From a virus: a stretch of DNA of 33,356 nt. Position numbers and translations under genes: made by a program. Shown here one piece after another: positions 1-33,356 of this stretch; the first letter of the stretch is position 1, and the number at the start of each line of letters is the position of its first letter. The stretch lies in the IMG/VR virus record IMGVR_UViG_3300035158_000257, positions 1 to 33,356 of that record; one strand, 5' to 3'. The notes beneath the pieces were generated by a model, which saw nothing but the letters and a program-made list of their open reading frames with translations, had not been told where the DNA came from and did no database searches.

Positions 1-24
1 AGCTGGAGATGAAAGGAGAATAAT

Positions 25-525
25 ATGTATAAACAACAGCAAGTGGCAGTAACAAACTTTACACGCAGTGAAGAGCTATGCATGGACTGTTATGTAAAGT
101 GGGTGGAAGATACGTATGGTGCCGATAGTGTGGCGGCGGCGTCAGTATACGACGACTGGCTTGCGCACGTGGGTATTATGTCGAGTGGGCATGGGATCGT
201 GGTCGGTGCGGTGTATGATACTGACCGACACCCACCAGGGCTGTACTGCCCAGAGTGCGGCACCGAGATATGGCCTCCCACGTGCATCGAGTGCGGCAAC
301 ATGATCTACGCCCGCTCTACGGGTGATACACGAGGCGTCACCGAGACGCTGTATCGCACTGAGTCAGGCGGACTGCTAGTATACACTGAGCACTGGAGTC
401 GGTGGCAGGGGGAGACCTGCTCGTCGACCCTGGTCCGGGTGACACCCGCCGATCTGGATGTAGGGGGCCGGTATGAGCTGCTGGGTCAGGCGGCCGGCAT
501 GGCCCGCCCTCTCACAATCGACTAG
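25..525 (+). CDS. Cys-rich zinc-ribbon-like phage protein, paralogue of the 4136-4750 product
   Basis: The 166-residue product begins at ATG 25 after a good GGAG ribosome binding site. An N-terminal CMDC pair (about residues 19-22) is followed by a CPECG...CIECG four-cysteine cluster (about residues 73-91), the usual spacing of a zinc ribbon. The same order (CLDCY near the start, then CGECGK...PVC) recurs in the protein at 4136-4750, so the two look paralogous. Function is unknown; metal binding is inferred. Base composition is balanced, unlike the A-rich genes that follow it, so it may belong to an upstream block outside the window. Confidence 0.8.
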   Translation: MYKQQQVAVTNFTRSEELCMDCYVKWVEDTYGADSVAAASVYDDWLAHVGIMSSGHGIVVGAVYDTDRHPPGLYCPECGTEIWPPTCIECGNMIYARSTGDTRGVTETLYRTESGGLLVYTEHWSRWQGETCSSTLVRVTPADLDVGGRYELLGQAAGMARPLTID

Positions 526-593
526 ATTAGACACCAGAACAGTGGGCACTAGTGCATACGGTTACACTAGTGCCTACAATTCTGTTGTCTAGT
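521..593 (+). other. long intergenic stem-loop H1
   Basis: The arms at about 529-554 and 565-590 pair over roughly 26 positions with only a few mismatches, around a loop of about 10 nt. An extra ACTAG/CTAGT pairing lies outside. The 3' arm contains GTGCCTACAATTCTG, which recurs exactly in the 3' arm of the hairpin at 2349-2412. No T-run follows, so it is not a textbook intrinsic terminator. RNA processing, transcript stabilisation or Rho-dependent termination are possible. Confidence 0.75.
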
Positions 594-880
594 GTATAGG
601 AGCGACAAGCAAATTATGCTTTACACGAAGAAAGCACAGGGGGGAGATAGACTGTTGTTCTACGAAATTGAGTACCATTAACTCGACGGGAGGATATTCA
701 GTCGCATTAAACGGGAAAAAGGACAAGCGTACTGGTAAAGAGCACATTGGACATCAACAAATAGAAAGGAAAGCTAATCACTTGAAAATATACAACAAGA
801 GAACAACAGGAAGGATGAAGATACGTTTGATAACAATATAGAGTATCAATAAGCAAAGAACCGACTTGGAGGGCAAAATA
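594..880 (+). other. stretch without a firm gene; two weak small ORFs and the start of the A-rich block
   Basis: No confident gene is visible here. ATG 616 opens a 21-codon frame ending at 681, with AGGAG at 598-602 about 13 nt upstream. TTG 668 opens a 57-codon, Lys/Arg-rich frame ending at 841, with no ribosome binding site. Both read in the purine-rich style of the neighbourhood, but neither shows a domain. GGAGGG at 868-873 belongs to the next gene. Confidence 0.35.
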
Positions 881-1210
881 ATGAGTAACCTACCATTGGC
901 CCGAAAGAAAACGTACAGTGTAAGAAAGAAAGATACATCTATGAAGTGTGACGTATGCAAGAATAGAGAAGCTGTCAAGACGATACAGGTGCACACAGAA
1001 AACGGACCTACGGAAGCGCTAGCCAAAACATTGCAGAACGGTCTACCTGCCAGTGACGAACTGCACTACATAGCGGCCGGCCATACAAAACTGATGATAG
1101 TCAAACTTCAGGAGTATGGAAGCCCAGAGGATGATATATACGCGTGGAAAACGGAAGGCTCTTCATGGAACCTTGGAAAAATCGACTCTATTCTGGAGGA
1201 CATCAAATGA
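881..1210 (+). CDS. small unknown protein with CDVC motif and C-terminal YAW...G..W...KI motif
   Basis: I place the start at ATG 881, because GGAGGG at 868-873 is 7 nt upstream; an in-frame TTG at 866 overlaps that site. The product is about 109 residues with a basic N-terminus, one CDVC pair near residue 24 and an acidic C-terminus. Its last 30 residues (YGSPEDDIYAWKTEG..W..GKI) match the tail of the 1614-1970 product (YGDLQDVYAWRDDG..W.INKI), so the two share a small C-terminal module. Function unknown. Confidence 0.7.
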   Translation: MSNLPLARKKTYSVRKKDTSMKCDVCKNREAVKTIQVHTENGPTEALAKTLQNGLPASDELHYIAAGHTKLMIVKLQEYGSPEDDIYAWKTEGSSWNLGKIDSILEDIK

Positions 1211-1293
1211 GAGTACTTTACGGCATTCTGCTTGGATTGACGGCTATAGGCAACACGATAGACCGCACAGGGGGGAAAAGTGACAAACATTAA
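1207..1293 (+). CDS. 28-residue hydrophobic micro-protein
   Basis: The ATG overlaps the preceding TGA in an ATGA junction, and GGAGGA lies 6 nt upstream, so translation coupled to the 881 gene is likely. The N-terminal half is hydrophobic (MRVLYGILLGLTAIGN) and could insert in the membrane or act as a signal. The C-terminal half is polar and overlaps the next gene's start region. Function unknown; it could instead be only a coupling leader. Confidence 0.45.
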   Translation: MRVLYGILLGLTAIGNTIDRTGGKSDKH

Positions 1294-1486
1294 AATGTAC
1301 ACTAGATTTGGCGGGATCGTCGTACAGGCAGGCAAAAGAAAGATGTTCGTCGTAAGCGACATGAATTGGCTACCCGCGATCATAACAGAGTACAAAGGAC
1401 AGCGACATATCTCAGAAGACGATGATATACTGGAAGAATTCGGAGAAGAACCTACAACAGAGCTTCAGATAATGCCAGGATACTGA
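1280..1486 (+). CDS. small unknown protein
   Basis: The GTG start at 1280 follows a purine run (GGGGGGAAAA) that serves as a ribosome binding site; ATG 1295 is an alternative. The 68-residue product looks beta-rich in its first half (TRFGGIVVQAGKRKMFVV) and is acidic at the C-terminus (EDDDILEEFGEE). The frame overlaps the preceding micro-ORF by 14 nt. No family recognised. Confidence 0.6.
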   Translation: MTNIKMYTRFGGIVVQAGKRKMFVVSDMNWLPAIITEYKGQRHISEDDDILEEFGEEPTTELQIMPGY

Positions 1487-1496
1487 AAACTACAAG

Positions 1497-1567
1497 CGTC
1501 TGTAGAACAATATGATAGTCTACATAAGAATGGAGTCGACTATATTTTATGTAGACTAGCGTAGACG
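1497..1567 (+). other. long intergenic stem-loop H2
   Basis: TAGTCTACATAA (1516-1527) pairs perfectly with TTATGTAGACTA (1547-1558) around a 19-nt loop that contains the palindrome GTCGAC. An outer CGTCT/AGACG pairing (1497-1501 with 1563-1567) extends it. It sits in the gap between the 1280 and 1614 genes, like the other stem-loops of this block. There is no T-run. Confidence 0.7.
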
Positions 1568-1613
1568 GGATAAAAACACTACAAAGCTGACGAATCGACT
1601 TGAAAGGAGACGA

Positions 1614-1970
1614 ATGAAACGGAACAAAACGAACATGTGGACACAGAGGCGTAGAGCGCTGAAGAACATCATCGAAAGGCGTAAACGAACACTGACGAAT
1701 TATATCGCGTGCAAAGGACTGCAACTCGGTAGAAAGCAGAGACAATTATTGCGAGTACTCTCACAAAGTTACGAAAAACTGCCAGAGAATATAGACGACT
1801 TGAGAGAAGAGATCGACGACATAATAGACGAGATCAAACAGGACAGAATAGAATTGGACAAATTAAAGTCATATGGAGACCTACAAGATGTATACGCCTG
1901 GAGAGACGACGGCGGACCATGGCACATCAATAAAATAGTAAAGAAGGATAAAAAACAAAATGGGTGGTGA
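1614..1970 (+). CDS. basic coiled-coil protein with shared C-terminal module
   Basis: ATG 1614 follows GAAAGGAGACGA, a strong ribosome binding site. The 118-residue product is very basic at the N-terminus (KRNKTNMWTQRRRALKNIIERRKR), which suggests nucleic-acid or membrane-surface binding. A predicted coiled coil rich in Glu, Asp and Ile follows (about residues 55-88). The C-terminus carries the YAW..DGG.W.INKI module seen in the 881-1210 product. Its end overlaps the start of the next gene. Function unknown. Confidence 0.75.
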   Translation: MKRNKTNMWTQRRRALKNIIERRKRTLTNYIACKGLQLGRKQRQLLRVLSQSYEKLPENIDDLREEIDDIIDEIKQDRIELDKLKSYGDLQDVYAWRDDGGPWHINKIVKKDKKQNGW

Positions 1971-2358
1971 CATAATAACAAAGATTTGCATAAAGCATAT
2001 GCCAACAGCAAATCTACGCACGCTATTCAAAGACCTGCACCACTTGAAAAACGAACACAAACGACTTGAACAAAAAGCACACAAGGTCGAATCAGCGTAC
2101 AAAAGACTTCTTATGGTAATACAAAACGACATAGACACATACGAAGAAGCTGCAAAGCTCCTGAAGGCGAAAGGCGCCACAGAATGGGACCGCGAAGTAA
2201 AGGATGTAAGACGAGGGCAAAACGAAGCACAACGTATATCTGACGCTGTCAATTCTGTACATGACCACAGAAAACAGTATAGGGAAAGGATGAGTAGACT
2301 CAAAGACAAATATGCACATGCAGCCTTACTCGTTTCCAAAGCACTAGATAGTGCATAG
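1960..2358 (+). CDS. helical coiled-coil protein of unknown function
   Basis: ATG 1960 overlaps the previous gene by 11 nt; AAGGA lies about 12 nt upstream. The 132-residue product is almost entirely predicted helix, with Lys/Glu/Arg-rich heptads over about residues 20-125 and no cysteine cluster. The gene body has extreme composition: the line 2041-2100 has 28 A and 7 T in 60 bases. It ends inside the 5' part of stem-loop H3. A structural or DNA-binding adaptor role is possible, but nothing specific is recognised. Confidence 0.7.
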   Translation: MGGDIITKICIKHMPTANLRTLFKDLHHLKNEHKRLEQKAHKVESAYKRLLMVIQNDIDTYEEAAKLLKAKGATEWDREVKDVRRGQNEAQRISDAVNSVHDHRKQYRERMSRLKDKYAHAALLVSKALDSA

Positions 2359-2412
2359 AATAGTAGGCACAAACGATGAAAGATACGCTTGTGCCTACAA
2401 TTCTGCACACTA
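2349..2412 (+). other. long intergenic stem-loop H3
   Basis: The arms 2349-2372 and 2389-2412 pair over 24 positions with four or five mismatches. The 3' arm shares GTGCCTACAATTCTG with H1, so the two elements are related by descent or share a binding partner. The 5' arm overlaps the last codons and stop of the 1960 gene. AAAGGAG, close to the next leader, follows directly. Confidence 0.75.
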
Positions 2413-2477
2413 CCACAGAAAGGAGTAAACGGAACCACGCCATGTAGACTGCCACACAGGGGGAAGAAGTCTATACA

Positions 2478-2528
2478 ATGGAATACACGTCAACCCACTA
2501 CCTACCAGCAAAGGAGACAACCGAATGA
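2478..2528 (+). CDS. possible 16-codon leader peptide
   Basis: ATG 2478 opens a 16-codon frame whose TGA overlaps the ATG of the next gene (ATGA at 2525-2528). A purine-rich GGGGGAAG lies about 12 nt upstream. The frame contains the next gene's ribosome binding site (AAAGGAG). It may be a coupling leader or chance. Confidence 0.3.
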   Translation: MEYTSTHYLPAKETTE

Positions 2529-2794
2529 CACACGCAGACCGAGTACAAGGATCGAGTGTAAATAACGGATATATATCCATCGATATTGGAAACGAACACT
2601 ACATCATACCGCTCAACAAAGAAAAAGTATTAGTTAGAATATACCAGAAAAACAGATCGACGTTGAGACCAGTCATGTTATATAGACGGGAACCCTTCGG
2701 AAAAGACACGGACTTTCTCGAATCCGCGATAGACGTATGGGACCCAAATGACGGAAGCTTAATAGAAAGCATGGAGGTAAACTCTAGTACGTGA
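2525..2794 (+). CDS. small unknown beta-rich protein
   Basis: ATG 2525 has AAAGGAG about 8 nt upstream. The 89-residue product shows alternating hydrophobic strands (NGYISIDIGNEHYIIPL, KVLVRIYQ) and reads like a small beta fold; the C-terminal part is acidic. It overlaps the next gene by 4 nt (GTGA), indicating one translational unit with 2791 and 3048. No family recognised. Confidence 0.7.
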   Translation: MTHADRVQGSSVNNGYISIDIGNEHYIIPLNKEKVLVRIYQKNRSTLRPVMLYRREPFGKDTDFLESAIDVWDPNDGSLIESMEVNSST

Positions 2795-3051
2795 TACACA
2801 AAATAAAGCGCTCCGACCTAGAAGAGCTCAGTACAGATGAATTGGCGGCATTAAAACGCGTTCTAACTAGTGAACGGCGCAAGGCATGCATAATCACAAA
2901 CGGAATGCAAGGGCTTATGAAAGAACACGAAACAGAGGATAGAAAGACAAGGTACTCAATTCTTTGGGAATACTGGAATAACCAATACGAACGGACACAC
3001 TGCTTGAGAAAAGACGTCGTTGAGATACTATACAGGAGGAATCACCAATGA
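2791..3051 (+). CDS. small helical unknown protein
   Basis: The GTG start at 2791 overlaps the preceding TGA (GTGA). GGAGG ends about 15 nt upstream, so initiation probably relies on coupling. The 86-residue product is charged and mostly helical (SDLEELSTDELAALKRVL), with two cysteines not spaced as a metal site. It is followed by an ATGA overlap with the 3048 gene. Function unknown. Confidence 0.65.
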   Translation: MIHKIKRSDLEELSTDELAALKRVLTSERRKACIITNGMQGLMKEHETEDRKTRYSILWEYWNNQYERTHCLRKDVVEILYRRNHQ

Positions 3052-3809
3052 AAACGTATAAAGAAGCAAAGAACTTTATGGAAGACGGACGGAATCCAAA
3101 AGACCGACCAATATCTAGCAGGGCCTCAACGCGGGTACAAAGACGTGACGAGAACACAATAGCCGTCAAGTACCACGAAACGGACGTAGTAACCTACAAA
3201 GCAGACGGAACCTACATTCTAGACAGCGGAGGATGGAAGACTAAGACAACGCAGGCACGAATAGAAGAGTACACACCATTCTATATCAACCAAATAGACG
3301 GAGTATGGTTCCTATCCTCTGTACTCGCGGACAATACAATAAACTTCAAAGATGGCATAGAGATCCATATAGACCAAGACAGACAAGAGATAACCGCAGA
3401 GGGCCAAAAGAGATGGGAGCAGGTAGAGAACGATAGTAACCTTCGGAAAAAGATCACAGAGTACTCCAAAGCAGTGTCCGAAGCCTTAGTAAACGGAGAA
3501 CTAGAGGCGCCCAGCAGAAGCGACTGCGAAGAATGCAGAGAGCTTCTGAAGTACACAGACGGAGAGTACCACAGAACAACCCCAGGGCATATACGGCAAC
3601 ACGTCATAAACGACGAATATATACCATCCTTAGTTGCATACGTCATTACGCAGCCACAGATGAGCGAATTTTGCGAACGTAAAGCAAGATTGCTCCTAGC
3701 AGGCGCCGAAGAACTACCCTTGGCTGGTTTTCTGTCGGCGGGACTTAAGAGGCAGCTAACCAGCGCCATGAAACGGTATCTGAAAATAAGTCTGAACTTA
3801 GTAGTCTAG
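3048..3809 (+). CDS. conserved phage protein of unknown function (NTIAV..H.T.VV.Y..DG...L.SGGW.T.TT motif)
   Basis: ATG 3048 overlaps the previous stop (ATGA), with GGAGGA close upstream. Residues about 36-76 carry a pattern I recall as widespread in phage and plasmid proteins of unknown function: DENTIAVKYHETDVVTYKADG, then LDSGGWKTKTTQARI. The family normally has this beta-rich core early in the protein, as here. Residues about 85-115 (GVWFLSS.L...INFKDGIEI) fit the same domain. The rest of the 253 residues is helical with a CEEC pair near residue 164. A role in the early takeover cluster is inferred from position only. Confidence 0.8.
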   Translation: MKTYKEAKNFMEDGRNPKDRPISSRASTRVQRRDENTIAVKYHETDVVTYKADGTYILDSGGWKTKTTQARIEEYTPFYINQIDGVWFLSSVLADNTINFKDGIEIHIDQDRQEITAEGQKRWEQVENDSNLRKKITEYSKAVSEALVNGELEAPSRSDCEECRELLKYTDGEYHRTTPGHIRQHVINDEYIPSLVAYVITQPQMSEFCERKARLLLAGAEELPLAGFLSAGLKRQLTSAMKRYLKISLNLVV

Positions 3810-3832
3810 GAAACTATACTAGACGCCAAACT

Positions 3833-3860
3833 GCTGCACTTTACGAAAGTATAGTGCAGC
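3833..3860 (+). other. intergenic stem-loop H4 with GAAA tetraloop
   Basis: GCTGCACTTTAC (3833-3844) pairs with GTATAGTGCAGC (3849-3860), 11 of 12 positions, closing a GAAA tetraloop of the stable GNRA class. Flanking TAGTCTAG/CTAGAC sequences on both sides may extend it. It separates the 2525-3809 unit from the 3936 gene. Confidence 0.7.
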
Positions 3861-3935
3861 GGTGTGTAGTCTAGACGAAGGGGGGAAAGAGTAAAATACA
3901 CCACGGCATTGTATAGTATACAGGAGGTGTACACA

Positions 3936-4142
3936 GTGAAGGACTTTCAAAGACGGTGTATCAGAGGAGAAAGGAAGGTAGGAGAGTACACAATTCCACC
4001 AGGAACTCAACCCAGAATACGGAACAGAGTTGTAGCAAAAGCGGCAACGATAGACGTCGATGAACGCTGGAACGAAGCCGTAAAGGGAACAAACGACACG
4101 GGAGAATATATATTCATACTAGAGGGGACAAAAGCGTGGTGA
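3936..4142 (+). CDS. small basic unknown protein
   Basis: I place the start at GTG 3936 because AGGAGGT at 3922-3928 is 7 nt upstream; an in-frame ATG at 3909 lies ahead of that site and is less likely. The 68-residue product is Arg/Lys-rich at the N-terminus, followed by a short beta-like core (GEYTIPPGTQPRIRNRVV) and TGEYIFILEG near the end. It overlaps the next gene by 7 nt. No family recognised. Confidence 0.65.
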   Translation: MKDFQRRCIRGERKVGEYTIPPGTQPRIRNRVVAKAATIDVDERWNEAVKGTNDTGEYIFILEGTKAW

Positions 4143-4750
4143 TAAGAAACGGACACGACATAGTAGCAGTGATAAACCATGAAATATCGTCACTAACATG
4201 CCTAGACTGCTATGAGTGGTGGTTTATGGACTGGTTGCAAGAGCACACACCAGAACTGACCGAAGAAGAACACGACAATCTATTGAAGAGCTACCAAGAG
4301 CAGAGAATCTCAAAGCACTTTGAAGCCATGGAGCCATACGCACAGGTATACCCGTACTTCCGAGGAGACCAAACCACAGGGGCCGAATGGTGTGGAGAAT
4401 GCGGGAAACTAATACACAAACCCGTATGCGTTGATGGTGGAAACTACATCGAGGGACAGTGGTACCCTACAGTGGAAACAAACGAGTTTATCTGCGAAAG
4501 ACACGCACAGGAACGAAGAAACCGCGACCACAGGAACGCTCTTTACGAAAGGGCAGAATCACTAGAACGGAAGCTAGTAAAGATATACAATCAGCTTAAC
4601 AGTGTAGATAACCCTGAAGAACTCCTAGAAGAGCAACGCGAGGCCAGAAGAATGCTGAATAGAATATACAAACGAATAGAGAAGTCAGAGGCCGCAGAGA
4701 TGCTTCTAGAAGAACTGAAAGACCTAGACGACAGCAAGACCTACCTATAA
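4136..4750 (+). CDS. Cys-rich plus coiled-coil protein, paralogue of the 25-525 product
   Basis: GTG 4136 (or GTG 4139) follows GAGGGG and overlaps the previous gene. The 204-residue product has a CLDCYEWW motif near residue 22, then WCGECGKLIHKPVC (about residues 84-97), which matches the cysteine pattern of the 25-525 protein. It also carries a long Glu/Arg coiled coil (about residues 130-195) that the shorter paralogue lacks. Zinc binding is inferred from the cysteines. Stem-loop H5 follows the gene. Function unknown. Confidence 0.75.
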   Translation: MVIRNGHDIVAVINHEISSLTCLDCYEWWFMDWLQEHTPELTEEEHDNLLKSYQEQRISKHFEAMEPYAQVYPYFRGDQTTGAEWCGECGKLIHKPVCVDGGNYIEGQWYPTVETNEFICERHAQERRNRDHRNALYERAESLERKLVKIYNQLNSVDNPEELLEEQREARRMLNRIYKRIEKSEAAEMLLEELKDLDDSKTYL

Positions 4751-4787
4751 CCAAGAAATACTTGTGTCTTTCGCTAGGCGCTAGCCT

Positions 4788-4848
4788 CAGATAGAGTACA
4801 AACCAGTGGGCATGAATGTATCATGCCCACAAGTGTGTAAACTATCTG
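4788..4848 (+). other. long intergenic stem-loop H5
   Basis: CAGATAG...GTGGGCATGA (4788-4815) pairs with TCATGCCCAC...CTATCTG (4821-4848) over 28 positions with about five mismatches; the loop is ATGTA. The tip-proximal GTGGGCAT resembles GTGGGCAC in H1. GGAGGG follows, then the gene at 4901. No T-run. Confidence 0.75.
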
Positions 4849-4900
4849 AATGGAGGGTAGAGCGTTCCGCGCAGCTAAATAGACTATATAGGAGGACACC

Positions 4901-4984
4901 ATGCTACCTACAATTCTAGTACTAGCACTACTCGCATACCACCTTTGGACGGAGTACAAAATCAGAAAGGACGGTAAACTATGA
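4901..4984 (+). CDS. 27-residue single-span membrane micro-protein
   Basis: ATG 4901 has an ideal GGAGGA site at 4891-4896. The product is a short hydrophobic helix (LPTILVLALLAYHLW) followed by a positively charged tail (YKIRKDGKL), the layout of a small N-out/C-in membrane peptide. The stop overlaps the ATG of the next gene (ATGA 4981-4984), so the two are co-translated. Phage peptides of this shape can modulate host membrane proteins, but no function can be assigned. Confidence 0.65.
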   Translation: MLPTILVLALLAYHLWTEYKIRKDGKL

Positions 4985-5334
4985 AAAAGAGAAAACTCTA
5001 CAAGATACGAACCCAAACGTACGAAATCAATGAAGAATACGTATTTGGCTACGAACAAGCGAAAAGTCGTGTAAAAGAGATCGCAGTAGCAGAAAAGAAC
5101 GATACGTTCAGAGACGCCAGCACAGGAGTCTACGTAAACGAAAAATATGCAAGAAAGCTGGACGAAATGTGCTGGATGGTAAGCACCCGTCTTGTAGACC
5201 ACTACACGGTGTACATCGAGACAATACCACAGACATGTGCAACCTGTGGCAAAGAGATAACAACGGAAACAGTGGGGGCTATAAGAGAAGAAACACAGGG
5301 AATATACCGGGTATACTGCAAGGAGCACGTGTAA
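4981..5334 (+). CDS. small protein with C-terminal CATCG metal-site half
   Basis: ATG 4981 overlaps the micro-protein stop, with AAAGGAC upstream. The 117-residue product is basic at the N-terminus and helical in the middle. It ends with TCATCGKEI...YCKEHV: a CxxC pair and a Cys/His pair about 25 residues later, compatible with one zinc site. The spacing recalls the CGECGK...C segment of the 4136 product. Function unknown. Confidence 0.7.
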   Translation: MKKRKLYKIRTQTYEINEEYVFGYEQAKSRVKEIAVAEKNDTFRDASTGVYVNEKYARKLDEMCWMVSTRLVDHYTVYIETIPQTCATCGKEITTETVGAIREETQGIYRVYCKEHV

Positions 5335-5382
5335 AACTCTGAAAGGAGACGAAAAAACATACCCGAACTCAAGGAGAGGAAA

Positions 5383-5712
5383 ATGTACTACAGTTACATT
5401 GTAGAAACAGAAGACGATGAAGTATCTACACAAAGCAAGCAACACGCAGACATGCTTCTAACTTACCCTGAAGGGAAAGATCCTTGGGAAAACTTCACAG
5501 AAGAAGACTCCAAGGTACTCAAGGCAAAAGAACACGGAGATAGACTCCTCGAGATAGCTGAAACATATAGTGGAGTAAACACAGTCGAAGAAGTCTTTAG
5601 AAAGCACCTAGATAGTCTAGACTTGACGCATCCCGAAATACTTTCAATAAAGTACCTGTTCACAGTAAGCAAAGATTGTAGACTTGACTACATAGAAAGG
5701 AACTCAAAATGA
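5383..5712 (+). CDS. acidic unknown protein
   Basis: ATG 5383 follows CAAGGAGAGGAAA. The 109-residue product is acidic and mostly helical, with no cysteine cluster and no recognised domain. It starts with a short beta segment (YYSYIVETED). Its stop overlaps the ATG of the interrupted gene at 5709 (ATGA). Confidence 0.7.
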   Translation: MYYSYIVETEDDEVSTQSKQHADMLLTYPEGKDPWENFTEEDSKVLKAKEHGDRLLEIAETYSGVNTVEEVFRKHLDSLDLTHPEILSIKYLFTVSKDCRLDYIERNSK

Positions 5713-5960
5713 GATACCTTCCGTCAGATCCGAGAGTAATAAACGGAAAGGAGGTTATAGCATTCGACAACAGCGAAAAAACGACAGACAGATACACTAT
5801 CTTAATATAAAGTGAACGGGGAGACTATGATATGTGGTATATGAGCGAAAACCCATACGCACCACGCGGCGTGCACACATACGCAGGGGAGGTTAACCTG
5901 ATAGACGACGTACAATGGTGGGATGACACCCTACCAGAAAGAGTCAAAGAAGCTATATAG
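5709..5960 (+). pseudogene. phage 'DRYT...MSENP' family gene interrupted by an in-frame TAA
   Basis: ATG 5709 (ATGA overlap) opens GKEVIAFDNSEKTTDRYTILI and then meets TAA at 5808-5810. The same frame continues without any indel as SERGDYDMWYMSENPYAPRG...WWDDTLPERVKEAI up to TAG at 5958-5960. Both halves belong to one small phage family, typically reading YDNGG.T.DRYTV followed by LG.S..P..P.G. The 6140-6460 product is an intact relative (IVFDSGDETLDRYTVFI). The second half has its own possible start: ATG 5832, with GGGGAG at 5817-5822. So it may be a nonsense pseudogene, a gene split into two polypeptides of 33 and 42 residues, or a readthrough case. Confidence 0.65.
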
Positions 5961-6051
5961 GAGAACACGAAGTTATAACACAAAGAAAAACATATCTTGT
6001 TTATCTCAACGGGACTCAACACCAAACAAGAATACTTCAGAGGTGACAAAC

Positions 6052-6097
6052 CATAGTGGACCATCAGTACTCCATACTGATGGTACAACAAACTATG
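6052..6097 (+). other. intergenic stem-loop H6
   Basis: ACCATCAGTA (6060-6069) pairs perfectly with TACTGATGGT (6075-6084) around CTCCA. CATAGT (6052-6057) and ACTATG (6092-6097) can close a larger stem. It lies in the 180-nt gap between the interrupted gene and the 6140 gene. That gap holds no gene I can support. AAAGGAG of the next gene is about 30 nt downstream. Confidence 0.7.
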
Positions 6098-6139
6098 CAG
6101 TGTAAAATCCTTCAGTTACTAGCGTAAAGGAGCACAAAA

Positions 6140-6460
6140 ATGTCACGAGAACGGCAAGTTACAGACATTCTCAAGGAGCGGGTACCACAAAGTATAGCAG
6201 AGCTAATCGTATTCGACTCCGGCGACGAAACACTAGACCGATACACCGTGTTCATACACGACGAAAACGGATGGAAAACGTATGCCATGGGCAAAAAGGC
6301 GCTATGGCCTCTAGGAGTCAACCAGTTTGTAGGAGAGCAACTCACACCAAAGAACTTTGCCGAAGAAAACAAGGCCAGACAGGTAGAGATGGAAAACTTA
6401 CCTAATAAAGTCATCAAGGCTATACAGATGAGAATGACGGCAAATCAGATTGATCGATAG
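6140..6460 (+). CDS. intact member of the phage 'DRYT' small-protein family
   Basis: ATG 6140 follows AAAGGAGCACAAAA. The 106-residue product carries ELIVFDSGDETLDRYTVFIHDENG, then a glycine/proline turn (KKALWPLGVNQFVGEQL), and ends with a helix (LPNKVIKAIQMRM). This order matches small phage proteins of the type FDNGG.T.DRYTV...P.G, whose function is not known to me. It aligns with the interrupted gene at 5709-5960, indicating duplication inside this block. Confidence 0.75.
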   Translation: MSRERQVTDILKERVPQSIAELIVFDSGDETLDRYTVFIHDENGWKTYAMGKKALWPLGVNQFVGEQLTPKNFAEENKARQVEMENLPNKVIKAIQMRMTANQIDR

Positions 6461-6501
6461 GGAAACAGACGAGTACGTTTATACGAATCGGAGGTGGAAC
6501 A

Positions 6502-6939
6502 TTGCAACAAAGCGGGAATGGCTCGTCACACTGCGACGGCTTTTGTACGGTGCAAGAAGCAGCGCAAATACTGCACAGGAGCCCACAACGTGTCCGAGCA
6601 TACATACAGGAGACGGACCCACACGCCAAGTACAATCTACAAAAGGCGACAAAAGCTAGAGGCCGTTGGAAGATAAGCAGACAGGAGGTGGAAACGCTCC
6701 TACAGGAGCGACAAAAACGCAAGCAGACCCGCAGGTTGGAGACCAAAGCACAGGCGCTAACAGAACGAGTAGAACACATAAAGTACGTATTAAGGATGTT
6801 TCAGCTTGACGACACAATGGATCGCAGCTTGCGAGGCCATATACTAGCAGCACTTCATGAAAAACTTGAAATCACACACAAGAAATTAGTCAACACGAGA
6901 AAACAGTTATACACTTTAACTGGACAATCAACTACCTAG
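6502..6939 (+). CDS. MerR/excisionase-like helix-turn-helix protein
   Basis: I choose TTG 6502 because GGAGGT at 6490-6495 is 6 nt upstream. Residues about 14-65 read as a MerR/excisionase-type (HTH_17) DNA-binding domain: FCTVQEAAQILHRSPQRVRAYI, then a turn, then GRWKISRQEVETLLQER. A long basic coiled coil (about residues 65-140) probably dimerises it. An overlapping frame at 6450-6659 lacks these features. It lies about 750 bp before the repeat-rich presumed origin, so control of replication or of the early genes is plausible. Confidence 0.75.
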   Translation: MQQSGNGSSHCDGFCTVQEAAQILHRSPQRVRAYIQETDPHAKYNLQKATKARGRWKISRQEVETLLQERQKRKQTRRLETKAQALTERVEHIKYVLRMFQLDDTMDRSLRGHILAALHEKLEITHKKLVNTRKQLYTLTGQSTT

Positions 6940-6954
6940 CGGAGGCTACATCAA

Positions 6955-7443
6955 ATGGATGACCTGAAAGAACACTTGACGACCGAAGAAGCTGCGGAAG
7001 TCCTCGACCGGTCCGTAGAAAGCGTACGCAAATACTGCAACGATGAGCATTGGGGATTGAAGTGTGAGAAGCGGGGTAACCGCTTTGCCATCGAGACAAG
7101 CAGTGTTCTGCGGTTGAGAACCGAGATGCTCCAAGGATTAAAAGGCCATGGTAACGGACACCCACGTCTTGCAGCTGTACCAGAGGAGCTCCGAAAGCTG
7201 CGATATGCCCAGCTGTCTATACAATCGCTAGACATGGCAGAGGACTACGAGCAGCCCATCCTAGATATCATCGACGGCTTCATGGAGCCCCTTACGAAGA
7301 AGTGGAAAGAGCAACGGAATGCCCGCATGGACGCGATACACCGCCAAGTTTCCCTTGAGGAACCCGAAGAGCCCGAAGAGGCAAGCGAAGTCACCGAGGA
7401 GACCGAGGGTCCAACGTTCTTGGACTTCTCAACGGACAGATGA
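6955..7443 (+). CDS. second MerR/excisionase-like HTH protein with acidic tail
   Basis: ATG 6955 follows GCGGAGGCTACATCAA. Residues about 8-50 form an HTH of the same class as the 6502 product (LTTEEAAEVLDRSVESVRKYC, then a wing-like RGNRFAIETSSVLRL). A helical middle follows, and the last 35 residues are strongly acidic (EEPEEPEEASEVTEETEG). Base composition returns to balanced here, unlike the A-rich genes before it. Adjacent to the presumed origin, it is a candidate replication or partition regulator. No helicase or nuclease motif is present. Confidence 0.75.
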   Translation: MDDLKEHLTTEEAAEVLDRSVESVRKYCNDEHWGLKCEKRGNRFAIETSSVLRLRTEMLQGLKGHGNGHPRLAAVPEELRKLRYAQLSIQSLDMAEDYEQPILDIIDGFMEPLTKKWKEQRNARMDAIHRQVSLEEPEEPEEASEVTEETEGPTFLDFSTDR

Positions 7444-7682
7444 GAAACAAAACGGGAGAAAAACTAGCGGACGTGCTCTTCAAAGAGCCACCAGAGAAGT
7501 GGATAGACGCCATTGTCTATCTCCTACGCGAGATACGCAAGTACCAAACAAAACAACCCATAGATGACCGTTTCAGAGCCCAAAGGATACGCAAAGCCCT
7601 CCAAGGAGAAGCCCAAAGAGAACGTGACAATGCACTACCAACTATGAGCGGTAGAAAGAAGGGGAATCCCATGTACAAATAG
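7440..7682 (+). CDS. small basic unknown protein next to the presumed origin
   Basis: ATG 7440 overlaps the stop of the HTH gene (ATGA), so it is the last gene of this unit. The 80-residue product is helical and basic (EKWIDAIVYLLREIRKYQ, then an Arg/Gln-rich tail). It ends about 45 nt before the terminator-like hairpin at 7727. No family recognised; DNA or RNA binding would fit its charge. Confidence 0.7.
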   Translation: MRNKTGEKLADVLFKEPPEKWIDAIVYLLREIRKYQTKQPIDDRFRAQRIRKALQGEAQRERDNALPTMSGRKKGNPMYK

Positions 7683-7726
7683 ACTATTAAAACCGGTCAA
7701 GTACCAAAATGTAAGAGTCAAACTTG

Positions 7727-7764
7727 AAGGGACGGACGAAAAACATAAACTCCGTCCGTCCTTT
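7727..7764 (+). terminator. intrinsic-terminator-like hairpin closing the left gene block
   Basis: AAGGGACGGAC (7727-7737) pairs with GTCCGTCCTTT (7754-7764), including eight consecutive GC-rich pairs, around a 16-nt A-rich loop. The T-run is short (TTT then CC), so efficiency is uncertain. Position after the last gene of the left block supports termination there. Confidence 0.6.
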
Positions 7765-7877
7765 CCTATATGGAGTACAAAAGGTTCTATTGATTTTACA
7801 AAAAACTACCCGTTATGTCGAATAGAGGCCCCAACTCTTACAAAACGGCCCTTTGTAAGAGAAGAAACACGTACATC

Positions 7878-7940
7878 GTCCAATAAACAATACAAGACGT
7901 ACATATGTCTTGAACAACCAAAAGATTGTTTATGAAGGAC
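7878..7940. repeat. nested inverted repeat inside the presumed origin
   Basis: GTCC.ATAAACAAT (7878-7891) pairs with ATTGTTTAT...GGAC (7925-7940), and between the arms lies a near-palindrome, AAGACGTACATATGTCTT. The whole could extrude as a cruciform or form a protein-binding site between the iteron groups. Confidence 0.55.
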
Positions 7941-8103
7941 TATTGAAAGAACAAACAACTCCCTCAAGTTGACGGCTTATAGGCCATTTTGTAAGAGTAA
8001 AGCCCGTTTTGTAAGACTTGTATTCTTACATAAGATTACACTAAAAACCTAAAGAATCACTGCGTTTCACACCGTTTTTGTGCAGTTGAGTCGAGTCAAT
8101 TCT

Positions 8104-8150
8104 CTTTAATTTAATATATTATTTATTTATTATTTATTATTATTATTATT
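8104..8150. other. AT-only tract, candidate DNA unwinding element
   Basis: About 45 bases consist of A and T only, ending in TTA/TAT triplet-like runs immediately before a TGTAAG repeat. Such tracts melt easily and are typical beside origin-binding sites. The stretch 7683-8509 holds no gene I can support on either strand. Confidence 0.6.
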
Positions 8151-8352
8151 GTAAGTGTAAGAGCTACAGTATAGCCCAATGTTAAATCAGAGGGTAGTTA
8201 ATAAATATCTATTTATCTCTCTGGTTTTACTCGTAGTATCATCAGAGCTCTTACAGCTCTTACACTCTTACAACCGTCCTTTTTTGCTCCTTTTTGCCCA
8301 TAACAAGTAAAGACAAGCCAAAAACACTGTCCTTATGTCAACATTCCGCAAA

Positions 8353-8387
8353 GCACAGTACCATGGGGGATAGAAACCCCCCTGTGC
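8353..8387. other. strong GC hairpin upstream of the 8450 promoter
   Basis: GGGGG (8365-8369) pairs with CCCCC (8377-8381) around ATAGAAA. GCACAG (8353-8358) pairs with CTGTGC (8382-8387) outside a 6-nt one-sided bulge. No T-run follows on either strand. It separates the origin region from the next transcription unit and may be an insulator, terminator or priming structure. Confidence 0.5.
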
Positions 8388-8449
8388 CGCCGTGGGTGCA
8401 CACGTATAATTAGTAAACCTGCTGCTTTTTGAAAAATAAAAGATGACCG

Positions 8450-8478
8450 TTGACAAGGAAGTTTCTATAGCTTATACT
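8450..8478 (+). promoter_or_regulatory. sigma-70-type promoter P1
   Basis: TTGACA (8450-8455) and TATACT (8473-8478) are separated by exactly 17 nt. Initiation would fall near 8485, leaving a leader of about 25 nt with GAGAGGAG before GTG 8510. It would drive the MutS-domain gene and the genes after it. Confidence 0.8.
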
Positions 8479-8509
8479 GTGTACACGTTGATTTTGAGAG
8501 GAGTGTGTC

Positions 8510-8779
8510 GTGTTCGAGGCTACTTATTGGCGGTGGCATAGTATCAAAGAGCACTACCCCGAAACCATTGTACTTCTACGCGTTCTAGACTACTACGAGG
8601 CCTTCGACGAGGACGCCAAAACCATTGCGGATATTTGCGGAAACATCCTACTGCACTTTGGAACGAGCGTGATGGCCGGGTGCCCAGTATTCTGCGTGGA
8701 TAGATATATTGATCAACTCAAAAACGCAGGTTACAACGTTGTTTTAGCCCTCAAAGAAGATGAGAACTGTTTCAATTGA
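8510..8779 (+). CDS. stand-alone MutS domain I (mismatch-recognition domain) protein
   Basis: GTG 8510 follows GAGAGGAG. The whole 89-residue protein aligns with the N-terminal domain of MutS: a short helix (YWRWHSIKEHYPETIVLLRV), then LDYYEAFDEDAKTIAD matching MutS GDFYELFYDDAKRAS, then VMAGCPVFCVDRYIDQLKNAGYNVVL matching PMAGIPYHAVENYLAKLV..G. In MutS the Phe of the F-x-E motif stacks on the mismatch; here it is Tyr-Tyr-Glu. No connector, clamp or ATPase domain is present. It could bind mismatched or damaged DNA or interfere with host repair; this is inference. Overlap with the next gene's upstream region indicates one operon. Confidence 0.8.
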   Translation: MFEATYWRWHSIKEHYPETIVLLRVLDYYEAFDEDAKTIADICGNILLHFGTSVMAGCPVFCVDRYIDQLKNAGYNVVLALKEDENCFN

Positions 8780-8790
8780 AAGGAGCCCCT

Positions 8791-9264
8791 GTGAAGTACA
8801 CAGTACCCGAGTCGTTCATCGCTACATGTAAGGAAACCCAGGAGGACCCAAAAGACTTCCTAGATAAAACATGCGCGAGGTACGTTGCACGCTTCGCGGC
8901 TGGGGAGGCCACTGAGGAGTTCGTAACTGACATCCAAGTGAAACTTAGCAGACGAGACGGCGCACCCTTCAAGGCGAGATACGATATAGACAAGCAGGTT
9001 TTAAGGTACAACTTCGAGAAAGCCTATTGGTGGTGGTGTAATACGAAATCAGACGTTCATGTGGCCAAACAGGTCCTTAAAGAGGCTGTCAGAAGTTTAC
9101 CTAACGCGATTGAACCAAAAGCTATAAGCAACCCCGATGTGGGTAAGGATGGCACAACTTTCTATGGGGATGGTTTGTATCAGCTAAAAGAACTCTCCGC
9201 GGAGATTGCTACACCAGAAGAACTTTTCAGGGGCTTTATCGTCTGGTGGCCCAGTGACCCATAA
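8791..9264 (+). CDS. unknown protein co-transcribed with the MutS-domain gene
   Basis: I place the start at GTG 8791, 5 nt after AAAGGAG; an in-frame TTG at 8776 overlaps the previous gene. The 157-residue product is mixed alpha/beta with an aromatic stretch (KAYWWWC near residue 78) and a C-terminal FIVWWPSDP. It has no recognised motif and no signal peptide. The spacing suggests coupling to the MutS-domain gene, so a shared DNA-related role is possible but not shown. Confidence 0.7.
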   Translation: MKYTVPESFIATCKETQEDPKDFLDKTCARYVARFAAGEATEEFVTDIQVKLSRRDGAPFKARYDIDKQVLRYNFEKAYWWWCNTKSDVHVAKQVLKEAVRSLPNAIEPKAISNPDVGKDGTTFYGDGLYQLKELSAEIATPEELFRGFIVWWPSDP

Positions 9265-9305
9265 AATAATAAATGTGTCACTTTTTTCCTTTACAAAAGT
9301 AAGTC

Positions 9306-9335
9306 TTGACAAGAGTACACTTTAGGCCGTATACT
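9306..9335 (+). promoter_or_regulatory. sigma-70-type promoter P2, possibly giving a near-leaderless mRNA
   Basis: TTGACA (9306-9311) and TATACT (9330-9335) have an 18-nt spacer and the same flanking bases as P1 (TTGACAag... and TATACTgtg). The expected start near 9341-9343 falls inside GGAGGAG, only about 5 nt before GTG 9347. Confidence 0.7.
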
Positions 9336-9346
9336 GTGGAGGAGAC

Positions 9347-9574
9347 GTGGAACAGCTTGTGCGCTGGAAGAACATGGACGAGATTGTAGGTGGCGCAGCG
9401 CGACGCGCTATGAACGACGTCTCAGGAATACTCGAGGATAGCATAGAGCTTGAGATCGACTACTCTATGGGACTCGTTTGGGTCTATTATATACGGCTAG
9501 CAGATGATGGTAGCTTCAAACAGAGCAACGTAGGATACACTTTCTCGTCACTGACGGAGGAGAGCGGAGAATGA
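9347..9574 (+). CDS. small unknown protein
   Basis: GTG 9347 sits directly behind GGAGGAG and promoter P2. The 75-residue product has a helical first half and a beta-like second half (IELEIDYSMGLVWVYYIRL). It overlaps the next gene by 4 nt (ATGA), so it is co-translated with the winged-helix protein. Being first in the unit, it could be a partner of that regulator. No family recognised. Confidence 0.7.
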   Translation: MEQLVRWKNMDEIVGGAARRAMNDVSGILEDSIELEIDYSMGLVWVYYIRLADDGSFKQSNVGYTFSSLTEESGE

Positions 9575-9819
9575 AGACCGGCAAGCTAACGCCTCTGGAG
9601 AGTAAACTCCAAGGCTACTTGGCAGAACATTGCACATATACATCGTGCTCCTTAGAGACTCTCAGGGAAGACATTTGGGATGGGGAATGCGTGCGGGAGA
9701 ACGTTATAGTAGCTATCAGCAATCTTAGAAAGAAAATCGGATCAGATGCCGTCATTACGCTGCGGTCTATGGTGCCAGGTCAGGGACCACGTTATCTATT
9801 CAGAGGAGAAAATAAATGA
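9571..9819 (+). CDS. stand-alone PhoB/OmpR-type winged-helix DNA-binding protein
   Basis: ATG 9571 overlaps the previous stop; CGGAG is nearby. Nearly all 82 residues form the C-terminal effector fold of OmpR/PhoB response regulators: LTPLESKLQGYLAEHC at the start, SLETLREDIWDGE, then ENVIVAISNLRKKIGSDAVITLRSMVPGQGPRYLF, the recognition helix and wing. No receiver domain precedes it, so it cannot be controlled by phosphorylation in the usual way. A transcription regulator of phage genes is likely. The 13082 product has the same fold. Confidence 0.75.
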   Translation: MKTGKLTPLESKLQGYLAEHCTYTSCSLETLREDIWDGECVRENVIVAISNLRKKIGSDAVITLRSMVPGQGPRYLFRGENK

Positions 9820-10022
9820 ACGCGGATATCATGGGGACGCGGAGCAACGCCATAGAAGATGCGCGGGCTCAGGTTAGAAGATCGCGTAGAATGACCAAGC
9901 GAATTATCTCCCACTGCCCACCGTGTAGGCTGTGTACACAGCTTATCGGCGACAGCCGGCATACGCAGACTATAGAGCGCTTAGAAAGCATACAAAGAGT
10001 ATCATTGCCCCGCGTGCCTTAA
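9816..10022 (+). CDS. small basic protein with CPPCRLC motif
   Basis: ATG 9816 overlaps the previous stop (ATGA) and has AGAGGAG close upstream. The 68-residue product is Arg-rich (VRRSRRMTKRII) with CPPCRLC near residue 34, possibly half of a metal site. The last 90 nt overlap another frame (9932-10258) that encodes a membrane-anchored protein, so one of the two may begin or end elsewhere. Function unknown. Confidence 0.55.
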   Translation: MNADIMGTRSNAIEDARAQVRRSRRMTKRIISHCPPCRLCTQLIGDSRHTQTIERLESIQRVSLPRVP

Positions 10023-10258
10023 AAGTGCCATTGATACTCTTTGGACTATGTGTATTCTTGGTCACACTGATACTTTGCAGAGCGACCACGGCCGCTGCGC
10101 GACACACAGGCGCTGTGTCGCACACAGAAGGGCCAAAAAAGACCAAAGCCATACCTGTTAGGTTTGGCAGCGGTGGTGCGGTACATATGGCAGAGCCGGG
10201 AACAGCACTATATCAACGGATAACTGACGCAATAGACAAGGAGGACGGAGATGTATAA
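9932..10258 (+). CDS. small membrane-anchored protein, start uncertain
   Basis: The frame has one clear transmembrane helix (VPLILFGLCVFLVTLILC), followed by about 60 polar residues. GTG 9932 gives 108 residues but lies inside the 9816 gene with no ribosome binding site. GTG 10025, just after that gene's stop, would give about 77 residues with the helix at the N-terminus. The end overlaps the next gene's start by 8 nt. Possibly an envelope protein of the infected cell; function unknown. Confidence 0.55.
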   Translation: MYTAYRRQPAYADYRALRKHTKSIIAPRALKVPLILFGLCVFLVTLILCRATTAAARHTGAVSHTEGPKKTKAIPVRFGSGGAVHMAEPGTALYQRITDAIDKEDGDV

Positions 10259-10466
10259 TGTGACAGTGTATGAAACAGTCGATGAGTTTTTAGACGCCCT
10301 ACCAGATATCGTAGAGAGCGCAGAGGAGCCACCTGAGATAGTCTTCGACGGCATTCATACCCTTGCAATTGAGCTTGAGGGTGTCAAACTTTCTCCGCAG
10401 ATAACACAAGAGGACTTAATTCGAGGACTACTAGAGAAACACGGTTTGACGTTCTATTGGACATAG
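10251..10466 (+). CDS. small acidic unknown protein
   Basis: ATG 10251 follows AAGGAGGACGGAG. The 71-residue product is acidic, with N-terminal beta (YNVTVYE) and then helices (VDEFLDALPDIVE, QEDLIRGLLEKHGL). No family recognised. About 95 nt without a supported gene follow it. Confidence 0.7.
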   Translation: MYNVTVYETVDEFLDALPDIVESAEEPPEIVFDGIHTLAIELEGVKLSPQITQEDLIRGLLEKHGLTFYWT

Positions 10467-10562
10467 ATGCGTAAAGCACAGCGGGAAATACGACGCTGAA
10501 ATAGCGGAGTATCAAATCGAACGCGGCGGGATATGCGACCTAGCTGAGGGGGATTTCACTGA

Positions 10563-10832
10563 ATGAATACAGCATTGCTTGTTTTTAAGTCGGTAGGCTG
10601 TCCACTTTGTAAAAAGCTGACACCGACCGTCAATCGTTTAGAGGAAGAGCACAATTTGCCTGTGCGCTTCCTTGAGGTAACGGACACAGATACCTTCTGG
10701 GTCAATGTATATGGGGTTTACACCTATCCCACGTTGATTTTGCTCCAGGAGGGCGTCCCTGTAAAACGCGCAACGGGTCTTGTACCCTACGGTGTGCTTA
10801 TAGGCTGGCTGGAGGGCTACTTGAATGCCTGA
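10563..10832 (+). CDS. thioredoxin/glutaredoxin-like protein
   Basis: ATG 10563 has GAGGGGG about 10 nt upstream. The 89-residue product shows the thioredoxin order: a first strand (TALLVFKSVG), the redox motif CPLC (about residues 13-16) at the start of a helix, strand VRFLEVTDTD, the cis-proline segment VYTYPTLILLQEGVPVKRATGLV, and a last helix (LIGWLEGYL). Both catalytic cysteines and the cis-Pro are present, so it is likely an active thiol-disulfide oxidoreductase. In phages such proteins can reduce ribonucleotide reductase or act as polymerase cofactors; no ribonucleotide reductase gene is in this window. Confidence 0.8.
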   Translation: MNTALLVFKSVGCPLCKKLTPTVNRLEEEHNLPVRFLEVTDTDTFWVNVYGVYTYPTLILLQEGVPVKRATGLVPYGVLIGWLEGYLNA

Positions 10833-10875
10833 GAGAATACTGTGTGACAACCATAAGGGGGCAATACCGTTGTGA
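10825..10875 (+). CDS. 16-residue micro-ORF between the thioredoxin and hydrolase genes
   Basis: ATG 10825 has GGAGGG 8 nt upstream and overlaps the thioredoxin stop. The TGA overlaps the next GTG (GTGA 10872-10875). It looks like a translational coupling link; no function is visible. Confidence 0.35.
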   Translation: MPERILCDNHKGAIPL

Positions 10876-10949
10876 CTAATGGCAGCGTTCCACTCCCGGG
10901 GTCCGCGCTCGTTCTGTTTATGCCGCTGTGGACGTTATTGGGCCTGTGA
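10872..10949 (+). CDS. 25-residue hydrophobic micro-ORF
   Basis: GTG 10872 follows AAGGGGG by 10 nt. The product is hydrophobic after a short start (PGSALVLFMPLWTLLGL), like a short membrane peptide. It overlaps the 5' end of the SleB-like gene in another frame. If real, it may be a coupled membrane peptide; alternatively this is the displaced signal sequence of the hydrolase. Confidence 0.35.
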   Translation: MTNGSVPLPGSALVLFMPLWTLLGL

Positions 10950-11299
10950 TCTCGGCAGCGACGAGTGTCACAATGACGCTGGCCTGTATTATGGCGGGAG
11001 AAGCGGGTGTGATGGGCGCTACTGCCCAACTGGCGGTTGCACATGTTGCCCTGAATAGACACGCCGGGGGCTTGGATTTAACGCTTGGCGCGGGGTTCCA
11101 TGGCTGGGGGGAGCCTACTACGACCACGAAACGCCTGGCAGAAACTGCACTAACCGAGGCTGACTTTACAAGCGGCTGTCTGTACGCACTCTCGAAGCAG
11201 GATCGATACAAACTTGGATTTCCCGCGGGTGATATCGTCTTTGTCCGTGGACCCTGGGAACTGCACTTGTATAAAACGTGGTACACATGGGGGTTTTGA
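10928..11299 (+). CDS. SleB-like cell-wall hydrolase domain protein (probable)
   Basis: GTG 10928 opens 123 residues but lacks a ribosome binding site and overlaps the hydrophobic micro-ORF, so the start is uncertain. The N-terminal half reads ACIMAGEAGVMGATAQLAVAHVALNRH, like the SleB/Hydrolase_2 signature (.EA.GE...GQ.AVA.VILNR), whose Glu is catalytic in lysozyme-type lytic enzymes. FHGWGEPTTTTKRLAETAL follows, where the family has its middle loop and helix. Muralytic activity in lysis or entry is inferred. The next gene starts directly after its stop (TGAATG). Confidence 0.55.
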   Translation: MDVIGPVISAATSVTMTLACIMAGEAGVMGATAQLAVAHVALNRHAGGLDLTLGAGFHGWGEPTTTTKRLAETALTEADFTSGCLYALSKQDRYKLGFPAGDIVFVRGPWELHLYKTWYTWGF

Positions 11300-11713
11300 A
11301 TGCCTACAAAGTACTTTCCGATTTTTGAGCTGGATGGCAACGAGTTCTTTATTTTAGATGGTCAACTTGTAGGAGATACTGAGGAGGCTGCTCGTAGTAG
11401 TTGGGCGACGGTGAGGCCAGACAGAAAAGTTCCTGGTCTTACGCCGCCGGTACGTTATCAAGTATTAGACGTGGATAATGCTCCACATATCGTTATGGGA
11501 ACGAACTTCAGATTTGACGTCGGTGTGATTTCTGGCCCATTGCTCGAAGAAGATTTGAAAGAACACGACGGCTGGATGCCGACTGAGGAAGGCGCCGTAT
11601 ACCACGCCCAGGGGCACCCCTTCGTAAAGGTGGAGCCCTCGTCCGACGACATATATGAATGTCCTGAGTGCGGCGCTACGATCTCTAATGAGGATTTAGA
11701 GGAATGTCGCTAG
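11300..11713 (+). CDS. unknown protein with C-terminal CPECG half-ribbon
   Basis: ATG 11300 begins immediately after the previous TGA, so translation is probably coupled. The 137-residue product looks beta-rich (YFPIFELDGNEFFILDGQ at the start) and ends with YECPECGATIS...EECR. That is a CxxC pair plus one late cysteine, short of a full zinc ribbon. The inverted repeat at 11694-11739 overlaps its end. Function unknown. Confidence 0.7.
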   Translation: MPTKYFPIFELDGNEFFILDGQLVGDTEEAARSSWATVRPDRKVPGLTPPVRYQVLDVDNAPHIVMGTNFRFDVGVISGPLLEEDLKEHDGWMPTEEGAVYHAQGHPFVKVEPSSDDIYECPECGATISNEDLEECR

Positions 11714-11739
11714 TCTGTTTGCGGCGGGGTCCTCTAAAT
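11694..11739 (+). terminator. 10-bp perfect inverted repeat at a gene end
   Basis: ATTTAGAGGA (11694-11703) pairs perfectly with TCCTCTAAAT (11730-11739) around a 26-nt loop, straddling the stop of the 11300 gene. There is no T-run, so termination would have to be Rho-dependent. mRNA 3'-end stabilisation is another option. Confidence 0.45.
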
Positions 11740-11772
11740 GAGGTACGTAGGATGCAGGAGGATTACTGACGG

Positions 11773-12033
11773 ATGCCAATTTATGGAGAGCGATACAGAA
11801 CAACGCCCTACGAGCTCCACTTTGGGGCTGTGTTTTACATTGGTAATGACGGAAATGTTGCGTTGCAGATAAAGGTAGGAAAGCACCACTTCGAGATCGG
11901 TTGGCGCCCAACACGGATCCAGCCCCAGGAGTGGGCTGACAGATATATTCCACCGCCGGAAAGTCCGTTCCTCGAAATACGCGGCGGCCGGCGCTTCGGA
12001 AAGTGGATTGAATATGAAAGACGCTTACGATAG
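11773..12033 (+). CDS. small unknown protein
   Basis: ATG 11773 has AGGAGG 11 nt upstream. The 86-residue product starts with beta-like segments (YELHFGAVFYIGNDGNVALQIKVGKHHFEIGW) and has a basic C-terminus (RGGRRFGKW...YERRLR). The pattern recalls small phage proteins of the form 'FG..F.IGN.....QI....WHFEIGW', whose function is not known to me. Confidence 0.65.
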   Translation: MPIYGERYRTTPYELHFGAVFYIGNDGNVALQIKVGKHHFEIGWRPTRIQPQEWADRYIPPPESPFLEIRGGRRFGKWIEYERRLR

Positions 12034-12044
12034 AAGGGGGACAA

Positions 12045-12392
12045 ATGAAACTTGAAGAGGCAACACTATGTACGCAAGTGATCTACGTACCACCGCATGC
12101 CGAAGATGATCCAACTCATGTAGATAGAGAGAAAGGCTTCGTCACGTCATGCAGCGGTCAGTACGTGTTTTGCAGGTTCTTCTCTAACTCGCCAGGGCAG
12201 GAGAACACGTTGCGCACGAAGTTATGCTCTGAATCATGCCTCCCTGGGGATCTGATCGTTGAGCACCACCACTCGCAGACGATGATCGATATCTTGTACG
12301 CTAAGTACACAAATCGATGCCCAAAGTGCCATAAGAAGATCGAGATCGACTCCGGTTTCACCGGCAGGCCCCACGGCACCGCCAGAGGCTGA
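12045..12392 (+). CDS. Cys-rich unknown protein
   Basis: ATG 12045 follows AAGGGGGACAA. The 115-residue product carries several cysteines, with CSESC near residue 62 and CPKCHKK near residue 91 as likely metal ligands, plus HHH near residue 74. One zinc site made from these pairs is plausible. No enzymatic motif is visible and the family is not recognised. Confidence 0.65.
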   Translation: MKLEEATLCTQVIYVPPHAEDDPTHVDREKGFVTSCSGQYVFCRFFSNSPGQENTLRTKLCSESCLPGDLIVEHHHSQTMIDILYAKYTNRCPKCHKKIEIDSGFTGRPHGTARG

Positions 12393-12430
12393 CATAGTGT
12401 ACTCCTGATGACGGTTGGGGAGGTGTAAAC

Positions 12431-12946
12431 ATGATTTACGACGAGCTTATGGTGACGTTGGCCTCCGGATTTGCGACACTGTATCACTGCAACTTGGAGG
12501 AGCAGGTATATCCGATCGGTGTAGCCGATCCACCGCCCTACACGTACCACTTGGAGCGCGTGGCGAGTCAATTCGTAGATCCTGAGTTGAAGGTGATCGC
12601 CTATCTCCATGATATCCTCGAGGACACAGCGTGCACGCGGGGGCGCCTCGAGGAGAACTTTGGGACGTCTGTGTCAGAGGCCGTTGAGATTCTGACACAC
12701 GATAAGGACGTGCCATATACCAAATATATCGAGCGCATTGCTACCTCTGAAAACGAGGCTGCAATTCAGGTGAAGTGCATCGATCTCGCCGAGAATCTGC
12801 TTCACTCCCTTCGGCCCGATGCCCCGAAGAGATTCCAACAGCGACGGAAGCGCCATATGAGGGCCCTAAAACGTCTGACAGAATCGACCGTATTCCGTCC
12901 CGCGGGTCCAGAGACATTGGTATCGAAGCACGAGACGCTACAATGA
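12431..12946 (+). CDS. RelA/SpoT-type HD domain hydrolase (small alarmone hydrolase-like)
   Basis: ATG 12431 follows GGGGAGGTGTAAAC. The 171-residue product has the metal-binding set of the (p)ppGpp hydrolase HD fold: YHLERVA (first His, about residue 39), YLHDILEDT (His-Asp and the Glu-Asp pair, about residues 57-64), FG..VSEAVEILTHDKDVPYTKYIERI, and VKCIDLAENLL with the late Asp (about residue 116). No synthetase, TGS or ACT domain is present, so this is the size of a small hydrolase such as Mesh1. A role in removing host alarmone nucleotides, or a related nucleotide pyrophosphohydrolase activity, is inferred. Confidence 0.75.
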   Translation: MIYDELMVTLASGFATLYHCNLEEQVYPIGVADPPPYTYHLERVASQFVDPELKVIAYLHDILEDTACTRGRLEENFGTSVSEAVEILTHDKDVPYTKYIERIATSENEAAIQVKCIDLAENLLHSLRPDAPKRFQQRRKRHMRALKRLTESTVFRPAGPETLVSKHETLQ

Positions 12947-13014
12947 GTATCGTCAGTGAGTCAACCGCGGAATGGATCCGTATATGGTTAGGGTGCTCAC
13001 ACACCGGCGTATAA
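12943..13014 (+). CDS. 23-residue micro-ORF coupled to the HD hydrolase
   Basis: ATG 12943 overlaps the hydrolase stop (ATGA). The product is MSIVSESTAEWIRIWLGCSH plus three residues; no ribosome binding site of its own is visible. No function can be assigned. Confidence 0.3.
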   Translation: MSIVSESTAEWIRIWLGCSHTGV

Positions 13015-13043
13015 GTGTTACGCACCACCTAGAAAGGAGTTTG

Positions 13044-13079
13044 ATGTCACAAGTCATTAACACTATCAGGAGGAGATAG
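13044..13079 (+). CDS. 11-codon leader peptide ending in AGG-AGG-AGA
   Basis: AAAGGAG at 13033-13039 precedes ATG 13044. The frame MSQVINTIRRR ends at 13079, three bases before the next ATG. Its last three codons (AGG AGG AGA) are at the same time the ribosome binding site of the 13082 gene, so ribosomes on the leader would cover or expose that site. Confidence 0.4.
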   Translation: MSQVINTIRRR

Positions 13080-13081
13080 AG

Positions 13082-13633
13082 ATGTTTTTTCTGCGCCGAA
13101 GCTACGTTGTGCACAAGGATGAGATTGTCAGTCTGTCGGACACTGAATACAGAGTAATGCTGCACTTAGCTATAAATGCCGGGCAGTGGTGCTCGAAGCG
13201 GGACATCATTGCTATCGTGTGGCCTGAAAAGGACCCGTATGAAAATATCGTAGCCGACTACGTAAGTCGTCTGCGGGCGAAGCTCGGCGATGACGTCATC
13301 CAAACTAACTCACGGCGCCCGGAAACCGCGTACCGAACGCATGAAGCCGTAGAGGGGTCAGTGATCACCCCGCGTTGGGCGGCCGTGGCCGCAGTACACT
13401 CACCGGATGTAAACTACGAGATAGTCGATATCGAAACCAATAGAACGATAGCTCACATCTACCATCGAAACCCGCGCTACGCCCGGGCCTGTGCGTTGGC
13501 TGAAGAGCTACGGACAGCCCTCGGGGGCGTCGTGGAGGTGCTCAAGGGTGAGGCGAGTACGAAAGAGCGACAGTTCAGTTTACAGATGGCTGAAGACGTT
13601 TTGCAGTTAGTGGAGGGGACAGAAAACAAATGA
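13082..13633 (+). CDS. PhoB/OmpR-type winged-helix protein with C-terminal extension
   Basis: ATG 13082 lies behind AGGAGGAGA. Residues about 15-75 form an OmpR/PhoB-type winged helix (LSDTEYRVMLHLAINAGQW, RDIIAIVWPEKDP, IVADYVSRLRAKLGDDVIQT), paralogous to the 9571 product. The second half (about residues 95-183) has a separate alpha/beta region (YEIVDIETNRTIAHIYHRNPR) and a Glu-rich helical tail. It resembles short phage proteins that carry '.I......R....A.AL...L'. A transcription regulator is likely; no receiver domain. Its end overlaps the next gene (ATGA). Confidence 0.75.
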   Translation: MFFLRRSYVVHKDEIVSLSDTEYRVMLHLAINAGQWCSKRDIIAIVWPEKDPYENIVADYVSRLRAKLGDDVIQTNSRRPETAYRTHEAVEGSVITPRWAAVAAVHSPDVNYEIVDIETNRTIAHIYHRNPRYARACALAEELRTALGGVVEVLKGEASTKERQFSLQMAEDVLQLVEGTENK

Positions 13634-13917
13634 GACTTGTAAAAAGAACCTGGGTGACTATTTCTGACGACGAAGAGGAGCGCATTCGCATAGCACCTAG
13701 CGCGGGGCCCCCTGAATGGATCGAGGGGTTTATAGTACCCGTTACGACGGTGCCCGATGATGAGGCTCACGACCTTGAGCGTCAGTTCCAAGAGGACGTA
13801 CGTGGCCCTGAGCTGCGCGCGATGTGTGGCACCTGTCGAACGCTAGAGGCGATGTTTAGAAGTGGCGGTTCTACACACGAATCCTGCCCCTGTGAGTGCG
13901 GGGAGGCCACAGAATGA
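13630..13917 (+). CDS. small acidic Cys-rich protein
   Basis: ATG 13630 overlaps the previous stop. The 95-residue product is acidic and ends with CGTCRTLEAMF...ESCPCECGE: two CxxC-type pairs (about residues 66-69 and 87-91), compatible with one zinc site. Its stop overlaps the start of the next, membrane gene. Function unknown. Confidence 0.65.
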   Translation: MRLVKRTWVTISDDEEERIRIAPSAGPPEWIEGFIVPVTTVPDDEAHDLERQFQEDVRGPELRAMCGTCRTLEAMFRSGGSTHESCPCECGEATE

Positions 13918-14108
13918 CGTACATCGGCATCGTTTTGACGTTGATTCTCATCGTGAACTTTCTCGCCTGGGTGACGCTACTAGCTAAGCTAGAGAACATT
14001 TATATGCATATACTTCGGAGCAAGTATGGGCCGCGCACGAGTCACGGGGCGCTCACACAGGAAGAGCTCGAGACGCTTTACGAAACGGGCGTCTGGCCGG
14101 AAGACTAA
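13914..14108 (+). CDS. small single-span membrane protein
   Basis: I place the start at ATG 13914 (ATGA overlap, GGGGAGG 6 nt upstream) rather than an in-frame GTG at 13896. The 64-residue product has one N-terminal transmembrane helix (IGIVLTLILIVNFLAWVTLL) and a soluble tail with GALTQEELETLYETG. It opens a run of small membrane proteins up to 15188. Lysis, superinfection exclusion or envelope modification are possible roles. Confidence 0.65.
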   Translation: MTYIGIVLTLILIVNFLAWVTLLAKLENIYMHILRSKYGPRTSHGALTQEELETLYETGVWPED

Positions 14109-14188
14109 TTACAAGGAAAATTAGAGCTACGTTCTCAACTTCATTTGCGTAGTCGCTTTACTTCTAGGTTGATTTGGAGGAAGATACA

Positions 14189-14626
14189 ATGACGAATTGG
14201 ACTTTGGATAATATATTGGATTTTGTTTATCACACAGCGGGGGCACTCAATAGGATCGAACGCATGTTTATAGATATGACAACCTGGGCAGTAATCGATG
14301 GTTTGGATCTTTCAGAAACCCCTATGACTCCTGAGGATCGCTTTGAGGCAACACGAGCGTTGGTTATCGATGAGCTAGATCGTCTTAATGTGAAGCTCGG
14401 GGGTCAAGTAGAACCCCGAGAGCTCCCCTTACCTCGGGAGTTCGTCATGTCCACACTTCGTGACGCCCGTGAAAAACTGATCGAGACAACGTCGTGCGAA
14501 TGTAGCTGTATACCACGGACGGGGGAAGTTTGTGTTCAGTGCCGTTTGGAAGAGCTGCTTGATATGCTGGCGGACACGGGAGACGGAGACGATGACTGCA
14601 CAAAGCGCAAGGAGAACGCGATTTAA
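14189..14626 (+). CDS. helical protein with C-terminal Cys cluster
   Basis: I place the start at ATG 14189 with GGAGGAAG upstream; an in-frame TTG at 14174 overlaps that site. The 145-residue product is helical (NILDFVYHTAGALNRIERMF, TPEDRFEATRALVIDELDRL). It carries CECSC...CVQC around residues 107-122, a likely metal site, before an acidic tail. It overlaps the next gene by about 35 nt. Function unknown. Confidence 0.7.
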   Translation: MTNWTLDNILDFVYHTAGALNRIERMFIDMTTWAVIDGLDLSETPMTPEDRFEATRALVIDELDRLNVKLGGQVEPRELPLPREFVMSTLRDAREKLIETTSCECSCIPRTGEVCVQCRLEELLDMLADTGDGDDDCTKRKENAI

Positions 14627-15026
14627 CGCTTTACCCCTGATTGTGCTCGTCGGGTTAGTACTGGCTTTGTTTAGTGGCGGACTCGTAGCTGAACGGACCG
14701 AGGCGCCACCGGCGGACATTCCAAGAGCTGCGCCACCGAATACTCATGCTCTGACAAAGCATCCAGAATCTGCAGGGGTGTACAAACGGTATAAGAATGG
14801 AGATTTCGATTGTCTCCGTATATATCTCCAGTTCGAGAGAAACAGACGTCTATACCGATTGTCATGGGACGGCATGACAATAGAGGGGGGAATTATCACG
14901 ACGATCTCCGGAAAGCACGTCACGAGCTACGTCGCGGACTGTACGTACTGGGAGAACGTCGTCGTCCGGGATGAGTACGTGCAAGTGTACGAGGGGGGAA
15001 CATGCGATGCCTACATGGATTACTGA
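14592..15026 (+). CDS. membrane-anchored or exported protein
   Basis: I place the start at ATG 14592; an upstream in-frame GTG at 14532 lies deep inside the previous gene. A basic N-terminus (TAQSARRTRF) and a hydrophobic segment (ALPLIVLVGLVLALFSGGLVA) form a signal anchor or signal peptide. About 105 residues with four cysteines follow, which would suit disulfides outside the membrane. The body looks beta-rich (GIITTISGKHVTSYVADC). Function unknown. Confidence 0.65.
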   Translation: MTAQSARRTRFNALPLIVLVGLVLALFSGGLVAERTEAPPADIPRAAPPNTHALTKHPESAGVYKRYKNGDFDCLRIYLQFERNRRLYRLSWDGMTIEGGIITTISGKHVTSYVADCTYWENVVVRDEYVQVYEGGTCDAYMDY

Positions 15027-15106
15027 CCTGGGGCTTCTTGGGGCTGGTCTTTTGGATATACTCTGCTGCCTCCGCTAAGGAATATCCATATGATGATGAC
15101 ATGTAG
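15002..15106 (+). CDS. 34-residue membrane micro-protein
   Basis: ATG 15002 has GAGGGGGG 4-5 nt upstream and overlaps the previous gene's end. The product has a hydrophobic helix (LLTWGFLGLVFWIYSAASA) with a signal-peptide-like ASA end, then a short acidic tail (KEYPYDDDM). It overlaps the next micro-gene, whose ribosome binding site lies within it. Confidence 0.5.
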   Translation: MRCLHGLLTWGFLGLVFWIYSAASAKEYPYDDDM

Positions 15107-15188
15107 ATTATTGCCAGCAGAAACGCATATCGTTGAGGTATTCACATGTGTGCTTTTAGGTTTCGTGCTTATATTGTTTTTGGATTGA
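15090..15188 (+). CDS. 32-residue membrane micro-protein
   Basis: Three consecutive ATG codons start at 15090, with AAGGA 8 nt upstream. The product ends in a strongly hydrophobic helix (VFTCVLLGFVLILFLD). It overlaps the 15002 frame by 17 nt. With 13914, 14592 and 15002 it forms a cluster of tiny membrane proteins. Confidence 0.45.
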   Translation: MMMTCRLLPAETHIVEVFTCVLLGFVLILFLD

Positions 15189-15204
15189 GCTAGGAGAGTC
15201 AAAC

Positions 15205-15933
15205 ATGGTGTATCGCATAATCAATGACCACGTCTTGACTACCGACAAGGTACAGAAGGGCTCTATAGACCTTATTGTCACCTCACCACCGTATAATTTG
15301 GCTGTCGCCTACGGGGACTACGACGACGAATTGCCCTACGAGGACTATCTCACTTTCAGTAGGAATTGGCTACGCCGGTGCTTCCAGTGGTTAAAGGACG
15401 ACGGGCGTTTGTGTTTGAATGTGCCTTTAGATACCAACAAGGGGGGAAAACGAAGTGTCGGTGCAGATTTAACAGTATGCGCCCAGGACGTTGGTTTCAA
15501 ATACCATACCACTATAATCTGGAACGAAGGAAACATATCTTGCAGAACGGCTTGGGGTTCGTGGATGAGCGCGTCGGCGCCCTATATCATCGCTCCTGTT
15601 GAGCTCATCGTTGTCCTATACAAAGATCACTGGAAAAAGTCGTCGGGATCGGGGGAGTCTGATATTGAGCGGGATGACTTTATCGAATGGACCAATGGCC
15701 TTTGGACGTTCTCAGGCGAAAGCAGGAAACGTGTCGGACATCCCGCTCCGTTTCCCGTAGAATTGCCTCACCGCTGCATAAAAATGTTCAGCTACGTTGG
15801 GGATATCGTTTTGGATCCATTTCTAGGCAGCGGTACTACGCTTGTTGCTACTGAACTGACCGGGAGACGCGGTCTGGGAATCGACATCAACGAAGATTAC
15901 TGTAAGCTCGCCGAAGATCGGCTATCTTGTTGA
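15205..15933 (+). CDS. site-specific DNA methyltransferase (beta class, N4-cytosine or N6-adenine)
   Basis: ATG 15205 follows TAGGAGAGTCAAAC. The 242-residue product has the catalytic motif TSPPYN at residues 26-31, a central region with GGKRSVGADLT and a target-recognition segment, and the AdoMet-binding motif FSYVGDIVLDPFLGSGTT near the C-terminus. Catalytic motif before AdoMet motif is the beta-class order. TSPPY is common in N4-cytosine enzymes, but N6-adenine cannot be excluded. No restriction enzyme gene is adjacent, so it is an orphan, plausibly protecting phage DNA from host restriction. Confidence 0.9.
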   Translation: MVYRIINDHVLTTDKVQKGSIDLIVTSPPYNLAVAYGDYDDELPYEDYLTFSRNWLRRCFQWLKDDGRLCLNVPLDTNKGGKRSVGADLTVCAQDVGFKYHTTIIWNEGNISCRTAWGSWMSASAPYIIAPVELIVVLYKDHWKKSSGSGESDIERDDFIEWTNGLWTFSGESRKRVGHPAPFPVELPHRCIKMFSYVGDIVLDPFLGSGTTLVATELTGRRGLGIDINEDYCKLAEDRLSC

Positions 15934-15938
15934 ATCCC

Positions 15939-16046
15939 ATGGACGTTATCGCTTGGCAAGGATTGAAACTATGTCTTAGCGACCTTTTGGCGGGGGGTAC
16001 TGCTCTAGCACAGCGGCAGTACATTAAGATGATCAATCGGTATTAG
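15939..16046 (+). CDS. possible 35-residue ORF
   Basis: ATG 15939 opens MDVIAWQGLKLCLSDLLAGG and ends at TAG 16046. No ribosome binding site is visible. Inside it, GTACTGC and GCAGTAC can form a 7-bp hairpin. This gap may instead be non-coding and part of the tRNA-like region. Confidence 0.3.
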   Translation: MDVIAWQGLKLCLSDLLAGGTALAQRQYIKMINRY

Positions 16047-16064
16047 TCAGGGACTAACCACCCC

Positions 16065-16134
16065 GGCCGCCGTCTGGTGACTCGTGGGGCTACACCCCCT
16101 GGGAGCAGGGCGTTCGATTCCCCTGAGGCGGCCT
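16065..16134 (+). tRNA. tRNA-like element (degenerate cloverleaf)
   Basis: GGCCGCC (16065-16071) and GGCGGCC (16127-16133) form a perfect 7-bp acceptor-like stem. Inside lie GTC-TGGT-GAC (16072-16081), a truncated D-arm; TGGGG/CCCTG (16085-16089 with 16097-16101) closing the 7-base loop CTACACC; GGAG as variable loop; and CAGGG/CCCTG (16106-16110 with 16121-16125) closing a loop with GTTCGATTC, the T-loop signature. The D-arm is too short and the T-loop too long (10 nt) for a normal tRNA. Anticodon position would be ACA. No CCA is encoded. Confidence 0.35.
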
Positions 16135-16180
16135 TGTAGGTAGGGCGAAAGGCGAGGGATTCTCTAAGAAGAGGAGGACA

Positions 16181-16348
16181 ATGACACGACGAAAAATAGT
16201 TGAGTGCCCGGAATGTAGGGGGGAAGGGCGCGTGTGGCGCGTCACGCGACATGTCTATGATTCTATTCATTCGGAGATCACGCCCAAGTGTGATGGTCGG
16301 GGCAAGGTAATAAGCAATAAGCGGAGGGACCACGCCGCATGCGAATAG
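16181..16348 (+). CDS. DnaJ-type zinc-finger micro-protein
   Basis: ATG 16181 follows AAGAGGAGGACA. The 55-residue product carries CPECRGEGRV (about residues 9-18) and later CDGRGKV, the CxxCxGxG style of the DnaJ cysteine-rich domain. The second repeat lacks one cysteine, so only part of the zinc site is conserved. Such mini-proteins are common in phages, where they are of unknown role. It overlaps the next gene by 10 nt. Confidence 0.65.
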   Translation: MTRRKIVECPECRGEGRVWRVTRHVYDSIHSEITPKCDGRGKVISNKRRDHAACE

Positions 16349-16572
16349 AGTTTAGACACTCGGGAACAGTTTTGTGGAGCTATACTAGTCTCACCCCTGT
16401 GCTGGTCCCTCGTGTTGGGGATATCGTCACAGCGTGGGGGGACATCAAAGAAGATATTAACTTAGGAAGTTGGCGCGTCACACAGGTAACTTGGGGATAC
16501 TACTCCGTACATCGAGAGGATGTCACCTGTGACAAATGTGTCGTTCTTGTCTGTGTCGAACCGCGGGACTAG
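16339..16572 (+). CDS. small beta-rich unknown protein
   Basis: ATG 16339 has GGAGGG about 11 nt upstream, inside the previous gene. The 77-residue product looks like a small beta barrel (PRVGDIVTAWG near the middle, then GSWRVTQVTWGYY), with a CDKC pair near residue 62. The 'P..GD.V......W.V....W' pattern is seen in small phage proteins of unknown role. Confidence 0.6.
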   Translation: MRIEFRHSGTVLWSYTSLTPVLVPRVGDIVTAWGDIKEDINLGSWRVTQVTWGYYSVHREDVTCDKCVVLVCVEPRD

Positions 16573-16574
16573 CT

Positions 16575-16631
16575 ATGATCGCGGGGTACCACTATAAACT
16601 AGATGATGAGGGGTTATCAAAACGAAAATGA
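16575..16631 (+). CDS. possible 18-residue coupling ORF
   Basis: ATG 16575 opens MIAGYHYKLDDEGLSKRK, and its TGA overlaps the ATG of the next gene. Only a weak purine run precedes it. GAGGGG inside it serves the next gene. It may be a coupling leader or chance. Confidence 0.25.
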   Translation: MIAGYHYKLDDEGLSKRK

Positions 16632-16990
16632 AATCACGCCAGATTACCGTTGAAACATCCTCGAGGGACGTCCGCGTCCGGGTTGTTAGACTTGATGAGG
16701 ACGGGCTACCTGGTATAGAAGAGTGGCATGATGAGTGCGGCGCACTTAGCAAAGGCGCTGAACAGGGGAATCTAGAAGCTACATTCCGGGACACCTGTAG
16801 TCTGGACCCTCTGGAGATTCTAGAAGATGTTGTCGAGGAGTACGCTGTTGTTGAAGATGCTAGTCATGTGCACTTAAAGCTCGGTGGAGAAGAGTGGCAT
16901 GTCAAGTTCCCGACACCGGTGGAAGAACATGATCTAAAACGCCGGTTAGTACAGATGTTGCTGGACGCCTATAAACTCGCGGGTTCCTGA
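16628..16990 (+). CDS. unknown acidic protein
   Basis: ATG 16628 has GAGGGG about 13 nt upstream and a likely coupling leader. The 120-residue product starts with a beta-rich part (SRQITVETSSRDVRVRVVRL), continues acidic, has a second beta part (HVHLKLGGEEWHVKF), and ends with a helix (DLKRRLVQMLLDAYKL). No family recognised. It directly precedes the ArsR-like gene, so the two may be co-regulated. Confidence 0.7.
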   Translation: MKSRQITVETSSRDVRVRVVRLDEDGLPGIEEWHDECGALSKGAEQGNLEATFRDTCSLDPLEILEDVVEEYAVVEDASHVHLKLGGEEWHVKFPTPVEEHDLKRRLVQMLLDAYKLAGS

Positions 16991-17001
16991 AGGAGATTAA
17001 A

Positions 17002-17298
17002 ATGGATCTTACAGACCTCTGTGATTTTTTGTCCGACTTAGGGCATCCCACACGGATAAGAATCCTGCAAGAAGCACTGAGACAGGGCTACATTACTACA
17101 GCACACGATATCTTCGAGGCTACCCCCGGAGCGCATCACCATTTGAGTGTCTTACGAGAAGCCGGTTTACTTGTCTCACCGCAACAGGCCGGGGGTTCGG
17201 GCCCTGTGCATATTATCTACCGTGTAGACGAGGCGAAAATGCGTAGAATTATCAATGCCCTGTCGGTCACTTTCTTTCAAATGGAAAATGAGTGTTGA
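17002..17298 (+). CDS. ArsR-type winged-helix transcription regulator
   Basis: ATG 17002 follows GAAGGAGATTAAA. The 98-residue product matches the ArsR/SmtB fold: LCDFLSDLGHPTRIRILQEAL, a helix-turn-helix around TTAHDIFEATPGAHHHLSVLREAGLLV, then a wing (VHIIYRVDEAKM) and a dimerisation helix. It lacks an obvious metal-binding ELCVC motif, so it is probably not a metal sensor. Promoter P3 and the inverted repeat lie directly downstream, and its stop overlaps the -35 box, so it is the best candidate to regulate the replication operon or itself. Confidence 0.8.
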   Translation: MDLTDLCDFLSDLGHPTRIRILQEALRQGYITTAHDIFEATPGAHHHLSVLREAGLLVSPQQAGGSGPVHIIYRVDEAKMRRIINALSVTFFQMENEC

Positions 17299-17324
17299 CA
17301 TGCACAGTGTCTGGGGATTATAAT
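17295..17324 (+). promoter_or_regulatory. near-consensus sigma-70 promoter P3 of the replication operon
   Basis: TTGACA (17295-17300) and TATAAT (17319-17324), both perfect consensus, are separated by 18 nt. Initiation near 17331 gives a leader of about 175 nt before ATG 17505. An overlapping frame at 17292-17492 starts inside this promoter and is therefore doubtful. Confidence 0.85.
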
Positions 17325-17365
17325 AGGGGTGCACCGTTGAGTAAGCCCCATACGGATTTCCTTGG

Positions 17366-17463
17366 AGATAGGCACTTCAAAGGTGCTCGTCGTCTGGTCC
17401 TCTCAGGGCCCGCCACCAAGGAATGGCGTATGGGAACGGGGAGCACCTTTGAAGTGCCTATCT
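17366..17463. repeat. perfect 23-bp inverted repeat in the leader of the replication operon
   Basis: 17366-17388 and 17441-17463 are exact reverse complements over 23 bases (AGATAGGCACTTCAAAGGTG plus CTC). The 52-nt spacer contains GGTCC/GGGCC-type pairings. Each arm is itself a small palindrome (GGCAC-TTCAAAG-GTGCT), so it could be a pair of operator sites on DNA or one long RNA stem. There is no T-run. It lies about 40 nt after the expected start of transcription and 40 nt before the nuclease gene. Confidence 0.8.
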
Positions 17464-17504
17464 GGTTGTTACATATGCGCTACGGGAATTAAGAAAGGGG
17501 GACG

Positions 17505-18494
17505 ATGTACGAGATACATATCTCCGAGGTAAACACATTTAGAAGCTGTCGCTTGAAGTGGCACTTCTCCAGTAGAAACCGTTTGAACCTGGAACACAAG
17601 TTCCCGTATTCTCCGTTTTTCATCGGCAGTGCGATGCACTACGGTATTGCCGCCTTCTACACAGGGGGGCTGGACGGCGCAAAGCGAGCCCTGTCGCAGT
17701 ATCTATCTCGGAAGACCGAGGATCTCGGCGCGTACAACCTCACTGGGGCGGAGTGGGCGAAGATCGACGAGGATATCGCGCTGGCCCACGGCATGATTGA
17801 GAACTATGCTCGGTGGTGGGGTAGCGGTCACGATGACTTCGATGTCGTGCCGGAGCTGCCCATTGTCGTAGATCGTGGTGACTACAAGTACCGCGGGACG
17901 GCAGATGGTTTGATCACCTGGAATGGGGAGCACTACTGGGCGGAGTTCAAGACCGCGGCGAGACTTCCGAAGTCTGGAGAGCCCCTTCTGTACGACAATC
18001 AGCACGTTGCCTATCTGTGGGGCGCGACACAGGATCCTTCGTATGCCGATCTGGACATCCAGGGCGTGTTGTTCACGTTCCTGCGGAAAAAGCTCCCGAC
18101 AGTGCCAAAGTTGACAAAGTCGGGCGCTGTGTCACGACGCAAGATCACAACGACCTACGAGACGTATCTACGGGTCATCCAGGAGAACGGCTTGGTTCCC
18201 TCGGACTACAGAGACTACCTGGAGCGTCTAAAAAATCAGGACAGTCCGTTCTTCCAGCGATACATGATGCGGAGAAACATGAGGCGCCTGAAGGTATTCG
18301 AGCGGGACTTTGAGAGCACCGTGGAAAAGATGACTAATGACCCTGAAATATACCCATCCCCCACACGATGGTACTGCTCCAGATGTCCATACAACGATTT
18401 ATGTAAAGTTTACCTCTATGGAGGTAATATCGAGCCGGTTGTCGAGGCCAACTACCGGCCGCGCGAGGCTAGCGAATTAGAAGTCATACCGTAG
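17505..18494 (+). CDS. PD-(D/E)XK nuclease with Fe-S cysteines (Cas4/RecB-like phage exonuclease)
   Basis: ATG 17505 follows AAAGGGGGACG. The 329-residue product has an N-terminal Cys in EVNTFRSCRLKWHF (C15). The nuclease core follows: FFIGSAMHYGIAAF, then GTADGLITWNGEHYWAEFKTAA (about residues 131-152) with the catalytic Asp and Glu-x-Lys, then QHVAYLWGA. A C-terminal WYCSRCPYNDLC (about residues 288-300) completes the four cysteines that hold an Fe-S cluster in Cas4/AddB-type enzymes. In phages such genes sit next to Sak4 and SSB genes, as here, and supply a recombination exonuclease. No CRISPR array or other Cas gene is present. Confidence 0.85.
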   Translation: MYEIHISEVNTFRSCRLKWHFSSRNRLNLEHKFPYSPFFIGSAMHYGIAAFYTGGLDGAKRALSQYLSRKTEDLGAYNLTGAEWAKIDEDIALAHGMIENYARWWGSGHDDFDVVPELPIVVDRGDYKYRGTADGLITWNGEHYWAEFKTAARLPKSGEPLLYDNQHVAYLWGATQDPSYADLDIQGVLFTFLRKKLPTVPKLTKSGAVSRRKITTTYETYLRVIQENGLVPSDYRDYLERLKNQDSPFFQRYMMRRNMRRLKVFERDFESTVEKMTNDPEIYPSPTRWYCSRCPYNDLCKVYLYGGNIEPVVEANYRPREASELEVIP

Positions 18495-18508
18495 ACAGGA
18501 GGGCAGAG

Positions 18509-19666
18509 ATGCCAGTTCAGAAGATAAGTCAGACGGTACCATATCTCAAGGTGCTCATTTATGGCGATAGTGGCGCTGGAAAAACGTGGCTTGCGGGTTC
18601 CGCAGCCGATGTAGAAGCTATGCGTCCTGTACTGTTCGTCGATTTGGAGTCGGGCGTGTTGTCTATTCGCGATCGCGATGTCGACTTGCTTCCAGTCAGA
18701 TCCCATGCGGACCTCCAGGAGTTATCCGATCTCATAAGCAACCCATCGCCCGAGGATGGCGAGGATGAGCCGTACAGAACAGTTGTAATCGATTCCCTTA
18801 CAGAGCTTTACGCGCTGAATATGGAGATACAGCTTCGTGCGGAGCAGCGCCCCAACGCCGTACCGGAGCTCAGGGACTGGCTGCAGTGTGTTTCTGAGGG
18901 GTCGCGTATTTTTATGGCGGATGGCTCAGAAAAACCGATTGAAAGTATCGTACCTGGAGACGTAGTTCTGGGTTTATCCCAGAAAAATCATTGTCGACTA
19001 GTACCTACTGTTGTCGATCGTGTTATTCTACAGGGAGAAAAACCTTGTGTGAAAGTTAATAACCTGCGGCTAACGGCAGATCATAGAGTTATGACCCGTG
19101 AAGACACACATCTTGCGTGGCGTACTCCGGAGGAATTGGCTACGCTTAATTCTGGTCCAGAAGTGGTCCAGTTGTCTACAGTACATAAGCGTGAAAAGAT
19201 TCTCGGACATCAAGTCCATAGTCTGTGGCGCTCAGGTTCCCTACACATGTCCAATCCAAAGAAACGACAAGTATACGATTTAACTACAGGGACGGGGAAC
19301 TTTTTCGCAGAGGGTATATTGGTTCACAACTGCACGAATAAGATGCGTCGCTTTTTACGCTTCGTCCGACAGCAGCCAATCCATTTTATTACAACCTGCC
19401 AGGCCCGTGTGCTAGACGATGAACTCACAGGGGCAGTATCCAGGGTACCTGATTTGCCCGGTAAGCTAGCGGGGCAGGTGGGGCACTTTTTTGACATCGT
19501 CGGTTACATCAAATCGTCTTTGGACCGCTCTGGAGAGACTGTAACGCGAACTTTGCAGGTACAGCCCTACCGAAGGGTTAGTGCTAAGGACCGCACCGGA
19601 CAATTTGGTGTGGCGGTAGAAGATCCAACGATGGCTAAACTATACTCGGCCATCACGGAAGAATAG
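18509..19666 (+). CDS. Sak4-like RecA-fold ATPase precursor interrupted by a mini-intein
   Basis: ATG 18509 has AGGAGGG upstream. The precursor is 385 residues; removing the intein (127-274) leaves a 237-residue RecA-like NTPase, the usual size of Sak4 annealing proteins. The N-extein carries Walker A (YGDSGAGKTWL, about residues 18-28) and Walker B (YRTVVIDSLTEL, 89-100). The C-extein starts at Cys275 and includes HFITTCQAR and a late DIVGYI strand. Neighbours are a Cas4-like nuclease and a DUF669 SSB, the standard Sak4 recombination set. Intein splicing would be needed for function; the insertion lies just after the Walker B region. Confidence 0.85.
   Translation: MPVQKISQTVPYLKVLIYGDSGAGKTWLAGSAADVEAMRPVLFVDLESGVLSIRDRDVDLLPVRSHADLQELSDLISNPSPEDGEDEPYRTVVIDSLTELYALNMEIQLRAEQRPNAVPELRDWLQCVSEGSRIFMADGSEKPIESIVPGDVVLGLSQKNHCRLVPTVVDRVILQGEKPCVKVNNLRLTADHRVMTREDTHLAWRTPEELATLNSGPEVVQLSTVHKREKILGHQVHSLWRSGSLHMSNPKKRQVYDLTTGTGNFFAEGILVHNCTNKMRRFLRFVRQQPIHFITTCQARVLDDELTGAVSRVPDLPGKLAGQVGHFFDIVGYIKSSLDRSGETVTRTLQVQPYRRVSAKDRTGQFGVAVEDPTMAKLYSAITEE
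18887..19330 (+). other. mini-intein (148 residues, no homing endonuclease) within the Sak4-like gene
   Basis: The element runs from Cys127 to Asn274 of the precursor. Block A is CVSEGSRIFMADGSEKPIES, with the first Cys as nucleophile. Block B is LRLTADHRVMT with the T-x-x-H residues. Block F is VYDLTTGTGNFFAEGILVHN, and block G ends in His-Asn before +1 Cys. All splicing residues are present. The region between blocks B and F is only about 58 residues, and I see no LAGLIDADG or HNH motif, so the intein is of minimal type and cannot home by itself. Confidence 0.9.
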
Positions 19667-19678
19667 CATCGGCATTAT

Positions 19679-19700
19679 GTGAGTTTCTGGGGGAACTCAC
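19679..19700 (+). other. hairpin between the Sak4-like and SSB-like genes
   Basis: GTGAGTT (19679-19685) pairs with AACTCAC (19694-19700) around TCTGGGGG, with flanking TTATG/CATAA that can extend the stem. There is no T-run. It may set the relative level of the SSB-like protein in the operon. Confidence 0.5.
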
Positions 19701-19748
19701 TGTGCACATAAATTGTATATTGTAGACGTAGACAAAAGGAGACAGTAA

Positions 19749-20195
19749 ATGTCTGATCAGGCAGGAACGATCCACGTAGATCTGACCGGCGTATCAACAG
19801 AGCTTGAGCCCATCCCGCCGGGGATTTACAACGCGACAGTAGTAGAAGTAGAACAGAAGACATCCAAGAAAGGCAACCCGTACCTGAACTGGAAGTTCGA
19901 CGTGGAACCGAATCCCGACACTGGTTTCGATGGCAGCACCCCCGCGTGGTCGACCACGAGTTTGCTACCAGACGCCCTGTGGAACTTGAAGCGAACCCTG
20001 CAGGCGCTAGGCTACACGGAAGATCAGCTTGAGGGTGAGCTAGCCTTGGATCCCTTCGATCTCGTCGGTCTAGAATGCACTTTGGTTATCGTGGCCGACT
20101 GGTACGAGGGCAAGGAAGTTTCCCGCGTAGACGAGGTGCTCCCACCTGGAGCCGCTCCGGAAGGTCCAGCGGAAGAAGACACAGATTTATTCTAG
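19749..20195 (+). CDS. DUF669-like single-stranded DNA-binding protein
   Basis: ATG 19749 follows AAAGGAGACAGTAA. The 148-residue product has the OB-fold-like core of phage DUF669 proteins: LEPIPPGIYNATVVEVEQKTSKKGNPYLNWKFDV (about residues 20-53), then NLKRTLQALGY and a second beta part (DLVGLECTLVIVADWYEG). It ends with an acidic, proline-rich tail and a terminal aromatic (EEDTDLF). That matches the C-terminal interaction tip of bacterial SSB proteins (acidic residues then Phe). Its position next to Sak4 supports a recombination and replication SSB. Confidence 0.8.
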   Translation: MSDQAGTIHVDLTGVSTELEPIPPGIYNATVVEVEQKTSKKGNPYLNWKFDVEPNPDTGFDGSTPAWSTTSLLPDALWNLKRTLQALGYTEDQLEGELALDPFDLVGLECTLVIVADWYEGKEVSRVDEVLPPGAAPEGPAEEDTDLF

Positions 20196-20201
20196 TCGGC
20201 C

Positions 20202-20240
20202 CGCGTTGGTTGGGGTATCCCCCAGGTACCCCAACTCGCG
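20202..20240 (+). other. strong intergenic hairpin before the primase-helicase gene
   Basis: GTTGGGGTA (20209-20217) pairs perfectly with TACCCCAAC (20227-20235), and CGCG (20202-20205 and 20237-20240) closes the base. There is no T-run, so it is more likely an mRNA processing or pausing element than a terminator. Confidence 0.6.
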
Positions 20241-20256
20241 CCTAGCTTTCTAGGAG
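20241..20256 (+). promoter_or_regulatory. small hairpin overlapping the ribosome binding site of the primase-helicase gene
   Basis: CCTAG (20241-20245) pairs with CTAGG (20250-20254) around CTTT, and TAGGAG (20251-20256) is the ribosome binding site of GTG 20263. Pairing would partly hide this site and lower translation of the large downstream gene. Confidence 0.45.
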
Positions 20257-20262
20257 ATACCT

Positions 20263-22830
20263 GTGGCAAGTGTGTCAGAATTTCTGAACGTTATCTTCGA
20301 CGGTGTATTGGATGAAGAGCACAAAATAGATTTTCGTATCCTAGACCCCGCGAAAAGTGGCCCCGTGAGTCACTTTACTACAGCGGACACCGATGTAGTA
20401 TACAAGTATATCTCAGAACATGGCTGGTCAAAAGGTCACCACGTGTTTTTCGGCGTCGTCCCCCGGCCCATCGAGGGCGTACAGTGCCTCTGGGCTGATC
20501 TGGATGGCAGCGATTTCGGTGGTGGTAAAGAACAGGCGAAGGTCGCAGCCGAGGAGGCGTTTCCACTTAAACCGTCTATTGTCGTCGACTCGGGGCACGG
20601 CTACCACCTATATTGGCGCCTAAAAAGCCTAGTGGATCCTGCACAGGCCGAGGAAGTTATGAAGTCCCTGGAGGACGTTCTTAACGGTGATTCCACCAGC
20701 GATCCGACCAGATTTTTGCGCCTTCCTGGAACACAGAACCCTAAAGATCCCCGTGTTCTGTGTCAGATAGAGACACTTAGACCAGAGAAGACGTACGCTT
20801 TAGAGGACTTCAAAGCAGCTTTTCGGGTACCCCCGCGGGTCATGGACAGGATACGCTCGGAAAGCCACAAAGGGTACAAGTCTCGCTCGGAGCGTGATTG
20901 GTTTGTCACGACCGCTCTTGTACAGACGGGCCTCAGAAACTCCCTTATCAAGGAGATATTCTACGAGTGGCCGATCGGAAACAAGGTTAGAGAAGAGCCC
21001 GGAGACCACTACATAGAGTATACAATCGCGAAGGCACACGAGAGTCTCAGACACAGTACTCGTACTACGTCGGAGGCTGAGGCGCGGTTCTACATCGAGG
21101 ATGATGACTCCTTATGGTCGGTTCGTGACGACCAGGACCCGCGTCGTGCTAGTACCTTTTGGTTTGAGCCACAGCGAGTTATCGAGAGCGGTGATGGGGA
21201 TATCCTCGAGGGGACGATTCACGCGCATGAACATACATGGCCTGGAGAACGGCTTGAGAAGCACGCTTTTGACAGCGCTAGAAACCTGAAAGCCGAGTTG
21301 CGCCTGGGGTCGTGGTGTTGGTTTGGATCGGACAAGGACACGCAGCTTTACCTGGAGTACATCATGCGCAAGCTAGAAGAGGACGGCATGCCGCGTGCTC
21401 AGGGGGAGATCGCCATCGGGCGTCACGGTGACTTTTGGGTTTCTCCTGGCATGACGTTTACCAGGGACGAAGTTTTCTCGCCCGCTGAGGCCCCTATAGC
21501 ATTTGTGGACCGCGGACTTGAATACCCTGACATGAAGTACAGCTTCGAGTCCGAAGATATGTACCGCGAGCTATGTCGTGATATTTTCACACATTTTGAG
21601 GATCTGGTTAATCCACAGGCCCTGTGGACGATCGCCGGTTGGAACTTTGCCGCGCCGCTGAAGCCCCTGCTTTTTGACGCGGGAATACGCTTTCCTCATC
21701 TCGACTTGTACGGCACCCGAGGCTCCGGTAAGACGACCATTATACGAAATATCTTCCAACCACTATTGGGCGCAGAGCGGCCAACTTATCACGACTGTCA
21801 GACGACAGCTTTTGTGCTTCTTGGCCTTTTGTCCTCAACGAATAGCTTTCCTGTGCTACTTGCAGAGTTTCATCGCAGCATCCTTCCACAGCCCGTGTAC
21901 AACCGTCTGTTGCGTACGCTAAAACTGGCCTACGACTCGGGGTTCGACAGCCGCGGGCGACCAAACCAGACCATTGAGGAGTATCCATTAACAGCGCCGA
22001 TTATTCTCGATGGCGAGGATGCACTATCCGACGCTGCTGTTCAGGAGCGCTCGATTATTGTAAACCTATCGCCAGAAGACGTCATGGAAGGTACGTCCGC
22101 CCACCGGGCGTATAAGGCGCTTACAGAGATGGATTTGCACAGATTCGCAGGCAACTTTATACGTTATACCCTAGAGTACACCGAGGACGACGCAAAGGCG
22201 CTATATCTTGAAGCACGTGGGCGAATTATGAACGCTTTTCCAGAGAAGCTACCGGACCGCGTTCGATCCAATATCTGCGTTGTAGGTTCTGGCCTCGTCC
22301 TATTAGAGAGATACGCAAATCGTGTGGGCTTTGACGTACCGAACTTCGACGCGGATTTCCTGCGCGAGCGCCTGTTTCCCGCGTTGGAGGCGGTTGTGGA
22401 CCTGGAGCACGGACGTACTAGAACACTGGCCGATGCCCTTATTGAGGATCTAGTGAACCACTTAGAGCTATGTGGGCAAAACAGGTGGGAAGTTCCGTTC
22501 TTCGCTCGATACAACGACGAGGCAAATGAGATCTGGTTTCAACTTGCGTCGGCGCACAATTGGTGGTTAGCTCAGCGCCGCCGCCGTGGGCTGGCCGTTC
22601 TTGACGATACGGCTTTAACAACCCAGTTGCAGGAACGGTTTGTAGCTCGACGGGGCGGCGTTGGGCAGTACATCTTAGAGCCAAAGTCAGTTCGCATTGG
22701 GGGCAGCGTCCAGTGGGCTTACGGTGTGGATGTAGATAAGGCTCTGGAAGCCGGTTTGGACATACCAGCGACGCTCACGCCAAAGGACACCTTAATCGTA
22801 AATATCTCATCAAAAGGGAGTGCAAAATGA
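20263..22830 (+). CDS. primase-helicase fusion (archaeo-eukaryotic-type primase plus SF3/AAA-like helicase)
   Basis: GTG 20263 follows TAGGAG. The first 180 residues of 855 carry motifs of the archaeo-eukaryotic primase fold as in RepB-type and PrimPol proteins: LWADLDGSDF (79-85, catalytic acidic pair), VVDSGHGYHLYWRL (107-120) and SDPTRFLRLPGTQNPK (146-161). A middle region of about 250 residues has no clear motif. Walker A, YGTRGSGKTT, lies at 483-492, followed by LLAEFHR and PLTAPIILDGEDAL as later ATPase motifs. The last 120 residues may bind DNA. It would prime and unwind at the phage fork. The next gene overlaps by 4 nt. Confidence 0.85.
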   Translation: MASVSEFLNVIFDGVLDEEHKIDFRILDPAKSGPVSHFTTADTDVVYKYISEHGWSKGHHVFFGVVPRPIEGVQCLWADLDGSDFGGGKEQAKVAAEEAFPLKPSIVVDSGHGYHLYWRLKSLVDPAQAEEVMKSLEDVLNGDSTSDPTRFLRLPGTQNPKDPRVLCQIETLRPEKTYALEDFKAAFRVPPRVMDRIRSESHKGYKSRSERDWFVTTALVQTGLRNSLIKEIFYEWPIGNKVREEPGDHYIEYTIAKAHESLRHSTRTTSEAEARFYIEDDDSLWSVRDDQDPRRASTFWFEPQRVIESGDGDILEGTIHAHEHTWPGERLEKHAFDSARNLKAELRLGSWCWFGSDKDTQLYLEYIMRKLEEDGMPRAQGEIAIGRHGDFWVSPGMTFTRDEVFSPAEAPIAFVDRGLEYPDMKYSFESEDMYRELCRDIFTHFEDLVNPQALWTIAGWNFAAPLKPLLFDAGIRFPHLDLYGTRGSGKTTIIRNIFQPLLGAERPTYHDCQTTAFVLLGLLSSTNSFPVLLAEFHRSILPQPVYNRLLRTLKLAYDSGFDSRGRPNQTIEEYPLTAPIILDGEDALSDAAVQERSIIVNLSPEDVMEGTSAHRAYKALTEMDLHRFAGNFIRYTLEYTEDDAKALYLEARGRIMNAFPEKLPDRVRSNICVVGSGLVLLERYANRVGFDVPNFDADFLRERLFPALEAVVDLEHGRTRTLADALIEDLVNHLELCGQNRWEVPFFARYNDEANEIWFQLASAHNWWLAQRRRRGLAVLDDTALTTQLQERFVARRGGVGQYILEPKSVRIGGSVQWAYGVDVDKALEAGLDIPATLTPKDTLIVNISSKGSAK

Positions 22831-25142
22831 CGCAGAAAGCGCCGTTTGCCAAATGCAAGGAGTGCCCGCTTAATGACCGCCCCTTTGTACCAGGGTCCGG
22901 GGATGACCGCGGAATAGACGTCGTCATCGTAGGGGAGGCTCCAGGAAACGTCGAGGCACAAAAGAAAGTTCCCTTCGTGGGGCCCTCGGGGGAGATCCTA
23001 CGAAGGACATTGGACACCTTCGGAGCCACAGGTGTATGGATAACGAACGTATTAGCTTGTCACCCACCGGGCAATAACTTCAATGCAGAGGCTGCAGCAT
23101 GTTGCCACAAAAGGTTAATTGAGGAGATCAAAATGCACACCCCCCGTGTCGTTTTGGCTTTGGGGAACGAAGCCGCGAAGTCGCTGCTTGGAGATGGGCC
23201 GGGAATTACAAATCGCCGCGGTATTATAGGGCATTCTACAGAGCTGGATGTCAATGTGATGCCCACGGTACATCCTGCCTACGTTCTTCGCCGCCCTGTG
23301 GTATGGCGCGACTTCGTGGAGGATGTCAGGAGAGCTTTGCGGCCAGAGCAGCGCTACGTGCAGCTCAAGAACCCAGAAGGCCCCTACGCGTGGAGCGAAG
23401 AGGTCACGGTCAGTCAGCAGCTAGCTACAATAGAGGCATTCATACGTGATCCACGTCCCGTGACATACGACTTAGAGACCACGGGGTTTGACCCTCGTAA
23501 GAATCGTGTTGTCGCTATCGTGCTATGCAACACGCCGGGAACGGCACGGGTGCTTTATGGGGATAACCTCTACAATCCGCGAGTGAAACGTGCCTTGCGG
23601 CGGCTTTTCGAGACTAGTGGACATGACATAAACGGCCACAACCAGAAGTTCGATCAGCGATTCCTTATGGAGCAGCTGTCTATAGCTGCGCCGCCCGCTT
23701 GGGATACAATGCTCGGCAATTACATTCTTGATGAGCGCCGCGGGCAGCATGGCTTAAAGCTCCTGGCTCGTAGAACGTTCGATGCCCCAGATTGGGAAGA
23801 GCCCCTGCGTGTATACATGGAGAAGCACGATTTAACCTCGTATGGAGATGTACCAGGCCGGATGCTTACGCGCTACGCTGCTTGGGACGGAGACTACACG
23901 CATCGGCTATTTGTCCATCAGCAGGACGAATATGAGGATTTCCCGAAACAGCGGAAACTCATGGAGGAGCTAATGCTGCCTGCTAGCTCAGCGCTGGCCG
24001 AGATAGAGAATCGCGGCATGCTGGTCGATCAGGACACGATAGAGGAAGTCACAGAGGACTTTACACAGCGCGTAGAGGACATTCGAGAAGAGCTGTGTGC
24101 GATTGCGGGTGATCCGGAGTTTAATCCTAACTCCTTTCAGCAGGCCGCGCACATCATGTATGATGTGCTAGATCTCCCTGAAGTTGAGGGGCGTACGACG
24201 AAGAAGGAAGTGTTGAAACGCTTTAGCAAGCGTGTTCCATTCTGCGAAAAGATGATCGAGTACCGCTATCTGTACAAGCGTCTTTCTGTGGACTGTCGCG
24301 GTATCGCTGAAAAAATTGAGAGCGACGGCCGTGTGCGTACGAACTTTTTGTTGCACGGTACGCGTACGGGGCGCTTGGCTTCAAGTGATCCCAACCTGCA
24401 AAACATCCCCAGACAGCCGTCGTCTATACGTTCGTTTTTTGTCGCGCCCGAAGGAAAGATCTTTGTTGATGTTGACTTCTCCCAGGCGGAGCTCCGGATC
24501 CTGGGCTTTCTGTCGCAGGAGGACTTTTTCGTCAACGCCTACAGAGAAGGTCGCGATATACACGACGAGGTCGCCGAGATGCTCTTTGGTAAGGACTTCA
24601 CGAAGTACCAGCGTACCATGGGAAAGTCCTTTTCGTTTGGTCTTATCTATGGTCGCGGTGCGGACGCAATCGCAGCGGAGTACGGGATGTCCTATAAGCA
24701 GGCCGAGGCCATGATGAAGCAGTTCCTTGGACGCATCCCGAAGGCTCGAGAGTGGATCAAAGAAACACACCGCACAGTGCGAGAGCACGGCTATCTGGAA
24801 ACGCTGTACGGACGGAGACGCCGTTTTCCGCTTATTACAAGCCGTTTCGAATCTAGTATAATGCGTCAAGCGCAGAACTTCCCTGTGCAGTCCGTCGCCA
24901 GCGATCTAACGTTGGAATCTCTTGTAGCCATGAACGACGCTGGTATGGAGATTGTATCTACCGTGCATGACTCGATTATGCTATACTGCGATCCGGATGA
25001 TCTGAATGATATCCTGCGAGAAGCCCAGCGTCTGACTGCCAATATCGCTCGTGAGCGGATCGGAGATGAGATTCCGTTTCCTATCGAGGCGAAAGTCGGT
25101 CACGCTTGGGGAAAACTAGAAGAAGTGGAGATGCCAAAATGA
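22827..25142 (+). CDS. uracil-DNA glycosylase / family A DNA polymerase fusion
   Basis: ATG 22827 overlaps the primase-helicase stop. Residues 1-175 form a family 4-type uracil-DNA glycosylase: Cys10 and Cys13, VGEAPG..EA and PFVGPSGEIL, LACHPPGN and ACCHKRLIEEI (other cluster cysteines), and HPAYVLRRP. Residues about 210-380 form a 3'-5' exonuclease with DLET, GHNQKFD and YAAWDGD, so proofreading is probably active. The polymerase has motif A DVDFSQAELRIL (about 546), motif B RTMGKSFSFGLIYG (about 594) and motif C STVHDSI (about 709). One protein could thus sense or remove uracil and copy DNA, as proposed for some large phages such as SPO1. Confidence 0.9.
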   Translation: MTQKAPFAKCKECPLNDRPFVPGSGDDRGIDVVIVGEAPGNVEAQKKVPFVGPSGEILRRTLDTFGATGVWITNVLACHPPGNNFNAEAAACCHKRLIEEIKMHTPRVVLALGNEAAKSLLGDGPGITNRRGIIGHSTELDVNVMPTVHPAYVLRRPVVWRDFVEDVRRALRPEQRYVQLKNPEGPYAWSEEVTVSQQLATIEAFIRDPRPVTYDLETTGFDPRKNRVVAIVLCNTPGTARVLYGDNLYNPRVKRALRRLFETSGHDINGHNQKFDQRFLMEQLSIAAPPAWDTMLGNYILDERRGQHGLKLLARRTFDAPDWEEPLRVYMEKHDLTSYGDVPGRMLTRYAAWDGDYTHRLFVHQQDEYEDFPKQRKLMEELMLPASSALAEIENRGMLVDQDTIEEVTEDFTQRVEDIREELCAIAGDPEFNPNSFQQAAHIMYDVLDLPEVEGRTTKKEVLKRFSKRVPFCEKMIEYRYLYKRLSVDCRGIAEKIESDGRVRTNFLLHGTRTGRLASSDPNLQNIPRQPSSIRSFFVAPEGKIFVDVDFSQAELRILGFLSQEDFFVNAYREGRDIHDEVAEMLFGKDFTKYQRTMGKSFSFGLIYGRGADAIAAEYGMSYKQAEAMMKQFLGRIPKAREWIKETHRTVREHGYLETLYGRRRRFPLITSRFESSIMRQAQNFPVQSVASDLTLESLVAMNDAGMEIVSTVHDSIMLYCDPDDLNDILREAQRLTANIARERIGDEIPFPIEAKVGHAWGKLEEVEMPK

Positions 25143-25213
25143 CTAAAGATTTTACACGGTACACGCGGGCGTTACGCAAAGCGCTGGAACTACTGGCGCA
25201 CGTGTGGAGTTGA
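25139..25213 (+). CDS. 24-residue basic micro-ORF
   Basis: ATG 25139 overlaps the polymerase stop (ATGA). The product MTKDFTRYTRALRKALELLA plus four residues would be an amphipathic basic helix. The ribosome binding site of the next gene lies at its end. It is probably a coupling link or a tiny accessory peptide. Confidence 0.4.
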   Translation: MTKDFTRYTRALRKALELLAHVWS

Positions 25214-25215
25214 TC

Positions 25216-25389
25216 ATGCGTATTATAGACGATATCGACGCCCACGTAGCCGGCAGATCCACGGATAAGATTCTTACGCTTGAGGATTATGCTGAGCAGC
25301 ATGCCCAGTTACGAGAAAACCATGCTGAGTGCATACACCCGTTGCGCAGCTTCCCTAAGCATGTAGAGGTCTTTGTGAGGTGCATATGA
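25216..25389 (+). CDS. small unknown protein between polymerase and resolvase
   Basis: I place the start at ATG 25216, 6 nt after GGAG; an in-frame GTG at 25204 overlaps the previous micro-ORF. The 57-residue product is charged and helical (LTLEDYAEQHAQLRENHAEC) with no recognised motif. Its end overlaps the resolvase start. Confidence 0.6.
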   Translation: MRIIDDIDAHVAGRSTDKILTLEDYAEQHAQLRENHAECIHPLRSFPKHVEVFVRCI

Positions 25390-25793
25390 TCGTCCTTGGA
25401 TTGGACCCCGGTGAGACGACTGGGTATGTTGTGTTAAAGTTCGAGGAGGGGGATGACTTACCAGCGGAGGTACTTCGCGTGGGGGAAGTCGACATGTGGG
25501 TTGGCCTGGAGCGGTTATTTCTAGAGTTCCAACCCGGGCAGATCGCCTGCGAGTCCTTTAGGCTTTTTCCTTGGATGGCTAAGACGAAGACGTGGAGCAC
25601 TTTTCCAACTGTCGAGGTCATTGGCGTTATAAAGTATCTGGCGCGTAAGTACGGTGTCCCAGTGAAGATGCAGAATGCCAGCATGAAGAAAGCCTGCCGC
25701 ACTAATCCCAAGCACCCCAGTCCCCATGTTAAGGACGCGGCTAGACACGCATTGATATGGTGGCATCGCGCGGAAAACAAGAGAAGACAGTGA
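25386..25793 (+). CDS. RuvC-like Holliday junction resolvase
   Basis: I place the start at ATG 25386; GAGG and tight overlap with the previous stop support it. The 135-residue product has the RNase H-fold acid set: IVLGLDPGETTGYVVL with Asp7, IACESFRLFP with the Glu of motif II, and the C-terminal HVKDAARHALIWW with the D-A/D-x-H motif. Length is shorter than bacterial RuvC (about 170), as usual for phage enzymes. It would resolve recombination or replication branch points before packaging. The next gene overlaps it. Confidence 0.8.
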   Translation: MIVLGLDPGETTGYVVLKFEEGDDLPAEVLRVGEVDMWVGLERLFLEFQPGQIACESFRLFPWMAKTKTWSTFPTVEVIGVIKYLARKYGVPVKMQNASMKKACRTNPKHPSPHVKDAARHALIWWHRAENKRRQ

Positions 25794-27409
25794 TACATTT
25801 AGAAAAGCGTGGCTGGAAGATGGGTTTCTACACTGAGGACATCCCCGATAGAAACTACGTCCTCAGTGTTATTGGAGATATACCCGGTGTAAGTGGCAGG
25901 CGGGGTCGGGCGGCGTTTCCCGCGGAGGTTCGGTTACTGGAGTTGGTTTTAGCTAAGTATCCCGACTTGGATCTATCAGAGGACGCACAGACGTGGCTTG
26001 ATGATCGCTTGAACGAAGAACAAACACGTGCACAGCTGGCTGACCGCGAAGATACTGAGTTAGATTACACGTATGCGGAAACTCTGCGACCTTATCAACG
26101 TGTTGGATCAGCTTTTGTCGCACAAGCTGGACGGTCTATGCTTTGCGACGAGTGCGGCTTAGGCAAGTCTGTACAGGCCATCGCCGCTGTGGAGATGACA
26201 CCCCGGACGGAGACCATTCTCGTTGTGTGTCCCAACGCATTGAAGCTCTTTTGGAAAGCAGAGATCGCCAAGTGGTCTACGCTTGATCTTCCGCGGGTCG
26301 TCGTAAACTCGGAGACGCGGAATGAAGATTTCGATCGCTATAACGGCGGTTGGATGATCATAAACTACGCACAGATATATCGCACAGATCGTCTGAAGGA
26401 GCGGGTGTGGGACTGGGTCTTATGGGATGAGAGCCACAATCTAAAGAACAGAAAGACAGAGACGTACAAAGCTGCTCAACAAGTGAAATACCGACGTACA
26501 GCTCTCATTACAGGAACACCCTTTGGAAACGACGTTTCGGAACTTTGGGCCCCCCTACATCTTCTGGAACCCAAGTACTTCTCGTCGTATTGGCGCTTCT
26601 ACGAAATGTACGTGGAATACTATCAGGACTACTGGGAGCACAGGCATATCCTTGGCGTGCGGAATAGGTCCCTATTGCGTAAGGAGCTAGCCTCGAGGAT
26701 GATCCGTCGTAAGAAGGACGAGGTCTCCGACGAGCTTCCAAGTAAAGTATACCAGACGATTCCTTTGGAGATGACGGCGCTGCAAAAGAAGCTGTACAGG
26801 CAGATGGCCGACGAGATGATCTTGGAGCTCGAGAGCGGAGAGCTTCTCGAGGCTGTCAATACGATGTCGATGATTACACGTCTTCGTCAGATTTTATCTA
26901 CACCGGCCGCGTTCGACTTTGAGGACTCCTCAGCGAAGCTGAACCACGTCATGGAGTTAGTAAGAAAGTACAAGAAACTCGTAGTGTTTTGTCAGTTTCG
27001 CGCACCAGTCAAGGCGCTAGACCACAGACTTACACAGGCGGATGTGGATCACGTTACCGTCTTGGGCGGGATGGGCGACGAAGCTGTCGATGCCGCTGTG
27101 CGGCGCTTCCAAGAGGACGCGGATTGTCGGGTCTTTGTTTGCACCGCTCAAACCGGAGGAATTGGCCTAACCTTGACCGCTGCTCGCGTGGCCGTTTTAG
27201 TCTCTCGGCCATGGTCAGCTATTGAGCAGAGCCAGACTGAGGATCGCGTTCACCGTATTTCCCAAACTGAACAGGTACAAATAATCTCCCTTCTGTGTCC
27301 AAACACTGTCGATGATCTGGTAGAAAAGAAGCTCGCAAACAAGTTACGTATGACACAGGATGTGCTTCAGGAAGCCCTTGTGGATAGCTTAAAGCCTTGG
27401 ACGACTTAA
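25790..27409 (+). CDS. SNF2-type SF2 helicase/ATPase
   Basis: GTG 25790 gives a GTGA overlap with the resolvase stop, the junction type used throughout the window; ATG 25757 is an in-frame alternative that overlaps more. The about 540-residue product has motif I CDECGLGKSVQAI, motif Ia VVCPNALKLFW, motif II LWDESHNLKN (DEAH-like), motif III LITGTPFGND, motif IV KLVVFCQFRAPVKAL, motif V VCTAQTGGIGLTLTAA and motif VI QTEDRVHRISQ. It is a complete SNF2 core. The N-terminal 90 residues form a small extra domain. Branch migration or dsDNA translocation in replication is likely. Confidence 0.9.
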   Translation: MIHLEKRGWKMGFYTEDIPDRNYVLSVIGDIPGVSGRRGRAAFPAEVRLLELVLAKYPDLDLSEDAQTWLDDRLNEEQTRAQLADREDTELDYTYAETLRPYQRVGSAFVAQAGRSMLCDECGLGKSVQAIAAVEMTPRTETILVVCPNALKLFWKAEIAKWSTLDLPRVVVNSETRNEDFDRYNGGWMIINYAQIYRTDRLKERVWDWVLWDESHNLKNRKTETYKAAQQVKYRRTALITGTPFGNDVSELWAPLHLLEPKYFSSYWRFYEMYVEYYQDYWEHRHILGVRNRSLLRKELASRMIRRKKDEVSDELPSKVYQTIPLEMTALQKKLYRQMADEMILELESGELLEAVNTMSMITRLRQILSTPAAFDFEDSSAKLNHVMELVRKYKKLVVFCQFRAPVKALDHRLTQADVDHVTVLGGMGDEAVDAAVRRFQEDADCRVFVCTAQTGGIGLTLTAARVAVLVSRPWSAIEQSQTEDRVHRISQTEQVQIISLLCPNTVDDLVEKKLANKLRMTQDVLQEALVDSLKPWTT

Positions 27410-27492
27410 CTGACGAGTACTACGGTAATTGTCTACGGAAGGCGAACCGGCGCCCCACCAACGCAGGCTCGCCCCCGTGATCGACCGGATGA

Positions 27493-27807
27493 TTAGCTTT
27501 TGTGGTCCTGCATTCCGACACTAACGCTTGTTTTACTTGCTTCGGCAAGCCTTCGCATGTGTTCATTCTCAGTTCTTCTTAGGCGTTCTATGTGGCGCTG
27601 TTCGGCGTGTTGTACTTTACTCCCGAACCAGAAGCCAATTACGGTGTATCCTATAGAGCGTAGGGACTCATCAATTTCTTTGCCGCAGGCGCTTAAATAG
27701 ACCATTGTACCAATGACACCGACAGTTACTATGGATTGCACAATAACGCTGTCTTCAAGTAGCTCAAGGAAGCGCAATCCAAATGTTACTTTCTTTTTCT
27801 CGGGCAT
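27493..27807 (-). CDS. holin-like two-span membrane protein
   Basis: The gene reads on the minus strand from ATG 27807 behind AGAGGA. The 104-residue product has two hydrophobic spans (about residues 22-41, VIVQSIVTVGVIGTMVYLSA, and about 50-65, SIGYTVIGFWFGSKV) followed by a basic helical tail. Short proteins of this layout at the end of a structural block often act as holins; this one has no family signature. Its C-terminus faces the convergent SNF2 gene. No strong intrinsic terminator is visible in the 80-nt gap. Confidence 0.6.
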   Translation of the reverse strand: MPEKKKVTFGLRFLELLEDSVIVQSIVTVGVIGTMVYLSACGKEIDESLRSIGYTVIGFWFGSKVQHAEQRHIERLRRTENEHMRRLAEASKTSVSVGMQDHKS

Positions 27808-27844
27808 CGTATTTCCTCTCTGTTAAAGCCGCGATGAAAGTGTA

Positions 27845-30166
27845 TTATAACTCACGGAGCCATTGTACTATAGCGTTGAGCGTTGCCCAAATGTCGTTGA
27901 CGGTTTCTTCGATATCTTCTAACATCTCACGTGTGGTGCGCGTCGGGGTCGGTGATGGTAGTGGCGTGGCGGTTCGAGTTGGCGTAGCTGTTTTCGTAGG
28001 TGACTTTGTTGGTGTAGGCGTTGGTGCACTACTCGCACTGCGAACGGCTACACGATGAACAAACTCATCTCCGTCCCCACCGGAAGCTACTCGGAAATCG
28101 CTACCATGTAATTCATTTTGGAATGCGGCGTCTTTGACTAACCAGGTGAACTCTCGCCAGGTATTTGTACCGCCCTTGCGCATAGACTTCGCTATGAGAT
28201 CCCCTTTTTTGTTTTTGTACTCCAAAGTCAGCGTATCTTTACCGTAGTCCGCTGCGAGTACTGCAATTTCGTATTGATTCTTGTGCGCAAAAGCATCCTC
28301 AATGTCGAAGTAGATGTACTTTTCAGCGGTGTATCTCACTTGACGGGCGTACATGCTGTCACGGATGTCCTCTGGTAGGGCTTCGCGTGAGAGTCGTGGT
28401 GCACTACCATCGGGGCCGTCTTGTCTGTACAGCCAAAATTGCCAGTCACCTATCTTCCCGGAGCAGCCGCCACTTCCCCATTCATCTAAGGGATACTCAG
28501 CATCGCGGAGAACGGTCCATACGCTAGGCGTCGTGTACAAGTCGACGCCAAGATGTGTAGCAACGAATTGAAGCATTCCGGGATCTGTTTCCCGCAGCCA
28601 CTCTGGATGTACATCTATCGCGTCGGGATGATAATGCATTCCGGCCAGCCACGACCAATACTTCTGCTCTTTGTTACCGAACCCATATGCGGACTCGATC
28701 CAGATGGGCACGGTAGTTGAGTATTTACGCATCATATCCCAACTCCCAGTAAACGACCCGTGGCCTTGGTGACAGTCTACATCCATCCACATCCCAGAGT
28801 GTTTAAGTCCCGCAGGGGGTTCCAAGCTAACAGCAAGCTCCGCTATGGCCTTCCGCATGCCGCTGCCACCTGGTGCATGATCTATAAACACCGTTGTGCT
28901 TGGAAATGCTTCGTTGTACACACGCAAGGTTTTTTCCGTATACTGCCCGAATCTGTATCTAAGACCTCCTACTTGTTGATCGACGGCGGCATTCCAGTTA
29001 CAGTTGCTGTTCTTTATGAGCTGTGTTTCTCCGTCCAAACCAGTTGTAGCAACGATCGCGACGATTTGAGGATCGCTGTCGTACTTAGCACCAAGGGCGC
29101 GGATCATCTCATACCACGCTGCACGCCACATTGCGTCGTCGAATGCCGGCACGACGGCGATAGTTCCGCATCCGTGCAGTACGTGCCCAACACGATGCCC
29201 ATCGATTACAGCATAGTCTCTTGAGTACACCCACCTGGGGGTTGCATCATAAAATGTAGCGGCATCCCACGCATACGCGCTCGACAAGTAATTGTGGATC
29301 TTCAATATAATCGGTTTTTGTACGACTTCTCCAGTTGAGAGTGTCACAGTCAACTCACGTTCTTTTGCTAGGTTCTCTTCGATAGGCTTCCAATTATAGG
29401 TACCTCGAGCGGGATTAAGTTCTTCCCATGTATAAAAGTGGACAGAGCCTACAGGTACGCCAAGATGAAAATCCGTTCCGTAGTCGAACATCTGGTACAG
29501 AGCGGGTACGATTGGCTTTTTTGGGCTTTCAAGACGTGACAAACGCATCCAGTCCCAGTAACTGTCGTTGTGTTTTACCGCCCATTCGGCATCGCCGCAG
29601 AAGAAGACAGTGATAGATGACGTTTCCGCTGTAAAGGTCAGTTCGTGGTGTATCCATTCGTCCGTGGCTTTAAGCCCTGGAGGCGGCGTACTCCATGTCA
29701 ACTCTCCATTTTGTTCTACACCTATACTTGTCCGGTAGCTGCCGCCGGGGGATGAAACCCAAGGATCGTCGCCCGCGCTGGACCAAGCCCATACACGAGC
29801 CTCTAGGAGATACACAGCCCCCGGTGTGACGTCTACCTCCTGCCCAATGCTAAATCTATGTTGGGCAAATGTTGTAAAACCTTTTGTGAGCGTCGGAGAC
29901 GTACCGTCGGGGAACTCCCAGGAGACGTTAGATTTTATCTCCGGTCTGACAGCTCGTCGCCCATCGGGACGTTTATCTTTGTCCCAGTCAAAGTAGTTCC
30001 AACCTTCGGGTAAGGAAATCTCGGGGGTACCCTGCCACAGATGCGTCCCTCCTGAGAAATCCCCATTTTCCAACAGATTTTCTGGCCCGTTGGCGTGACT
30101 GGCTGAAGGAACTACGGCAGCGAGCAGACAAAGTATGAGTACGATAAGCCATGATCGGTGCTTCAT
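27845..30166 (-). CDS. exported glycoside-hydrolase-like protein with Pro/Thr linker and C-terminal helix
   Basis: ATG 30166 follows AAGGAGA. The 773-residue product begins with a clear signal peptide (basic, hydrophobic LIVLILCLLAAVV, cut near ASHA). NLLENGDFSGG starts a carbohydrate-binding-like beta sandwich (about residues 29-210). A TIM-barrel-like domain follows, with SVHFYTWEELNPARGTYNW, GLDGET and IWIESAYGF; the Glu residues in the last two are candidate catalytic acids. After about residue 700 comes a Pro/Thr linker (PTPTPTKSPTKTATPTRT), then a 28-residue amphipathic helix. A signal peptide is unusual for a virion protein, so it may be secreted before lysis. Confidence 0.7.
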   Translation of the reverse strand: MKHRSWLIVLILCLLAAVVPSASHANGPENLLENGDFSGGTHLWQGTPEISLPEGWNYFDWDKDKRPDGRRAVRPEIKSNVSWEFPDGTSPTLTKGFTTFAQHRFSIGQEVDVTPGAVYLLEARVWAWSSAGDDPWVSSPGGSYRTSIGVEQNGELTWSTPPPGLKATDEWIHHELTFTAETSSITVFFCGDAEWAVKHNDSYWDWMRLSRLESPKKPIVPALYQMFDYGTDFHLGVPVGSVHFYTWEELNPARGTYNWKPIEENLAKERELTVTLSTGEVVQKPIILKIHNYLSSAYAWDAATFYDATPRWVYSRDYAVIDGHRVGHVLHGCGTIAVVPAFDDAMWRAAWYEMIRALGAKYDSDPQIVAIVATTGLDGETQLIKNSNCNWNAAVDQQVGGLRYRFGQYTEKTLRVYNEAFPSTTVFIDHAPGGSGMRKAIAELAVSLEPPAGLKHSGMWMDVDCHQGHGSFTGSWDMMRKYSTTVPIWIESAYGFGNKEQKYWSWLAGMHYHPDAIDVHPEWLRETDPGMLQFVATHLGVDLYTTPSVWTVLRDAEYPLDEWGSGGCSGKIGDWQFWLYRQDGPDGSAPRLSREALPEDIRDSMYARQVRYTAEKYIYFDIEDAFAHKNQYEIAVLAADYGKDTLTLEYKNKKGDLIAKSMRKGGTNTWREFTWLVKDAAFQNELHGSDFRVASGGDGDEFVHRVAVRSASSAPTPTPTKSPTKTATPTRTATPLPSPTPTRTTREMLEDIEETVNDIWATLNAIVQWLREL

Positions 30167-30183
30167 TAGATTCTCCTTACAGT

Positions 30184-30450
30184 TTAAGCTGTTTCCCCGG
30201 GAAGTTGGTACACGTCAATTACCTCTACCGGCGTATCTGAACTTACGTTCCAGCAGTTCATCATCTCTGTGTCCCACATAATACCTACGCCCCAAGTTAA
30301 AAGCGCCGGTTCGTTGCCGCCAACGCCACGAACCGCCCCTCGTGCTAAAAAGGGCTCGCGCGTCCCTGCGCCGCGTCGGAGTATCAATACCTCCGGATCG
30401 TCGCGTACTAACCAGATCGCTAACTGTCGCTTCATTTTATTAAGCATCAT
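30184..30450 (-). CDS. small unknown protein in the structural block
   Basis: The minus-strand start is ATG 30450 or ATG 30447; AAGGAGG is so close that the second is better placed. The product is 87-88 residues: a helix (MKRQLAIWLVRDDPEV), then a Gly/Arg-rich region, then a beta-like end (VEVIDVYQL). It lies between the decoration-like gene and the exported glycosidase-like gene. No family recognised. Confidence 0.6.
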   Translation of the reverse strand: MMLNKMKRQLAIWLVRDDPEVLILRRGAGTREPFLARGAVRGVGGNEPALLTWGVGIMWDTEMMNCWNVSSDTPVEVIDVYQLPGETA

Positions 30451-30490
30451 TCCTCCTTATGCTTCATGTCTAGCTCCCCCGTTAAAATCT

Positions 30491-30916
30491 CTACACTATT
30501 ATCTGTACGTCTGCTACATCTCCGTCGGCCTTCTCGGTTAGAGCAATTCCGACAAGGTTACGAATTGTCGCGGCGTTGTCGCGACTCCCCAAACCCGCCG
30601 TGTTCGACGCGACAATCGCATCGCCGGGAACGATCTCCGGACCGTCGCAAGCGATAGACGCGCGTCCGTAGCCCTTGTGCGCGCACTTCACACGCGTACC
30701 AGGTTCAGCCCCCGTAATTGTAACGAGCGGTGCTCGAGCGCCACCACTTTCTGCGTATACGACAGCGTGTGTTGTTGTGTCATCTAGCACAACGACCTCA
30801 CCGACGCCGACGGAAAGTCCAGTGTTGTTTAGCAGATTGAGCATCGGCCTTTCACTAACTGTGAGTTTTCGTTGCAGTACATCCATCGTGCGGAATCGCT
30901 TTGCTATAATATCCAT
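30491..30916 (-). CDS. decoration-like (DUF2190-type) structural protein, tentative
   Basis: ATG 30916 follows AGGAGG by 11 nt on the minus strand. The 141-residue product is beta-rich and Gly/Val/Ala-rich. It contains NTGLSVGVGEVVVLDD, HKGYGRASIACDGPEIVPGDAIVASNTAG and VGIALTEKADGDVADVQIIV. The sequence 'G.V......PGD.....TAG......VGIAL......G....V' is typical of small capsid or tail decoration proteins. Position next to the tail gene supports a virion role; exact function is uncertain. Confidence 0.5.
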   Translation of the reverse strand: MDIIAKRFRTMDVLQRKLTVSERPMLNLLNNTGLSVGVGEVVVLDDTTTHAVVYAESGGARAPLVTITGAEPGTRVKCAHKGYGRASIACDGPEIVPGDAIVASNTAGLGSRDNAATIRNLVGIALTEKADGDVADVQIIV

Positions 30917-30990
30917 TGATTAGAAAATCCTCCTATCGATTAAGCGAAGTCCTACGGAAAACTCTCAGCAGATGCTCCAGAGTCTGAGTC

Positions 30991-33327
30991 TTATCCAGCA
31001 AAGTACGTCGATTCGTCCTCTTCTGGATATTCGTCTTCGATCGGCTCCCATCCGAGTACTTTCAATGTCGGTACGATATGTTCTCCAGACTCGTCGACCG
31101 TTACGTGTACTTCCGTAACCTGTAGATCGTAGATAGCGTCTTTGTGTACACCTGTGACGAGATACCCGAGGTCCCAATCCACGCTGTATAGACAATCCGG
31201 TGTGGGTTTTACTTCAAATGTGAACTCTATATTCTGGCGATTTTCCCACAAAAAAGCGTCGCCAAGCGCCATTAAAGCCGCAGTAGACGTCTCGGAACTC
31301 GCCTCTAGAAAGTCTTCGATGCGGTTGAATGGGGAGTCCTCTTGTGCGTCTACGAGGCTAGATCGCTCTACGATCTCACGATTGGCCCCGACGCCTTCGC
31401 CCGCGACGTACGCGTGCGTAACTTCTTCTAGCCGATTGTTTTCACGCACGGGCTCAGCCATATTTGCGCGGTCGATACTGAATACGACAGGTGCATTGCC
31501 GTCCGGATTGTCTATACGACGGTCAAGACCCCGCTGTGGAAAATGTGTCGTGAACCTAAATGCCGCGTCCTCGACGCGCTCGAGCGTGAAATCCGCTCCG
31601 AGTCCGGAAAGCGTTTGGACCATTTCGTACAGGTTATCGTAGCGATAGTGTAATGGACCTAACTCCACGCCGGAACCTGTATCGGGCGATACTGATACCC
31701 CTGGGAATTGCCGCTCTTCGTCGGCTAGCGAGCCGATCTGCGTACGTACGAGCGCCTTCATAATGTCTGTGAATGGACCAGTCAGACTAAGGAATGCTTC
31801 CCCCTCGGGAGGTTCTATGATGCGCCTGCGTAGCAGGTTAAGCAATCCAGGGCCCACAGATCGAAACTGATCTTTACCCGCGTCGTTTATCGCGAAGCGA
31901 TCGTACCGCTGTAGTCCCGTGAAGTCTTCTAGCCAGCTACCGCCTGGTGGATGGCGCATCACGCTGATAAGGTGGTCCAAACCGAAGTCGTCTGGGTCCA
32001 TTACAGAGGGCTCAAATCGAAGGTCGTACTCACCCTGGTCATTTAGGACCTTTCTGTACTCCAGCCTTTCGTACGCATCCGCGAGCGCTAGACTCTGGCC
32101 GTGTGGATCTCGAATGACGACGGAGTAGTTTGCTTCAAGGTCTTCGTCTTCCCAAACCTGCGGAGTGCCTGTGCGACAGACAGTTGTGGTACACCAAGCG
32201 CTGTAACCTGTGTCGCTGTACCTGGAACGAATGCGATACTGGTACGCGAACCCGCGTGCAACGGTGCAATCCTCGAAGGATTCGCTATTGGCTGGGAGCT
32301 CGGCTAGGGGAATCCATGCACTGCCAACGATGCGGCGCTCAACCCAGTACGACCACTCGCCAACGACGTTGTCTGCCCACGTGACGATCATACACTCTGT
32401 ATCTTCGTCCCAGGAACACGCGCAGCTCTCTGGAGGCGGTACTGCGAAAGCCTCAATAACAGGCAGTGATTGGCTGAGAGCGAAGTTGGGCATGAAGCTA
32501 ATACCACTTGGGCATTCCGCCGGCGCGTAGTAGCTATCTGTAATTACTGATGAGAAGCCCTCGTGCAGGTAGTGCTTTTGACTGTCCGCGTCTGCTGAGA
32601 CAACGTTAAAGCCGTCCCAAGCAATGCCGCTCGGACACTCTACCGGCGCGTCGTAACTGTCCGTGATTGTAGCTGAAAAGCCCTCGTGCAGGTAGTGCTT
32701 TTGACTCTCAGTGTCTGCTGAGATAACGTTTTCACCATCCCAAGTGACTCCGTTTGGACACTCTGCTGGCGCAGTGTAGCTATCTGTAATAGTCGCCGAG
32801 AAACCGTTATGCCGATAATGCTTCTGGCTGTCGGTGTCTACTGAGATGACATTGCTACCATCCCAAGTAATGCCGCTTGGGCATTCAGACGGTGCAGCAT
32901 AGCTATCTGTGATTGTCGCTGAAAAGCCTGCGTGTCGGTAGTGCGTCTGGCCGTCCGCGTCTACTGAGAGGACATGCGATCCGTCCCAGGTAATACCACT
33001 AGGACACTTCGCGGGCGCACCGTAGCTATCAACAATCGTGGATGAGAAGCCTTCATGCAGGTAGTGTTTTTGGCTGTCGATATCTGCTGATATGACATTA
33101 GGGCCGGAAACACAGGCGGGACTAGGCTCTACAGTCTCAACTTCTGCTTCTATTGTGAGATCAGATATGCGTGGCGCTACAGTGTTGACTTCTGCTTCTA
33201 TAGTGAGATCAGATACGCGTGGCGCTACAGTGTTGACTTCTGCTTCTATAGTGAGATCAGATACGCGTGGCGCTACAGTCTCAACTTCTGCTTCTATTGT
33301 GAGATCAGATAACCTAACATCCACCAT
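30991..33327 (-). CDS. ReqiPepy6 Gp37-like minor tail protein with repeat-rich N-terminal region
   Basis: The frame reads from ATG 33327, but no ribosome binding site precedes it and the frame stays open to the window edge, so the true start may lie outside. Residues 7-70 are four 16-residue repeats (SDLTIEAEVNTVAPRV). Residues 72-271 are five about 41-residue repeats of the CPSGITWDG..V.S.D..SQKHY type, like blades of a small beta-propeller. A fibronectin III-like region (about 300-390) follows, then the Gp37-like domain (about 395-778: VVIRDPHG, ERLEYRKVLNDQGEYDL, FRSVGPGLLNLLRRRII). Proteins of this family form the siphovirus tail tip. Confidence 0.8.
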   Translation of the reverse strand: MVDVRLSDLTIEAEVETVAPRVSDLTIEAEVNTVAPRVSDLTIEAEVNTVAPRISDLTIEAEVETVEPSPACVSGPNVISADIDSQKHYLHEGFSSTIVDSYGAPAKCPSGITWDGSHVLSVDADGQTHYRHAGFSATITDSYAAPSECPSGITWDGSNVISVDTDSQKHYRHNGFSATITDSYTAPAECPNGVTWDGENVISADTESQKHYLHEGFSATITDSYDAPVECPSGIAWDGFNVVSADADSQKHYLHEGFSSVITDSYYAPAECPSGISFMPNFALSQSLPVIEAFAVPPPESCACSWDEDTECMIVTWADNVVGEWSYWVERRIVGSAWIPLAELPANSESFEDCTVARGFAYQYRIRSRYSDTGYSAWCTTTVCRTGTPQVWEDEDLEANYSVVIRDPHGQSLALADAYERLEYRKVLNDQGEYDLRFEPSVMDPDDFGLDHLISVMRHPPGGSWLEDFTGLQRYDRFAINDAGKDQFRSVGPGLLNLLRRRIIEPPEGEAFLSLTGPFTDIMKALVRTQIGSLADEERQFPGVSVSPDTGSGVELGPLHYRYDNLYEMVQTLSGLGADFTLERVEDAAFRFTTHFPQRGLDRRIDNPDGNAPVVFSIDRANMAEPVRENNRLEEVTHAYVAGEGVGANREIVERSSLVDAQEDSPFNRIEDFLEASSETSTAALMALGDAFLWENRQNIEFTFEVKPTPDCLYSVDWDLGYLVTGVHKDAIYDLQVTEVHVTVDESGEHIVPTLKVLGWEPIEDEYPEEDESTYFAG
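32515..33114 (-). repeat. five tandem ~123-bp coding repeats (beta-propeller-like blades)
   Basis: Each unit encodes about 41 residues: CPSGITWDG, then V.SVD.DSQKHY.H.GFSATITDSY.APAE. The first unit is short (36 residues). Units differ at many synonymous sites, so they are old copies maintained by selection. The WDG and SQKHY positions are constant, while loops vary, as expected for a binding surface. Confidence 0.85.
33118..33309 (-). repeat. four tandem 48-bp coding repeats
   Basis: Each unit encodes SDLTIEAEV(E/N)TVAPR(V/I), 16 residues. The DNA copies are nearly identical (differences at a few positions), so they arose recently. The pattern alternates polar and hydrophobic residues like a beta spacer or short stalk. 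Copy number may vary between related phages. Confidence 0.9.
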
Positions 33328-33356
33328 ACGTCTATAGCCCTGACTTATGCCTCTGC

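Follow-up and report, generated by a model that had tools for sequence, protein, structure and literature searches.

The window analysed here, a single metagenomic IMG/VR virus record of 33,356 bases, carries a recombination module in which a gene for a Sak4-like protein is located between an exonuclease gene and a DUF669/SSB-like gene and is interrupted by a putative mini-intein (Table 1). The Sak4 precursor gene has AGGAGG, a good ribosome-binding site, ahead of its ATG, and its frame remains open over 385 codons, with no stop and no frameshift. The SSB-like gene is followed by genes for a primase-like protein, for a DNA polymerase I that carries a family 4 uracil-DNA glycosylase domain at its N-terminus within one ORF (22827-25142, +), and for a SNF2 helicase. 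The order exonuclease, Sak4, SSB-like protein and primase is common to Weizmannia phage Youna2 and Bacillus phage BSTP12; we found no near-identical phage, and a polymerase-based search for kin returned none. Several further genes of the window deserve mention in their own right: an 89-aa ORF (8510-8779, +) that matches only MutS domain I (PF01624, 2.7e-13), i.e., a phage-encoded mismatch-recognition domain on its own; two small winged-helix proteins of the OmpR/PhoB type (Trans_reg_C; 9571-9819 and 13082-13633, both +); a short thioredoxin-like protein (10563-10832, +; 2.6e-8); and a protein with a partial match to the ERCC4 nuclease domain (1960-2358, +; 2.4e-6).

Table 1. Coordinates of the Sak4 precursor gene, its predicted intein and the flanking recombination genes within the window.
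Feature	Position (nt)	Strand	Evidence and details
PD-(D/E)XK exonuclease, recombination-module neighbour	17505..18494	+	PF12705, 1.6e-18; phrog_1218, 1.6e-36
Sak4 precursor gene	18509..19666	+	385 aa, stop codon included; PHROG 124, Sak4-like
N-extein, residues 1-126	18509..18886	+	Walker A GDSGAGKT, 18563-18586; Walker B TVVIDS, 18779-18796
Predicted mini-intein, residues 127-274, 148 aa, no endonuclease domain	18887..19330	+	TIGR01443 above cut-off; PF14890 over full span, below cut-off; GC3
Intein block A, first residue Cys127 (Cys1)	18887..18967	+	TIGR01445, weak (15.5 bits vs cut-off of 24.5)
Intein block B with TADH (residues 189-192, nt 19073-19084)	19064..19138	+	Motif
Intein blocks F and G, His273-Asn274 end, usual block F His absent	19265..19330	+	TIGR01443, E 1.2e-6; gapless match to NEQ528 C-intein
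C-extein, first residue Cys275 (+1 nucleophile)	19331..19666	+	Alignment, boundary test, motif
DUF669/SSB-like protein, recombination-module neighbour	19749..20195	+	PF05037, 7.6e-6; phrog_378 (SSB), 2e-6

The host protein is a Sak4-type RecA-core single-strand annealing protein, in agreement with an earlier annotation made from the letters of the window (hereafter the sequence-only reading), and this assignment follows from PHROG 124 together with the best fold match. The Sak4-like family PHROG 124 matches the precursor in two stretches (4.7e-35) and the 237-aa intein-free host in one (4.7e-41), and the match to AAA_24 moves from 4.3e-18 with the intein to 3e-22 after its removal. The host has a RecA-core fold with Walker A and Walker B motifs and is without the RecA C-terminal domain, while the C-extein retains the conserved AKDR motif and the C-terminal region. 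A PDB fold search gave as its best match the Sak4 of phage 52A solved with the SaPI2 Stl repressor (8rc5, E 6.6e-7), which was also the only clear match in a profile search (2.6e-13). In the predicted structure of the precursor, computed with 58 intein-free homologues, most of the host is confident (183 residues at pLDDT of at least 90) and the insertion falls between two helices, with the intein part mostly of low confidence. The Sak4 of HK620 carries out ATP-dependent single-strand annealing (PMC5928155) and Sak4 is needed for the replication of staphylococcal phage phi11, where it is essential (PMC5499656), which lends weight to the important role that the sequence-only reading had ascribed to the protein. 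As a separate observation, an intein-free relative with 36% identity is present on a contig labelled Candidatus Altiarchaeales (L158), representing either a virus of archaea or an error in binning.

Judged from its sequence, the insert is very probably a class 1 mini-intein that lacks an endonuclease and resides inside a phage Sak4 gene, and we extend this high confidence to the joint explanation developed below, i.e., class 1 cis-splicing that restores Sak4, horizontal origin and persistence. The complete mini-intein of 148 residues that had been called in this ORF is upheld by the match of its C-terminus to TIGR01443 (intein_Cterm), which at 28.5 bits lies above the cut-off of 15.6, and by the location of the splice residues: Cys127, the TADH motif, a block F Asp and His273-Asn274, followed by Cys275 at the +1 position. 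The accompanying statement that all splicing motifs are in place holds for Cys1, TxxH, His-Asn and the +1 Cys and goes slightly too far for block F, in which the Asp is present and the usual His is absent. PF14890 matches the insert over positions 2-155 of its 155 (E 1.7e-6), with a score of 28.3 bits that is below the cut-off of 35.8, and the Sak4 insert gives the only PF14890 match in the virus record. The intein carries two further cysteines, at intein positions 36 and 54. Blocks B and F are 42 residues apart, a spacing that leaves too little room for a homing endonuclease, and a Pfam scan of 48 window ORFs (a set that leaves out some short ORFs) found no HNH, LAGLIDADG or GIY-YIG family, such that the earlier reading was also right to see no homing endonuclease in the intein. 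The single-sequence structure model of the intein alone has a pLDDT of 35.5, which is too low for its fold to be read.

The insertion occurs after Gln126, between Walker B and the next core strand and directly following a conserved D-W/Y-G motif; by topology, this site probably corresponds to the RecA L1 region. It had been placed just after Walker B, which is correct as to order, the actual distance being 31 residues beyond Asp95 of Walker B. Residue 125 of the host is Leu where most homologues have Gly, making the extein near the junction atypical, and the solved Sak4 structure 8rc5 has a Cys in the +1 column (DWGE-C), such that an uninterrupted Sak4 can accommodate the +1 nucleophile.

The intein call had been staked in part on homologues without the insertion aligning seamlessly across residues 126 and 275, and this is what we observe: the spliced sequence, aligned with 84 homologues, runs from residue 126 to residue 127 without a gap, and none of the 301 loci spanning the site (213 distinct proteins) has an insertion, defined as at least 60 extra residues. 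The loci were gathered with full-length, N-terminal-only and C-terminal-only Sak4 queries, the latter two because scans for the best full-length match could hide intein-bearing genes, and these rescans revealed no intein-bearing Sak4 gene. Seeming partial matches were traced to contig ends or short loci (L046, L236, L248, L311 and L162) or to a run of masked sequence (L163), and L161 is an intact Sak4 locus. Of 525 phage records matching the spliced host, 475 cover at least 80% of it in one place, and each of the 60 phage matches listed is a single unbroken piece. When the boundaries were tested against a model of intein-free homologues, the precursor scored 198.5 bits and the join 126/275 scored 217.3 bits, ranking third among 324 variants and 0.1 bit below the best. 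Given that this join is nearly tied with the best ones, homology leaves an uncertainty of a few residues at the edges, which the splice motifs remove.

The base composition of the insert differs from that of the gene around it. GC3 falls from 0.57 in the exteins to 0.36 in the intein (Fisher p 1.6e-4), and not one of 1923 overlapping 148-codon stretches taken from five neighbouring genes has a value as low (minimum 0.50). This low GC3 supports a horizontal arrival, with a composition not yet adjusted to the host genome, and hence the past horizontal movement suggested by the sequence-only reading. Viral contigs contained no close relative of the intein, phages and plasmids gave distant or partial matches only, and some 690 genomes of two phyla held no close relative and one distant match in each set (398 and 291 genomes). 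Among the distant matches, L169 does not end in His-Asn and resembles a Hint domain that does not splice; L170 is an intein in a terminase-like gene of a bacterial genome and, at 367 aa, is big enough to contain an endonuclease. NF038136 (the Rv2578c intein) was dismissed as a specific relative, unrelated phage inteins matching it too, which marks the signal as generic.

From the sequence we infer cis-splicing of the ordinary class 1 type as the most likely mechanism, which would restore Sak4. After translation Cys127, assisted by His192, would attack the carbonyl of Gln126, the N-extein would be transferred to Cys275, and Asn274 would cyclise with the aid of His273, yielding a ligated Sak4 of 237 aa with the junction RDWLQ-CTNKM. 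Since the intein interrupts the ATPase core, its removal is probably a prerequisite for Sak4 function, and the spliced protein would then serve phage DNA replication and recombination together with the exonuclease and SSB-like protein encoded next to it. The intein would have come by horizontal transfer, probably while it or a relative still had an endonuclease, and would persist because its loss needs a precise deletion from a needed gene.

The missing block F His and the atypical Leu125 beside the junction would also fit a decayed or cleavage-only intein that has kept its motifs and lost ligation, with the phage relying on host RecA or another annealing protein. We consider this improbable, though worth keeping in mind: the nucleophiles, the TxxH motif and the penultimate His are all intact, the 385-codon frame is unbroken and the C-extein has kept both its AKDR motif and its C-terminal region, and the NEQ528 intein discussed below has the same block F pattern. 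Splicing might instead be controlled by redox state, temperature or DNA, releasing Sak4 under some conditions only, a conditional switch that the sequence-only reading had considered possible. Such switches are reported for other inteins (PMC5790916, PMC6195587) and the cysteines at intein positions 36 and 54 would suit one, but the sequence points to no specific signal and no allele was found elsewhere that would offer conservation to compare, and we regard conditional control as decidedly unlikely. Harder still to credit is the intein as a timer, in which unspliced Sak4 cannot form filaments and the rate of splicing delays recombinase activity, shielding Sak4 at the start of infection against defences that bind or detect phage recombinases; Stl2 of SaPI2, which acts on Sak4 in this way, is an example (PMC11846896). 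That an intein fragment was joined to the Sak4 gene during metagenomic assembly is close to inconceivable, for although there is a single metagenomic record and the base composition shifts within the gene, both junctions preserve the reading frame and coincide with splice residues, leaving the exteins complete and without additions, and a chance join would not achieve this twice.

Inteins are common in DNA-handling genes, and the class 1 cis-splicing element that we favour for Sak4 leaves the understanding of inteins unchanged. It resembles class 1 mini-inteins (PF14890, TIGR01443/TIGR01445) in its Cys1, TxxH, His-Asn and Cys+1 residues, in its length of about 150 aa and in its in-frame position inside a P-loop ATPase, but is divergent from them, with PF14890 and TIGR01445 below cut-off and the block F His absent. 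NEQ528 of Nanoarchaeum equitans is an active split intein. The last 24 residues of the Sak4 intein align without gaps with the C-part of NEQ528 (PDB 5oxx, 5oxz) and both are without the block F His, whereas NEQ528 is split, belongs to another host protein and matches the Sak4 intein only weakly overall (E 0.11). The His-less block F makes the Sak4 intein a useful natural mini-intein variant. The Sak4 proteins of phage 52A (8rc5) and HK620 (PMC5928155) belong to the same RecA-core annealing family as the host and have no intein. Mycobacteriophage inteins, as described in the parts of Kelley (2016) drawn on here, occur in terminases, RecB/Cas4-like nucleases, phage ATPases and other DNA proteins, often beside conserved motifs, and Sak4 is not among the hosts named in those parts (PMC5050341). 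A literature search for intein and Sak4 together yielded no description of an intein-bearing Sak4.

The nearest analogue that we found is UvsX of Proteus phage Pm5461, an intein in a phage RecA-like recombinase. There the gene is split over two ORFs that flank an endonuclease-annotated ORF, whereas the Sak4 intein is contained in one ORF, and the insertion lies at RecA model positions ~203-214, a different place in the RecA fold. The Pm5461 locus is of interest in itself as a split-intein recombinase, its UvsX ORFs ending and starting with intein halves (L010:1868-4195). In addition, Vibrio phage 13VV501A has a RadD-like helicase gene, annotated as a P-loop protein only, that appears to be interrupted by two inteins (about 147 and 143 aa), located in the P-loop and at the DEC motif (L009:1652-4153). 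Sak4 is small and assayable, which makes the precursor convenient for testing intein gating of a phage recombinase. Set against these systems, the Sak4 intein, the only one in this protein in the collections searched, is a known kind of element in a new host family and at a new site: it extends the range of intein hosts to a phage annealing-protein family and supplies an insertion point directly after D-W-G of the RecA core.
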